The notes under the pieces were generated by a model. That model made no database searches and had not been told where the DNA came from. It saw nothing but the letters and a program-made list of their open reading frames with translations. The position numbers were made by a program, and so were the translations under genes. Below are positions 1-51,418 of a stretch of 51,418 nucleotides of DNA, piece by piece. Within the stretch, counting starts at the first letter, position 1; the number at the start of each line of letters is the position of its first letter. The stretch covers positions 124,837 through 176,254 of the forward strand of contig JAFSGG010000042.1 of the NCBI GenBank assembly GCA_017434775.1, given 5' to 3'. The DNA is from Clostridia bacterium (GTDB taxonomy: Bacteria; Bacillota; Clostridia; Christensenellales; Aristaeellaceae).

Positions 1-1
1 C

Positions 2-1678
2 AAGTGCAATGGCGTGATGAACTATAACAGCAATCCCTGCGGTGCTCTTCAGGTGAAGGTTGAACTGCAGCCTGGCGAAAAGAAGAGCTTCGCCTTCATG
101 CTTGGCCAGAAGAATCAGTTCCAAGCCCGCGAAATTCTGGATTCTTATAAAAATGTGGAAGAAACTGTAGATGCTGAACTGAAAGAACTCATTGCCTACT
201 GGCACGGCGAACTGGAAAACCTGATCATCAACACCCCCGATCCCCGTTTCAATTCCATGGTCAACACCTGGAATGCTTTCCAGTGCTTCACCACCTTTGT
301 CTGGAGCCGCGCCGCTTCCCTCATCTATTGCGGCGAGCGCAATGGTTACGGCTATCGTGACACTGTGCAGGATATTCAGGGCATCATGCACCTCAACCCC
401 GAAATGGCCAAGCAGCAGCTGAATTTCATGCTCTCTGCGCAGGTTCATCACGGCGGCGGCCTGCCCCTGGTAAAGTTTAATCACAATGCCGGCCACGAAA
501 ATACCCCCGAGGATGAATCCTACGTCCGCGAAACCGGCCATCCCCACTATCGTGCCGATGACGCCATGTGGCTCTTCCCCACGGTATATAAGTACATCGC
601 CGAAACCGGCAACGTGGCTTACCTTGACGAAGTGATTCCCTTCGCCAATAAGGATGAAGGCACGGTACGTGAACATCTCAAGCGCGCGATCGATTTCACC
701 ATGAATCATCTGGGCCCCCATGGCATGCCTGCCGGCCTCCATGCAGACTGGAACGACTGTTTGCGCCTTGGTGCCACCGGCGAAAGTACCTTCGTTGCCT
801 TCCAGTTCTACTATGCGCTGCAGATCATGCAGGAATTCTGCAAGGATGAACCGGAATATGTGGCTTACCTGAAGGATATTGCTGAAAAGCTGCTCAAGAC
901 CCTCAATGACGAATGCTTTGAAGATGACCGCTTCATCCGCGGCTTCACCGATAAGGGTGCCGTCATCGGCAGCAAGAAGGATAATGAAGCTTCCATGTGG
1001 CTCAATCCCCAGTCCTGGGCTGTCATCAGCGGTGCTGCTACCGCCGAACAGGCTGATATTATCCTGAATACCGCCAATGAATTGCTGAATACCCCCTACG
1101 GCATTCAGGTCATGTATCCCCCGTACCGTTTCGAAGCGTTTGACGGCGCTCTGATGCTGCTGTTCAATCCCGGCACCAAGGAAAATGCCGGTATCTTCTG
1201 CCAGATTCAGGGTTGGGCCATTCTGGCTGAAGCTCTGCGCGGTCACGGCGGACGTGCATTCCAGTATTTTGCCGAATCCAGCCCCGCTTCTTTCAACGAC
1301 AATGCCGATCTGCGCGTAATCGAACCCTATGTGCACGGCCAGTTCATCGAAGGTAAGGATAGCCCCTTCGCCGGTCGCAGCCATGTGCATTGGCTCACCG
1401 GCACTGCTTCCACCGTGATGGTTGGCTGCGTGGAAGGTATTCTGGGTCTGCGGCCCACCACAGAAGGCATTGTGATTGCTCCTGCCATTCCTGCCGAATG
1501 GGACGGCTTCACAATGGTTAAGAATTTCCGTGGTAAGAAGCTGAATATCACAGTGGATAACAGCGCCCATAAGGAAGGCAATCCCGAAAAGTACATCTTC
1601 AACGGTGTGGAACGTCCTGCCGGCCTGATCAAAGCCGAAGAACTGCTGGATGTGAACGAAATCACCGTGATCATGTAA
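2..1678 (+). CDS. GH94 family disaccharide phosphorylase (cellobiose/chitobiose phosphorylase-like), 5' end cut by window
   Basis: The reading frame is open from the first bases of the window, so the N-terminal beta-sandwich part lies outside. About 559 of the usual 800 or so residues are visible, and the in-frame GTG/ATG near 14-19 is probably internal. The sequence shows the (alpha/alpha)6-barrel signature of GH94: GYRDTVQD, then HADWNDC around nt 740-760, which carries the Asp expected to act as general acid, then a C-terminal jelly-roll. The family cleaves beta-linked disaccharides with phosphate to give sugar-1-phosphate; cellobiose, cellodextrin or N,N'-diacetylchitobiose cannot be told apart here. 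GH94 enzymes are cytoplasmic, which fits the other unsecreted hydrolases in the window. A strong terminator follows the stop codon. Confidence 0.88.
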   Translation, partial: KCNGVMNYNSNPCGALQVKVELQPGEKKSFAFMLGQKNQFQAREILDSYKNVEETVDAELKELIAYWHGELENLIINTPDPRFNSMVNTWNAFQCFTTFVWSRAASLIYCGERNGYGYRDTVQDIQGIMHLNPEMAKQQLNFMLSAQVHHGGGLPLVKFNHNAGHENTPEDESYVRETGHPHYRADDAMWLFPTVYKYIAETGNVAYLDEVIPFANKDEGTVREHLKRAIDFTMNHLGPHGMPAGLHADWNDCLRLGATGESTFVAFQFYYALQIMQEFCKDEPEYVAYLKDIAEKLLKTLNDECFEDDRFIRGFTDKGAVIGSKKDNEASMWLNPQSWAVISGAATAEQADIILNTANELLNTPYGIQVMYPPYRFEAFDGALMLLFNPGTKENAGIFCQIQGWAILAEALRGHGGRAFQYFAESSPASFNDNADLRVIEPYVHGQFIEGKDSPFAGRSHVHWLTGTASTVMVGCVEGILGLRPTTEGIVIAPAIPAEWDGFTMVKNFRGKKLNITVDNSAHKEGNPEKYIFNGVERPAGLIKAEELLDVNEITVIM

Positions 1679-1693
1679 GCAATATAAAAAATC

Positions 1694-1718
1694 GCCCCGG
1701 CATCTGCCGGGGCTTTTT
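1694..1718. terminator. Bidirectional intrinsic terminator between GH94 and yitT-like gene
   Basis: GCCCCGGCA and TGCCGGGGC form a near-perfect GC-rich hairpin (1694-1713) followed by TTTTT on the plus strand. On the minus strand it is followed by CGATTTTTTAT. It separates two convergent genes and can serve both. Confidence 0.9.
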
Positions 1719-1730
1719 GTGTGGAAGGGA

Positions 1731-2618
1731 TCACTTAATTTTCTTGAAATTACCGTATGTTTCATTGATGGTGTTTGAAAAAGCAAACGTATCATCATAT
1801 TTTTTCAGAATATTCTGAAAATCAACGATCTGATGATTGTTGACCACGCATAAAAGAACGCTCTTTTCCCCGCTGGAAAATCCGCCGACAGCATCCAGCT
1901 TGGTACAGCCATGCTTGAGCACCTGATAGATCTCGGTTTTTAATTCCTCGGCATGGGAAGTGATAATCGTAAATGCGCAGGCCATTTTTGTACCACGGAT
2001 AATGCGGCTGCCGATATAGCTGGAAATAAAACAATAAGCAATGCACAGGCAAACCGGCTTATAGTTGAAAATCAATTCTCCGTTCGTATCTGTTTCGGCG
2101 TAAACAAAGAAAGAAATAACTGCAACAACAGCATTGAGGGCAAATGTGATCCAGAAAAAGTTCAGTTCAGGCTTCTTTTTGCTGATATATTTGGAAATGA
2201 TATCCGTACCGCCGGTGGACGCCTGCTTGCGGAAACACAAGCCGTACACAACGCCGCTGATCACGCCGCTGAGAATCACGGGATAAATGGTATCATGGCC
2301 ACCGGTCACGTATTGTAGTTTTTCCATTCCAATCCGCTGCACCGCAAGAAAAGCCACAGAATAGGTAATACAAAAGCATAAGGAACGGCTGGCAAAGGAT
2401 TTGTCGACAAAGAAATATGCAAGAATACAAAGAGGAATATTAATCAGCAAAGACATATACCCGATGCTGAAGCCGGTTTTGTATTGAACCATGGTTGCAA
2501 TACCATTGAGCCCTGCCGGCGCAAATCCGTTTTCCACCACAAATAAATGATAATTCAGCGCAAGCAGAATAGCAATCGCTGTTATTTCTACATAACTCAA
2601 CCATTTTTTCTCATTCAT
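1731..2618 (-). CDS. YitT family membrane protein with C-terminal DUF2179 domain
   Basis: This 295-residue protein has five or six predicted membrane helices in its first 205 residues, including strongly hydrophobic stretches near 10-30, 52-72, 112-132 and 154-174. It also has the family hallmark FRKQASTGGTDII near residue 130. A soluble C-terminal domain of about 80 residues matches DUF2179, which in related proteins is a probable ligand-binding fold. Its length is normal for YitT/YpjC proteins, whose function is not established. The start ATG is preceded by AAGG at good spacing, and a TTGACG-17-TAGAAT promoter lies upstream. It is a single-gene unit convergent with the GH94 gene. Confidence 0.88.
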   Translation of the reverse strand: MNEKKWLSYVEITAIAILLALNYHLFVVENGFAPAGLNGIATMVQYKTGFSIGYMSLLINIPLCILAYFFVDKSFASRSLCFCITYSVAFLAVQRIGMEKLQYVTGGHDTIYPVILSGVISGVVYGLCFRKQASTGGTDIISKYISKKKPELNFFWITFALNAVVAVISFFVYAETDTNGELIFNYKPVCLCIAYCFISSYIGSRIIRGTKMACAFTIITSHAEELKTEIYQVLKHGCTKLDAVGGFSSGEKSVLLCVVNNHQIVDFQNILKKYDDTFAFSNTINETYGNFKKIK

Positions 2619-2658
2619 TTCATGGCCTTCTCTCTTTCATGAAACTGTATCTGTCTAT

Positions 2659-2687
2659 ATTCTAATTATTTTTCTTTCTGCCGTCAA
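2659..2687 (-). promoter_or_regulatory. Promoter of the yitT-like gene
   Basis: Read on the minus strand, TTGACG (2682-2687) and TAGAAT (2659-2664) are separated by exactly 17 bases, about 40 bases upstream of the start codon at 2618. Confidence 0.6.
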
Positions 2688-2776
2688 GAATAACATAAAA
2701 AATAAATACTGCACAGAAAAAATGAAACTGAATTGCTATGAAAAGCAACGCGATCAACGCTATCTGATATTCAATG

Positions 2777-2812
2777 AAAAGGACTGAAACCATCTCCGGT
2801 TTCAGTCCTTTT
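2777..2812 (-). terminator. Intrinsic terminator of the tRNA-Leu gene
   Basis: GGACTGAAACC (2781-2791) and GGTTTCAGTCC (2798-2808) form an 11-bp stem flanked by AAAA and TTTT. On the minus strand this ends in a T-run just after the tRNA 3' end. The symmetrical flanks could also stop plus-strand transcription. Confidence 0.88.
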
Positions 2813-2815
2813 ATA

Positions 2816-2902
2816 TGGTGCCGGTGGTGGGACTCGAACCCACACGTCATCGCTGACAACGGATTTTGAGTCCGCCTCGTCTGCCAATTCCAACACACCG
2901 GC
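2816..2902 (-). tRNA. tRNA-Leu (anticodon CAA)
   Basis: The reverse complement runs from GCCGGTG to CACCGGCACCA, giving a perfect 7-bp acceptor stem, discriminator A and an encoded CCA. The anticodon stem GCGGA/TCCGT holds the loop CTCAAAA, so the anticodon is CAA and reads UUG. A long variable arm and the T-arm GTGGGTTCGAGTCCCAC agree with a class II tRNA of 87 bases. It has its own promoter and terminator and stands alone. Confidence 0.96.
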
Positions 2903-2916
2903 TCAGCTCAAATGGT

Positions 2917-2945
2917 ATTATACATAAATTCTCTTCAACTGTCAA
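2917..2945 (-). promoter_or_regulatory. Consensus promoter of tRNA-Leu
   Basis: On the minus strand TTGACA (2940-2945) and TATAAT (2917-2922) are separated by 17 bases. Both hexamers match consensus perfectly and lie just upstream of the tRNA. Confidence 0.9.
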
Positions 2946-2982
2946 GAAAAAAATGCATGCATCGAGGAGGAGCCGCTGGATA

Positions 2983-2996
2983 TGTGATCGTTTGCA
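2983..2996. promoter_or_regulatory. Possible upstream LacI-type operator
   Basis: TGTGATCGTTTGCA matches the better operator at 3126-3139 in 12 of 14 positions and shares the half-site CGTTTGCA. It lies 143 bases further upstream, a spacing compatible with looping by a tetramer or a second dimer. The rest of 2946-3090, between the tRNA promoter and the lacI promoter, is AT-rich and shows no gene. Confidence 0.4.
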
Positions 2997-3090
2997 TATA
3001 CGTAATCCTTTCGTTGAAAAAAACGATAAAACCTATGTATATTATTTTTCTTTTTGTCACTTTCAGATACTATATCATGTATTCTTTCTC

Positions 3091-3139
3091 TTGACACATA
3101 CTGCGTATCGGGTATATTATAATAATGTAAACGTTTGCA
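3091..3139 (+). promoter_or_regulatory. lacI operon promoter with overlapping operator
   Basis: TTGACA (3091-3096) is followed by -10 candidates TATATT (3113-3118, spacing 16) or TATTAT (3115-3120, spacing 18). The near-palindrome TGTAAACGTTTGCA at 3126-3139 has the central CG and half-sites typical of LacI-family operators and sits at the expected transcription start. The regulator therefore probably represses its own operon. Identity of the bound protein is inferred from position. Confidence 0.75.
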
Positions 3140-3170
3140 TTTCTGATTTTTTCGAGCGGCGGTGTACATA

Positions 3171-4151
3171 ATGATCACACTGAAAGATATTGCAAGCCTC
3201 TGCAATGTTTCCATTGCAACAGTTTCCAGGGCACTGAATGGCCAGACGGATACCGGCAACGCAACAGCCAAACGTATCCGGCGTATTGCACAGGAAATGG
3301 GCTATCTCCCCAATGCTGCAGCCCGCGCCCTGAAAACAAATCATTCCAACAATATCGGTATTTTGTATGAAGATGATATCCATCATGAATACTTTTCCCT
3401 GATGATCAATAGTATCAAGATGGCAGCGGAAGCCAAAGGCTATGATATTACATTTCTGAACAGATCAAAGGCTTCTTCCTATTATGAGCTCGCCAAATAT
3501 CGTGGTTTGGATGGCGTTATTATTTTGCAGGCCGCTTTTCAATCGCCCGAAGTTATCCGTTTATCCGGCAGTGATCTCCCCTGTGTTGCAATCGATTACG
3601 CCTATGACAGTTGTTCCTGTGTTTTGAGTGATAATCAGCAAAGCATGTCTCTGCTCATTCGTCATGCTTATGACAAAGGTCATCGGAAGATTGCCTTTGT
3701 TCACGGGCAGAAAAACGGTTATGTTACCATTGAACGCCTTGCCGGCTTCTATAAGGCATGTGCTTCTTTGGGGATAACGGTGCCGAACGAATATGTTCTG
3801 GAAGCCTGTTATCATGATCCCGTTTCAGCAGCTAATGCCACACGAAAACTGATTTCGTTGGAGAACAGGCCGACCTGCATTCTCTATCCCGATGATTTTT
3901 CTTGCCTCGGAGCGATTGCAGAGCTTGAAAAAGCAGGGCTGTCCGTTCCAAGGGATATTGCCATCATCGGCTATGACGGCATTATGCTCGCTTCTGTGCT
4001 CCGTCCCAAGCTGACCACCTATCATCAGGACGTTCAGAAAATGGGACTTTACGCCGTTCAGCTACTGACGGATGTTATCACAAAAGGCAGTACAAATGCG
4101 ACTGAACACATCGTTATAACCGGTCAACTCCAGACGGGCGAAACTGTCTGA
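3171..4151 (+). CDS. LacI family transcriptional regulator
   Basis: The protein has 326 residues. The N-terminal helix-turn-helix is clear (residues 2-25: TLKDIASLCNVSIATVSRAL), followed by the hinge helix with PNAAARALK. A periplasmic-binding-protein-like sensor domain (about 60-326) contains the family blocks LPCVAIDY, HRKIAFVHG, CILYPDD and DIAIIGYDG. An in-frame GTG at 3162 exists, but ATG 3171 is the usual start (MITLKDIA) and has a GGCGG site upstream. It is the first gene of an operon with two sugar permeases and an alpha-xylosidase, so it probably senses a xyloglucan-derived or related sugar. An operator overlaps its own promoter. Confidence 0.93.
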   Translation: MITLKDIASLCNVSIATVSRALNGQTDTGNATAKRIRRIAQEMGYLPNAAARALKTNHSNNIGILYEDDIHHEYFSLMINSIKMAAEAKGYDITFLNRSKASSYYELAKYRGLDGVIILQAAFQSPEVIRLSGSDLPCVAIDYAYDSCSCVLSDNQQSMSLLIRHAYDKGHRKIAFVHGQKNGYVTIERLAGFYKACASLGITVPNEYVLEACYHDPVSAANATRKLISLENRPTCILYPDDFSCLGAIAELEKAGLSVPRDIAIIGYDGIMLASVLRPKLTTYHQDVQKMGLYAVQLLTDVITKGSTNATEHIVITGQLQTGETV

Positions 4152-4189
4152 TTCATTCAATTACCTTTTCAACATGTGAGGCTTTTCTC

Positions 4190-5638
4190 ATGGTAATGCA
4201 AGAAACCTTTCGTCCAGATAAGCAAAAGCATGCAGCAAAATGCTTGCCCATATATCGCCTGCTTGTTCTGGTTGCCGGAATACTCCTTTTGATCCCGGAA
4301 GCCAATCCTGCCAGGCTCTTTTTCCTGACCAATGCTGATATTCCTCTTCTGACGACAGCCACTTCGCTTTCTTCTCTCCTTCTCCCCTCTGCCCTAGAAA
4401 AATACGGTGGTTGGCTGAAGGAAGAGCTTCTGTTTTTTCTTCAATTTTCAGCCATCGTTCAAGTTTCCGGTATATTCCTTTCAAGCATCGCTGCCTGTCT
4501 CAGCCTCGGAAACAACCGCATGAAAAAATGTGCTGTGCGTTTTGCCGTGCCCGGCGCCGTTGCTTTGCTGCTGGGCCTTTGTGTGCTGTTGATCACGGTC
4601 AGTCAGATTACGGATATGAGAAAAGACGTTGCGCCGATCTTCCCCTTCGGGATGATAAGCTGGAGTGTATTCGGCATCGGTTTGCTTGCCCTTTCTGTTT
4701 ATCTCTTTTCAGATATAAAAAAGGAAAAATCAGAAGAAAAAATGCAAATTGCTGTACAGTATAAGCTTTTTCTTATGCTGTTGCCGGTTCTTATTCTGAC
4801 ATTCATTTTTTCTTATTTGCCGGTATATGGTTGGCGACTGGCATTTTTCAACAATAGTGGCAAACCCTATCAACGCACGTTTGTGAATATTCAGTGGTTC
4901 TCTTATATGTTTGAGAACACGTCCGTCTTATTCGACCTTCTCCGTGTTTTGCGCAATACCCTGATTATGAGCGGCTTGACACTGATCGGCAGCATTGTCC
5001 CCTTGATGTTTGCTGCTTTTATGTATGAAATACGCTCTAAAAAAATGAGCTATACGCTTCAAACAGCGGCAATCATCCCCGGTTTCTTATCCTGGCCTGT
5101 TATTTTCTCTGTGGCCGTTGCGATCTTTTCTCCCGATGGGTTTTTCAATCATTTTCTGATCAATATTTTCAATTATTTTTCGGATACCAATTATCTGAAA
5201 TTCTCGGATAGTATCTGGATGCAGATGACCCTCTGGTATTTATGGAAAAATATTGGTATAAACAGCATTATTTATCTCGTGGCCATGTCAACCATTGATA
5301 AAAACCTTTTTGAAGCTGCGAAGTTAGAAGGAGCAACTCCTTGGCAAAGGATACGTCACATTTCCCTTCCTTCCTTGAAATCATTATTCTCCATCATGCT
5401 TCTGATGGGATTTTCCGAAGTTCTTTCCAGCGATCTGCCGCAATATTTACTGTTCGCCAATGAAGAAAATGCCAGCTTGCTTACAACGCTTGATCTGTAC
5501 ATTTACAATATCGGTGTACAACAGGATATTGTTCCGTATTCCACCGTGATCAGCATCTGCAAATCTATCTTTGGCTTGCTTGTTTTCTTCATGATCAATC
5601 GCATTTCCCTATCCGTACGCAAAGAAAAAATCATCTGA
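4190..5638 (+). CDS. LplB-type sugar ABC transporter permease with extra N-terminal membrane domain
   Basis: Residues 190-482 form a normal binding-protein-dependent permease of the LplB/polysaccharide type. This part starts at LFLMLLPVLILTFIFSYLPV and carries the cytoplasmic EAA loop FEAAKLEGATPWQRIRHISL, which docks the ATPase. The protein is 482 residues long where about 300 is usual. The additional 185 residues contain about four hydrophobic helices (near 22-40, 80-105, 113-138 and 150-172) and a charged linker KKEKSEEK, and I do not recognise them. ATG 4190 is preceded by GAGG at spacing 8, and lacI ends 38 bases upstream. No substrate-binding protein or ATPase gene is nearby, so a shared MsmK-like ATPase encoded elsewhere is likely. 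Confidence 0.85.
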   Translation: MVMQETFRPDKQKHAAKCLPIYRLLVLVAGILLLIPEANPARLFFLTNADIPLLTTATSLSSLLLPSALEKYGGWLKEELLFFLQFSAIVQVSGIFLSSIAACLSLGNNRMKKCAVRFAVPGAVALLLGLCVLLITVSQITDMRKDVAPIFPFGMISWSVFGIGLLALSVYLFSDIKKEKSEEKMQIAVQYKLFLMLLPVLILTFIFSYLPVYGWRLAFFNNSGKPYQRTFVNIQWFSYMFENTSVLFDLLRVLRNTLIMSGLTLIGSIVPLMFAAFMYEIRSKKMSYTLQTAAIIPGFLSWPVIFSVAVAIFSPDGFFNHFLINIFNYFSDTNYLKFSDSIWMQMTLWYLWKNIGINSIIYLVAMSTIDKNLFEAAKLEGATPWQRIRHISLPSLKSLFSIMLLMGFSEVLSSDLPQYLLFANEENASLLTTLDLYIYNIGVQQDIVPYSTVISICKSIFGLLVFFMINRISLSVRKEKII

Positions 5639-5644
5639 CAGGAG

Positions 5645-7123
5645 GTGAGTGCAATAAAAGCCCTGCAACAGCACAAAAATTCAAAACATTTGATTGCAGC
5701 AGCAAAGAGCCTGTTAATTTCCTTGCTGTGTGCTTTATTCGTTTATTTGATTTGCACCCTTCTGACAGCGCCGCAATACCAGTCAAGAACATTATTTACC
5801 ATTGGTTACAATCATCTTCCAGATGGCTTTTATGACCTTCTGATCGATGATGAACCCATGAATCTGGTTCATGAAATGCATGACATCCTCTACGATGAAA
5901 ATCTTTTTGAAATTGCTGCCGGATACGCATTTTCTGATACTGCCGTGGTTAAATCTTCCCTTTCTGTTACCAATGCCGGTGGCAATCAATATGAAACAAT
6001 CATCATTACCTGCACCGGCAGTCAGCCGCATCAGGTTTATTCCATCATCAACGGCTATGTACGCGCGCTTGATGAAGTCCTGACATTTGGCAACCCGGAA
6101 CCAGGATTATATTCTGCGGTAACGCTTTCAGAAATCAGTACGAATATTTATAATCCTGCCCCCTACCCAACCGAAGATTTGTCTCCCTCATCGCTTCCGT
6201 TCGCAGTTTTCACGGCCATTATTGTATTTGCGATGGGATATGTTTTCTTTTCCAGAAAAGATGCTTTTTCATCCATTACTTCCATCGTTTCATTCTTGTT
6301 GATTTTTTTGTTTATTTTTCCGTTTTATTATCTCATCATTGTGTCCATATCTTCACATACGCTTTCCTCTCCTGAAAAGATTCTCTTTTTGCCGCATAAT
6401 GTCCACGCAAATCATTACACAGCTTTATTCAGCCACCAGGCTTTGCATCTTTCCTCCTCTGTTCTTATCACACTGGCAAAGACAATCCTTGTCAGCTGTC
6501 TTTCCGTCTTTGTAAGTGCATGGGCCGGTTATCTCTTTACTTTCAAAAACCTCTGGCATCGGCAGTTCTGGTTTTATTTTGTGATGATCACCATGTTTTT
6601 TGAGGCAGGACTGATTCCATGGCTGACGAATATGGAAATGCTGGGATTGAAAAACAATTTTCTTGGGCTGATTTTGCCCGGCATCGTGACGCCTTTCGGT
6701 ATACTGCTGGTAAAAAACTACGTTGAGTCCATGCCGACTTCCATTAAGGAATCCGCCTATATGGACGGTTTCGGCATATGGCAATACTTCTTACGGATTG
6801 TTTTGCCTATGGCTTCCCCTCTGCTGATTGCGCTGGCATTGATTTCCGGACTGGAAAACTGGAATTCTTTTCTTGATTCCTTTCTGCTCATGACAGAAAA
6901 TGAATCGCTTCAGACGCTGCCGCATAAACTCTATCTGATCATTGTTCAGGCAGGATTCAAAGATACCGATGCTCTGCCCTTCAATGAAATCCTGCCTGCA
7001 GAATCGGCAAGACAGCTGCTGACTCCACTCACCGTTCTCATCTTCCTGCCCCCCTTCCTCGTTTACCCACTTGTTCACCGTCATTTGATAAAAGGTATTC
7101 AGCTGGGCATGCAAAAAATGTAA
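5645..7123 (+). CDS. LplC/AraQ-type sugar ABC transporter permease with N-terminal Wzz-like domain
   Basis: Residues 205-492 are a typical second permease of a sugar importer, with MVxx-like helices and the EAA loop KESAYMDGFGIWQYFLRIVLP. The first 200 residues look like a chain-length-determinant (Wzz/YveK) domain. They comprise one helix (15-40), the exported start APQYQSRTLFTIG, the beta-alpha block SVTNAGGNQYETIIITC and NGYVRALDEV, then Pro-rich PAPYPTEDLSPSSLP and a second helix (about 183-203). This resemblance comes from pattern reading only. The start is unclear: AGGAGG (5640-5645) overlaps the GTG at 5645, and the best-spaced in-frame codon is ATA 5654. The gene lies 6 bases after the first permease and is surely co-expressed with it. 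Confidence 0.82.
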   Translation: MSAIKALQQHKNSKHLIAAAKSLLISLLCALFVYLICTLLTAPQYQSRTLFTIGYNHLPDGFYDLLIDDEPMNLVHEMHDILYDENLFEIAAGYAFSDTAVVKSSLSVTNAGGNQYETIIITCTGSQPHQVYSIINGYVRALDEVLTFGNPEPGLYSAVTLSEISTNIYNPAPYPTEDLSPSSLPFAVFTAIIVFAMGYVFFSRKDAFSSITSIVSFLLIFLFIFPFYYLIIVSISSHTLSSPEKILFLPHNVHANHYTALFSHQALHLSSSVLITLAKTILVSCLSVFVSAWAGYLFTFKNLWHRQFWFYFVMITMFFEAGLIPWLTNMEMLGLKNNFLGLILPGIVTPFGILLVKNYVESMPTSIKESAYMDGFGIWQYFLRIVLPMASPLLIALALISGLENWNSFLDSFLLMTENESLQTLPHKLYLIIVQAGFKDTDALPFNEILPAESARQLLTPLTVLIFLPPFLVYPLVHRHLIKGIQLGMQKM

Positions 7124-7172
7124 CCCGGCAGAAAATACAAATTGCAAGAATATGCAAAGGAGAAAAACAACC

Positions 7173-9485
7173 ATGAAATTCAATGTTGGCGAATGGGTAC
7201 TGAAACCCGGCGTAACAAATTACAACTGTGAGCAAATCCGTCAGGTAAAGCTGAATGAAGAAAAAACCGTCCTTCATCTGTATGCAGTCAGCTACAAATA
7301 CGACTATCGTGGCCTGGACGGCCCCTCCTTTGAAGTGGATATCACAGCCCCCCAGAAAGGTATTCTGCGCACACAGTTCACGCATTTCCGCGGCAGCCGG
7401 GTAAAAATGCCGTCTTTTGAACTGAATGATGCTGCCTGTTCCATGGACGTCACCGAAACGGAAAAGGAAATCACCGTTTCCTCCGGCGATCTGACATTGA
7501 AAATTGGCAAACTTCCCTGCTATTTCAAATATTTCTGGCAGGGCAAGCAAATCACCGCTGTCGGTGATCGTTTCGGTTCTCCCATGCTCAGCTATCTCAC
7601 AACAAACGAAGGGCCCTTTGTCCGCGGTCAGCTGGAAGTAGGGGTTGGTGAAAAAATCTACGGCATGGGCGAACGCTTTACTGCCTTTGTGAAGAACGGC
7701 CAGGTAGTAGATATCTGGAACGAAGACGGCGGCACATCTTCTGAAATCGCCTATAAGAACATTCCTTTCTATATCACCAATCGCGGCTATGGTGTGCTGG
7801 TGAACGATCCCGGCCCGGTATCTTTTGAAGTCTGCACAGAAGCTGTGACCAAGGTGCAGTTCAGCATTCCCGGCGAGAAGCTGGATTTCATGGTCATTGG
7901 CGGCGGCGATATGAAGCAGGTTCTCTCCAACTACACCCTGCTTTCCGGCCGTCCTGCGCTGCCGCCCCCCAGCACCTTTGGCCTTTGGCTCTCTTCCTCT
8001 TTCACCACCTCTTATGACGAAAAGACCGTTATGTCTTTCGTCGACGGCATGCTGGAACGGAATATCCCCCTTTCTGTGTTCCATTTCGACTGCTTCTGGA
8101 TGAAGGAAAATGAATGGTGCTCCTTTGAATGGGACGAAGATATGTTCCCCGACGTGGAAGGACTGCTGCAGCGCCTGCACGAAAAGGGCCTCAAGATCTG
8201 TGTGTGGATCAATCCTTACCTTGGCCAGAAGAGCAAAGTATTTGATGAAGCCATGGAGGGCGGCTATTTCATCAATAAGCCCAATGGTGATGTGTGGCAG
8301 TGGGATCGTTGGCAAGCCGGCCTTGGGGTTATCGATTTCACCAACCCGGCTGCTGTGGAATGGTATAAGGACAAACTGAAAAAACTGATGCGTCAGGGCG
8401 TGGATTATTTCAAGACAGACTTTGGCGAAAGAATCCCCACGGATGTCAAATATTTTGACGGCAGCGATCCTGTGCGCATGCATAACTACTACACCTATCT
8501 GTACAATAAAGTGGTGTTTGAAGCCATTCAGGAAGAACGCGGCGAAAAGGAAGCTTGCCTCTTTGCCCGCAGCGCTACCGTAGGCGGTCAGCAGTTCCCG
8601 GTGCACTGGGGCGGCGATTGCAACAGCACCTATCCTTCCATGGCAGAATCCATTCGCGGCGGTCTGAGCCTTTGCTTGTCCGGCTTTGGCTTCTGGAGCC
8701 ATGATATGGGTGGCTTTGAAGGCACTGCGCCCGACCATGTGTACAAGCGCTGGCTGGCTTTCGGTTTGCTTTCCACTCATTCCCGGCTGCATGGCAGTGA
8801 TTCTTATCGTGTGCCGTGGCTGTTTGGCGACGAGGCTGTGGACGTGTGCCGAACCTTCACCAATCTCAAACTGTCCCTGATGCCTTATCTGTGGGGCATG
8901 GCCGTGGAAGCCAATCAGAAGGGTATTCCTGCCATGCGCGCTATGGTGATGGAATTCCCCGGCGATCTTGGTGCCGAAGATTGCGATCGTCAGTATATGC
9001 TGGGCGATTCCCTGCTGGTAGCCCCCGTCCTCCGCGAAGACAATGTGGGCGAATATTACCTGCCCAAGGGCACCTGGACGGAATACTTTGATGCCAAAGA
9101 AACCACGGAATACGGCTGGCACAGCGAAGCCTATGATTTCTTCCATCTTCCCTTCTATGTGCGCGAAAATACATTGCTTCCCATTGGTCAATGCAACACT
9201 TGCGCAAACTATGCATATGAAGAGAACGTTCTTATTCAGGTGTACAGCCTGAAAACCAAGGCAGAGCGTACCATCTATGCCAGAGACGGAAAGAAAGCCT
9301 TTACAGTGGCTGCCGTAAAGAATGGTAATCAGGTTACCTTCACCGTCAATGGCGCCGCAAAAGGCCTGAAAATCCAGTTGATGGGCATTCAGCAGATTAC
9401 AGACGTTGCGGGTGCCATAACCGAAGCAAACGAAAAGGGTATTGTGCTGCATGTACAGAATGAAATGGTAACTGTACAGCTGTAA
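7173..9485 (+). CDS. yicI: GH31 alpha-xylosidase, YicI type
   Basis: This 770-residue protein matches the length of E. coli YicI (772) and is collinear with it as I recall that sequence. The nucleophile Asp416 lies in YFKTDFGERIPTDV and the acid Asp482 in HWGGDCNSTYPSMAES, the same residue numbers as in YicI. GFGFWSHDMGGFE and LLSTHSRLHGS complete the active site. YicI-type enzymes release alpha-linked xylose from xyloglucan oligosaccharides such as isoprimeverose in the cytoplasm, and there is no signal peptide here. ATG 7173 was chosen over the in-frame ATG 7152 because AAAGGAG (7156-7162) lies 10 bases before it. It is the last gene of the lacI-permease-permease operon, followed by a terminator. 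Confidence 0.95.
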   Translation: MKFNVGEWVLKPGVTNYNCEQIRQVKLNEEKTVLHLYAVSYKYDYRGLDGPSFEVDITAPQKGILRTQFTHFRGSRVKMPSFELNDAACSMDVTETEKEITVSSGDLTLKIGKLPCYFKYFWQGKQITAVGDRFGSPMLSYLTTNEGPFVRGQLEVGVGEKIYGMGERFTAFVKNGQVVDIWNEDGGTSSEIAYKNIPFYITNRGYGVLVNDPGPVSFEVCTEAVTKVQFSIPGEKLDFMVIGGGDMKQVLSNYTLLSGRPALPPPSTFGLWLSSSFTTSYDEKTVMSFVDGMLERNIPLSVFHFDCFWMKENEWCSFEWDEDMFPDVEGLLQRLHEKGLKICVWINPYLGQKSKVFDEAMEGGYFINKPNGDVWQWDRWQAGLGVIDFTNPAAVEWYKDKLKKLMRQGVDYFKTDFGERIPTDVKYFDGSDPVRMHNYYTYLYNKVVFEAIQEERGEKEACLFARSATVGGQQFPVHWGGDCNSTYPSMAESIRGGLSLCLSGFGFWSHDMGGFEGTAPDHVYKRWLAFGLLSTHSRLHGSDSYRVPWLFGDEAVDVCRTFTNLKLSLMPYLWGMAVEANQKGIPAMRAMVMEFPGDLGAEDCDRQYMLGDSLLVAPVLREDNVGEYYLPKGTWTEYFDAKETTEYGWHSEAYDFFHLPFYVRENTLLPIGQCNTCANYAYEENVLIQVYSLKTKAERTIYARDGKKAFTVAAVKNGNQVTFTVNGAAKGLKIQLMGIQQITDVAGAITEANEKGIVLHVQNEMVTVQL

Positions 9486-9497
9486 TAGGAAAAAACA

Positions 9498-9531
9498 AAC
9501 CGGAGAGACCGTTTGGTTCTCTCCGGTTTTT
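9498..9531. terminator. Bidirectional terminator between GH31 and D-lactate dehydrogenase genes
   Basis: AACCGGAGAGA (9498-9508) and TCTCTCCGGTT (9518-9528) pair perfectly and are followed by TTT on the plus strand. The A-rich left flank gives a T-run on the minus strand. It separates convergent genes. Confidence 0.88.
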
Positions 9532-9533
9532 GT

Positions 9534-10562
9534 TCAGAAACACTTTTTCATTCTTTCAGCCTTACACTTTTCATCTTTTCCGCAATGATAGCACAGTTCA
9601 TTTTTACACATGCCGGACTTTTGAAACTCCAGAAGGTTTTCCGTAGTGATCTCGGCGATATTTTCCAGCGCTTCATTGGTGAGAAACGCCTGATGCGATG
9701 TGACGATCACATTGGGCATGGAAATCAGCCGCGCCAGAGTATCATCATCCAGTATATGACCGGAATTGTCGTTAAAAAACACGTCGCTTTCTTCCTCGTA
9801 CACATCCAGGCATGCAGCACCTACCTGCCTTGCTTTTATTCCGGCAAGCAAAGCCTCCGCATCGATCAGGGCACCGCGGGATGTGTTCAGGATCACAACT
9901 CCCTTTTTCATTTTATTAATACGCTTTTCATCGATCAAGTGATATGTATCTTTTGTTAAAGGACAATGCAAGGAAATAATATCACTATTTTTCAGCAATT
10001 GATCCAGCTCAACAAATTCAATATCCTCCCCCGAAGGATATTTGTCATATGCAATTACATGCATACCGAAGCCTCTGCATATATTTGCCATTACACGCCC
10101 GATTTTTCCTGCGCCAATTATACCAATTGTTTTTCCGTGCAGATCAAAGCCTGTCAGGCCGTTCAGGCTGAAATTAAAATCCCTTGTACGGATATAGGCT
10201 TTGTGAATGCGGCGAATGGATGTGAGCAGCAACGCCATAGCATGTTCGGCTACTGCATAGGCAGAATACACCGGCACATGTACCACATGAACTTTACCAA
10301 AGGCATGCTTCAGATCCACATTGTTATAGCCGGCACAGCGCAGGGCCACAATGCCTACGCCCATTTCATGCAGCTTGTCAATCACTGCTGCATTCACGCT
10401 GTCATTAACAAAAACACATACAGCATCGGCACCTTTAGCCAATTCCACCGTATCTTCATTCAGCATGGATTCAAAAAACTTAAACTTTATTCCATACACA
10501 GCGCCATATTTTTCAAAGCCAGGCTTATCATAAGGTTTAGTATCAAAAAATGCAATCTTCAT
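9534..10562 (-). CDS. D-lactate dehydrogenase-like 2-hydroxyacid dehydrogenase with Cys-rich tail
   Basis: This 342-residue protein has the D-2-hydroxyacid dehydrogenase layout. It shows the substrate-domain block VALRCAGYNNVDL, the NAD-binding motif GIIGAGKIGR, the catalytic Arg in NTSRGALID, the acid in DVYEEES and the His in TSHQAFLT. The family closest by pattern is fermentative D-lactate dehydrogenase (pyruvate to D-lactate with NADH). The last 26 residues add five cysteines spaced C-x4-C-x2-C-x5-C-x7-C, which is not part of the catalytic fold and suggests a metal or redox site. ATG 10562 was chosen because GAGGTG lies 6 bases before it; an in-frame GTG at 10571 overlaps that site. It is a single-gene unit with its own -10 box. 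Confidence 0.88.
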   Translation of the reverse strand: MKIAFFDTKPYDKPGFEKYGAVYGIKFKFFESMLNEDTVELAKGADAVCVFVNDSVNAAVIDKLHEMGVGIVALRCAGYNNVDLKHAFGKVHVVHVPVYSAYAVAEHAMALLLTSIRRIHKAYIRTRDFNFSLNGLTGFDLHGKTIGIIGAGKIGRVMANICRGFGMHVIAYDKYPSGEDIEFVELDQLLKNSDIISLHCPLTKDTYHLIDEKRINKMKKGVVILNTSRGALIDAEALLAGIKARQVGAACLDVYEEESDVFFNDNSGHILDDDTLARLISMPNVIVTSHQAFLTNEALENIAEITTENLLEFQKSGMCKNELCYHCGKDEKCKAERMKKCF

Positions 10563-10594
10563 CTTGCCCACCTCACACTTTACTTTTCATCAAT

Positions 10595-10624
10595 ATTATA
10601 CCAAAAAGCAGAAAATTGAAACAA
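10595..10624 (-). promoter_or_regulatory. Probable promoter of the D-lactate dehydrogenase gene
   Basis: On the minus strand a perfect TATAAT (10595-10600) lies about 33 bases before the start codon. The best -35 candidate is TTGTTT (10619-10624) at spacing 18, so the -35 is weak. Confidence 0.5.
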
Positions 10625-10688
10625 AAACAGTATTTTTCCTGTAATCTTCTAAATAAATATGAAGCATATTATCGGATAAAAGAATCAT

Positions 10689-10718
10689 AAAAAAGATGTG
10701 CCGTATATACGACACACC
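10689..10718 (-). terminator. Terminator after the M18 aminopeptidase gene
   Basis: On the minus strand GTGTCGT-ATAT-ACGGCAC forms a 7-bp stem with one G-T pair and is followed by ATCTTTTTTATG. It lies about 33 bases after the aminopeptidase stop codon. Confidence 0.75.
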
Positions 10719-10751
10719 TTATTCGCAATATTAAGAATGAAATATGCTTGC

Positions 10752-12137
10752 TTATTCAGCATCTTTCATAAAAGCTGTGTAAGCCTTTACAGCTTCATAA
10801 AGATCGGCTTTGTTGATCACTTCCAGCGGCGCATGCATGGAAAGTACAGCCACACCGCTATCGATCACTTCCATGCCGTACAGAGCGCAAACATAAGCAA
10901 TCGTGCCGCCGCCGCCCACATCCACACGGCCAAGCTCTGCCGTCTGCCAGGCAACATTGTTATCATCCATGATCTTGCGCAGTTTACCGATGTATTCTGC
11001 GTTGGCGTCGTTGGACCCACTCTTGCCGCCGGAACCGGTGAACTTATTGAAGCAAACACCATTTCCAAGGATGGCAGCGTTTTTCTTTTCAAAAGCCCCT
11101 GCGAACAGCGGGTCAAAACCGGCGCTCACGTCGCAGGACAGCATCCGGCTGTTGGCTAGCGCATGGCGCAGTTTCAGATCACTGTATTCTTCCGTCAGAT
11201 TCAGAAGCTCAGCCACGGCGTTTTCAAAATACATGGCACGCATGCCAGTGGCACCCACACTGCCGATTTCTTCTTTGTCTGCCATCAGACAGCAACAGGT
11301 ATAGTCCGGCGTTTCCGTCAGATTAAAGATCGCTTCCAGGGAAGCATAGGCACAAACACGGTCATCGTGACCATAGCCCAGAATCATACTGCGGTCCAGG
11401 CCCATATCCCGGGAAGGACCCGCAGGCACGGCTTCGATTTCAGCCGATACCAGATCCTCTTCTTCCACGCCATATTCATCCTTCATAATTTTCAAAAGAG
11501 CCGCTTTCACCGGTTCTTTTTCTTCCCCGGCCAAGGGATTTCCGCACACGATGATATCCAGATCGTCACCGCCGATCACTTCACCGGCTTTCTTGCCCAT
11601 CTGTTCACGGGAAAGGTGAATCAGAAGATCGGAAATGCTGACAACAGGATCCTCTTCTTTTTCGCCGATCACAATGTTCAAAACAGGGCCGTCTTTCTTT
11701 ACCACCACGCCATGCAGCGCCAGCGCACGAGCGACCCAATGATACTTTTTAATACCGCCGTAGTAATGCGTATCGGCATAGGCAAAACCGCTGTCTTCAT
11801 AGAAGGGATTCTGCTTGATATCAATCCGTGGGCTGTCAATGTGGGAACCCACAATGTTCAGGCCCTTTTCCAGGCTGTTCCTGCCCAGATGGAACAGCAT
11901 CACGGCTTTGCCCATGCAGTTTACATATACTTTATCGCCGGGCTGCAGTTTTTTCCCACCCTTGATAACTTCTTTCAAATCCACATAGCCATGAGTAATT
12001 GCTGCATCCACAGTAATCGTGGTGCATTCACGTTCAGTTTTACCGTTATCCAGAAAATGGCGATAATTCTTCGCCGTTTTTTCCAGATTCAAAAGGTCCT
12101 GTTCACTGTAATTTTTCCATGCATTCTCTCTGTACAT
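10752..12137 (-). CDS. M18 family zinc aminopeptidase
   Basis: The 461-residue product has the metal-binding blocks of M18 aminopeptidases in order: VGSHIDSPR, GYGHDDR (bridging Asp), DKEEIGSVG (base Glu and metal Glu), SCDVSAG and VLSMHAPLE. M18 enzymes are cytosolic, usually dodecameric, and remove N-terminal, often acidic, residues from peptides. Length and motif spacing are normal. The start MYRENAWK has only a weak purine-rich site, GAGAAGAG. It lies 20 bases downstream of the DUF368 gene and is probably transcribed with it; a terminator follows. Confidence 0.92.
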   Translation of the reverse strand: MYRENAWKNYSEQDLLNLEKTAKNYRHFLDNGKTERECTTITVDAAITHGYVDLKEVIKGGKKLQPGDKVYVNCMGKAVMLFHLGRNSLEKGLNIVGSHIDSPRIDIKQNPFYEDSGFAYADTHYYGGIKKYHWVARALALHGVVVKKDGPVLNIVIGEKEEDPVVSISDLLIHLSREQMGKKAGEVIGGDDLDIIVCGNPLAGEEKEPVKAALLKIMKDEYGVEEEDLVSAEIEAVPAGPSRDMGLDRSMILGYGHDDRVCAYASLEAIFNLTETPDYTCCCLMADKEEIGSVGATGMRAMYFENAVAELLNLTEEYSDLKLRHALANSRMLSCDVSAGFDPLFAGAFEKKNAAILGNGVCFNKFTGSGGKSGSNDANAEYIGKLRKIMDDNNVAWQTAELGRVDVGGGGTIAYVCALYGMEVIDSGVAVLSMHAPLEVINKADLYEAVKAYTAFMKDAE

Positions 12138-12157
12138 CTCTCTTCTCTGCCTTTCTT

Positions 12158-13039
12158 TCAGATTTCCGGTTTTTCCACTTTGGAATTCATTTTGTCAAGC
12201 AACAGCGTGGCAATGCAGCCAGCCACCACAAAAGCAAAATGAATAAAGAAGGCAGGCGTACTGGCTGTGAAAGCTGTATACAGCGCAGGCATTTCATCCG
12301 AGCCGAGCATCAGCACAGCAAGAGTGGATGCAATGACAACGCCGATGATGCCATGGAACATAACGGAATAATGCTTGTTCATCATGTAATCCACAGCCTT
12401 TGTCAGCAATACAACCGCCGCCAAAGCGCCAACAACGATGGCGATGAGGTTAACAATATTGGCTTCCCCTTTCAGAATACCGCCGATTGCACCGGTTACA
12501 TTGGCGTAGAAATTGGTTCCATCCTGCATATTGAAAGGCAGCATCAAAATCGAAGAACTCATGCCGGGCACAATGATGGAAATAGCCAGGCTGGCGCCGC
12601 CGAACATATACCAGAAGAAGTTTTCGGTAATCACAAAACCTTGACTATTGCACAAATACAAAATGCCAAAGGCCACTGCAAAAGCTGCAGCGAGGGAAAT
12701 ATAGCTTTTTTCATTCCTTCCCTTTTCACCGGCTTCACGGAAAAGAGACGGCATGATACCAATGGTCATCCCCACAAAAACAGAAAGGGACTGGGTTTTG
12801 TAATTTTCCAGCAATTCTTCCAAAAGAAGAGAAGTGGCCAGATAGCCAAGAACAAAGCCAGCCAGAATGGGCCAAAGTTCCCGGATGGTATTCTTCAGTT
12901 CCTTCACAGGATGGGCCAGCAGGCGCATTAAAGGTTTATATACGCCAAACAAAACAGCCAATACACCGCCGGAAACACCGGGGAGCAAAGCACCGGCGCC
13001 GATCAAAGCCCCCTGAATCATTTTGAAAACCAAATTCAT
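12158..13039 (-). CDS. DUF368 family membrane protein, probable undecaprenyl-phosphate translocase (PopT type)
   Basis: This 293-residue, highly hydrophobic protein has about eight membrane helices and the DUF368 signatures GALIGAGALLPGVSGG near the N-terminus and ASLAISIIVPGMSSS near residue 170. These are two related re-entrant-like repeats. DUF368 proteins have been shown in other bacteria to recycle undecaprenyl phosphate across the membrane for cell-wall synthesis. Applying that role here rests on family membership. ATG 13039 follows AGGAGG at spacing 9 and is preferred over the ATG at 13060, which would place the Shine-Dalgarno site inside the gene. TATAAT on the minus strand about 35 bases upstream marks a likely promoter. 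Confidence 0.85.
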   Translation of the reverse strand: MNLVFKMIQGALIGAGALLPGVSGGVLAVLFGVYKPLMRLLAHPVKELKNTIRELWPILAGFVLGYLATSLLLEELLENYKTQSLSVFVGMTIGIMPSLFREAGEKGRNEKSYISLAAAFAVAFGILYLCNSQGFVITENFFWYMFGGASLAISIIVPGMSSSILMLPFNMQDGTNFYANVTGAIGGILKGEANIVNLIAIVVGALAAVVLLTKAVDYMMNKHYSVMFHGIIGVVIASTLAVLMLGSDEMPALYTAFTASTPAFFIHFAFVVAGCIATLLLDKMNSKVEKPEI

Positions 13040-13155
13040 TGTATCTATCCTCCTGAGCATTATTCACACAAAGCATATTATACAGGAAAAACCTTCATTC
13101 GTCGAGTATTTTCAAAAAGAAAACCAGCGTAACATTTCTGCCCGCCGGTCCATTC

Positions 13156-14430
13156 TTATTTCACTTTCAGCAATTCCATATTATCCATCATGAACTGAAG
13201 CATGTCTTTATTGATCTGATACAATTCCTTATACTTCTCCTGCGTGGAAAACCATGCCACACAGATCATCTGATTGCCGAGCACCACATAGGGCAAAGCT
13301 TCTTTTTCTTTCTCTGTCAGATGCGCCGTGCGGTCATATCCGTTCACTATATCCTGATAGACACGGAACCATTCTTCTCGTTTTCCCTTTGGAAAGGTTT
13401 CGGACAGAACAGCCGTTGCCGCATAGCAGGGATCAAAAATGCGGATGTTCTTTTCGCTCAGTTCAAAATCAATGAATCCCCATTCCGCGCCATTTACAAT
13501 GATATTGCCTGGATTGGGATCGCGATGGATGCATTGCCGGGGCAACGAATGTTCAAACTGCATAATGTTTTCCAGAAAGGCGTTGCAGAATGCTTCGTCC
13601 AGCTGCATCGCATCTTTAGTTACTTGCAGCGCCCAATTCTTGATGCTCTCAAAGAAGTCTTTTTCTTCTACGGGCGCATCTTCTTTTTCCAAGGTTTTGT
13701 GCATTAGTCCAATGATTTCACCGGTATAGGCAGCGCGGTTTCCTTCATACATCTCCATGGCATTCATTTGTTTGCCCAGCAGTCGCTTTGTCAGATAGAA
13801 ATACATTTCCCCATCCTGCACATATTGTATTCCATTCATTGTGGGAATGGAAAGGGCAGATGCAAGTCCAGCCTGATTTAGCAAAACAGCCATTTGCTGA
13901 TTCTGCTGCATTTTTCCGAAATTGACCGTAAATTTCAACACATAACGATCCCCGACCAGATACGCATTTTCATTTCTGTTTCCGGTTACGTCGTAATAGA
14001 TATCCTGAAGCCGTTCATTCTCCAGATTCCAGTGTTTCAGGATTTCCGTTGCTTTTTTGTGTGTGATATGCATAGCTTCCTCCTTGAATAAATTGATCCG
14101 ATATGGTTTCCTGGCCATACCTTTTTTCAGATATTCAGAAGGCGTCATATGAAACATTCTCTGAAAAGCACGATAGAAACCGGCATAGGTTTCAAAACCA
14201 TATTGCAGGGCAATATCGATTCTTGTGTCTTTTCCATTCATTTCCCAGATAGCATGCAGCAATCTTCTGCGAAGAATGTACTGCATCACAGGCATCCCAC
14301 ACGCATTTTGAAACAGGCGATAGAAATGAAATACGGAATAGCCGCTCATGTCTGCCAGCTCCATGGCATTCAATTCCGTTTTCAAATTTTCTTCAATATA
14401 ATCAATTGTTCTTTGCAGGTTCTGTTTCAC
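13156..14430 (-). CDS. AraC-type HTH fused to aminoglycoside phosphotransferase-like (APH) domain
   Basis: Residues 1-108 are a complete AraC/XylS DNA-binding domain with two helix-turn-helix units: LNAMELADMSGYSVFHFYRLF, then IALQYGFETYAGFYRAFQRMF with MTPSEYLKK. Residues 120-424 match the APH/choline-kinase fold, with a nucleotide-domain lysine region YVLKFTV, the catalytic loop CIHRDPNPGNIIV and the metal Asp in GFIDFELS. Here the kinase fold occupies the place normally held by a ligand sensor. A GTG start with AGGAGG 8 bases upstream is used; the nearby ATG is out of frame. The substrate is unknown, and it could be an antibiotic, a sugar, or a ligand that is only bound. Confidence 0.85.
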   Translation of the reverse strand: MKQNLQRTIDYIEENLKTELNAMELADMSGYSVFHFYRLFQNACGMPVMQYILRRRLLHAIWEMNGKDTRIDIALQYGFETYAGFYRAFQRMFHMTPSEYLKKGMARKPYRINLFKEEAMHITHKKATEILKHWNLENERLQDIYYDVTGNRNENAYLVGDRYVLKFTVNFGKMQQNQQMAVLLNQAGLASALSIPTMNGIQYVQDGEMYFYLTKRLLGKQMNAMEMYEGNRAAYTGEIIGLMHKTLEKEDAPVEEKDFFESIKNWALQVTKDAMQLDEAFCNAFLENIMQFEHSLPRQCIHRDPNPGNIIVNGAEWGFIDFELSEKNIRIFDPCYAATAVLSETFPKGKREEWFRVYQDIVNGYDRTAHLTEKEKEALPYVVLGNQMICVAWFSTQEKYKELYQINKDMLQFMMDNMELLKVK

Positions 14431-14503
14431 TCATGACACCTCCTTTCGTAGCTACGCATAGACTATAACACGGTATGTCATCGAAATCATTTCCATTTTT
14501 GCG

Positions 14504-14527
14504 AAAAAAACGGGCATCGCTGCCCGC
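14504..14527 (-). terminator. Terminator after the GH10 gene
   Basis: On the minus strand CGGGCA-GCGA-TGCCCG is followed by seven T (complement of A 14504-14510). It ends the CE2-GH10 transcript. Confidence 0.9.
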
Positions 14528-14541
14528 TTTTATATATACCC

Positions 14542-15759
14542 TTATCCAAGAATGATCTTTTGTTCTGTGGCATCCGAAAGCTTAAATTCTGCCTTCATGC
14601 CGTTAGCCATGGCTTCGTAGTGACCTTTATAACCATTCAGCGTTACATAACCATGATCATCCGTCTTCAGTGTTACATCCGTTTTCCATTCGCCGTGGAT
14701 CAGAGAATGCAGTTTATGATAAATGGGCTTCAGGCTGGAATCTTTGCGCATCAGACCGCTGGGAGCGCCAAGCCACGCACCATCGCCGGGATCCCAGGTG
14801 GTAATGCCTTCCACCAAAGGATGGGCAAAAAGTTCAGTGTACATTTCAGCTGCTTCACGGGCCTGGCGTTCTTCCCCTTCGGGGGTGGTGGGCCATTCAG
14901 GCACCTGCCAGTCATTCAGGTCCACAATGTGAGCCGGCATCAGATTGCCGGAAATAAGCGTGTTTTCAGTGAAATGAATGGGCAAACCAAAGTGAGAAAA
15001 CCTCTCCAACACGGCCTGCAGCTTTTCCAGCCCCCAATACCCCTGGTGTTGATGAGATTGAATGCCGATGACGCTGATGGGAACACCGGCATGCAGCAGA
15101 CCTTCAATCAGGATTTCATACGACTGAGAGGTATTGAAGTCATTGATCAACAGCGTTGCGCCGGGGTTGGTTTCTTTGGCAGCGTCAAATACTTCCTTCA
15201 CCAGCTGAATGCGGCCCTTTTCCTTGCACAGACGGGTGATGGCATTGTCATACTTATCAAACACAGGCATGATCACCACTTCGTTGATCACATCCCACAT
15301 ATCGATAACTCCTTTAAAAGCGGCCACGTCCCGACGGATGCGCTTCAGCTGCAGATCCATGATGGTTTTGTTGTCGTATTCCATCAGCCAATTAGCGCAG
15401 GCGGTATGCCAGCAAAGCGGGTGCCCCTTCACTGTGACACCTTTTTCCTTCAGCCATTTGGCCGCTTTCAACGTAACTTCCTCTTCCGTTTGGCCCTGCA
15501 CAGGTTCGTAACGGCCCCAATAGAAGGGCAGGGTGCCGAAGTTAAACAGATTCAGCCATTTTTCCATCCGGTCGGCAAAAAAAGCTTTCTTTTCTTCGTC
15601 CTGAATTTTCATCAGCGGAATGGTTTCAAAAGCGCCGCAGCCAAACAGAAACTGATGGTTCTTCAGCGTCATTCTCACCTCTGTATTGGTAATCGGCATA
15701 CCGTCTCTGCCGGTAACGAGAATGGGCGCCTGTGCCTTTTTCGATGCAAATTTGTCCAT
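14542..15759 (-). CDS. GH10 endo-1,4-beta-xylanase, intracellular
   Basis: This 405-residue GH10 protein has FGCGAF at the first barrel strand, GHPLCWH, the acid/base Glu160 in WDVINEV, the QSHQH motif, and the nucleophile Glu265 in IHFTENTL. TTWDPGDGAWLGAP forms the last barrel strands. It starts directly with the catalytic domain and has no signal peptide, so it should act in the cytoplasm on imported xylo-oligosaccharides. A short C-terminal beta-rich stretch (about 355-405) follows. GGGAGG precedes the ATG. It lies 26 bases downstream of a CE2-type acetylesterase on the same strand, which could deacetylate the substrate first. A strong terminator follows. Confidence 0.93.
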   Translation of the reverse strand: MDKFASKKAQAPILVTGRDGMPITNTEVRMTLKNHQFLFGCGAFETIPLMKIQDEEKKAFFADRMEKWLNLFNFGTLPFYWGRYEPVQGQTEEEVTLKAAKWLKEKGVTVKGHPLCWHTACANWLMEYDNKTIMDLQLKRIRRDVAAFKGVIDMWDVINEVVIMPVFDKYDNAITRLCKEKGRIQLVKEVFDAAKETNPGATLLINDFNTSQSYEILIEGLLHAGVPISVIGIQSHQHQGYWGLEKLQAVLERFSHFGLPIHFTENTLISGNLMPAHIVDLNDWQVPEWPTTPEGEERQAREAAEMYTELFAHPLVEGITTWDPGDGAWLGAPSGLMRKDSSLKPIYHKLHSLIHGEWKTDVTLKTDDHGYVTLNGYKGHYEAMANGMKAEFKLSDATEQKIILG

Positions 15760-15785
15760 ACTTCTTTCCTCCCGGTAAATAAAAT

Positions 15786-16853
15786 TTATAGCCAGTTCAT
15801 AATGCCCTTTATGATGTTCGTCAGCTTATCCGCTGTTTTGCGGTGTGTCCGCTGGGAAGGATGCCAATCCGCTGCCCTTCCGTCTTCATCCAGTTGTTCG
15901 TTGAATCGGTGAAAACTGATGCGGGTGTCCCCTGTTTCCGCCTTATAGGTTGCCACTGCTTTTTCGGCGTACGGACAAAGATCTTCTCCCATTACCCCCA
16001 GCATGCTTACAATATACGCATTGGGATTCTTGCTTCTGATCTTACGGATGAATGCCTGGTAAGCGCTGCAATACTCTTCACACAGCTCTTCTATATTTCT
16101 GGTAAAGCTCTGATCGTTTGTTCCCAGATTGATGACAACCACGTCCGGCTGCCTTTCTTCAAAATTCCATGCCACATCCTGCGGATAAACGCCTTGCATG
16201 CTACCATAGCTGAACCCCATTTTTTCATAATAGGTGGGCAACAGCTGATCCGGCCGGCGGATACCATCCCCGGAATAGCCGGAAATAATGCCGTATCCGC
16301 TGAGCGAAACCAGGCTGTGATCTGCTTTCAGCGCCTGTGCGGTCAGGTATGCATATGCTTTTGTGGCATCTTCGGTGGCGGTTTTGAAGCTATGCTCTGC
16401 TACTTCATCATCCACACCATAACCGCATGTAATAGAATCACCGGAAAATTCGATGCATCTTTCCTTCTGTTGGGCCGGCCTTACCACGGCATCTTCGTCC
16501 GTTTCCATGCTGCGGATTCCGCAGGTAGACATGGCAGACTCGGAAACCTTTATGATCTCAACGAGATGGTTCTCTTTCGTTTGCGTTCCGATAATGGAAA
16601 TCTTTTTTTCTTTTTCATCCATCATCAGGTCATGGGTGCAGTTGCCGTCCACAAGCACTTTCACTCGTGCCAGATTTTCGTTCATATTTTCTTGTTCGCA
16701 TCGGTCATCACCGATCAACGTGACCTGCAACTGTTTTCCTTCAAACTGAAACGCTGCACCGGATGCAGAATAGCACATCCATAATTCATTGTTTATTTGA
16801 CCAGCTCTGCCAAGCTTTTTCACATAATCGAATACCGGATATAGGGTATGCAT
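15786..16853 (-). CDS. CE2-type SGNH carbohydrate acetylesterase
   Basis: This 355-residue protein has an N-terminal jelly-roll of about 125 residues and a C-terminal SGNH hydrolase domain. The Ser140 block is FSGDSITCGYG, followed by VVINLGTNDQS and the Asp-His block ADWHPSQ near residues 328-333. This two-domain plan matches carbohydrate esterase family 2, which removes acetyl groups from xylan or glucomannan. No signal peptide is present. AGGAG lies 7 bases before the ATG. It is the first gene of a two-gene operon with the GH10 xylanase and shares a divergent promoter region, including a LacI-type operator, with a second CE2-type gene. Confidence 0.88.
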   Translation of the reverse strand: MHTLYPVFDYVKKLGRAGQINNELWMCYSASGAAFQFEGKQLQVTLIGDDRCEQENMNENLARVKVLVDGNCTHDLMMDEKEKKISIIGTQTKENHLVEIIKVSESAMSTCGIRSMETDEDAVVRPAQQKERCIEFSGDSITCGYGVDDEVAEHSFKTATEDATKAYAYLTAQALKADHSLVSLSGYGIISGYSGDGIRRPDQLLPTYYEKMGFSYGSMQGVYPQDVAWNFEERQPDVVVINLGTNDQSFTRNIEELCEEYCSAYQAFIRKIRSKNPNAYIVSMLGVMGEDLCPYAEKAVATYKAETGDTRISFHRFNEQLDEDGRAADWHPSQRTHRKTADKLTNIIKGIMNWL

Positions 16854-16882
16854 GGTATTTCTCCTTTTGTTTTTGTGTAATT

Positions 16883-16911
16883 ATCATATCATTGTTTTTG
16901 AATCGTTGCAA
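16883..16911 (-). promoter_or_regulatory. Promoter of the CE2-GH10 operon
   Basis: On the minus strand TTGCAA (16906-16911) and TATGAT (16883-16888) are separated by 17 bases. The -35 box lies inside the LacI-type operator at 16907-16920. Confidence 0.65.
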
Positions 16912-16941
16912 GCGTTTTCGCCTTGACTTTTTTCGTTTGCA
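16907..16941. promoter_or_regulatory. LacI-type operator region in the divergent CE2 promoter
   Basis: TGCAAGCGTTTTCG (16907-16920) fits TGNAANCGNTTNC, the same pattern as the operator in front of lacI at 3126. A second half-site CGTTTGCA (16934-16941) is identical to the right half of that operator and lies between the -35 and -10 of the plus-strand promoter. Bound repressor could block both divergent promoters. Confidence 0.6.
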
Positions 16942-16951
16942 ATGCTATAAA
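16923..16951 (+). promoter_or_regulatory. Promoter of the second CE2-type gene
   Basis: TTGACT (16923-16928) and TATAAA (16946-16951) are separated by 17 bases, 40 bases before the start codon at 16991. Confidence 0.75.
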
Positions 16952-16990
16952 TGATGATAGAAAGCATTGTGTTGATAAGGAGACAATATT

Positions 16991-18052
16991 ATGAAAACAT
17001 TTTCAATTCGAGATACGAAAGAAATCCGTCTCAATGGGCGTTTTGACAAAAACGAAACCAATTTCCCGCTCATGTGGAGCGGTGCTTCCATGGAATTGAA
17101 AGCAGAGGCAAGCCAACTGGAAGTAGAAATTGAATGCCGTTATACTTCCATGCTGCCCTATCTTTCCTTTACAGTAGATGGCGTACGCAGCCAGAATTTT
17201 GTGCCACAAAAGGGCAAGCATTGGTACCCCGTTTTCCTCGGCTTGAGCCATGCTGAGCATGCCGTACGCATCGCCAAAGAAACGCAGCCATTTGGCGGCG
17301 ATTGGAACGCTTTCATTTCCCTGTGCCGCATTCGTACCAATGGAAAACTCATTCCAATGGAACAACCTCAAATGAAAATTGAATTCATCGGCGATTCCAT
17401 TACAAGCGGCGAAGGCTGCAAAGGCCCCGTTTCCTTTATGGAATGGGTACCCATGGTCTTTTCCTCTTCCGATACTTATGCCAGGTTGACGGCTGATGCA
17501 CTCAAAGCGCAGATTCATGTGATCAGCCAGAGCGGCTGGGGCGTACTGGGCGCTTGGGATAACAATCCCTCCGGCAGCATTCCCAGGGTATATGAAAAAA
17601 TATGCGGTCCTATGGGTGCACAGGGGGCACAGAAGGATTATGATTTTTCCTTCCATCCGGATAAAATCGTCATTGCCCTTGGCACCAACGATTCCGGCGC
17701 CATGAACAACGCCCCCTATACTGATCCGGAAACAGGCATTGTCTACAAATTAACAGACAGCGAGGAAGATCAGAAACGGCTGGAAGACGGCGCGCTTGCC
17801 TTCATTCACCTCTTGCACGAAAAGAACCCCCATGCTGACCTTTACTGGATACTGTTTTTTGATAAGGGTCCTGTGTATGAACCCATCAGCAAGGCAGTTC
17901 AACAGGCCCGAAACGAGGGAATTCACATCAAATTTGCCGTTCCCCTCACTTTGGATGGCATGACAAAGCAAGATATGGGCAGCCGTGCCCATCCCGGCCT
18001 GAAAGCCCACCAGAAAATCAGCAAAGCACTGCTGAAGCTTTTGAAAGAATAA
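16991..18052 (+). CDS. Second CE2-like SGNH esterase
   Basis: This 353-residue protein has the same jelly-roll plus SGNH plan as the divergent neighbour but differs strongly in sequence. Ser136 lies in IEFIGDSITSGEG, the oxyanion Asn in IALGTNDSG, and the catalytic His334 in GSRAHPGLKAH, where the usual DxxH is replaced by SRAH. Loss of the acidic partner is known in some CE2 enzymes that use a Ser-His dyad, so activity is still plausible. AAGGAG precedes ATG 16991 at spacing 8. No signal peptide is visible. The gene converges with the GH9 gene, with only one base between their stop codons. Confidence 0.85.
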   Translation: MKTFSIRDTKEIRLNGRFDKNETNFPLMWSGASMELKAEASQLEVEIECRYTSMLPYLSFTVDGVRSQNFVPQKGKHWYPVFLGLSHAEHAVRIAKETQPFGGDWNAFISLCRIRTNGKLIPMEQPQMKIEFIGDSITSGEGCKGPVSFMEWVPMVFSSSDTYARLTADALKAQIHVISQSGWGVLGAWDNNPSGSIPRVYEKICGPMGAQGAQKDYDFSFHPDKIVIALGTNDSGAMNNAPYTDPETGIVYKLTDSEEDQKRLEDGALAFIHLLHEKNPHADLYWILFFDKGPVYEPISKAVQQARNEGIHIKFAVPLTLDGMTKQDMGSRAHPGLKAHQKISKALLKLLKE

Positions 18053-18053
18053 T

Positions 18054-19697
18054 TCAACCCAATGCCTGTCCCTTTGCGGCAGGCATTTTTCCGTTCAATA
18101 CAGCCGCCAGCAGGAATACAACCGGAGAATTCCAGTAGATTGTGATTTCGTTCAAGGAATAGCAGCGCCAGTCGTCCACAAAGCATTTCATGGGCGGCGT
18201 TCCCGCCTGCAAAAGTTCCTTGGAATGGTCGCGGTCATTCAAATGCCGGTTGGGCCCGCCGCAGACCATACCAGGCATGCAAGCATCAATACCATCCGCA
18301 CAAGCAGGCCGCAAATGCGGATGATTACAGGCATAATCGCCGTTTCCCGTTACATAGCTGATGCCAAGGGCATTCACGCCCATCAGCACATGCAGCTGCG
18401 CAAGGGCGTATTCTATATATTCACTGCTGCCATTCAGCATGTCAGCCATCATCAGGATCATCCCATGATGCATGAGCCCCATATTGCTGCCCCAATTATA
18501 TTCGTGCTCTTTCATGGTGCAAAAGTAACCATTATTGTCGGCATTTTGTTTTAAGTCAGCTGCCTGATCGATGACGGCTTTCTTTACACGCTCTTTTATC
18601 GATTCGTCCACTGAATAATCAGTTGTCAAAAGCGCCATGCTGCCCATGCCGCCCACTTCGCCCCAGCCAAGCGCCGTGAGGAAAATATCATGCTGCGCAA
18701 GCTGCATTTTCACATCTTCAAGATATCGCGCTTCGCCTGTAGCTGCATACATTTCGGCTGCAGCCCAGAAGCGATTGGAATGATCATCCCGTTCACCGTA
18801 TCCGCCCGTGCCGCAACCCTCCGGATTGCGGAAACCAAGGAAGTTTGGATTCTCATTCAGCCACTGATATGTTTTCTTTGCCGCTTGCAAAAACGTATCC
18901 GCGTATTCGGCATCATACTCGCGATATACCCGGCTGGCAAGGGCGCAGATGGCTGCAAAATCCGCTGCCGCAATGCTGGAAACAGGCAGTAGGAATTGTT
19001 CAGCTGTGTCCTCTTCCGGCATAATAAAGCCACAGAAATTCGCAGTTGTCAGTTTATGATACACAGCACCGTCTTCGCGCTGCATTTTCAGAATCCAATC
19101 TAGTTCCCAACGGCATTCATTCAGCACATCCGGCTGTCCGTTGCCGCTCTCCGGAATGTTCAGCTGAAGTCCTTTCAGTGCATTGGGATAAAGCATAAAA
19201 GCGTACAGCAGATGACTCAGCGCCACAGCGCCCGGTCCCACATAACGGCCGTAATCTCCGGCATCATGCCAGCCGCCAACAATGCTTTTCTTTATTGCCC
19301 GGTTATCCCACACCGTGGCATCGCTTGTGTGGCACGCTTTATGGGTATAGCACCCTGCATGCTTTTCTTCCAATTCGCAGCCGCAGCGTAGGAAATAGAA
19401 AGCACGCATAACGTCATAGAGCAGTTTATCATATACCTGTTCTCCAATATCGAAAGTGGCAGATACCTGATCTCCCGCATGAATTCTGTATTTGCCCGGC
19501 ATCGTAAGTTCAGAAAAATCGCCATGATATACCCTGTCCCCGGATAATTCGTCAAAACCAAAGGAAAAAAAACTGCCTTTAAAGCAAGTTTTGCCTTGCA
19601 TATCTTTTACTGTAAATTCACTGTGTTCTTCCGTGGCAATGCATATTTTCCTCTTTTCCGGCAGATAACCGGCTTGATTCACATAAATCGGAAACAT
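18054..19697 (-). CDS. GH9 family glycoside hydrolase with N-terminal Ig-like domain
   Basis: This 547-residue protein has an N-terminal Ig-like CelD_N domain (about 4-85, YVNQAGYLPEKRKICI). A GH9 (alpha/alpha)6 barrel follows, with the catalytic Asp pair in GGWHDAGDYGRYV (Asp145/148) and the acid Glu near 517 in SLNEITIYWNSP. GH9 includes cellulases, xyloglucanases and exo-glucosaminidases; the substrate cannot be fixed here. No signal peptide is seen, so it probably cuts short beta-glucan oligosaccharides inside the cell. The start at 19697 (MFPIYVNQ) follows GAAGGAGA at good spacing and is preferred over the ATG at 19718. Its last codons also encode the terminator of the convergent gene. 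Confidence 0.9.
   Translation of the reverse strand: MFPIYVNQAGYLPEKRKICIATEEHSEFTVKDMQGKTCFKGSFFSFGFDELSGDRVYHGDFSELTMPGKYRIHAGDQVSATFDIGEQVYDKLLYDVMRAFYFLRCGCELEEKHAGCYTHKACHTSDATVWDNRAIKKSIVGGWHDAGDYGRYVGPGAVALSHLLYAFMLYPNALKGLQLNIPESGNGQPDVLNECRWELDWILKMQREDGAVYHKLTTANFCGFIMPEEDTAEQFLLPVSSIAAADFAAICALASRVYREYDAEYADTFLQAAKKTYQWLNENPNFLGFRNPEGCGTGGYGERDDHSNRFWAAAEMYAATGEARYLEDVKMQLAQHDIFLTALGWGEVGGMGSMALLTTDYSVDESIKERVKKAVIDQAADLKQNADNNGYFCTMKEHEYNWGSNMGLMHHGMILMMADMLNGSSEYIEYALAQLHVLMGVNALGISYVTGNGDYACNHPHLRPACADGIDACMPGMVCGGPNRHLNDRDHSKELLQAGTPPMKCFVDDWRCYSLNEITIYWNSPVVFLLAAVLNGKMPAAKGQALG
18061..18090 (+). terminator. Terminator of the second CE2-type gene, inside the GH9 coding end
   Basis: AATGCCTG (18061-18068) and CAGGCATT (18080-18087) form a stem followed by TTT on the plus strand, 8 bases after the CE2-like stop codon. 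The same bases encode the last residues (about KMPAAKGQALG) of the convergent GH9 protein. Confidence 0.75.
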
Positions 19698-19772
19698 AAG
19701 TTTATCTCCTTCAATCATATATACTGATTGTATTTTAGCAAATTATTCTTGTCCGGTCGAGACGAAAGCTAC

Positions 19773-19801
19773 TTGCTTTGTGACAATTACAATGGTAAAA
19801 T
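19773..19801 (+). promoter_or_regulatory. Possible promoter of the PHP gene
   Basis: TTGCTT (19773-19778) and TAAAAT (19796-19801) are separated by 17 bases, 30 bases before the start codon. Confidence 0.45.
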
Positions 19802-19831
19802 AGAGAAAAATACCGGAAAGCTGGTTTGTTT

Positions 19832-20641
19832 ATGACAAAGTATCTTTACGAAACCCATATGCACACTTATCAGGGATCTGCATGCGCCCGAAGCCGCGGT
19901 GCCGAATATATAAAGCCCTATATTGATTTTGGTTACACCGGCATTATCATTACCGATCATTTTTTCAAAGGAAATACACGTCCTGATCGTTCCCTGCCCT
20001 GGACGGAATGGGTTCATCAGTTCTGCAGCGGCTATGAAGATGCAAAAAATGAAGGTGACAAGCATAATTTCCCTGTTTTCTTCGGGATTGAAGAGAATTT
20101 CAATGGCGATGAATATCTGATTTACGGCATCACCAAAGAGTGGCTTTTGCAGCATCCTGATATCCCCCAGTGGAGCCGCTCCAGACTGGCAGATGAAGTG
20201 CACGCCTTCGGCGGATGCATGGTTCAGGCACACCCTTTCCGTTCCCGTTCTTATAATACAGCCATTCATCTTTTGCCGGATTTTGTGGATGGCATCGAAG
20301 CAGTGAATTACGGCAATGTGCCCACATGGAACACACTTGCCTTGCAGTATGCCAGGCAGCTGCATCTCCCCTTTTCCAGCGGTTCTGATAATCATGATGC
20401 CGGCAATATGCATTATGATCGCCTGGGCGGTATTATGCTGGATCAACCCCTGAACACCATCCAGGATTATGTTTCCGTCATCCTTAAAAAGAAAGCGATG
20501 GAAATTAAAACGCCTTCAGTGGAGATTCTTCCTCCCTGGCAGGAAGGCTTGCCCATTGATTTACCGGTACAGATTCATGGAAAGAATGACACGCGCATTA
20601 CTGGCGACATACGCAGATTTCTGGAACTGGGGAAATTTTGA
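19832..20641 (+). CDS. PHP domain-containing phosphoesterase of unknown substrate
   Basis: This 269-residue protein has the metal-binding motifs of the PHP superfamily in order: ETHMHTYQGSACA, ITDHFF, FFGIEENF, VQAHPFRSR and SGSDNHDAG. These suggest a trinuclear metal phosphoesterase related to histidinol-phosphate phosphatase. The substrate is not predictable. ATG 19832 (MTKYLYETHMHT) is preferred over TTG 19826. The ribosome site is weak (GGAAAG about 12 bases upstream). It is a single-gene unit between the GH9 gene and a terminator hairpin, and its link to the neighbouring genes is unclear. Confidence 0.85.
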   Translation: MTKYLYETHMHTYQGSACARSRGAEYIKPYIDFGYTGIIITDHFFKGNTRPDRSLPWTEWVHQFCSGYEDAKNEGDKHNFPVFFGIEENFNGDEYLIYGITKEWLLQHPDIPQWSRSRLADEVHAFGGCMVQAHPFRSRSYNTAIHLLPDFVDGIEAVNYGNVPTWNTLALQYARQLHLPFSSGSDNHDAGNMHYDRLGGIMLDQPLNTIQDYVSVILKKKAMEIKTPSVEILPPWQEGLPIDLPVQIHGKNDTRITGDIRRFLELGKF

Positions 20642-20650
20642 TTCTGCAAG

Positions 20651-20685
20651 CAAAAAGCCCGGAGAACACGATGTTCCCCAGGCTT
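20651..20685 (-). terminator. Terminator after the small membrane-protein gene
   Basis: On the minus strand AAGCCTGGGGAACA pairs with TGTTCTCCGGGCTT (14 bp with two G-T pairs) and is followed by TTT. It lies five bases after the stop codon at 20690. Confidence 0.8.
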
Positions 20686-20689
20686 ATTC

Positions 20690-20887
20690 TTATAGCTTTT
20701 CCTGCCATTTTTTGAAACTGGTGTAAAGCAACACAATCACAGCAGCTAAAATCACTGCGCATAAAATAATGGCTACAGCATCCGGAACATTGGCGTCAAA
20801 AGCATTTGTTACGGCAATTATCGCATTGGCAAGGCTGATTGCAATCAGGCTGATACTCCACAGGAAATTGATTTTCTTTTCGTCCAA
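20690..20887 (-). CDS. Small two-helix membrane protein
   Basis: I do not recognise this family. The 65-residue product (start MDEKKINFLW) has two hydrophobic helices (about 8-27 and 37-56) and the charged tail KKWQEKL. Support for it being real comes from AAGAGGA 6 bases before TTG 20887 and a strong terminator immediately after the stop. A longer version would begin at TTG 20905. It follows the fhs terminator on the same strand and may be expressed by read-through or from an unseen promoter. Confidence 0.5.
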   Translation of the reverse strand: MDEKKINFLWSISLIAISLANAIIAVTNAFDANVPDAVAIILCAVILAAVIVLLYTSFKKWQEKL

Positions 20888-20907
20888 TTCAATTCCTCTT
20901 TTCAAAA

Positions 20908-20943
20908 CACAAGGGAAGCCGACACAATTGCCAGGCTTCCCTT
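20908..20943 (-). terminator. Terminator at the end of the purine operon (after fhs)
   Basis: AAGGGAAGCC and GGCTTCCCTT (20911-20920 and 20934-20943) form a perfect 10-bp stem. On the minus strand it is followed by GTGTTTTG, a modest T-tail, so some read-through is possible. Confidence 0.7.
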
Positions 20944-20951
20944 ATGTTATA

Positions 20952-22631
20952 TCAGAACAAACCGGTAATCTTACCGTTTTCGTCCACATCAATCCGCTCG
21001 GCAGCGGGCACTTTGGGCAAGCCGGGCATGGTCATGATATCGCCCGTCAGCACCACAATGAAACCTGCACCGGCAGAAATCTTTACATTGCGGATGGTTA
21101 CGGTGAAGCCGGTGGGAGCTCCCAGCTTGCTGGGATCGTCCGAGAAGGAATACTGTGTCTTGGCTACGCAGATGGGGCACTTATCAAAGCCCAGAGCCGT
21201 CAGAGTATCAATCTGTTTTTTAGCAGCAGGCAGAATGTTAATGCCGTCACCACCATACACCTTCTTGACGACCGCTTCGATTTTTTCTTCGATGCTCATG
21301 TCATCGGTGTAAGAGAAGGTGAAATTGCCCTTTTCTTCTTCGCACAGGCGCACCACTTCCCTGGCCAGTTCTTCGCCGCCCTTGCCGCCATCGGCCCAGA
21401 CCGTGGAAAGAACCGTATTCACGCCCAGTTCCCGGCACTTATCGATGATGAAATCAATTTCAGCATCCGTATCCGTGGGGAAACGGTTTACAGCCACTAC
21501 GCAGGGCAGCTGATACACGTTCTTGATGTTGCCCACATGACGCAGAAGATTGGGAACACCCTTTTCCAGCGCTTCAATGTTTTCAGCGGCCAAATCCGTC
21601 TTGGCAACACCACCATGCATCTTAAGCGCACGAACGGTAGCCACCACAACCACGGCATCCGGGGTCAGCCCGGCCATGCGGCACTTGATATCCAGGAACT
21701 TTTCAGCGCCAAGATCCGCACCGAAACCAGCTTCGGTCACGGTATAGTCCCCCATCTTGAGTGCCATCTTGGTAGCCATCACGGAATTGCAGCCATGGGC
21801 AATGTTGGCGAAAGGACCGCCATGCACGAAAGCAGGGGTACCTTCCAGCGTCTGCACCAGGTTCGGCTTCAGGGCATCCTTCAGAAGGGCGGTCATAGCA
21901 CCGGCAGCCTTCAATTCGCCGCAGGTAACGGGTTTATCATCGTAAGTATAACCAACGATGATGCGAGACAGGCGTTCCTTCAAATCGCTCAGAGAATTGG
22001 ACAGGCACAGCACGGCCATGATTTCACTGGCCACCGTGATATCAAAACCATCTTCACGGGGTACACCGTTGATTCGGCCGCCCAGGCCGTTGACGATATA
22101 GCGCAGCTGACGGTCATTCATATCCACGCAGCGCTTCCAAGTGATCTTTTTCACATCAATATTCAGCGCATTCCCCTGCTGGATGTGATTGTCCAGCATA
22201 GCAGCCAGCAAATTATTGGCAGCACCGATGGCATGGAAGTCGCCGGTAAAATGGAGGTTGATATCCTCCATGGGCACAACCTGAGCATAGCCGCCGCCGG
22301 CAGCACCGCCCTTGATGCCGAAAACCGGACCAAGGGAGGGTTCACGCAGGGCAACGGTTACGTCCTTGCCAATACGGCGCAGGCCGTCAGCCAGGCCAAT
22401 GGTGGTGGTGGTTTTGCCTTCGCCGGCAGAGGTGGGTGTAATAGCGGTGACCAGAATCAGCTTGCCGTCCTTTTTGTCCGTTTCATTCAGCAGGGCAAGG
22501 TCAATCTTGGCCTTATAATTTCCATACTGCTCCACATATTTTTCATCCACATGGGCCCGTTCAGCGATCACGCGGATATGTTCCATTTCACATTCCTGTG
22601 CAATCTGGATATCAGTTTTGTATTCCTTCAT
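20952..22631 (-). CDS. fhs: Formate--tetrahydrofolate ligase
   Basis: The 559-residue protein is full length. The ATP-binding motif [15 protein letters not shown] lies near residue 66, followed by [21 protein letters not shown] and the folate/formate region [14 protein letters not shown]. It makes 10-formyl-THF from formate, ATP and THF. 10-Formyl-THF is the one-carbon donor for PurN and the AICAR transformylase encoded in the same operon. It is the last gene of the operon, 21 bases after purL, with AGGAGG before the ATG, and is followed by a hairpin terminator. Confidence 0.97.
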
Positions 22632-22652
22632 GTTCTCATCCTCCTGAACAGA

Positions 22653-25600
22653 TCACTTGAAATACTTCACAGCAGAGGCAAACAACTTAATCTCGTAATC
22701 GCCGGGTACATTCTTGTACAAGCCCTTACCCACACGTTCGCTATGGCCCATCTTGCCCAGCACGCGGCCATCAGGAGAAGTGATACCTTCAATGGCGCAG
22801 AGGGAATTGTTGGGGTTGAAATGGATATCATCGGTGGCATTGCCGGAAAGATCCACATACTGCGTGGCAATCTGTCCGTTTTCGGCCAGTTTCTTTACCA
22901 TTTCATCGCTGGCCAGGAAACGACCTTCGCCGTGGGAAATCGGCACAGTGTACACATCACCCACATTGGTCAGCTGCAGCCAGGGAGACTTATTGGAAGC
23001 GATCCGGGTATGCACAATGCGGCTCTGGTGACGGCCGATGGTATTGAAGGTCAGCGTCGGGCAGGAAGCATCGGTATCGATGATCTTGCCAAAGGGCACA
23101 AGGCCCAGCTTAATCAGCGCCTGGAAACCATTGCAGATACCCAGCATCAAACCATCGCGGTTTTCCAGCAGGTTTTCCACCTGTTCTTTGATAGCCGCAT
23201 TGCGGAAGAATGCCGTAATGAACTTGGCACTGCCATCAGGCTCGTCACCACCGGAGAAACCACCGGGCAGGAACACAATCTGGCTTTCCTTCATTTCCTT
23301 GGCAAAGGTATCGATGGAGCGGGAGATGCCTTCGCTGGTCAGGTTGTTCAGCACCACGATCTTGGCATTGCAGCCGGCATCCTCAGCAGCCTTGGCGCTG
23401 TCAAATTCGCAATTGGTACCGGGGAAAACGGGAATCAGCACACGGGGCTTAGCCACACGAAGCGCGGGTTTTGCCCATTCGTTGGCGGTGTAAGCAAAGT
23501 TTTCGATCTTCTTGCCTTCCGTCTTGATATTGCAGCTGTATACGCTCTCCAGCTTATCTTCGTACGCTTTCTGCAGCTGAGCAAGGCACAGGCATTCACC
23601 CTTGTAGCAAATGGCGGCCTTTTCGGTGATTTCACCGATCACGGTTTCCTCGCCGGCATCTTCCACTTCCAGCAGGAATGCAGCATAATTGTAGCCGAAG
23701 ATATCGTTCATGGAAAGGTTTTCAGCATACTTGAAGCCAAAACCATTACCAATGGCCATCTTCATCACAGCTTCAGCAATGCCGCCCATGCCAGGCGTAT
23801 AGCAGGCTACAGCCTTACCGGAATTGAGCAGTCCAAATACCTTATCAAACACCTTCATCAGGGATTCCGTTACAGGCAGACCGTTTTCATCCATTTCGGG
23901 ACGGATCATGATCAGTTTGTTGCCGGCTTTCTTGAATTCAGGCGATACGATATCCTGAGTCTTGGCGCAGGTAACAGCAAAGGAAACCAGCGTGGGCGGA
24001 ACATCCAGCTTTTCGAAAGTGCCGCTCATGGAGTCTTTGCCGCCGATGGAGCCAATCCCCAGTTCTTTCTGTGCCATGAAAGCACCAAGCAGCGCAGACA
24101 GAGGCTTTCCCCACCGCTTGCCGTCCTTACCGGGCCGTTCAAAGTATTCCTGGAAGGTCAGGTATACGTCTTCAAATTTGGCACCGGTAGCAATCAGCTT
24201 ACACACAGATTCCACAACCGCCAGATAAGCACCGTGATAGGGGCTCTTTTCGGCAATAAAGGGATTGTAGCCAAAGCTCATCAGGCTGCAGTCATCCGTA
24301 TGGCCTTTTTCCACAGAGATCTTCTGCACCATGGCCTGAATGGGCGTCTGCTGATTCTTACCGCCAAAGGGCATCAGCACAGTACCGGCACCGATGGTGG
24401 AGTCAAAGCGTTCGGACAGGCCGCGCTTGGAGCAGATGTTCAGTTCCTGAACAAGGGTGTGATAGTTATCACCGAAGCTGCCTTCCACCTTTTTATCATA
24501 AGCCTGGCAGTTTTCGGGTGTAATATCAATGTGCTTGGAAGCGCCGTTGGAATTGAGGAATTCACGGCTCAGGTTCACAATGCAATTGCCGTTCCAGTAC
24601 ATCTGCAGCCGGGGATTTTCCTGCACCACAGCCACCTGGCATGCCTGCAGGTTTTCCGTTTCGGCAAGGGCCAGGAAACGTTCCTTATCTTCGGGAGCGA
24701 TCACTACGGCCATGCGTTCCTGGCTCTCGGAAATCGCCAATTCTGTGCCGTCCAGACCATCGTATTTCTTGGGCACAGCATTCAGATCAATTTCCAGACC
24801 GTCAGCGAGTTCACCGATGGCCACAGACACACCGCCGGCACCGAAGTCGTTGCAGCGTTTGATCATGCGGCTGGCTTCTTCATTGCGGAAAAGGCGCTGC
24901 AGCTTGCGTTCTTCGGGCGCATTGCCCTTCTGCACTTCCGCACCGCAGGTTTCCAGAGATTCCAGCGTATGAGACTTGGAAGAACCGGTGGCGCCGCCGC
25001 AGCCGTCACGGCCGGTGCTGCCGCCCAGCAAAATCACGATATCACCGGGGGCGGGACGTTCACGCCGTACGTTCTTTTCAGGGGCTGCAGCGATCACAGC
25101 GCCGATTTCCATACGCTTGGCGGCGTAGCCGGGATGGTAAATTTCGTCCACGATACCGGTAGCAAGGCCAATCTGGTTGCCGTAGGAAGAATAACCGGCG
25201 GCAGCGGTGGTCACAATCTTGCGCTGGGGCAGCTTGCCCTTCATGGTTTCGTTGACGGGCTTCAGCGGATCAGCAGCGCCGGTCACGCGCATAGCGCCAT
25301 ATACATAACTGCGGCCGGAAAGCGGATCGCGGATGGCACCGCCGATGCAGGTAGCAGCACCGCCGAACGGCTCAATTTCGGTGGGATGGTTATGGGTTTC
25401 GTTCTTGAACAGCAGCAGCCAGGGTTCCTTCACGCCGTCCTTTTCGATTTCGATCTTCACCGTGCAGGCGTTGATTTCTTCGGATTCATCCAGCTTGTCC
25501 AGCTTGCCGTACTTCTTCAGATACTTGACGGCAACGGTGGCCAGGTCCATCAGGCAGATAGGCTTGGTGCGGTTCAGGTCCTTGCGCACAGCCAGGTATT

Positions 25601-26339
25601 CATCGTAAGCCTTGGCCAGCAGCGGATCATCGAATTTTACGCTGTCAATTTCCGTAAGGAACGTAGTGTGACGGCAATGATCGCTCCAGTAGGTATCGAT
25701 CATGCGGATTTCAGTAATGGTAGGATCCCGATCTTCGCTCTTGAAATAATCCTGGCAGAAAGCGATATCGTCTGCATCCATGGCCAGACCATAGTTCTTC
25801 ACAAAAGCTTCCAGCCCCGCACGATCCAGCTTGGTGAACCCATTCAGGGTTTCCACGGTTTCGGGAATATCATACTGAATCTTCAGTGTTTCAGGCAGCT
25901 CCAGGGCAGCTTCACGGGCTTCCACGGGATTGATAACGTACTTTTTAATTTCGGCCAGTTCATCTGCAGAAACATTGCCTTCGATCACATACACTTTCGC
26001 CGTGCGGATCACAGGACGGTTGCCCTGGCTGATCAGCTGAATGCACTGGGCAGCAGAATCGGCACGCTGGTCAAACTGACCGGGCAGGTATTCCACGGCA
26101 AACACCGTGGCGTCACCGGTTTTAATTTCCGCGGAAATATCGTCCAGCTGGGGTTCTGAAAACACGGTGTTGCAGGCGTAATCAAATAGATCTTTTTCCA
26201 TATCTTCCGCATCGTAGCGGTTGATGATGCGCACATTTTCCACACTCTGAATATTCAGAAGGCTGCGGATATCAGAAAGCAGCGCATTTGCCTCCAGGGT
26301 TAAACCTTTTTTCTTTTCCACATAAATCCGGTAAACCAT
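22653..26339 (-). CDS. purL: Phosphoribosylformylglycinamidine synthase, large form with fused glutaminase (PurL-PurQ)
   Basis: This is a 1228-residue single-chain FGAM synthase. The synthetase part covers about 1-960 and includes TYWSDHCRHTTFLTEI, LLFKNETHNHPTEIEPFGGA and GIGSIGGKDSMSGT. A class I glutamine amidotransferase (about 970-1228) follows, with VLIPVFPGTNCEFDS, the nucleophile Cys in MLGICNGFQALIKLG and the His-Glu in ISHGEGRF. This form does not need PurS or a separate PurQ. The start at 26339 (MVYRIYVEKKKG) follows AGGAGGAGAG; the ATG at 26369 would lie inside purD. The purD stop is only one base away, so translation is probably coupled. Confidence 0.96.
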   Translation of the reverse strand: MVYRIYVEKKKGLTLEANALLSDIRSLLNIQSVENVRIINRYDAEDMEKDLFDYACNTVFSEPQLDDISAEIKTGDATVFAVEYLPGQFDQRADSAAQCIQLISQGNRPVIRTAKVYVIEGNVSADELAEIKKYVINPVEAREAALELPETLKIQYDIPETVETLNGFTKLDRAGLEAFVKNYGLAMDADDIAFCQDYFKSEDRDPTITEIRMIDTYWSDHCRHTTFLTEIDSVKFDDPLLAKAYDEYLAVRKDLNRTKPICLMDLATVAVKYLKKYGKLDKLDESEEINACTVKIEIEKDGVKEPWLLLFKNETHNHPTEIEPFGGAATCIGGAIRDPLSGRSYVYGAMRVTGAADPLKPVNETMKGKLPQRKIVTTAAAGYSSYGNQIGLATGIVDEIYHPGYAAKRMEIGAVIAAAPEKNVRRERPAPGDIVILLGGSTGRDGCGGATGSSKSHTLESLETCGAEVQKGNAPEERKLQRLFRNEEASRMIKRCNDFGAGGVSVAIGELADGLEIDLNAVPKKYDGLDGTELAISESQERMAVVIAPEDKERFLALAETENLQACQVAVVQENPRLQMYWNGNCIVNLSREFLNSNGASKHIDITPENCQAYDKKVEGSFGDNYHTLVQELNICSKRGLSERFDSTIGAGTVLMPFGGKNQQTPIQAMVQKISVEKGHTDDCSLMSFGYNPFIAEKSPYHGAYLAVVESVCKLIATGAKFEDVYLTFQEYFERPGKDGKRWGKPLSALLGAFMAQKELGIGSIGGKDSMSGTFEKLDVPPTLVSFAVTCAKTQDIVSPEFKKAGNKLIMIRPEMDENGLPVTESLMKVFDKVFGLLNSGKAVACYTPGMGGIAEAVMKMAIGNGFGFKYAENLSMNDIFGYNYAAFLLEVEDAGEETVIGEITEKAAICYKGECLCLAQLQKAYEDKLESVYSCNIKTEGKKIENFAYTANEWAKPALRVAKPRVLIPVFPGTNCEFDSAKAAEDAGCNAKIVVLNNLTSEGISRSIDTFAKEMKESQIVFLPGGFSGGDEPDGSAKFITAFFRNAAIKEQVENLLENRDGLMLGICNGFQALIKLGLVPFGKIIDTDASCPTLTFNTIGRHQSRIVHTRIASNKSPWLQLTNVGDVYTVPISHGEGRFLASDEMVKKLAENGQIATQYVDLSGNATDDIHFNPNNSLCAIEGITSPDGRVLGKMGHSERVGKGLYKNVPGDYEIKLFASAVKYFK

Positions 26340-26340
26340 A

Positions 26341-27612
26341 TTAATTCTCTCCTCCTGCCTGCAAGGCACGCTTACCGATATCTCTGCGATAGTATGCGTT
26401 TCTGAAATGTACCTGATGGGTCATGGCATATGCGGTGTCAATGGCTTCTTTCAGGGTATCGCCCTTCCCCACTACACCAAGCACCCGGCCGCCATTGTTG
26501 ACCAGCTTTCCGTTTACCAGCTTGGCACCGGCTACATACACATTGGGCTTCACTTCGTCCGGAATGGTAATTTCATAACCCTTTTCGTAGCTGAGCGGAT
26601 AACCGTCAGAAGCCACAATGACGCAGCAGGCATTTTTGTCTTCAAATTCCACTTCCACCTGATCCAGCGTGCCGGCTTTGGTAGCCTGCATAATGGTGAG
26701 CAGATCGCTTTTGAGCAGAGGCAGCACTACCTGGGTTTCCGGATCGCCGAAACGGCAATTGTATTCGATCACCTTGGGCCCATCCTTGGTGATCATCAGG
26801 CCAAAGAACAGGCAGCCCTGGAACAGACGGCCTTCTTTTTCCATGGCACGGATGGTGGGCAGGAAAATCTTTTCCATACATTCCTGAGCAACGCTTTCCG
26901 TGTAGTAAGGATTGGGGGCCACGGTACCCATGCCGCCGGTGTTCAGGCCTTCATCATTGTCATGAGCGCGCTTATGATCCATGGAAGAAACCATGGGCTT
27001 GATGGTTTTGCCATCAGTGAATGCCAGCACGGACACTTCGGGGCCTTCCATAAACTCTTCCACCACAATGCGGCTGCCGCTTTCGCCAAACTGTTTATCC
27101 AGCATCATGGATTTCACGGTTTCCCTGGCTTCTTCCAGGCTGTTTACGATCACAGCACCTTTGCCAAGAGCCAGGCCATCGGCCTTGATCACCGTGGGAT
27201 AGCTGCTTTTTTCAAGGTATAAAAGCGCTTCTTCCGCATCGGTAAATACTTCATAAGCAGCGGTAGGAATACCGTACTTTTTCATCAGGTTTTTGGAAAA
27301 AATCTTACTGCCTTCAATGATGGCCGCATTGGCCCGGGGACCGAAACAATTGAAGCCCTCTGCTTCCAGCGCATCCACGCACCCCTTCACCAGCGGATCA
27401 TCAGGTGCTACCACTACATAATCCACCTGTTTTTCCTTGGCAAAGCGAACGATGTTTTCCACATCATCCGCAGCGATGGGTTCGCAGATGGCCACGTCCG
27501 CCATGCCGCCGTTACCGGGCAGAGCATAGACGGTTTCAACTTCTTTATTTTCACGCAGCTTGCAGATGATGGCATGTTCTCTGCCGCCGCCGCCCACAAC
27601 CAGAATCTTCAT
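26341..27612 (-). CDS. purD: Phosphoribosylamine--glycine ligase (GAR synthetase)
   Basis: The 423-residue ATP-grasp enzyme begins MKILVVGGGGREHAI and contains FGPRANAAIIEGSKIFSK, the ATP-grasp core (YPTVIKADGLALGKG), NTGGMGTVAPNPYY and EYNCRFGDPETQ. It joins phosphoribosylamine and glycine, the second step of purine synthesis. The glycine can come from GlyA encoded just upstream. Its last codons contain the purL ribosome site. Length and motifs are normal. Confidence 0.97.
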   Translation of the reverse strand: MKILVVGGGGREHAIICKLRENKEVETVYALPGNGGMADVAICEPIAADDVENIVRFAKEKQVDYVVVAPDDPLVKGCVDALEAEGFNCFGPRANAAIIEGSKIFSKNLMKKYGIPTAAYEVFTDAEEALLYLEKSSYPTVIKADGLALGKGAVIVNSLEEARETVKSMMLDKQFGESGSRIVVEEFMEGPEVSVLAFTDGKTIKPMVSSMDHKRAHDNDEGLNTGGMGTVAPNPYYTESVAQECMEKIFLPTIRAMEKEGRLFQGCLFFGLMITKDGPKVIEYNCRFGDPETQVVLPLLKSDLLTIMQATKAGTLDQVEVEFEDKNACCVIVASDGYPLSYEKGYEITIPDEVKPNVYVAGAKLVNGKLVNNGGRVLGVVGKGDTLKEAIDTAYAMTHQVHFRNAYYRRDIGKRALQAGGEN

Positions 27613-27632
27613 TCGGTTTCTCCTTTAATGCC

Positions 27633-28871
27633 TTACTGATAGATGGGGAATTTTGCACACAGTTCCTGCACTTCTTTGGTGATGCGTTCCTTGCTGTTTT
27701 CAAAGTCTGCAATGGCATCCTTGATCCAGCCGGCAATCTTCACCATTTCCGCTTCCTTAAAGCCGCGGCTGGTAACAGCAGGCGTACCGATACGCACGCC
27801 GCTGGTCACGAAGGGGCTCTGAGGATCATTGGGGATGGTATTCTTGTTGGCGGTAATATGCACTTCGTCCAGCCGATGTTCCAGTTCCTTGCCGGTGATG
27901 CCGAAATTGGTCAGGTCCAGCAGCATCAAATGGTTGTCGGTGCCGTTGGAAACGATCTTTACGCCAAGCTTCTTCATTTCATCGCACAGCACGGCAGCGT
28001 TTTTCACAATCTGCTGCTGATAGCTTTTGAATTCATCCGTCATGGCTTCACCCAGCGCCACAGCCTTGGCAGCGATGATGTGCATCAGGGGGCCGCCCTG
28101 GGTGCCGGGGAACACGGCCTTGTCAATCTGCTTGCCGTATTTTTCCTTGCAAAGAATCATGCCGCCACGGGGCCCGCGCAGGGTCTTATGGGTGGTGGTG
28201 GTGACCACGTCGGCATAAGGCACGGGAGAAGGATGCACACCGGCAGCCACAAGGCCTGCAATGTGCGCCATATCCACCATCAGGTAAGCGCCCACTTCGT
28301 CCGCAATTTCACGGCACCTGGGGAAATCGATGGTACGGGAATATGCGCTTGCGCCCACGACAATCAGCTTGGGTTTGCATTCCAGGGCAATGCGACGCAT
28401 TTCTTCATAATCGATCATTTCGGTTTCTTCATTCACGCCGTAAGGCACGATGTTGAAATACTTACCGGAAATGTTTACAGGAGAACCATGGCTCAGATGG
28501 CCGCCCTGCTGCAGGTTCATGCCCATCACGGTGTCGCCGGGATTGAGAAGGGCAAAGAACACAGCCAGGTTGGCGTTGGCGCCACTGTGCGGCTGCAGGT
28601 TGGCGTATTCAGCGCCAAAGAGCTGCTTGGCGCGCTCGCGGCCGATTTCTTCCACGATATCCACGCACTGGCAGCCGCCATAATATCGCTTTCCGGGATA
28701 ACCTTCTGCATATTTATTGGTCAGCACACCGCCGGCAGCCAGCAAAACGGCCTTGGACACGATATTTTCAGAAGCAATCAGTTCGATATTATGCTGCTGG
28801 CGTTCCAGTTCCAGCTGACAGGCATCAGCAACGGCCGTATCATAGTTTTTCAATTCTTCAAAGAAATTCAT
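27633..28871 (-). CDS. glyA: Serine hydroxymethyltransferase
   Basis: The 412-residue PLP enzyme has [13 protein letters not shown]-like block [44 protein letters not shown], and the PLP lysine in [14 protein letters not shown]. It converts serine and THF to glycine and methylene-THF. Both products serve this operon: glycine for PurD and one-carbon units for the formyl transfers. It sits between the AICAR transformylase and purD with about 20-base gaps on each side. Confidence 0.97.
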
Positions 28872-28894
28872 TTATACTCTCCCCTGTCTTTCAA

Positions 28895-30079
28895 TTAATG
28901 ATGGAACAGACGCATGCCGGTGAAGGCCATCACCATGTTGTGCTTGTCGGCAGCTTCAATTACGATGCCGTCACGGATGGATCCGCCGGGTTCGGCTACA
29001 TAATCCACGCCGGAACGCCATGCGCGTTCAATATTGTCATCAAAGGGGAAGAAAGCATCGGAACCCAATGCAATGCCGCGGATGGAAGCAATGTATTCCT
29101 TCATTTCTTCAGTGGTGAAGGGTTCGGGGCGCACGGTGAAATACTTCTGCCAGTTGCCTTCAGCGCACACATCTTCTTCGTTCTTGTTGATGTAGCCATC
29201 AATCACATTATCGCGTTCAGGGCGGCCCAGCGTGGGCAGGAAGGGCAGGTTCAGCACTTTGTCATGCTGGCGCAAGAGCCACGTATCAGCCTTGGTGCCG
29301 GCAAGACGGGTGCAGTGAATGCGGCTCTGCTGGCCGGCGCCCACACCAATAGCCTGGCCATCCACAGCGTAGCATACGGAATTGGACTGGGTATATTTCA
29401 GGGTGATCAGAGCAACAATCAGGTCGCGTACGGCAGATTCGGGCATTTCCTTGTTGGCTGTTACGATGTTCTGCAGCAGTTCCCTGTTGATTTCAAAATT
29501 GTTGCGGCCCTGTTCGAACGTAATGCCGAACACTTGCTTATGTTCCACTTCGGTGGGCACGTAATTGGGGTCGATCTTGACGATATTATAGTTGCCCTTG
29601 CGCTTGGTTTTGAGGATTTCCAGCGCTTCGGGTTCATAACCGGGAGCGATCACGCCGTCGGATACTTCCCGCTGGATCATCTTAGCGGTGGTCACGTCGC
29701 ACACATCAGACAGAGCCACCCAGTCACCGAAAGAACACATACGGTCAGTACCGCGGGCACGAGCGTAGGCGCAGGCCAGAGGAGAATCGTCCAGGCCTTC
29801 CACATCATCCACGAAGCAAGCCTTCTTCAGCTTATCGCTCAGCTTGATGCCAACGGCGGCGGAAGTGGGACTCACATGCTTGAAGGAAGTAACGGCAGGC
29901 AGGCCCAGTGCTTCCTTCAGTTCCTTCACCAGCTGCCAGCTGTTGAAAGCATCCAGGAAATTGATGAAGCCGGGACGGCCGGAGAGAATTTCGATGGGCA
30001 GATCGCTGCCGTCATGCATGAAGATCTTCGCGGGTTTCTGGTTGGGGTTGCAGCCGTACTTCAGTTCAAATTCTTTCAT
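28895..30079 (-). CDS. purH: Stand-alone AICAR formyltransferase (PurH transformylase domain only)
   Basis: The 394-residue protein corresponds to the transformylase domain of PurH, with the catalytic Lys67-His68 in SFKHVSPTSAAVG, then RARGTDRMCSFGDWVALSD, LKYTQSNSVCYA, GAGQQSRIHCTRLA and SDAFFPFDDNIERA. The N-terminal IMP cyclohydrolase domain of bifunctional PurH is absent. That step is supplied by a separate PurO-type gene two genes upstream. It transfers formyl from 10-formyl-THF to AICAR (ZMP) to give FAICAR. It is embedded in the purine operon between purB and glyA. Confidence 0.92.
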   Translation of the reverse strand: MKEFELKYGCNPNQKPAKIFMHDGSDLPIEILSGRPGFINFLDAFNSWQLVKELKEALGLPAVTSFKHVSPTSAAVGIKLSDKLKKACFVDDVEGLDDSPLACAYARARGTDRMCSFGDWVALSDVCDVTTAKMIQREVSDGVIAPGYEPEALEILKTKRKGNYNIVKIDPNYVPTEVEHKQVFGITFEQGRNNFEINRELLQNIVTANKEMPESAVRDLIVALITLKYTQSNSVCYAVDGQAIGVGAGQQSRIHCTRLAGTKADTWLLRQHDKVLNLPFLPTLGRPERDNVIDGYINKNEEDVCAEGNWQKYFTVRPEPFTTEEMKEYIASIRGIALGSDAFFPFDDNIERAWRSGVDYVAEPGGSIRDGIVIEAADKHNMVMAFTGMRLFHH

Positions 30080-30097
30080 GGTCTTCTTCTCCTCTTC

Positions 30098-31498
30098 TTA
30101 TATGTTCAGTTCAGCTTTTACATCGTTGGAAGAATATTTATTGATCATGGGCAGGGAAACATTCTGCAGAAAATCTTCCACCTGGGATACGCACCGGCCG
30201 ATGAATTGATCAGGATCCATATTAGCAAGCAATGTTTCTTTATCGCAGGGAATGTTTTCATCCGCTGCCAGGCGGTCAATCAGCTCTTCGCCGGATTTGA
30301 TATTCTGGCTCACATGGCGGTATTGCTTGAATACATCGGCCCCATTGGCATCTCCCGTCAACCGTTCGGCGGCCATCAGCGGCAGTTTCTGCATCACACG
30401 GGTATTCACCACATCCTCATTCACGATAAGCCCCTGGGTGATATTGATGTACACATTCAGAATGGCATCCACAGCCAGGAAAGCTTCTGGCATCGTCAGG
30501 CGGCGGTTTGCGCTGTCATCCAGCGTTCTTTCCAGCCACTGGCTGGATGCGGTGAAAGCCGGGTTCAGTGCTTCCACCATCACATAACGGCTGAGCGCAC
30601 AGATGCGCTCCGCCCGGATGGGCGTATGCATGTACGGGATGGAAGAAGCAGCAATCTGTTCTTCTTCATAGGGTTCTTCCATTTCGCCAAAGGCCTGCAA
30701 AAGACGCAGATCATTGGCAAACTTGGAAGCGCTCTGGGCGAAGCCGGATAATGCAGACAGGATATAGGCATCGGTCTTGCGGGAATACGTCTGCCCGGCA
30801 ACCGGCACGCAGGAAAGGAATCCCATATCCAGAGCAATCTCCTGCTCCAGCCTGCGCACTTTGTCTTCATCCCCATCAAACAGCCGCATGAAACTGGATT
30901 GGGTTCCGATATCACCCTTGCTGCCCAGCAGTTTCAGTTTGCTCAGCTGGAACTCCAAATTTTCCATATCCATGCACAGTTCGTACATCCACAGCGTGGC
31001 ACGCTTACCGACAGTCGTGAGCTTGGTGGGCTGCAGATGGGTATAACCAAGGCAGGGCATTTTTCGATAGTTATAGGCAAATGACGCCAGATTCTTGATC
31101 ACTTCGGCAGCCTTTTTCAAAATCACCTTGCAGGCTTCCCGCAGAATCACCACATCGGCATTATCTCCCACATAGCTGACAGATGCTCCCAGATGGATAA
31201 TGGGCGCAGCCTTGGGGCATTGCAAACCGTAAGCATAGACGTGGCTCATCACGTCGTGGCGCACCACACGTTCCCGTGCTTCTGCCACTTCGTAATTCAC
31301 ATGGTCCACATGGGCTTCCAGTTCAGCAATCTGCTCTTTGGAAATATCCAGCCCCAGCATTCTTTCAGCCCGTGCCAGGGAGACCCAGAGCCTGCGCCAG
31401 GTTCGGAATTTAAAATCTTCCGAAAACAGGTACTGCATTTCCTGACTGGCATATCGGGTGGACAGCGGCGAAGAATATGTTTCCTTATTCATTGCCAT
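30098..31498 (-). CDS. purB: Adenylosuccinate lyase
   Basis: The 466-residue fumarase/aspartase-superfamily protein has RYASQEMQYLFSEDFKFRTWR, HDVMSHVYAYG, HLGASVSYVGDNAD, GYTHLQPTKLTTVGKR and the mobile signature loop with GSKGDIGTQSSF. It acts twice in the pathway, on SAICAR and on adenylosuccinate. The start at 31498 (MAMNKETYSS) is preferred because AAGAGG lies 9 bases upstream; longer frames run back into the upstream gene. It sits between the purO-type and AICAR transformylase genes. Confidence 0.95.
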   Translation of the reverse strand: MAMNKETYSSPLSTRYASQEMQYLFSEDFKFRTWRRLWVSLARAERMLGLDISKEQIAELEAHVDHVNYEVAEARERVVRHDVMSHVYAYGLQCPKAAPIIHLGASVSYVGDNADVVILREACKVILKKAAEVIKNLASFAYNYRKMPCLGYTHLQPTKLTTVGKRATLWMYELCMDMENLEFQLSKLKLLGSKGDIGTQSSFMRLFDGDEDKVRRLEQEIALDMGFLSCVPVAGQTYSRKTDAYILSALSGFAQSASKFANDLRLLQAFGEMEEPYEEEQIAASSIPYMHTPIRAERICALSRYVMVEALNPAFTASSQWLERTLDDSANRRLTMPEAFLAVDAILNVYINITQGLIVNEDVVNTRVMQKLPLMAAERLTGDANGADVFKQYRHVSQNIKSGEELIDRLAADENIPCDKETLLANMDPDQFIGRCVSQVEDFLQNVSLPMINKYSSNDVKAELNI

Positions 31499-31511
31499 GG
31501 AATAAAACCTC

Positions 31512-32231
31512 TTACACGTTTTTGTTGATCGTACGTTCGTCCTGTGCACCATTTTCCAGATCGGTGTAGCGCACATAGAGGGAAATTTTGTTATCCTGAT
31601 CCAGAGCATTCCACAGTTCATTGGTGAACGCATCGATATCGTTACCGATGTTTACCCGTTCGGGTTCACCTTGGAACGTGGGAATGGGATTGCCGTCGCA
31701 AACATAGGTGTGAATGAAGTGACCCAGGCCTTTCAGGGCGGGATAAGAGAAGGTGTAGCGGTTGCAGGCGGTCCCTTCCCGATCGGCACTCTTCAAAATG
31801 CTCATTTCATAAGTAAAATCATTTTCACCGAAAGTGATCATGCCGCTGATGCGGGGGGTGAAGTTGGGGCCGTCGGGCTCAAATTCACGCTTGGTCAATG
31901 CCTGAGAGAAAGATTCACCCTTTTTCAGACCTTCCCAAATGGTATCGGTCTGGTCGCCGTTGGTAACGATCAGTTTATTTTCATAATTGCGCAGGGCAGC
32001 GTAGATGATGAGGCTGGGATCTTCCACTTTGGAAGCATCATAGGGTTCAGTATAGAGCACGTCGTCGCGCTTGACGAACACACGATTGCGGCTGTTGGCG
32101 CTGCGGCCCATGATGAAATAGGCGGATACCGCTTTTTTGCCATCTTCGGTTTTGCCGATCACAATGCCGCGGCCCACATAGGAATTGCCTTCGATGAGCT
32201 GACCGATGTTTTCCTGCTTATAGATATCCAT
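31512..32231 (-). CDS. purO: IMP cyclohydrolase, PurO (archaeal) type
   Basis: This 239-residue protein matches the stand-alone IMP cyclohydrolase fold (IMP_cyclohyd / PurO), with NSYVGRGIVIG, YFIMGRSANSRNRVF and ALTKREFEPDGPNFTPRIS. It closes FAICAR to IMP, replacing the N-terminal domain missing from the AICAR transformylase in this operon. ATG 32231 follows GGAGGG. The purN stop codon and this start overlap as TAATG, suggesting coupled translation. Assignment is from motif memory and from the pathway gap it fills. Confidence 0.88.
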   Translation of the reverse strand: MDIYKQENIGQLIEGNSYVGRGIVIGKTEDGKKAVSAYFIMGRSANSRNRVFVKRDDVLYTEPYDASKVEDPSLIIYAALRNYENKLIVTNGDQTDTIWEGLKKGESFSQALTKREFEPDGPNFTPRISGMITFGENDFTYEMSILKSADREGTACNRYTFSYPALKGLGHFIHTYVCDGNPIPTFQGEPERVNIGNDIDAFTNELWNALDQDNKISLYVRYTDLENGAQDERTINKNV

Positions 32232-32851
32232 TATGCTTTCCCTCCTGCAATCATCATATCCTGACATACTTTTTCCACCGCACGGGGCAGTATCTTCCAT
32301 TCAGCCTGCTTCATCACACGCTTTTGCAGCGTTTCAGGCGTGTCCTTTTCCAGCACCTGCACTGCTTTTTGGAAAATAATCTTGCCGCCATCCGGAATTT
32401 CATTCACAAAATGCACCGTGGCCCCCGTCACTTTCACACCCTTTTTCAGCGCTTCTTCATGCACTTTCAAGCCATAATAGCCTTTGCCACAGAAAGAAGG
32501 AATCAAAGACGGATGCACATTGATGATTCTTTCTTCAAACTGCTTTACGAAATTTTCGCTCAGAATGCTCATAAAGCCGGCCAGTACGATCAGATCAATC
32601 TGCTTTTCACGGAGCTTGGCAATCACCTTTTCTTCAAATTCTACCTGACCGCCGGGTTTCTTTTCGATTACAGCGGTTTCAATACCGGCACGCTCTGCTC
32701 TTTCCAGAGCGTAAGCACCAGCTTTGTTGGAAATAACAATCTCGATGCTGCCGGAATGGATGATTCCCATCTGCTGCGCATCAATCAAAGCCTGCAGATT
32801 GGTGCCGCCGCCGGAAACCAGCACGGCAATCCGCTTTTGCATCTGGCTCAT
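32231..32851 (-). CDS. purN: Phosphoribosylglycinamide formyltransferase
   Basis: The 206-residue protein has the start KRIAVLVSGGGTNLQALID, AGFMSILSENFVKQF, the active-site Asn-His in INVHPSLIPSF, and GATVHFVNEIPDGGKII. It formylates GAR using 10-formyl-THF. Length is typical. GGAGGG lies 7 bases before ATG 32851, and its stop overlaps the next start (TAATG). Fhs and GlyA of the same operon provide its cofactor. Confidence 0.96.
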   Translation of the reverse strand: MSQMQKRIAVLVSGGGTNLQALIDAQQMGIIHSGSIEIVISNKAGAYALERAERAGIETAVIEKKPGGQVEFEEKVIAKLREKQIDLIVLAGFMSILSENFVKQFEERIINVHPSLIPSFCGKGYYGLKVHEEALKKGVKVTGATVHFVNEIPDGGKIIFQKAVQVLEKDTPETLQKRVMKQAEWKILPRAVEKVCQDMMIAGGKA

Positions 32852-32868
32852 GGGATGTCCCTCCCCTT

Positions 32869-33918
32869 TTACACGATTTCGATCTTCTGGTCAGCCTTCA
32901 CAATCCGGCCGATCACATAAGCATCTTCCCCATTTGCACGCAGAATTTCGATAGCCTTTTCGGCTTCGTCTGCCTTTACAACCACACTCATGCCAACCCC
33001 CATGTTGTAGGTATTGAACATATCGCGTTCAGGGATGTTGCCGTCTTTGGCAATCACATCGAAGATGGGCAAAATCTTTACTTTGCTTTTTTCGATCCGG
33101 GCACAGAGGCCGTCGGGACTGGAGCGCGGAATATTTTCATAGAAGCCGCCGCCGGTAATGTGGCTGATACCCTTTACATCCACTTCCTTGAGAAGGGCCA
33201 AGATGCTCTTCACATAAATGCGGGTAGGCACCAGCAGCGCTTCAGCAACGGATTTGCCGCCCAATTCTTCCCGGGCTGCATACAGAGAATCGGGATTGTG
33301 ATCAATATCAAACACCTTGCGGCACAGGCTGAAGCCGTTGGAATGGATACCGGTGGAGGCCATGGCGATGACCACGTCGCCTTCTTCCATGCGCTTGTTG
33401 TCGATGATCTTTTTCTTATCCACAATGCCCACGGCAAAACCGGCCAGGTCATAATCTTCCACAGGCATAAGCCCGGGATGCTCCGCTGTTTCGCCGCCGA
33501 TCAGCGCAGCGCCGGACTGCACGCAGCCTTCCGCCACGCCGCTTACGATTTCAGCAATCTTTTCGGGAACATTCTTGCCGCAGGCGATATAGTCCAGGAA
33601 AAACAGAGGCTTGGCGCCGCAGCAGATAATATCGTTCACGCACATAGCAACGGCATCGATACCAATGGTGTCATGCTTATCCATCAAGATGGCCAGCTTC
33701 ACCTTGGTTCCGCAGCCGTCGGTTCCGGAAACCAGCACCGGTTCTTCCATGCCGGCCACAGGCAGGCCGAAGCAGCCGCCGAAACCGCCCACATCATCCA
33801 GGCAACCTTCGTTCCGCGTGCGGGCAATATGCTTTTTCATCAGTTCCACGGCTTTGTAACCGGCCGTAATATCCACACCGGCTGCTGCGTAGCTTTCAGA
33901 ACGGGAATTTTCGTGCAT
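32869..33918 (-). CDS. purM: Phosphoribosylformylglycinamidine cyclo-ligase (AIR synthetase)
   Basis: The 349-residue PurM has SYAAAGVDITAGYKAVE, GGFGGCFG, VSGTDGCGTKVKLA, IGIDAVAMCVNDIICCGAKPLF, GETAEHPG and ISHITGGGFYENIPR. It closes FGAM to AIR. The start at 33918 (MHENSRSES) follows AGGAGGACGAAAC; an upstream in-frame ATG at 33948 lies inside the purF coding end and is less likely. The gap to purF is 16 bases. Confidence 0.96.
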   Translation of the reverse strand: MHENSRSESYAAAGVDITAGYKAVELMKKHIARTRNEGCLDDVGGFGGCFGLPVAGMEEPVLVSGTDGCGTKVKLAILMDKHDTIGIDAVAMCVNDIICCGAKPLFFLDYIACGKNVPEKIAEIVSGVAEGCVQSGAALIGGETAEHPGLMPVEDYDLAGFAVGIVDKKKIIDNKRMEEGDVVIAMASTGIHSNGFSLCRKVFDIDHNPDSLYAAREELGGKSVAEALLVPTRIYVKSILALLKEVDVKGISHITGGGFYENIPRSSPDGLCARIEKSKVKILPIFDVIAKDGNIPERDMFNTYNMGVGMSVVVKADEAEKAIEILRANGEDAYVIGRIVKADQKIEIV

Positions 33919-33934
33919 TGTTTCGTCCTCCTGT

Positions 33935-35359
33935 TTATTCTTTGCCATTCCAGCAATATGTGCACAGTTTGCAGGGCTCCACTCCGATGGATTCTATCAG
34001 CCCTTCCAGCGTCTGGAATTCCAGGGAAGCAAAATGGATTTTTTCGCAAATCGCCTGACGCATTTTCTTACCGCGTTCGGTACTGCCGTCGGCATATTCA
34101 TCCAGGTGCTTAAACCCTTCTTCCCCTTCCAGTTCCATGATCACAGAACGGGTAATCAGTTCCATATCGCTGGTATTGCGGGAAAAGTTCAGGTATTTAC
34201 AGCCGTGCATAATGGGCGGGCAGGCCGAGCGCATATGCACACTCTTGGCTCCGTTTTCATACAGAAATTCAACGGTTTCTCTCAGCTGGGTACCGCGCAC
34301 GATGCTGTCGTCCACGAACAAAAGGTCTTTATCCCGGATCAGCTCGTTTACAGGAATCAGCTTCATTTTCGCCACCTTATTGCGATCCATGGCGTTTTCC
34401 GGCATGAAACTGCGCTGCCAGGTAGGCGTATATTTGATGAAGGGACGAGTGAAGGGGATTTTGCTGCCGTTGGCATAGCCAATGGCATGGGGCGTGCCGG
34501 AATCGGGCACACCGCCAACAAAATCAATCTTCGGCAGGGTGCCGTTTTCTTCTTCGTTCCGCGCCATGATCTGGCCGTTGCGGTAGCGCATCACTTCCAC
34601 ATTGACGCCTTCATAATTGGAAGTTGGATAGCCGTAATAGCTCCACAGGAAGGAGCAAATGCGCATTTCCTTCAGCGGCTTGCGAAACACTTTAATTTCA
34701 TCTGCAGTGATCTCCACAATTTCGCCGGGCCCCAGTTCCTTCTCGTCCATATAGCCTATTTTCTGATAGGCAAAGGATTCGAAGGAAACGCAATAACCCT
34801 CTTCATTCTTGCCAATCAGGATGGGAAGGCGGCCCATTTTATCTCTGGCAGCAATGAGGCTACCATGATCCGTCAGGATCAGGATGGAAGCTGTGCCTTC
34901 GATCTGCTCCTGAGCAAATGCAATGCCTTCCACAAAATTGCTCTTCATGCCAATCAGCGCTGCCACCAGTTCCGTGCTGTTGACTTTGCCGCCTGTCATG
35001 GCGTCAAAATGCACACCGCCGAAATCCATGCATTGTTTGATCAGCGCATCATAGTTATTGATCAAACCGATGGTGCACAGGGCGAATACGCCAAGCTTGG
35101 AGCGGATCAGCAGCGGCTGGGGATTGGTATCATTAATGCAGCCGATGGCAGCATGGCCCTTCATTTCACCAAAGATGTGTTCAAACTTGGTGCGGAAAGG
35201 CGTGGATGAGATGGTGTGAATACTGCGCTGCAGCCCGATCTTTTCATCATAAGCTGCCATACCGCCGGTTTTGGTGCCCAGGTGAGAATGATAGTCCGTT
35301 CCAAAGAAAACGGTAGAGATGGTATCCTGCTTGGATACTGCACCGAAGAAACCACCCAT
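33935..35359 (-). CDS. purF: Amidophosphoribosyltransferase-like PurF lacking the N-terminal Cys nucleophile
   Basis: The 474-residue protein has a class II glutaminase-like domain (1-235) and a phosphoribosyltransferase domain with the PRPP loop LLFVDDSIVRGTQ. Candidate [4Fe-4S] ligands are CPPIMHGC and EPCKLCTYC near the C-terminus. Canonical PurF starts (after Met or a propeptide) with Cys-Gly, and that Cys is the glutaminase nucleophile. Here the start is MGGFFGAVSKQD, with Gly in that place and no cysteine in the codons just upstream. It is the only purF seen and occupies the first committed step in the operon. It may use free ammonia, or another glutaminase, or a second purF may exist elsewhere. 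GGAGG lies 12 bases before the ATG. Confidence 0.88.
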   Translation of the reverse strand: MGGFFGAVSKQDTISTVFFGTDYHSHLGTKTGGMAAYDEKIGLQRSIHTISSTPFRTKFEHIFGEMKGHAAIGCINDTNPQPLLIRSKLGVFALCTIGLINNYDALIKQCMDFGGVHFDAMTGGKVNSTELVAALIGMKSNFVEGIAFAQEQIEGTASILILTDHGSLIAARDKMGRLPILIGKNEEGYCVSFESFAYQKIGYMDEKELGPGEIVEITADEIKVFRKPLKEMRICSFLWSYYGYPTSNYEGVNVEVMRYRNGQIMARNEEENGTLPKIDFVGGVPDSGTPHAIGYANGSKIPFTRPFIKYTPTWQRSFMPENAMDRNKVAKMKLIPVNELIRDKDLLFVDDSIVRGTQLRETVEFLYENGAKSVHMRSACPPIMHGCKYLNFSRNTSDMELITRSVIMELEGEEGFKHLDEYADGSTERGKKMRQAICEKIHFASLEFQTLEGLIESIGVEPCKLCTYCWNGKE

Positions 35360-35379
35360 AAAGAATTTTTTCCTCCGTA

Positions 35380-35874
35380 TTAATGATTGAATTCTGCTGC
35401 AACTTTCCGGTCTTTTTCAAGAACTGCCTGTGCATCGGCCTTGCGCTTGGCATCCAGCTTCTGGGCCAGTTCCTGATCTTCCACCGCCAGGATCTGGGCA
35501 GAAAGCAAAGCGGCATTGGCGCCTCCGTCTATTGCAACAGTAGCCACCGGAATACCGGAAGGCATCATTACAGTAGAAAGCAAGGCATCAATGCCGTCTA
35601 AATATGTGCTTTTGCAGGGAATACCGATCACAGGAAGCGTGGTGTTTGCAGCAATAGCGCCGGCCAGATGGGCGGCCATCCCGGCAGCTGCAATGATCAC
35701 ACCGAAACCGTTTTTGCGTGCGTTAACAGCAAAATCCCGGGCTTCTTCGGGGGTACGGTGGGCGGAGTACACATGTACTTCAAAGGGAATCTCCAGTTTC
35801 TGCAGCATATCCGTGGCCTTCCGGATGATGGGAAGATCGCTGTCGCTGCCCATGACAATACCTACTTTGCGCAT
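35380..35874 (-). CDS. purE: N5-carboxyaminoimidazole ribonucleotide mutase
   Basis: The 164-residue PurE has GIVMGSDSDLPIIRKA, VYSAHRTPEEA, IAAAGMAAHLAGAIAA and LPVIGIPCKS, with MPSGIPVATVAI following. It is the size of bacterial class I PurE, which works with PurK; purK and purC are not in this window. It is the first gene of the operon, directly downstream of the ZTP riboswitch expression platform. The AAGGAGGAAAAGACG site sits before the ATG. Confidence 0.96.
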   Translation of the reverse strand: MRKVGIVMGSDSDLPIIRKATDMLQKLEIPFEVHVYSAHRTPEEARDFAVNARKNGFGVIIAAAGMAAHLAGAIAANTTLPVIGIPCKSTYLDGIDALLSTVMMPSGIPVATVAIDGGANAALLSAQILAVEDQELAQKLDAKRKADAQAVLEKDRKVAAEFNH

Positions 35875-35895
35875 CGTCTTTTCCTCCTTAATTCC

Positions 35896-35941
35896 TAAAA
35901 AGTAATAGGCGCACTTAACGGGTCGATTTGTTAAGTGCGCC
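35896..35941 (-). terminator. Riboswitch-controlled terminator (expression platform)
   Basis: On the minus strand GGCGCACTTAAC (35941-35930) and GTTAAGTGCGCC (35919-35908) form a perfect 12-bp stem followed by TATTACTTTTT. Its 5' strand overlaps the last bases of the aptamer motif CTGGGC, so aptamer and terminator compete. This fits an ON switch. Confidence 0.85.
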
Positions 35942-36033
35942 CAGACGGTCGGCTTTTAAGTCAGTCAGTGTTGATCCCGGCCCGTTGCTCCCCTGTGGTC
36001 ATTCCACATTACTTCCGTCAGTCGCAATGAACC
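35939..36033 (-). promoter_or_regulatory. ZTP (pfl) riboswitch aptamer in the purine operon leader
   Basis: On the minus strand the layout fits the ZTP riboswitch. P1 is GGTTCATTGC with GCAACGGGCC (one mismatch). P2 is GTGG-AATGA-CCAC, followed by AGGGGAGC. The conserved 3' element is GCCGACCGTCTGGGC, and the GACGG/CCGTC pairing forms the pseudoknot. This RNA class binds ZMP/ZTP, which accumulates when 10-formyl-THF is short, and turns on purine and folate genes. The operon below contains glyA, fhs and both formyltransferases, which agrees. Confidence 0.9.
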
Positions 36034-36052
36034 TGTTCAATTTTCGTTTTGA

Positions 36053-36081
36053 ATTATATCAAAATGCAAGAATTCTGTCAA
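36053..36081 (-). promoter_or_regulatory. Consensus promoter of the purine operon
   Basis: On the minus strand TTGACA (36076-36081) and TATAAT (36053-36058) are perfect and separated by 17 bases. Transcription should start near 36045, just before the riboswitch, and run about 15 kb to the fhs terminator. Confidence 0.93.
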
Positions 36082-36137
36082 TATGACTGTGCAGCGTTTC
36101 CTTTGCTTTTTGTGTTGCATTTCTATTAATTTTTGCT

Positions 36138-36893
36138 TTATAGGTTTATTTCCAAAGAAACAGGGCAATGATCCGACCCAAATACGTCCGGATGGATGGC
36201 TGCATCGATCAATTTTTCATTCAGTTCATTCGAAACTATGAAATAATCAATGCGCCATCCTGCATTTTTCTCTCTGGCTTTGAACATATAACTCCACCAG
36301 GAATAGGCCCCTTCTTTGTCCGGATAGAAGTAGCGGAAAGTGTCCGTAAAACCGTTTGCAAGAAGATGATGAATCTTCCCTCTTTCCTGCTCGGTGAAAC
36401 CCGCATTGTTCTTGTTTGAAGAAGGATTCTTCAAATCGATCGGGTTTGTGGCAACATTCAGATCGCCGGCAAAAATTACAGGCTTGGTTTCCTCTAATTT
36501 CTTCAGATACGCAAGAAAGGCATCTTCCCATGCCATACGGTAATCCAGCCTTGTCAGTTCACGCTGTGCATTGGGCGTATAGACGGTTACAAACCAGAAT
36601 TCATCAAATTCCAGGGTAATGACCCTGCCTTCCTTATCGTGTTCTTCTATACCGATACCATACTGTACAGAAAGCGGTATTTTCTTTGTAAAAACGGCCG
36701 TGCCGGAATAGCCCTTCTTTTCTGCATAGTTCCAGTACTGATAATAGCCAGGCAAATCCATTTCAATCTGCCCTGCCTGCAGCTTCGTTTCCTGCAGGCA
36801 AAAAATATCCGCATCAAAGGCATGGAAAGCCTCCATGAACCCCTTGCCCATTACAGCCCTCAGACCGTTTACATTCCAGGACACCAGCTTCAT
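36138..36893 (-). CDS. exoA: Exodeoxyribonuclease III
   Basis: The 251-residue protein has the AP endonuclease/exonuclease III blocks LVSWNVNGLRA, FCLQETKL, GYSGTAVFTK, VTVYTPNAQ, FAGDLNVATNPID, WRIDYFIVS and GSDHCPVSL. It acts in base-excision repair on abasic sites and 3' blocked ends. Its start overlaps the sdaAA stop as ATGA, so translation is coupled to the serine dehydratase genes. No obvious ribosome site of its own apart from purines in the sdaAA end, and no clear terminator follows. Confidence 0.95.
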   Translation of the reverse strand: MKLVSWNVNGLRAVMGKGFMEAFHAFDADIFCLQETKLQAGQIEMDLPGYYQYWNYAEKKGYSGTAVFTKKIPLSVQYGIGIEEHDKEGRVITLEFDEFWFVTVYTPNAQRELTRLDYRMAWEDAFLAYLKKLEETKPVIFAGDLNVATNPIDLKNPSSNKNNAGFTEQERGKIHHLLANGFTDTFRYFYPDKEGAYSWWSYMFKAREKNAGWRIDYFIVSNELNEKLIDAAIHPDVFGSDHCPVSLEINL

Positions 36894-37780
36894 TTCTTTT
36901 CTCCTTTGCTAAAAATCTGCAATGTAAGCATTTTAGCGGTAGGCGTAGCCGCAATACCGCCCTGTGCCGTTTCACGCAGTGCACAAGGCATGCTGTCCCC
37001 CACTTCCCGCATGGCTTCGATCACTTCATCGGCAGGAATCACACTCCGGATACCTGCCAATGCCATATCCGCCGCAGTAATGGCAATCATCACCCCGGAG
37101 GCGTTCCGCTTGATGCAGGGCACTTCCACCAAACCGGCTACCGGATCGCACACCAGGCCCATTTGATTTTTCAGTGCAATAGCAACCGCATGAAGCACCA
37201 TTTCCGGCGTTCCGCCGGCCATTTCCACAAGGGCAGCCGCCGCCATGGCCGATGCGCTGCCGCATTCTGCCTGGCAGCCGCCGGCAGCACCGCTGAGGCT
37301 GGCTTTATTGGCAATCACCATACCGATGCCGCCAGCACATACCAGCGCTATCACGGCAGCCTGCCTGTCAATCTTCTTTTCCTGCATCATAGGAATCAAC
37401 ACACCGGGCAGAATACCGCAGCTGCCCGCCGTAGGGCTGGCTACAATCCGGCCCATGGCAGCGTTGTATTCCGCTACCGCAATGGCCGTTGCCATGGCTT
37501 TGCTACAAAAATCACCGCTGATGGTATTGTTCTTTTTCCCGTATTCCAGCATTCGGAAGGCGTCGCCGCCGGTAAGGCCGCTCATGGATCTGATACCGGG
37601 AGCGCTACCGTTTACAGCTGCCTGTTCCATAACGGTCAGTTGCCGGTCCATCACTTCCAGAATCTTTTCTTCTGCTGTTTCCATCTGCATTGCCTGATCC
37701 TTCAGCACATAAGCCCCGATGGAAACATTGTTCTTCATCGCTTCGTCTGCGATCTTCTGCAAAGAACGATACTTTAACAT
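36890..37780 (-). CDS. sdaAA: L-serine dehydratase, iron-sulfur-dependent, alpha subunit
   Basis: The 296-residue subunit has SGLTGGDAFRMLEY, ASPTAGSCGILPGVLIP, KASLSGAAGGCQAECGSASAMAAAALVE, MGLVCDPVAGLVEVPCIKRN and the cysteines that ligate the [4Fe-4S] cluster. With the beta subunit it deaminates L-serine to pyruvate and ammonia. ATG 37780 (MLKYRSL) is preferred over 37786 because AAGGAGG then sits 8 bases upstream. It lies 12 bases after sdaAB and overlaps exoA by four bases. Confidence 0.94.
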   Translation of the reverse strand: MLKYRSLQKIADEAMKNNVSIGAYVLKDQAMQMETAEEKILEVMDRQLTVMEQAAVNGSAPGIRSMSGLTGGDAFRMLEYGKKNNTISGDFCSKAMATAIAVAEYNAAMGRIVASPTAGSCGILPGVLIPMMQEKKIDRQAAVIALVCAGGIGMVIANKASLSGAAGGCQAECGSASAMAAAALVEMAGGTPEMVLHAVAIALKNQMGLVCDPVAGLVEVPCIKRNASGVMIAITAADMALAGIRSVIPADEVIEAMREVGDSMPCALRETAQGGIAATPTAKMLTLQIFSKGEKK

Positions 37781-37792
37781 TTCCATCCCTCC

Positions 37793-38455
37793 TTATTCAT
37801 TGGCATGCAGGTATACGGCATGCAAAACATTGGGAAGCGCCCGAAGCAGTGTCAGCAGTTCTCGGCTCACGTCCCCATCCACTTCCAGGGTCATAATGGC
37901 CTGATGCCCTTTTTCCTGGCGTGTCAGACGGAAATTCCCGATATTGATGCGGAATGCAGCCAGTGCCTGGGTTACCCCGGCAATGACCCCGTACGTATCA
38001 TTGTGCGGAATAATCAGCGTATTGTACTGCCCGGTGAAGGCGCTTTCCATACCGTTGAGTTTGGTAATAAGAATATTGCCACCGCCAACGGAAGCCCCTT
38101 CAATTTCCGCCGAATCTCCGTCGGCTGCCCAAAGCCGCACCACAGCTGTATTGGGATGACACTTGGGTATCTTCACCGTGCGGATGGTATAGGGAAAATG
38201 GTTTTTTTCCGCTATCGCAAGGCTTTGGGGCAGTCTTTCATCATCCGGCTTCATGCCCATAATGCCGGCAATAATCGCCCTGTCAGTACCATGTCCGCGG
38301 TACGTTTCGGCAAAGCTTCCAGCCAGGTCAATCTCTGCCCGGACAGGTTCTTTTGCCAGTATTTTTCTGGCCACATAACCGATTTTTGCAGCCCCTGCCG
38401 TATGGCTGGAGCTGGGGCCGATCATTACGGGACCGATGATATCAAAAATATTCAT
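37793..38455 (-). CDS. sdaAB: L-serine dehydratase, iron-sulfur-dependent, beta subunit
   Basis: The 220-residue subunit begins MNIFDIIGPVMIGPSSSHTAGA, the typical beta-subunit block, continues with RGHGTDRAIIAGIMGM and CHPNTAVVRLW, and ends in an ACT domain (about 148-220, IAGVTQALAAFRINIGN). The ACT domain may bind serine. AAAGGAA lies before the ATG. It is the first gene of sdaAB-sdaAA-exoA. Confidence 0.94.
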   Translation of the reverse strand: MNIFDIIGPVMIGPSSSHTAGAAKIGYVARKILAKEPVRAEIDLAGSFAETYRGHGTDRAIIAGIMGMKPDDERLPQSLAIAEKNHFPYTIRTVKIPKCHPNTAVVRLWAADGDSAEIEGASVGGGNILITKLNGMESAFTGQYNTLIIPHNDTYGVIAGVTQALAAFRINIGNFRLTRQEKGHQAIMTLEVDGDVSRELLTLLRALPNVLHAVYLHANE

Positions 38456-38488
38456 AAAGGCGTTCCTTTCCCTTTTCTTACTGATTTA

Positions 38489-38517
38489 AATATAATACAG
38501 TTTCCCTGTAAAATCAA
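38489..38517 (-). promoter_or_regulatory. Probable promoter of the sdaAB-sdaAA-exoA unit
   Basis: On the minus strand TTGATT (38512-38517) and TATATT (38489-38494) are separated by 17 bases, about 34 bases before the sdaAB start codon. Confidence 0.55.
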
Positions 38518-38566
38518 GCCCTTTCAGACCATTCTGTTTTTTTGCTGTTTCTGTGCATTTTTCGTA

Positions 38567-38595
38567 TTGACATCGGTAAAAGACAGGCATATAAT
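38567..38595 (+). promoter_or_regulatory. Consensus promoter of the aromatic amino acid operon
   Basis: TTGACA (38567-38572) and TATAAT (38590-38595) match consensus perfectly with a 17-base spacer. The leader peptide start codon lies 32 bases downstream. Confidence 0.93.
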
Positions 38596-38627
38596 AGGCA
38601 CGAATTCAAAAGATTGGAGTTCATGAA

Positions 38628-38684
38628 ATGCGTTCTAATTATGCGGCTTACAGCTTTTACTTTTACTTTATTTACGATTTGTGA
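38628..38684 (+). CDS. Phe/Tyr-rich leader peptide of the aromatic operon
   Basis: An 18-codon reading frame encodes MRSNYAAYSFYFYFIYDL, with five Tyr and three Phe, clustered as YSFYFYFIY. GGAG (38616-38619) lies 8 bases before the ATG. The stop at 38682-38684 is four bases before the 5' arm of an antiterminator. This is the classical arrangement for ribosome-mediated attenuation: scarce charged tRNA-Tyr or tRNA-Phe would stall the ribosome in the peptide. It is too short to show as a normal gene, and the peptide itself probably has no function. Confidence 0.9.
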   Translation: MRSNYAAYSFYFYFIYDL

Positions 38685-38688
38685 ATAA

Positions 38689-38757
38689 AGTTGTTTTGCT
38701 GCATCGCCAAATACAGAATCGTATTTCTTCCCGAAATGCTTCGCAGTAAAACAACTG
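38689..38757 (+). promoter_or_regulatory. Antiterminator of the aromatic attenuator
   Basis: AGTTGTTTTGCTGC (38689-38702) can pair with GCAGTAAAACAACT (38744-38757) at 13 of 14 positions (the other a G-T pair). This pairing uses the right part of the terminator's 5' arm, its loop and the start of its 3' arm, so antiterminator and terminator exclude each other. A ribosome finishing the leader at 38684 would cover the 5' arm; one stalled earlier would leave it free. A small hairpin AATAC/GTATT lies between. Confidence 0.85.
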
Positions 38758-38768
38758 CGAAGCTTTTT
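38738..38768 (+). terminator. Attenuator terminator of the aromatic operon
   Basis: GCTTCGCAGT (38738-38747) and ACTGCGAAGC (38754-38763) form a perfect 10-bp stem with a 6-base loop, followed by TTTTTG. It lies before the first structural gene. Confidence 0.93.
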
Positions 38769-38804
38769 GTTTACCAAATTCATTGATACAGGAGGATACA
38801 GGCC

Positions 38805-39821
38805 ATGATCATCTTGCTCAAACAGAACGCGAATCCCAAACAGGTGGATAACCTGAAAAACTGGCTGACAGACAGCGGATATTCCCTCCACGAATCCCAG
38901 GGCTCTCATCATTCCATCATCGGGCTGATCGGCGATACATCCCGTCTGGATATTGATCTGATCAGTTCTCTGGATGTGGTGGAGGCTGTGCGCCGCATTC
39001 AGGAGCCTTATAAGAGCGCCAACCGCAAATTCCATGAAGATGATACCGTCATTTCCGTGGGCGATGCCAAAATTGGCGGCGGGCATTTCATGATGATTGC
39101 CGGCCCCTGCTCCGTGGAAACGGAAGAACAGATCACCTGCGTTGCCAAAGCCGTCAAAAAGAGCGGTGCCAATATGCTTCGCGGCGGTGCTTTCAAACCC
39201 CGCACTTCCCCCTATGCTTTCCAGGGTCTGCACGGCAAGGGAATCGATCTTCTTCTGAAAGCAAAGAAACAAAGCGGCCTGCCCATCATTACCGAAATTA
39301 TGGACATCAATCATCTTCCCCTTTTCGAAAATGTGGACGTGATTCAGGTCGGCGCCCGGAATATGCAGAACTTTGAACTGCTGAAGGAACTGGGCCAGAC
39401 CAGGAAGCCCATCCTCCTCAAGCGCGGCCTGGCAAATACCATCGAGGAATTGCTCATGAGCGCCGAATACATCATGGCCGGCGGCAATGAAAACATCATT
39501 CTTTGCGAGCGCGGTATCCGTACCTTTGAAACCGCTACCCGCAACACCATGGATCTTTCTGCCGTGCCGGTTCTGCACAAGCTGTCCCACCTGCCGGTGG
39601 TGGTTGACCCCAGCCACGGTACCGGTATTCGGGATCTGGTAAAACCCATGGCGCTTGCAGCCGCTGCCGCCGGTGCCGACGGGCTGATTGTGGAAGTGCA
39701 CAACGATCCCGTGCATGCCCTGTGCGATGGCAAGCAGTCCCTGACGCCTGAACAATTTGACGATCTTGCCCACGCCATCCGGGCCATTTTGCCCCATTGC
39801 ATCCGGGAGGCGAAGTGGTAA
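38805..39821 (+). CDS. aroF: 3-deoxy-7-phosphoheptulonate synthase (DAHP synthase) with N-terminal regulatory domain
   Basis: The 338-residue protein has an N-terminal ferredoxin-like domain (about 1-70, MIILLKQNANPKQVDNL) as in the Thermotoga-type enzymes, then the catalytic barrel. Barrel blocks are MMIAGPCSVETEEQI, MLRGGAFKPRTSPYAFQG, ITEIMDINHLPLFENV, IQVGARNMQNFELL, PILLKRG and VVVDPSHGTG. It condenses PEP and erythrose-4-phosphate, the first shikimate step. The extra domain often carries Tyr/Phe feedback control in this class. GGAGG precedes the ATG, and its stop overlaps tyrA as TAATG. Confidence 0.95.
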   Translation: MIILLKQNANPKQVDNLKNWLTDSGYSLHESQGSHHSIIGLIGDTSRLDIDLISSLDVVEAVRRIQEPYKSANRKFHEDDTVISVGDAKIGGGHFMMIAGPCSVETEEQITCVAKAVKKSGANMLRGGAFKPRTSPYAFQGLHGKGIDLLLKAKKQSGLPIITEIMDINHLPLFENVDVIQVGARNMQNFELLKELGQTRKPILLKRGLANTIEELLMSAEYIMAGGNENIILCERGIRTFETATRNTMDLSAVPVLHKLSHLPVVVDPSHGTGIRDLVKPMALAAAAAGADGLIVEVHNDPVHALCDGKQSLTPEQFDDLAHAIRAILPHCIREAKW

Positions 39822-40654
39822 TGAATATCGGCATTGTGGGCCTTGGTCTCATCGGCGGTTCCCTGGCCAAGAGCATCAAGGAAAATACCGGTCATACTGT
39901 ATGGGGATTTGATATCAATCCCGCCGTCATTACCAAAGCTTCTCTTTGCGAGGCCATTGACGATCCTCTGATTCCTTCCCGTCTCCCCCTTTGCGATATT
40001 GTGCTGATTGCCCTGTATCCTTCTTTGTGCGTGGATTATATCAAAGAAAATGCGGCTCATTTTTCACCCAGCGCCATTATCGTTGATTGTGCCGGTGTGA
40101 AACGTGCCGTTCAGGGGCCCATCAGTGAAATCGCCGCTCATTATGACTGGCAGTACATCGGCGGTCATCCCATGGCCGGCCGCGAATTTTCCGGTTTCAA
40201 TTATGCCAAAGGCGACCTTTTTGAACGCGCATCCATGATCCTGACGCCGGACGGTGAAATCACGCTGGAAACCCGCGCCTTTATCAAATCCTTTTTTCTG
40301 GAGATCGGCTTTGCTTCTGTTCGCTTTACCACGCCGCAGGAGCATGACAGCATGATCGCCTATACCTCTCAGTTAGCTCATATCGTTTCCGGCGCGTATG
40401 TGAAAAATCCCCTGTCTGATCACCATAAAGGTTTTTCTGCCGGCAGCTTTCAGGATATGACAAGAGTGGCCCGGCTGAATGAAAACATGTGGACGGAACT
40501 GATGATGGACAATGCCGATTTACTGGTTCCATCCATTGATGACCTGATTAACCGTCTCACCCAGTACAGGGATGCGCTTGATTCCAGAAACACAGAAACC
40601 CTTCGCGCTCTTTTGAAAGAAGGCCGCATCATGAAGGAAGCCCTGACCAAATAA
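39821..40654 (+). CDS. tyrA: Prephenate dehydrogenase
   Basis: The 277-residue protein has the Rossmann motif MNIGIVGLGLIGGSLA, then ALYPSLCVDYI, the active-site HPMAGREFSGF, TPQEHDSMIAYTSQLAHI and SAGSFQDMTRVA. It oxidises prephenate to 4-hydroxyphenylpyruvate for tyrosine. No ACT domain is present, so feedback may rest on AroF and attenuation. ATG 39821 shares its A with the aroF stop; GGGAGG lies upstream. The longer in-frame TTG start would lie inside aroF. Confidence 0.93.
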   Translation: MNIGIVGLGLIGGSLAKSIKENTGHTVWGFDINPAVITKASLCEAIDDPLIPSRLPLCDIVLIALYPSLCVDYIKENAAHFSPSAIIVDCAGVKRAVQGPISEIAAHYDWQYIGGHPMAGREFSGFNYAKGDLFERASMILTPDGEITLETRAFIKSFFLEIGFASVRFTTPQEHDSMIAYTSQLAHIVSGAYVKNPLSDHHKGFSAGSFQDMTRVARLNENMWTELMMDNADLLVPSIDDLINRLTQYRDALDSRNTETLRALLKEGRIMKEALTK

Positions 40655-40670
40655 CAAAGAAGGTGCATTT

Positions 40671-41732
40671 GTGTATACCGTTCACCTGAAAACATCCACG
40701 CCCTATGATATTCTGATCGGCCCCGGTTTAATTGCACAATCCGGTAATCTGATTGGCAAAGTGTTTTCGCCCTGCAAAGCAGCTGTTATTACAGACAGCA
40801 ATGTTCATCCCCTGTATGCTCCTACGGTGATGCACAGCCTGTCAAACGCCGGTTTTCAGCCCGTGGAATATGTTTTCCCGGCCGGTGAACAGAGCAAAAC
40901 CCTTTCCACACTTTCCGATATACTGGAATTCCTGGCCGAACATCAGCTGACCCGCAGCGATATTGTTGTGGCGCTCGGCGGCGGTGTAACGGGTGATATG
41001 GCCGGTTTTGCAGCGGCAGTATATGCACGCGGCATTTCCTTTGTCCAGATTCCCACCACACTTCTGGCAGCCGTGGATTCCTCCGTCGGCGGAAAAACAG
41101 CGGTGGATCTGAAAGCCGGTAAAAATCTGGCCGGTGCCTTCCATCAGCCCAGCCTTGTGCTGACGGATACGGATGTGATAAAAGCCCTTTCCGATCAATT
41201 GCTGTCGGAAGGCGCCGGTGAAGTGATCAAATACGGCGTGCTCCGAGATCCGGAACTTTTCTCCCTTATGTGTGAAAAGGACTGGAAAGAACACCTGGCT
41301 GAAATCATTCTCCGCTGCGTTGAAATCAAAAAAGACGTGGTTTCCTGTGATGAATATGATAATGGGATTCGCAAACTTCTGAACCTTGGCCACACGTTCG
41401 GACACGCCATTGAAAAATGTTCTGATTTTACCGTTCCCCATGGGTTTGGCGTCGCCATCGGCATGGCCATCGCCTCCGGTGCTGCAGGAAAGAAAGATGT
41501 TTGCAACCGAATTATTCAGGCAAACACCAATTGCGGTCTTCCCTCCTCTTTTGATTGTGAACCTTCCATTCTGGCCGCTGCCGCTTTAACGGATAAGAAG
41601 CGTTCCGGTGAAACCATCGATCTGATTTTCCCGGAAAAAATCGGCAGCTGCTACATTAAAAAAACGCCTGTTGATCAGCTGCCATTCCTTTTTGAAACCG
41701 GTCTCAATACCATCAAGGAGATACTGGCATGA
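40671..41732 (+). CDS. aroB: 3-dehydroquinate synthase
   Basis: The 353-residue NAD- and metal-dependent enzyme has FPAGEQSKTLSTL, ALGGGVTGDMAGFAAAVYARG, IPTTLLAAVDSSVGGKTAVD, AGEVIKYG and the metal histidines in LNLGHTFGHAIE and PHGFGVAIGM. It converts DAHP to 3-dehydroquinate. It uses a GTG start with AAGGTG about 8 bases upstream. Its end overlaps aroA by four bases (ATGA). Confidence 0.96.
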   Translation: MYTVHLKTSTPYDILIGPGLIAQSGNLIGKVFSPCKAAVITDSNVHPLYAPTVMHSLSNAGFQPVEYVFPAGEQSKTLSTLSDILEFLAEHQLTRSDIVVALGGGVTGDMAGFAAAVYARGISFVQIPTTLLAAVDSSVGGKTAVDLKAGKNLAGAFHQPSLVLTDTDVIKALSDQLLSEGAGEVIKYGVLRDPELFSLMCEKDWKEHLAEIILRCVEIKKDVVSCDEYDNGIRKLLNLGHTFGHAIEKCSDFTVPHGFGVAIGMAIASGAAGKKDVCNRIIQANTNCGLPSSFDCEPSILAAAALTDKKRSGETIDLIFPEKIGSCYIKKTPVDQLPFLFETGLNTIKEILA

Positions 41733-42928
41733 ATCGTTGTATTCAACAAAGCAAATTGCAGGGCACGGTTCTCGTTCCTTCTTCCAAATCTTTTGCACAT
41801 CGCCAATTGATCGCCGCCGCCTTATCGGACAAACCCACTCAAATCATTGTCAATACTTTGTCCGAGGATATTTTTGCCACCATGGATTGTGTCCTGAGTC
41901 TTGGCGCAGACATAACAAAAACAGAAGAAGGGATTCTCTGTATCCAGCCCGCTGCTGCGATGCCAAAAAAAGCACATTTTTCTTGCAAGGAGAGCGGCTC
42001 CACCCTGCGGTTTATGCTGCCGGTTGCAGCAGCGCTTGGTATAGACGCTACATTCACAGGTACCGGCAGGCTGCCGGAGAGACCCAATGCGGTTCTGACA
42101 GAGGCTCTCCGTCAGCACAATGTTCAAGCCGATCGTGATTTTCTCCCTCTGCATCTTTCCGGCAAACTTACCGGCGGCCTTTATGAAATTGCCGGCAATA
42201 TCAGCAGCCAGTATATCACAGGTCTTCTGCTTGCCCTTCCCCTTTGCCAGCAGGATAGCCGCATTCGATTCACCACGCCTGTGGAATCCGCCGATTATAT
42301 TGAAATCACCCTTCAGGTTCTTTCCCAGTTTGGCATCAAGGCGGAAAAGGAAGTGGACGGCTATTCTATTCCCGGAAACCAAGCCTATCGTACACCAGGC
42401 GTTATCATAACCGAAGGTGACTGGTCGTCTGCCGTTTTCTGGCATTGCGCCAATCAAATGGGCAGTCGCATTCAGATAGACGGTTTAAACCCCGCCTCCT
42501 GTCAGGGGGATCGACGGATTGTTGATCAGCTGCTGCATCTTGGCGGCGTGATTGACGTTTCTCAAACGCCGGACAGCCTGCCCGCATTGGCAGTTGCCGC
42601 CTGCATGCATCCCGGCACTACACATTTTGTGGGTGCCGGTCGCCTTCGCATAAAGGAGAGTGACAGGCTTTCTGCCATCACCTTCCTGCTGCGTGAACTG
42701 GGACAAGATGTTACGGAAGAGCCGGATGGGCTGATCGTGCGGGGCGGAACCCCTTTTACAGCCGGTACAGTGGACGGATGCAATGATCACCGCATTGTCA
42801 TGGCCGCTGCCATTGCTGCATGCTTCGCAAAGGAGCCCGTTACCATCCTGGGCACGCAAGCCGTAAACAAAAGTTACCCCCGCTTTTTCGACGATCTGAT
42901 TTCTTTGGGAGGAAAAATCCATGGCTAA
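41729..42928 (+). CDS. aroA: 3-phosphoshikimate 1-carboxyvinyltransferase (EPSP synthase)
   Basis: The 399-residue protein is slightly shorter than the common 425-430. It has VPSSKSFAHRQLIAAAL, CKESGSTLRFMLPVAAA, GTGRLPERP, GNISSQYITGLLLALPL, the active-site RLRIKESDRLSAI and DGCNDHRIVMAAAIA. It makes EPSP from shikimate-3-phosphate and PEP. Glycine-rich and substrate-binding motifs are intact. It overlaps aroB by four bases and aroC by eight, so translation is tightly coupled. Confidence 0.95.
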   Translation: MNRCIQQSKLQGTVLVPSSKSFAHRQLIAAALSDKPTQIIVNTLSEDIFATMDCVLSLGADITKTEEGILCIQPAAAMPKKAHFSCKESGSTLRFMLPVAAALGIDATFTGTGRLPERPNAVLTEALRQHNVQADRDFLPLHLSGKLTGGLYEIAGNISSQYITGLLLALPLCQQDSRIRFTTPVESADYIEITLQVLSQFGIKAEKEVDGYSIPGNQAYRTPGVIITEGDWSSAVFWHCANQMGSRIQIDGLNPASCQGDRRIVDQLLHLGGVIDVSQTPDSLPALAVAACMHPGTTHFVGAGRLRIKESDRLSAITFLLRELGQDVTEEPDGLIVRGGTPFTAGTVDGCNDHRIVMAAAIAACFAKEPVTILGTQAVNKSYPRFFDDLISLGGKIHG

Positions 42929-43988
42929 TCATTTCGGCAATCGCTATCACATCCAGATTTTCGGCCAGTCTCATGCCCCCTCCATCGGAGCTGTGATTGA
43001 AGGTCTTCCCGCGGGTTTTTCGCCGGATTGGGAACGTGTCAGGCAGTTTATGGCACGCCGTGCGCCCGGGCAGGATGCTTTTTCCACCAGCCGGAAGGAA
43101 GCTGATTTGCCGGAAATTCTCTCCGGGCTCGATGAAAAGGGCCGGACCTGCGGTGCGCCGCTTGCTATCCGTATTGTCAACGGTGATCATCATTCCACTG
43201 ATTATGATAAGCTTCGTGATCTGCCAAGGCCCGGTCATGCAGATTTTACTGCCTATACCAAATTCAATGGCTTTCACGATATTCGGGGCGGCGGTCAGTT
43301 TTCCGGCCGTCTGACGGCTCCTCTTTGCTTTGCCGGTGCCCTTGCCCTGCAATTGCTGGAGCAGAAAGGCATTCGTGTTTCCGCCCATATTGCCGCCATC
43401 GCCGGTGTATGCGATAAACCTTTCAATCCCATTTCTCCGGAATTCACCGAACTGAGGGACGATCGATTTACCGTGCTGGATGCCAATAAAGGTTCGGAAA
43501 TGAAACAAAAAATTTCAGAAGCTGCCAAAGCCGGCGATTCTGTCGGCGGTATCATTGAATGCTGCGCCATTGGTCTTCCCCCCGGCCTTGGCGATCCCAT
43601 GTTTGACGGCATCGAAAACCGCATTGCCCAGATGCTCTTTGCCATTCCTGCTGTGCGCGGTGTAGAATTCGGTGCAGGCTTTGCCGCATCTGCGATGACC
43701 GGCAGCGCTCATAACGATCCTTTTGTCATTGACAATAATACCGTCAAAACGTCCACCAATCATCACGGCGGCGTACTGGGCGGCATCACCACCGGAATGC
43801 CCCTGATTGTGCGCATGGCTGTGAAGCCTACCCCTTCTATTTCCAGAAAGCAAAAAACCATTTCACTCAATCAAATGTGCGAAGCTGACCTTTCCATTAC
43901 AGGCCGTCACGATCCCTGCATCGTTCCCCGCGCCGTCCCTGTAATGGAAGCGGCAATCGCCTGTGTCCTGTATGATCTGCTTGCATAA
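42921..43988 (+). CDS. aroC: Chorismate synthase
   Basis: The 355-residue FMN-dependent enzyme has [67 protein letters not shown] and the C-terminal [16 protein letters not shown]. It makes chorismate from EPSP. Start and stop are normal; GGAGG of its ribosome site lies within the aroA end. A 15-base gap precedes pheA. Confidence 0.96.
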
Positions 43989-44003
43989 AAAAGGAGAAGT
44001 AAT

Positions 44004-45143
44004 ATGAATCTGAATGATATCCGTGAAAAAATTGACACCATTGATGATCAGCTTGTACAACTGTTGACCGAACGGATGAATACCGTAGCCCAGGTGGCTC
44101 AGGCCAAGAAGGAAACAGGAAAAGCCATCCGCGATCACGCCAGGGAACGTGACATCATCAACCGTGTTACAGAGCGGGCAGGCGATGAACTGGCCCCCTA
44201 TATGAAGAATATGTTCAAAACCATGTTCAATCTCAGCTGCAATTATCAGGCGCAGAAAATGGGCTATACATCCGAACTGGGCGAACAGCTGAAGGAACAG
44301 CTTGCCAATCCGCCGGCACAAAAGCTGCCCAACCGGGCCATTGTTGCCTGCCAGGGCACGGAAGGCGCCTATGCCCAGCAGGCCTGTGAAAAAATGTTCG
44401 AATACCCCAGCATTCTCTATTTCAGCAGTTTCAATGATGTATTCAATGCTGTGGAAAGAGGCATGTGCACTTATGGCATCCTGCCTTTGGAAAATAGTAC
44501 GGCCGGTTCCGTCACCCAGGTATACGACCTGATGGAGCAGCACCATTTCCACATCGTCGGCGCCTGCAGGCTGCGCATTGATCACTGCCTGCTGCGTAAA
44601 AAAGGTGCGCAGGGTGCCGTGAAGAAGATTGTCTCTCACGAGCAGGCCCTCCGTCAATGCAGCAATTATCTGGAAACGCTGAAAGATGCCCAAATTGAGC
44701 CCATGGACAATACGGCTGTGGCTGCTGAATATGTTGCCAACAGCACGGATGACAGTGTGGCCGTCATCGCTTCCGCTTCCTGTGCAGATATCTATAATTT
44801 GCAGATTGAGCAGGACAACATCAGCAATGTTCAAAACAATTTCACACGCTTCATCTGCATTGCCCGGAACATGCAATGCTATCCCAATGCCGGGAAGGTA
44901 TCCATCATGTTCAATCTTCCCCACGCTCCCGGCGCACTCAATGATATCATTTCCCGCCTCTCTCTGGCCGGGGTCAACCTGACCAAACTGGAAAGCCGCC
45001 CCATCCCCGGCCGTGAATTTGAATTCCGTTTCTTCTTCGATTTCGAAGCGGATATTCACGATCCGGCGCTTGTGGATCTGATCTGCGAATTGCAAAACAG
45101 AACCGAGCATTTTGTTTTCCTGGGTGCTTACGCTGAACACTGA
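44004..45143 (+). CDS. pheA: Bifunctional chorismate mutase / prephenate dehydratase
   Basis: The 379-residue protein has three parts. They are an AroQ-class chorismate mutase (1-90, LNDIREKIDTIDDQLVQLL), a prephenate dehydratase (about 108-290, CQGTEGAYAQQAC, YGILPLENSTAGSV) and a C-terminal ACT domain (about 298-375, IMFNLPHAPGALNDII with ESRPIPGREFEF) that usually binds phenylalanine. Within the dehydratase part, NNFTRFICIARN carries the TRF motif. It takes chorismate to phenylpyruvate. With TyrA it explains why the leader peptide tests both Tyr and Phe. Confidence 0.95.
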   Translation: MNLNDIREKIDTIDDQLVQLLTERMNTVAQVAQAKKETGKAIRDHARERDIINRVTERAGDELAPYMKNMFKTMFNLSCNYQAQKMGYTSELGEQLKEQLANPPAQKLPNRAIVACQGTEGAYAQQACEKMFEYPSILYFSSFNDVFNAVERGMCTYGILPLENSTAGSVTQVYDLMEQHHFHIVGACRLRIDHCLLRKKGAQGAVKKIVSHEQALRQCSNYLETLKDAQIEPMDNTAVAAEYVANSTDDSVAVIASASCADIYNLQIEQDNISNVQNNFTRFICIARNMQCYPNAGKVSIMFNLPHAPGALNDIISRLSLAGVNLTKLESRPIPGREFEFRFFFDFEADIHDPALVDLICELQNRTEHFVFLGAYAEH

Positions 45144-45157
45144 TAGGAGTGGTCTTC

Positions 45158-46399
45158 ATGGAATACGGCCTGATTGGCGAAAAGCTGATCCACAGCTATT
45201 CGCCGCAGATTCATGCCCAGCTTGGTCCTTATGAATACAAGCTTTTTCCCATGCCGCCGGAAAAACTGCATGATTTCATGCACAAAAAGCTTTTCAAAGG
45301 TATCAATGTAACCATTCCGTACAAAAAAGCTGTTATCCCCTACTGTGATCATCTGTCACCCGAAGCGGCTGAGATACAGTCTGTCAATACCATTGTGAAA
45401 AATTCCGACGGTACCCTGACCGGGCACAACACCGACATCTTCGGCTTTATGACCATGCTGGAAGCAGCCGGCATTGAGCCAAAGGATAAAAAAGCCGTTA
45501 TCCTTGGCAGCGGTGGCACGAGCCTGACAGCGCAGATTGCGCTGAAAAGAATGCGGGCCAGAGAGATTGTTGTCATTTCCAGAAATGGTCCTGATGATTA
45601 TCAGTCACTGTACGAAAAACATGCTGATGCGCAATTGCTTGTCAATACCACCCCGGTGGGTATGTATCCCCGGAACGGAATATCTCCGGTTGACCTGAAT
45701 CTTCTGCCGAATGTGGAAAGCGTGGCGGATGTAATTTACAATCCTGAAAAAACCTCCTTGATCCTCCAGGCAATGGAAAAAGGTCTGAAAACCGTCTCCG
45801 GCCTTCACATGCTGGTGGCACAGGCAAGGAAAGCCGCCGAACTTTTCACCGGCACAGCCATCGATGTCAAAAAAGATCTTCAGATTGTTCACAAAATCAA
45901 AGAACAGATGCTGAATCTTGTGCTCATCGGCATGCCGGGCTGCGGTAAATCCACCATCGGAAAAATGGTAGCCCAGGCTATGAACCGTCCCTTGATCGAT
46001 ACTGATCAGGAAATCGAAAAACTGGCCGGCAAAACCATTCCGGAGATTTTCGCACAGGATGGCGAAGAAGCTTTTCGGGCAATGGAAGAAAGGGTCGTTC
46101 TGCAAGCGTGCTCACAACAGGGCGCAGTGATCACAACCGGCGGCGGCGCCGTCCTGCGCAAACCGAACCGTTTGGCTATGGCATCTAACAGCCGGGTGTG
46201 CATGCTTTGCCGTCCGCTGGATCAATTATCCAAAGAAGGGCGGCCCCTTTCCAAAGATGCCGAAGCCCTTGAATCGCTCTGGCAGGAACGGAAGGATCTG
46301 TATTTTCGTACAGCAGATTTCCAGATACACAATACAACCGATCCGCAGCAAACAGCTTGCCGGACACTGGAGGGATTTTATGAAGCTGTTGGTCATTAA
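45158..46399 (+). CDS. aroE-aroK: Shikimate dehydrogenase-shikimate kinase fusion (AroE-AroK)
   Basis: The 413-residue protein joins two consecutive activities of the pathway. Residues 1-245 are shikimate dehydrogenase, with the catalytic Lys56 in VTIPYKKAV, Asp93 in GHNTDIFGF, ILGSGGTSLTA and NTTPVGMYP. Residues 252-413 are shikimate kinase, with Walker A GMPGCGKSTIGK (258-269), IDTDQEIEKLAG, FRAMEERVV and TTGGGAVLRKP. The start is ATG 45158, after TAGGAG at spacing 9, rather than the upstream GTG 45149. It overlaps aroQ by 20 bases. Confidence 0.93.
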   Translation: MEYGLIGEKLIHSYSPQIHAQLGPYEYKLFPMPPEKLHDFMHKKLFKGINVTIPYKKAVIPYCDHLSPEAAEIQSVNTIVKNSDGTLTGHNTDIFGFMTMLEAAGIEPKDKKAVILGSGGTSLTAQIALKRMRAREIVVISRNGPDDYQSLYEKHADAQLLVNTTPVGMYPRNGISPVDLNLLPNVESVADVIYNPEKTSLILQAMEKGLKTVSGLHMLVAQARKAAELFTGTAIDVKKDLQIVHKIKEQMLNLVLIGMPGCGKSTIGKMVAQAMNRPLIDTDQEIEKLAGKTIPEIFAQDGEEAFRAMEERVVLQACSQQGAVITTGGGAVLRKPNRLAMASNSRVCMLCRPLDQLSKEGRPLSKDAEALESLWQERKDLYFRTADFQIHNTTDPQQTACRTLEGFYEAVGH

Positions 46400-46805
46400 C
46401 GGCCCCAACCTGAATATGCTGGGCATCCGGGAAAAAGAGCTTTACGGTGCAAAGGATTATGCGGCACTGTGCGCTTTCATTCAGCAAACGGCAGAAGAAT
46501 TACAAGCGGAAGTGGATATCTATCAGTCCAATCATGAAGGGGATCTGGTGGATTGCATCCAGAATGCATACGGAAAAGTGGACGGAATCGTCATTAATCC
46601 TGCCGCCTATACTCACACAAGCGTAGCCATTTTGGACGCGTTGAAAGCTGTTTCCATCCCGGCATGTGAGGTACACCTCACCGATGTCAATGCCCGGGAA
46701 GATTTCAGAAAAATCTCCTATGTGCGCCTGGCTTGTGAAAAGACGTTTTCCGGCTATGGATTTGAAGGATATGCCATGGCCATGCGCCATTTATGCAGCA
46801 AATGA
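46380..46805 (+). CDS. aroQ: 3-dehydroquinate dehydratase, type II
   Basis: The 141-residue protein has the type II dehydroquinase blocks LLVINGPNLNMLGIREKELYG, YQSNHEGDLVDCIQNA, NPAAYTHTSVAILDAL and VHLTDVNAREDFR. It is a dodecameric class of enzyme that dehydrates 3-dehydroquinate to dehydroshikimate. Its ATG lies inside the aroE-aroK end after GGAGGG. It is the last gene of the operon and completes all seven steps to chorismate. A bidirectional terminator follows. Confidence 0.96.
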   Translation: MKLLVINGPNLNMLGIREKELYGAKDYAALCAFIQQTAEELQAEVDIYQSNHEGDLVDCIQNAYGKVDGIVINPAAYTHTSVAILDALKAVSIPACEVHLTDVNAREDFRKISYVRLACEKTFSGYGFEGYAMAMRHLCSK

Positions 46806-46810
46806 AAAGC

Positions 46811-46843
46811 GCCTCATGCTTCACTGCATGAGGCCTTTCTTTT
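46811..46843. terminator. Bidirectional terminator between aroQ and the CapA-family gene
   Basis: GCCTCATGC (46811-46819) and GCATGAGGC (46826-46834) form a perfect 9-bp stem followed by CTTTCTTTTA on the plus strand and GCTTTTC on the minus strand. It separates convergent genes. Confidence 0.85.
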
Positions 46844-47906
46844 ATTCAATAAACGTGCCGTTTTCCAGTTTCACAATCCCGGTATCCAGAAAGCTTTCCG
46901 GCAGATTATCAAAGTGTTTATATACATTCTTTTTGAATGTCAATTCCTTAAACACAGCTTTTCTTTCTTTTTCGTCCGTCAGTTCGTAGGGACGAAAATC
47001 CGGGCTCAGCTGCGTTTCGCAAGGAATCACCTGCAGCTGCGTCACCTCCACCTTTCCATCCGCATTCCGCTGGAATGTTACCTGGAAAATGCCTGTAGAC
47101 GGGTCCACATGGGACATGGTGCCGAAAGTGAAATTGCCGGTACTATACATAATAGGCTTGCCCTGATAAAAATGAATGGGCTGAATCACATGGGGATGAT
47201 GGCCCCAGATCACATCGGCTCCGGAATCCATGACAGATTTTGCGTACTTATACTGCCAGCTTTCCGGCGTCATATGGGTTTCACGGCCCCAGTGAAGGCT
47301 GACGATTACCACATCGCAGTTTTCCTCTGTCTTCAGTTTTTCAATTCGGGAACCAATACGCTTGAGATCGTTGTCCTGCGGATAGGAAAATCCCACAAAA
47401 CCAAACCGGATTCCCTTTGCCTCCGCAACCGCCAGGTAATCGTATCCGTTATCATTAAACACCCGGTAGGATCCGAAATGCTTGATACCGGCATCCTCCA
47501 GCACCTGCAGGCTTTCCCGATAGCCTTTATCCATAAAATCCATGCTATGGTTATTGATGGTATTCACCACTTCAATGCTGCCAAGGGTCAGTGCCTGCAC
47601 ATTTTCCGGCTTTCCTTTGAGGTAATACGCCTTGTCGGCATGCTTTTTTTCGTTTGTGAACACGACTTCCAGATTGGCAACCGTCAGGTCGTCTCCGGCC
47701 AGATAATCCTTCACCAGGCTGAAAGGCCATTCATAGCCATTCTTTTCCAGGCAAGTATGATAGCTGGAGTCATACTCCATGTATTGGGCAGAATCACCGA
47801 TGCTGCAGTCCCCCACAAAGGAAACAACCACTGCCTCATTTTCGGCAAAAGCCATTGGCTGTATTGCCAGAAGACAAATCACAAAGCAAACCAGAAACTT
47901 TTTCAT
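46842..47906 (-). CDS. CapA-family secreted protein (poly-gamma-glutamate synthesis / metallophosphatase-like)
   Basis: The 354-residue protein starts with a signal peptide (MKKFLVCFVICLLAIQPMAFA, then ENE). The CapA fold follows, with SFVGDCSIGD, ANLEVVFT, NTINNHSMDFMDKG, IVSLHWGRE, IWGHHPHVIQPI and STGNFTFG. These are the metal-site and core motifs of the family, which is related to calcineurin-like phosphatases. Some members take part in poly-gamma-glutamate capsule formation, but no pgsB/C genes are here, so the role is open. ATG 47906 follows AAGGAG at spacing 6; the longer frame lacks a signal-like start. It lies 13 bases after the RluA-family gene. Confidence 0.86.
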   Translation of the reverse strand: MKKFLVCFVICLLAIQPMAFAENEAVVVSFVGDCSIGDSAQYMEYDSSYHTCLEKNGYEWPFSLVKDYLAGDDLTVANLEVVFTNEKKHADKAYYLKGKPENVQALTLGSIEVVNTINNHSMDFMDKGYRESLQVLEDAGIKHFGSYRVFNDNGYDYLAVAEAKGIRFGFVGFSYPQDNDLKRIGSRIEKLKTEENCDVVIVSLHWGRETHMTPESWQYKYAKSVMDSGADVIWGHHPHVIQPIHFYQGKPIMYSTGNFTFGTMSHVDPSTGIFQVTFQRNADGKVEVTQLQVIPCETQLSPDFRPYELTDEKERKAVFKELTFKKNVYKHFDNLPESFLDTGIVKLENGTFIE

Positions 47907-47919
47907 AATATACTCCTTT

Positions 47920-48804
47920 TTACTTCCGTAACAGTTCATACCACAGAGGCGGTATTTTTGTATCAACCCGAATCTTTTCGCCTGTCAGAGGCTGTGTAAA
48001 CACAATCATGGTGCTTTGGAGAGCAAAATGGCCGGGAAACCGCTCATCCTCTTCCCCATACAGGTAATCACCCCATACGGGGCAGCCCATATATGCCATG
48101 TGCACCCGAATCTGATGGGTACGACCGGTTCTGAGCCGCAACCGGACAAGCGTTGCTTTTTTCCCCGTTTCAAGCACCCTGTATTCTGTCACCGCTTCTT
48201 TTCCTGCTTCATTTACACACCGCTTGATGCTGTTTTCCATTTGGCCGATGGGCGCACGTATGAACCCTTCGCTTTTCGGCAATTGTCCTTTGCAAAGGGC
48301 AGTGTACTCCCTCACAAATCTTTCGGTATGCAATTCCTTTTGCAGCAGTTGCTGTGCATGGGCATGCTTGGCCGCTGCCATCAGGCCGCTTGTTCCCTTA
48401 TCGAGCCTGTTTACAGGCCGAAACACATAATTGGAAGGACAGCCAAGATAATGATAAAGCCCACTTTCCAGCGTAACTCCGCCCTGCCCCGGTGAATACA
48501 TGGTGGCCAATCCCGCCGGCTTATTGATCACATAGTAATCATCATCTTCATAAGCAATGCAGATATCGGCTGCGTTTTCTTCCGTATCCGGATAGCTGCT
48601 CTTTCCATCTGGAAAAGACACTTGTAAAATCTGTCCTTCCCGAACCATATCCCGTGCATAGGCCTGTTTTCCGTCCAGAGTGATCCCTCCGGAAAATTTC
48701 AGGCTGCTGTATGCACCGGATGAAATCCGCATCACTTTCAGTACCATATGATGCACCGTTTTTTGATCATGCTCCCGGCTGATGATCATGCTGAATGTTT
48801 TCAT
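47920..48804 (-). CDS. RluA family RNA pseudouridine synthase
   Basis: The 294-residue protein has an S4-like N-terminal part (about 5-75, ISSGAYSSLKFSGGITLDG) and the RluA catalytic domain, with YYVINKPAGLATM, the catalytic Asp in RPVNRLDKGTSGLM, VREYTALCKG, LRLRTGRTHQIRVHM and GCPVWGDYLYG. It isomerises uridine in rRNA or tRNA; the exact site cannot be told. ATG 48804 (MKTFSM) was chosen with AAAGG 10 bases upstream; GTG 48810 is possible. TATAAT on the minus strand at 48835-48840 may be its -10 box. Confidence 0.9.
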   Translation of the reverse strand: MKTFSMIISREHDQKTVHHMVLKVMRISSGAYSSLKFSGGITLDGKQAYARDMVREGQILQVSFPDGKSSYPDTEENAADICIAYEDDDYYVINKPAGLATMYSPGQGGVTLESGLYHYLGCPSNYVFRPVNRLDKGTSGLMAAAKHAHAQQLLQKELHTERFVREYTALCKGQLPKSEGFIRAPIGQMENSIKRCVNEAGKEAVTEYRVLETGKKATLVRLRLRTGRTHQIRVHMAYMGCPVWGDYLYGEEDERFPGHFALQSTMIVFTQPLTGEKIRVDTKIPPLWYELLRK

Positions 48805-48949
48805 TTTCACTCTGCCTTTATCGGATTCGTATATATTATAACTGCTTCCCGGCCAAAAGAAAAGCCGAAAAAACAGAAGAAGTATTCACTATGTAATCAA
48901 TGTTGCAAAAATGTAATAATTTTACCATTTGTTCTTTCTGGTTTCACTA

Positions 48950-48978
48950 TTGACAATGTATATTCTGGCAAGTAAAAT
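48950..48978 (+). promoter_or_regulatory. Promoter of the AraC-mrnC-thyX-rlmB unit
   Basis: TTGACA (48950-48955) and TAAAAT (48973-48978) are separated by 17 bases, 32 bases before the araC-type start codon. Confidence 0.75.
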
Positions 48979-49010
48979 GAAAACGTATATGCAGAAATGG
49001 AGGAAAAAAC

Positions 49011-49886
49011 ATGGCGGACTCTTTGTTGTTCCAATCCCGCGGCGAAACGGCCCAGATGCCTGCACTTTTGGTGGAAGGGACCCATAATCCGGATTCCCTT
49101 GCCAGCGCCAGCGGCGTGTATATTGCTGCTGCCGGTTCTGCCATGCTGCAAACCGGTTCCCAGCAGCTTCGCTCTTTCGATAACTGGCTTTGGATTGCTG
49201 TGGAAAACGGCGCCATGTCGCTGACAACCAACGCTAATACCTTTACCCTTTGCACAGGAGACTGCTGCATGCTGCCTCCTGCTACGGCCAATGTGGTTTT
49301 GAATATTCCTCAGGAGGCCCGCGTGCTGTGGCTGATGGTGGGCGGCACGCTTTCTGGTGCTTTCCTGCAGCGTCTGGGCGCACTGCCCCATCGCATCATG
49401 AAGCAGGGTGCGCTTCCTTCCCAGCTGAATCTGGCCAAGTATATTGTACAGAGCACGGTGCGCCTTGCTGCCGCCGAAGATGCTTCTTCCGCCCAGCTGC
49501 AGCAGCTTTTGTGGGCTATGCTGGCATCCCATTCCGGCCAGCCTGTGGCCATGGATGCCGTGCTGTCCCACGAAATTGCCAAGGTTGTGGATGCCATGCG
49601 CAAAAACCAATACCGCGACAGCTTCTCCCTCAGTGAAATGGCTGCCCTTTCCCGTATGCCGGTGGAAACCTTCCGTAAGCGTTTTGTGGCGGAAGTGGGA
49701 ATGCCTCCGCAAAGCTATCAGCTCTTTTGCAAAATGGAACGTGCCAAGCAGCTTTTGAAAGAAGGATATACGGTACGGCAGGCGGGTGTGGAAGTAGGCA
49801 TGGCGGATCCTTATCACTTTTCCAAGACGTTCAAAAACATTGTTGGCATGAGTCCTTCCGCTTACAGCAAAACCGCACTGAAATGA
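49011..49886 (+). CDS. AraC family transcriptional regulator with cupin-like sensor
   Basis: The 291-residue protein has an N-terminal beta-rich, cupin-like half (about 20-110, including NANTFTLCTGDCCMLPP). A C-terminal AraC domain (about 190-290) follows, with FSLSEMAALSRMPVETFRKRF and VRQAGVEVGMADPYHFSKTFK plus GMSPSAY. The ligand is unknown. GGAGG lies 7 bases before the ATG. It is the first gene of a plus-strand unit and overlaps mrnC (ATGATGA), which is odd company for a sugar-type regulator. Its target could be the unit itself or distant sugar genes. Confidence 0.88.
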   Translation: MADSLLFQSRGETAQMPALLVEGTHNPDSLASASGVYIAAAGSAMLQTGSQQLRSFDNWLWIAVENGAMSLTTNANTFTLCTGDCCMLPPATANVVLNIPQEARVLWLMVGGTLSGAFLQRLGALPHRIMKQGALPSQLNLAKYIVQSTVRLAAAEDASSAQLQQLLWAMLASHSGQPVAMDAVLSHEIAKVVDAMRKNQYRDSFSLSEMAALSRMPVETFRKRFVAEVGMPPQSYQLFCKMERAKQLLKEGYTVRQAGVEVGMADPYHFSKTFKNIVGMSPSAYSKTALK

Positions 49887-50281
49887 TGAACCAGGAAATA
49901 CTGACTTTCGAGCAGGCACGCATGCACTCTCCCTTACAGCTTGCCTATATAGGCGATGCCGTGCACGCGCTGATCGTGCGCAGGCATCTGCTTTCCAGAA
50001 ATATCCCGGTGAAAAAAATGCACCAGCTGTCCGTTCGTGCGGTATGCGCCGTCAGCCAGAACAAAGCCGCGGAAGCCGTTTTACCCCTGCTTTCCGATGA
50101 AGAGCTTTCCATTTTCAGGCGCGGTCGCAATGCCCATCCCCATCACGGCGGCCCCAAGGGTGCCACCACCTCTGAATATGCAAACGCCACCGGCCTGGAA
50201 GCACTGATCGGCTTTCTGTACATCACCGGAAATTCGTCACGTCTGACCGAACTGACCCCTTATCTTTTACCGGAGGATTGA
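49883..50281 (+). CDS. mrnC: Mini-ribonuclease III
   Basis: The 132-residue protein has the RNase III-like core without a dsRNA-binding domain: LQLAYIGDAVHALIVRRHLL with the catalytic Asp, then IFRRGRNAH and ATTSEYANATGLEALIGFLYI with the second acidic site. Mini-III matures 23S rRNA in Gram-positive bacteria. The start is ATG 49883 or 49886 within the end of the regulator gene; no separate ribosome site is seen, so translational coupling is likely. thyX follows directly, a common order in Bacillota. Confidence 0.93.
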   Translation: MMNQEILTFEQARMHSPLQLAYIGDAVHALIVRRHLLSRNIPVKKMHQLSVRAVCAVSQNKAAEAVLPLLSDEELSIFRRGRNAHPHHGGPKGATTSEYANATGLEALIGFLYITGNSSRLTELTPYLLPED

Positions 50282-50286
50282 TCCAT

Positions 50287-51009
50287 ATGCCTTCTGTCCC
50301 TTTGAAAGTATCCCTCATTGCCCATACACCGGATCCTGAAAAGACCTGTGCGCTGGCTGCACGCACCTGCTATTCCGGGCTGGATATGGAAAGTCTCAAG
50401 TCCCGTGTGGACGAAAAAGATCAGGCTGATTTCCTTCGTCTGGTGGTGAGCAGCGGCCATTTATCCGTACTGGAACACGCTTCCTTTACCTTCTCCATTG
50501 AAGGAGTCAGCCGGGCGCTTTTGGCGCAGGTCACCCGTCACCGCATCGCCAGCTTTTCCGTCCAGAGCCAGCGCTATGTTTCTTTGGAAAAGGGGTTTGG
50601 CTATATCATTCCCCCCCGGATTGCTGCCCTTGGAGAAGAAGCGATAAAGACTTATGAAGACCAGATGAACACCATGCACACCTGGTATAAAGATTGGCAG
50701 GACAAGCTGGGCAGCGGCGAGGGCAGCAATGAAGATGCCCGATTCGTTTTGCCCAATGCCTGCGAAACCCATATCACCATGACCATGAACGCCCGGGAAC
50801 TGATGCACTTTTTCTCTCTGCGCTGCTGTGACCGCGCCCAATGGGAAATCCGCGCCATGGCCATTGAAATGCTTCGCCTTTGCAAGCAGGCTGCACCGGT
50901 CATATTTGAAAACGCCGGCCCTTCCTGTGTAAAAGGCCCCTGCCCCGAAGGCGCCAAGAGCTGCGGTAAGGCCATTATCAATCGTTCTTTATTCAAATCA
51001 ATGGAATAA
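50287..51009 (+). CDS. thyX: Flavin-dependent thymidylate synthase
   Basis: The 240-residue protein contains the ThyX motif RHRIASFSVQSQRYV, preceded by LEHASFTFSIEGVSRALLAQVT. Downstream blocks are LPNACETHITMTMNARELMHFF and RAQWEIRAMA. It makes dTMP with methylene-THF and FAD, unlike ThyA. ATG 50287 was chosen (GGAGG 10 bases upstream); TTG 50278 overlaps the mrnC stop and sits too close to the ribosome site. Length is normal. Confidence 0.95.
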   Translation: MPSVPLKVSLIAHTPDPEKTCALAARTCYSGLDMESLKSRVDEKDQADFLRLVVSSGHLSVLEHASFTFSIEGVSRALLAQVTRHRIASFSVQSQRYVSLEKGFGYIIPPRIAALGEEAIKTYEDQMNTMHTWYKDWQDKLGSGEGSNEDARFVLPNACETHITMTMNARELMHFFSLRCCDRAQWEIRAMAIEMLRLCKQAAPVIFENAGPSCVKGPCPEGAKSCGKAIINRSLFKSME

Positions 51010-51033
51010 CAACAGCCAAGAAAGGAAACCATT

Positions 51034-51418
51034 ATGGCATACTATCAGGATTTCACCAAGAAAAAAATGACCAAAAAGGATCATTTGCGCCAGGATAGCA
51101 CCTGGGAAGAAGAAGGCACCCGCTACAAACGTGCCAATCGCGATCATACCGAAAAGCAGAACGATCGTTTCTCTTCCAACGGCAAAAAATTCGACAACAA
51201 AAAATTCGACAACAAAAAGCCTTCCAATCCCCGGAATGATTTCCATCCGGCCCCTGTAAAGCCCTCCCGTCCTGCTCCTGCAAAACCCGCCCGTCCCGTA
51301 TTTGAAGAAAAAGACGAGGCTTTCCTGCCGCCGGAAAACCTGCTTTCCGGCCGCAATCCCATCCGTGAAGCCATCCGGAACGGCCGTGATATCGAAAAGC
51401 TGCTGGTGGCCAAGGGAG
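51034..51418 (+). CDS. rlmB: RlmB-type (TrmH/SpoU family) 23S rRNA 2'-O-methyltransferase, 3' end cut by window
   Basis: 128 residues are visible before the window ends. The first 100 are a basic, low-complexity extension with a direct repeat KKFDNKKFDNKK and Pro/Ala/Lys-rich stretches. The start of the SpoU substrate-binding domain follows, LLSGRNPIREAIRNGRDIEKLLVAKG, typical of RlmB. The methylase domain lies beyond the window. AAAGGAAA precedes ATG 51034. It follows mrnC and thyX, where rlmB is normally found in Bacillota, which supports the call. The long basic tail is longer than in many relatives. Confidence 0.85.
   Translation, partial: MAYYQDFTKKKMTKKDHLRQDSTWEEEGTRYKRANRDHTEKQNDRFSSNGKKFDNKKFDNKKPSNPRNDFHPAPVKPSRPAPAKPARPVFEEKDEAFLPPENLLSGRNPIREAIRNGRDIEKLLVAKG

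What the first reader, a model, noticed from the sequence alone, without database searches (positions are those of the whole stretch)
38567..38768. Complete ribosome-mediated attenuator with a Tyr/Phe leader peptide before a whole shikimate operon
All elements can be read directly: a consensus promoter, the leader MRSNYAAYSFYFYFIYDL with its own GGAG site, a 13/14-base antiterminator pairing starting four bases after the leader stop, and a perfect 10-bp terminator with TTTTT. Tyr and Phe codons are interleaved, so one leader would test both amino acids for an operon that makes both. Such attenuators are best known in Gammaproteobacteria. In Bacillota, T-boxes are the more usual device.
Basis: partly seen in the sequence, partly recalled or inferred. 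Interest (0 to 1): 0.75.

Follow-up and report, generated by a model that had tools for sequence, protein, structure and literature searches.

The report
Tyr/Phe leader-peptide attenuator before aro operon
Upstream of an operon that makes tyrosine and phenylalanine, this bacterium appears to carry a tiny peptide gene full of tyrosine and phenylalanine codons whose translation probably decides whether the operon is transcribed; similar devices sit before the same gene in many other Clostridia.

Summary
The window carries a 12/12 sigma-70 promoter, a GGAG-preceded 18-codon ORF with 5 Tyr and 3 Phe codons, a 14-bp antiterminator pairing and a 10-bp terminator with TTTTT. They precede an eight-gene operon covering all shikimate steps plus tyrA and pheA. 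In close relatives Y/F codons change almost only silently or between Tyr and Phe, and 15 of 23 hairpin pairs show compensatory change. Outside the genus, 22 of 23 checked covariance-model hits lie directly before aroF. T-box matches coexist in this genome, one before pheS. I judge it a new, widespread member of a known kind, the ribosome-mediated attenuators; ten library searches found no description of it. No expression data were available.

The parts
38567..38595 (+). sigma-70 type promoter TTGACA-17-TATAAT (predicted start near 38602)
   Evidence: 12/12 match; both hexamers identical in all six aligned sequences, the window and five relatives
38616..38619 (+). Shine-Dalgarno GGAG of the leader ORF, 8 bases before ATG
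   Evidence: sequence; GGAG kept in the six aligned sequences
38628..38684 (+). leader peptide ORF MRSNYAAYSFYFYFIYDL, 5 Tyr and 3 Phe codons
   Evidence: comparable ORF in 74 of 113 aroF upstream regions; codon-level constraint
38628..38654 (+). early leader codons that can pair with strand 2 and its 3' flank (protector). Predicted: 38651-38654 with 38698-38701 and Ala-codon bases 38645-38647 with 38706-38708; with a ribosome at the last Tyr codon, Ala-codon bases 38643-38647 with 38698-38702
   Evidence: folds (mean P of strand 2 with early codons 0.32 without ribosome, transcript to 38737); set-wide support in 55 leaders
38665..38691 (+). 1:2 hairpin, 11 pairs, 5' arm in the Phe-Ile-Tyr codons, loop and 3' arm holding the stop codon
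   Evidence: -9.7 kcal/mol; compensatory changes across 22 aligned leaders
38689..38702 (+). antiterminator strand 2 (AGTTGTTTTGCTGC)
   Evidence: 14 of 14 pairs with strand 3; strand2:strand3 pairing z<-2 in 43 of 60 leaders
38743..38756 (+). antiterminator strand 3 (GCAGTAAAACAACT), overlaps both arms and the loop of the terminator
38738..38768 (+). intrinsic terminator, 10-bp stem 38738-38763 and TTTTT
   Evidence: compensatory changes
38805..39821 (+). aroF, DAHP synthase, first gene of the controlled operon
   Evidence: NF006421 491.5 bits
39821..40654 (+). tyrA, prephenate dehydrogenase; start inferred
   Evidence: best NCBIfam score below the curated cut-off
40671..41732 (+). aroB
   Evidence: TIGR01357
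41729..42928 (+). aroA
   Evidence: TIGR01356
42921..43988 (+). aroC
   Evidence: NF003793
44004..45143 (+). pheA, chorismate mutase-prephenate dehydratase
   Evidence: NF008865, TIGR01805 (both just below cut-off)
45149..46399 (+). aroE-aroK fusion
   Evidence: shikimate dehydrogenase and shikimate kinase models on the two halves (below cut-off)
46380..46805 (+). aroQ, type II 3-dehydroquinate dehydratase; start inferred
   Evidence: TIGR01088 from residue 43 of the mechanical ORF
46811..46834 (+). terminator at the end of the operon, 5 bases after the aroQ stop

Best explanation
A ribosome-mediated transcription attenuator that senses charged tRNA-Tyr and tRNA-Phe. RNA polymerase starts near 38602 and a ribosome follows on the 18-codon leader. 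When both amino acids are plentiful the ribosome reaches the stop codon and covers the start of strand 2, early leader codons can re-pair with the rest of strand 2 and its flank, strand 3 is left to strand 4, and transcription stops at 38764-38768. When Tyr or Phe is short, the ribosome stalls in the FYFYF run at 38655-38669, which melts the protector and 1:2 pairings and leaves strand 2 free to pair with strand 3; the terminator cannot form and the aroF-tyrA-aroB-aroA-aroC-pheA-aroEK-aroQ operon is transcribed. Shown by sequence and comparison: the ORF, the mutually exclusive pairings, and their conservation. Inferred: translation of the leader, stalling, the direction of regulation, and enough ribosome-polymerase coordination over about 100 bases.
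For: Anatomy verified. 74 of 113 aroF upstream regions have an SD-preceded ORF with at least 6 Tyr/Phe in 10 codons; dinucleotide shuffles (20 per region) give 0.0013 per region (about 0.15 expected), reverse strands 0 of 113, and FY is the best of 190 amino-acid pairs (next AY, 31). All 74 leaders hold both Tyr and Phe, 3 hold Trp; in five Y/F columns of 21 close leaders, pairwise differences are 3.7% at base 1, 24.7% at base 2 and 28.3% at base 3, the codons being TAT, TAC and TTT apart from two exceptions (AGC, GCG) in one column. RNAalifold on 22 leaders gives 1:2 and terminator, with a compensatory change in 15 of 23 pairs. Strand2:strand3 pairing mean z -2.63, z<-2 in 43 of 60, against 2 of 60 for each of two control pairings. 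Ribosome-mask folding of 60 leaders: strand 3 paired to the strand-2 region on average 0.57 with a stall in the run, 0.22 at the stop, 0.35 without ribosome; mean stall exceeds stop by >0.1 in 50 of 60, the reverse in 2. Model R1 finds, outside the genus, hits of which 22 of 23 checked lie directly before aroF.
Against: No transcript, proteome or starvation data. At equilibrium the full-length RNA prefers the terminator at every ribosome position (P 0.98-0.99), so the switch must be kinetic. In the window the last Tyr codon (38673) is predicted not to antiterminate (P 0.00-0.01), and codons 17 and 18 swing between 0.01 and 0.81 with the assumed footprint. Without a ribosome P(2:3) is still 0.49. 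A ribosome held on codons before the run antiterminates as well in the models (window 0.95-0.96; set mean 0.64), so specificity rests on the codons, not on the folds. 39 of 113 regions did not pass the threshold, though some of these show leaders with fewer Y/F or without SD. My detector found no terminator in 14 of 74 leaders, and the pairing tests used only the other 60. B. subtilis transcription is reported to outrun its ribosomes (review PMC7858274, passages), which would weaken such a device if this lineage behaves the same; the operon's own 3' terminator lies 5 bases after the stop, the proxy quoted there (few terminators).
Confidence: 0.9

Rival explanations
1. The leader is sensed as RNA, not through its translation: a protein- or ligand-binding RNA (or an undetected T-box-like element) before a terminator, with the ORF incidental.
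For: Strong conserved structure; the genome uses other RNA switches: 17 T-box matches and a ZTP riboswitch in the window.
Against: Codon-position pattern of nearly only silent or Tyr-Phe changes; SD and start kept; no T-box or amino-acid leader family among the four Rfam matches up to E 10 in this region, all below gathering score; the leader sequence varies outside the pairing strands.
Confidence: 0.05
2. The attenuator works but mainly as a general translation sensor (slow translation of any cause, low initiation, or antibiotics), with Tyr/Phe codons only biasing it.
For: In the folding models a ribosome held on codons before the run antiterminates as well as one in the run (set mean 0.64 versus 0.57; same in the window).
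Against: The amino-acid class is under clear constraint and matches the products of the operon; Trp is nearly absent (3 of 74 leaders).
Confidence: 0.12
3. The short ORF encodes a functional aromatic microprotein, and the terminator simply ends its own transcript with constitutive read-through.
For: Comparable ORFs are preserved across many families.
Against: The 74 peptides range from 18 to 47 residues and vary in sequence apart from Y/F and Ala; the antiterminator that competes with the terminator is conserved.
Confidence: 0.03

Closest known systems
Leader-peptide attenuators of Gammaproteobacteria (E. coli trp, pheA, his, ilv, thr; details recalled, not from a call)
   Same: Leader ORF rich in codons for the operon's products, 1:2, 2:3 and 3:4 pairings, terminator before the first gene
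   Different: Controls the whole shikimate operon from aroF; Tyr and Phe codons together; found in Clostridia; no Rfam leader family matched here
uORFC-13-1 motif before aroF in Acholeplasma (PMC8632094, passages seen)
   Same: uORF with Phe codon(s) and terminator before aroF, proposed attenuation
   Different: 24 representatives in Acholeplasma and environmental sequences, described with at least one Phe codon from a U run; the passage names no Tyr codons. Not aligned with the present family here
His leader attenuators of Bacilli, Peptostreptococcaceae, Lutispora and Erysipelotrichales (PMC2965389, PMC9413887, passages seen)
   Same: Predicted ribosome-type attenuators in Bacillota, in lineages or genes where T-boxes or a repressor are the alternative
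   Different: Histidine codons, his/hisS/hisZ genes
S. aureus ilv-leu attenuator (PMC5794164, passages seen)
   Same: Bacillota, leader peptide, terminator/antiterminator, with mutant and promoter-activity support
   Different: Leu (and Ile) codons, different operon
T-box leaders
   Same: Bacillota devices sensing tRNA charging before amino-acid genes; matches in this genome before pheS, trpB, leuA and others
   Different: Bind tRNA directly without a ribosome (recalled); model not matched here

Membership tests
Ribosome-mediated (leader-peptide) transcription attenuator | Translatable leader ORF with ribosome binding site | tested here: met
   GGAG 8 bases before ATG; kept in the aligned relatives. 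Translation itself not tested
Ribosome-mediated (leader-peptide) transcription attenuator | Codons for the amino acids made by the controlled operon, conserved as codons | tested here: met
   Operon identity; codon-position pattern in 21 close leaders
Ribosome-mediated (leader-peptide) transcription attenuator | Mutually exclusive antiterminator and intrinsic terminator | tested here: met
   14-bp and 10-bp helices sharing 38743-38747 and 38754-38756; 43 of 60 leaders z<-2
Ribosome-mediated (leader-peptide) transcription attenuator | Protector or 1:2 pairing of strand 2 with leader codons | tested here: met
   1:2 hairpin with compensatory changes, though in the window it covers only the first 3 bases of strand 2; early-codon pairing with the strand-2 region mean z -1.33, control -0.11, 55 leaders
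Ribosome-mediated (leader-peptide) transcription attenuator | Read-through depends on leader translation and on charging of tRNA-Tyr/Phe | not testable with these tools
   needs expression data
T-box | Match to the T-box covariance model | tested here: not met
   No RF00230 hit at the site, while the same model gives 17 matches elsewhere in the genome
Rfam amino-acid leader families | Match to a leader covariance model | tested here: not met
   gathering; E up to 10; four matches, none an amino-acid leader
uORFC-13-1 (Acholeplasma aroF) | Shared consensus sequence and structure | not tested
   its alignment was not available; I did not check whether Rfam holds it

The most novel reading that the evidence does not exclude
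A large, undescribed family of dual Tyr/Phe leader-peptide attenuators is a common control of the aromatic pathway in Clostridia, in genomes full of T-boxes. Its leader ORF is coding and structural at once: early codons (often Ala-Ala) help form the protector of antiterminator strand 2. It would require local ribosome-polymerase coordination in a phylum whose model organism is described as uncoupled, and it may have moved with aroF into gut Lentisphaerae and Treponema.
Probability: 0.5. Interest if true: 0.7.

Novelty: new member of a known kind. Interest (0 to 1): 0.52.

Why it matters
It gives an aromatic-pathway control for many uncultured Clostridia and suggests that Phe is handled in one genome by two devices: a T-box match before pheS (89.8 bits, below the gathering score of 93, E 2.7e-20; its specifier codon was not read) and a leader peptide before the biosynthetic operon. 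Because the device needs a ribosome near RNA polymerase, the family is a natural probe of whether transcription and translation are coupled in Clostridia. B. subtilis is described as largely uncoupled (PMC7858274, passages), and this operon's own 3' terminator lies 5 bases after its last stop, the proxy for uncoupling quoted there.

Tried and rejected
T-box: rejected, no model hit at the site. Rfam leaders: rejected, four sub-gathering matches only, the best rli38 with E 0.19. Overlapping ORF from 38623: rejected, wrong frame for the conserved residues, bad SD spacing, broken in L002. Chance Y/F ORF: rejected by shuffles, reverse strand and the amino-acid-pair control. Internal promoters or terminators in the operon: promoter-like sites on both strands 15 against a shuffle mean of 7.9 (sd 2.4), best inside the operon on the + strand 10 of 12 at 43639-43668; terminator-like sites 10 against 10.2; I did not pursue the promoter excess.

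Led nowhere or limited: BLAST placement failed for 14 of the 20 short pieces fetched; these were redone by coordinates. The other 6 (L141, L142, L143, L145, L147, L150) are counted in both calls. One region (L098, 91 nt) was too short and two duplicates were dropped before the count of 113. One weak aroF place (G026) was never fetched. The 60 phylum families were picked by hand, one high-scoring aroF place each, from a capped list, so they are not a random sample. Literature: ten searches listed no paper on a Tyr/Phe leader before aro genes in Clostridia; four of them returned nothing at all, the library lacks most subscription papers, and a comparative survey cited in PMC4833913 (Lopatovskaya 2010) was not read. 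Coupling proxy on the window: five crude terminator-gene pairs other than the attenuator, two of them the same hairpin read on both strands, too few to conclude. R1 genus hits largely include its own training sequences and are not independent.

Full report
What is there. A helix of 14 was met in 0 of 5000 mononucleotide shuffles. The RNA folds 6.1 standard deviations below its shuffles. Two elements were missed: an 11-bp 1:2 hairpin at 38665-38691 that holds the stop codon, and complementarity between early leader codons and strand 2 with its flank.

What it precedes. The leading NCBIfam models name the eight genes aroF, tyrA, aroB, aroA, aroC, pheA, aroE-aroK and aroQ (tyrA, pheA and the aroE-aroK halves score below the curated cut-offs). 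Gaps run from -20 to +16 bases and a terminator follows aroQ. The operon covers every step from DAHP to the keto acids of Phe and Tyr, and none of the eight is a trp gene. A T-box above the gathering score precedes trpB elsewhere in the genome. That fits a leader with Tyr and Phe but no Trp codons.

Conservation of the peptide. Of 60 relatives 47 have an aroF match; 50 of the 51 places were fetched, 30 as L001-L030 and 20. With 80 loci of genome contigs, 113 distinct upstream regions of at least 200 bases were scored. 74 have an SD-preceded ORF with at least 6 Tyr/Phe in 10 codons, against 0.0013 per shuffled region and 0 of 113 reverse strands. By set: 21 of 30 for L001-L030, 50 of 77 for genome contigs, 9 of 20 for L141-L160 (6 of these 20 are also among the 113). 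The genome contigs set was drawn by similarity to this AroF, so it is not a random sample. The counts are probably lower bounds: L010, L007, L020, L009 and L016 show a shorter run, and L050 and L106 a run without a clear SD (read by eye). In a hand-picked set of one aroF per family across the phylum, 10 of 60 pass. Rfam scans at gathering score: no T-box in 20 close loci; one T-box before aroF, in L197, among 40 further loci (27 of the 60 families and 13 order-level loci).

Selection on codons. All 74 leaders contain both Tyr and Phe, and 3 contain Trp. In five aligned Y/F columns of 21 close leaders (19 from genus genomes, plus L032 and L033), base 1 differs in 3.7% of comparisons, base 2 in 24.7% and base 3 in 28.3%. 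Apart from one AGC and one GCG the codons are TAT, TAC and TTT, so nearly all base-2 changes swap Tyr and Phe and nearly all base-3 changes are silent or go with such a swap. This is the pattern expected if the ribosome reads the codons.

Selection on RNA. RNAalifold on 22 leaders (17 genus genomes, one other family member, four genome-contig loci) gives 1:2 and terminator, with a double change in at least one sequence in 15 of 23 pairs; some pairs are broken in several sequences, at most 7 of 22. On 60 leaders with a detected terminator, strand 2 to strand 3 pairing has mean z -2.63 (43 of 60 below -2), Y/F run to strand 2 mean z -1.6 (22 of 60), early codons to strand 2 mean z -1.3 (17 of 60), and the two control pairings 0.16 and 0.02 (2 of 60 each). 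With stricter codon-level controls on 55 leaders, early codons to the strand-2 region has mean z -1.33 (codon order) and -1.07 (synonymous codons), against -0.11 for the control. So part of the conserved peptide seems to serve RNA pairing; an Ala-Ala or Ala-x-Ala near the start of the run is seen in 45 of 74. In the window itself the predicted early-codon pairing is modest: strand 2 with early codons P 0.32 without a ribosome, and in the predicted best folds Ala-codon bases pair with strand 2 only when a ribosome sits at the last Tyr codon. Searches show a second layout in which the ORF runs on through strand 2.

Genome-wide specificity. A covariance model of those 22 leaders (R1) gave exactly one hit in 24 of 29 genus genomes. 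By coordinates, 23 of the 24 lie before aroF; the other, G014, has no aroF match. The five misses are three genomes without an aroF match (G003, G017, G025), one with only a weak one (G026), and G018, whose aroF has a leader with fewer Y/F (L026). Much of this set trained the model. In wider samples, 23 of 200 order genomes and 5 of 299 phylum genomes match at E up to 0.001, each including our own (stricter filters). Of 23 fetched non-own hits, 22 lie directly before aroF, each with an ORF of 6 to 12 Y/F codons (SD not required); L259 does not. None of the 22 shows a training peptide, but four are loci already counted above (L255, L262, L263, L265 are the places of L024, L179, L178, L177). Six weaker places were not fetched.

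How it most likely works. Masking folds of the window: with the ribosome at codons 11 to 14 the 1:2 hairpin is partly to wholly lost (P 0.48 to 0.00 with the shorter footprint) and strand 2:3 forms with P 0.92-0.96; at the stop codon P is 0.00-0.03; without a ribosome P(1:2) is 0.97 and P(2:3) 0.49. Against a simple reading: at codons 1 to 10 P(2:3) is also 0.95-0.96, at codon 15 0.16-0.20, at the last Tyr codon 0.00-0.01, and at codons 17 and 18 between 0.01 and 0.81 depending on the footprint. At the last Tyr codon strand 2 is taken by early leader codons, including Ala codons. Across 60 leaders the mean is 0.57 for stalls in the run, 0.22 at the stop and 0.35 without ribosome; stall beats stop by more than 0.1 in 50 and loses in 2 (Wilcoxon 9e-11), but early codons give 0.64. 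The sequences are related, so this P value overstates independence. These are equilibrium folds of partial transcripts with an assumed footprint; real attenuation is kinetic.

Known or new. Leader-peptide attenuators are a known kind and are in print for Bacillota with His (PMC2965389, PMC9413887) and Leu (PMC5794164), and PMC8632094 proposes a Phe uORF before aroF in Acholeplasma (passages seen). I found nothing on this Tyr/Phe family in ten library searches, which do not cover most subscription journals. I therefore call it a new member of a known kind, notable for breadth, dual specificity and coexistence with 17 T-box matches (6 above the gathering score). One of these, below that score (89.8 against 93 bits, E 2.7e-20), stands before pheS.

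Why it may matter. A review reports that B. subtilis transcription outruns translation and that terminators close to stop codons mark this state (PMC7858274, passages). In the window the stop-to-stem distances of five other crude terminator-gene pairs are 15, 8, 5, 31 and 17 bases, the 15 and 17 being one hairpin read on both strands. If that mark holds here, this attenuator must keep ribosome and polymerase together only over the leader, perhaps by pausing at the 1:2 hairpin; this is inference.

One search was added to test the early-codon pairing in the window; the wording on Ala codons was narrowed.

Noticed in passing
35932-36035, - strand: ZMP/ZTP riboswitch (RF01750, 55.9 bits), also present in L031 at 121-222 -.
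   Followed up: no
G000, 17 places listed: T-box matches (6 above gathering score). First long ORF downstream, by NCBIfam: valS, leuA, trpB, metG, pheS, thrS, alaS, serS, hisS, proS (76-aa piece), an O-acetylhomoserine sulfhydrylase, cysE (weak T-box match), a PLP enzyme (L164) and adenylation-enzyme-like genes (L161, L167, L173); L174 has no ORF in reach. T-boxes before the adenylation-like genes look unusual.
   Followed up: partly
L050, L106, L080 (Lentisphaerae-group MAGs), L099 (Treponema MAG): Y/F-rich leaders before aroF in non-Bacillota MAGs, L050 and L106 without a clear SD (read by eye); transfer with aroF or misbinned contigs.
   Followed up: no
L197 (G251) upstream of aroF: A T-box stands before aroF where other families have the leader peptide, a case of sensor exchange.
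   Followed up: no
46811-46834: Operon-end terminator only 5 bases after the aroQ stop; scores on both strands.
   Followed up: partly
L026 (G018) upstream of aroF: Diverged leader MRSGRIGNRYWFYFTV that includes Trp, same genus.
   Followed up: no
45149-46399: Shikimate dehydrogenase and shikimate kinase fused in one ORF.
   Followed up: no
38780-47000: Promoter-like sites exceed shuffles (15 against 7.9, both strands).
   Followed up: no
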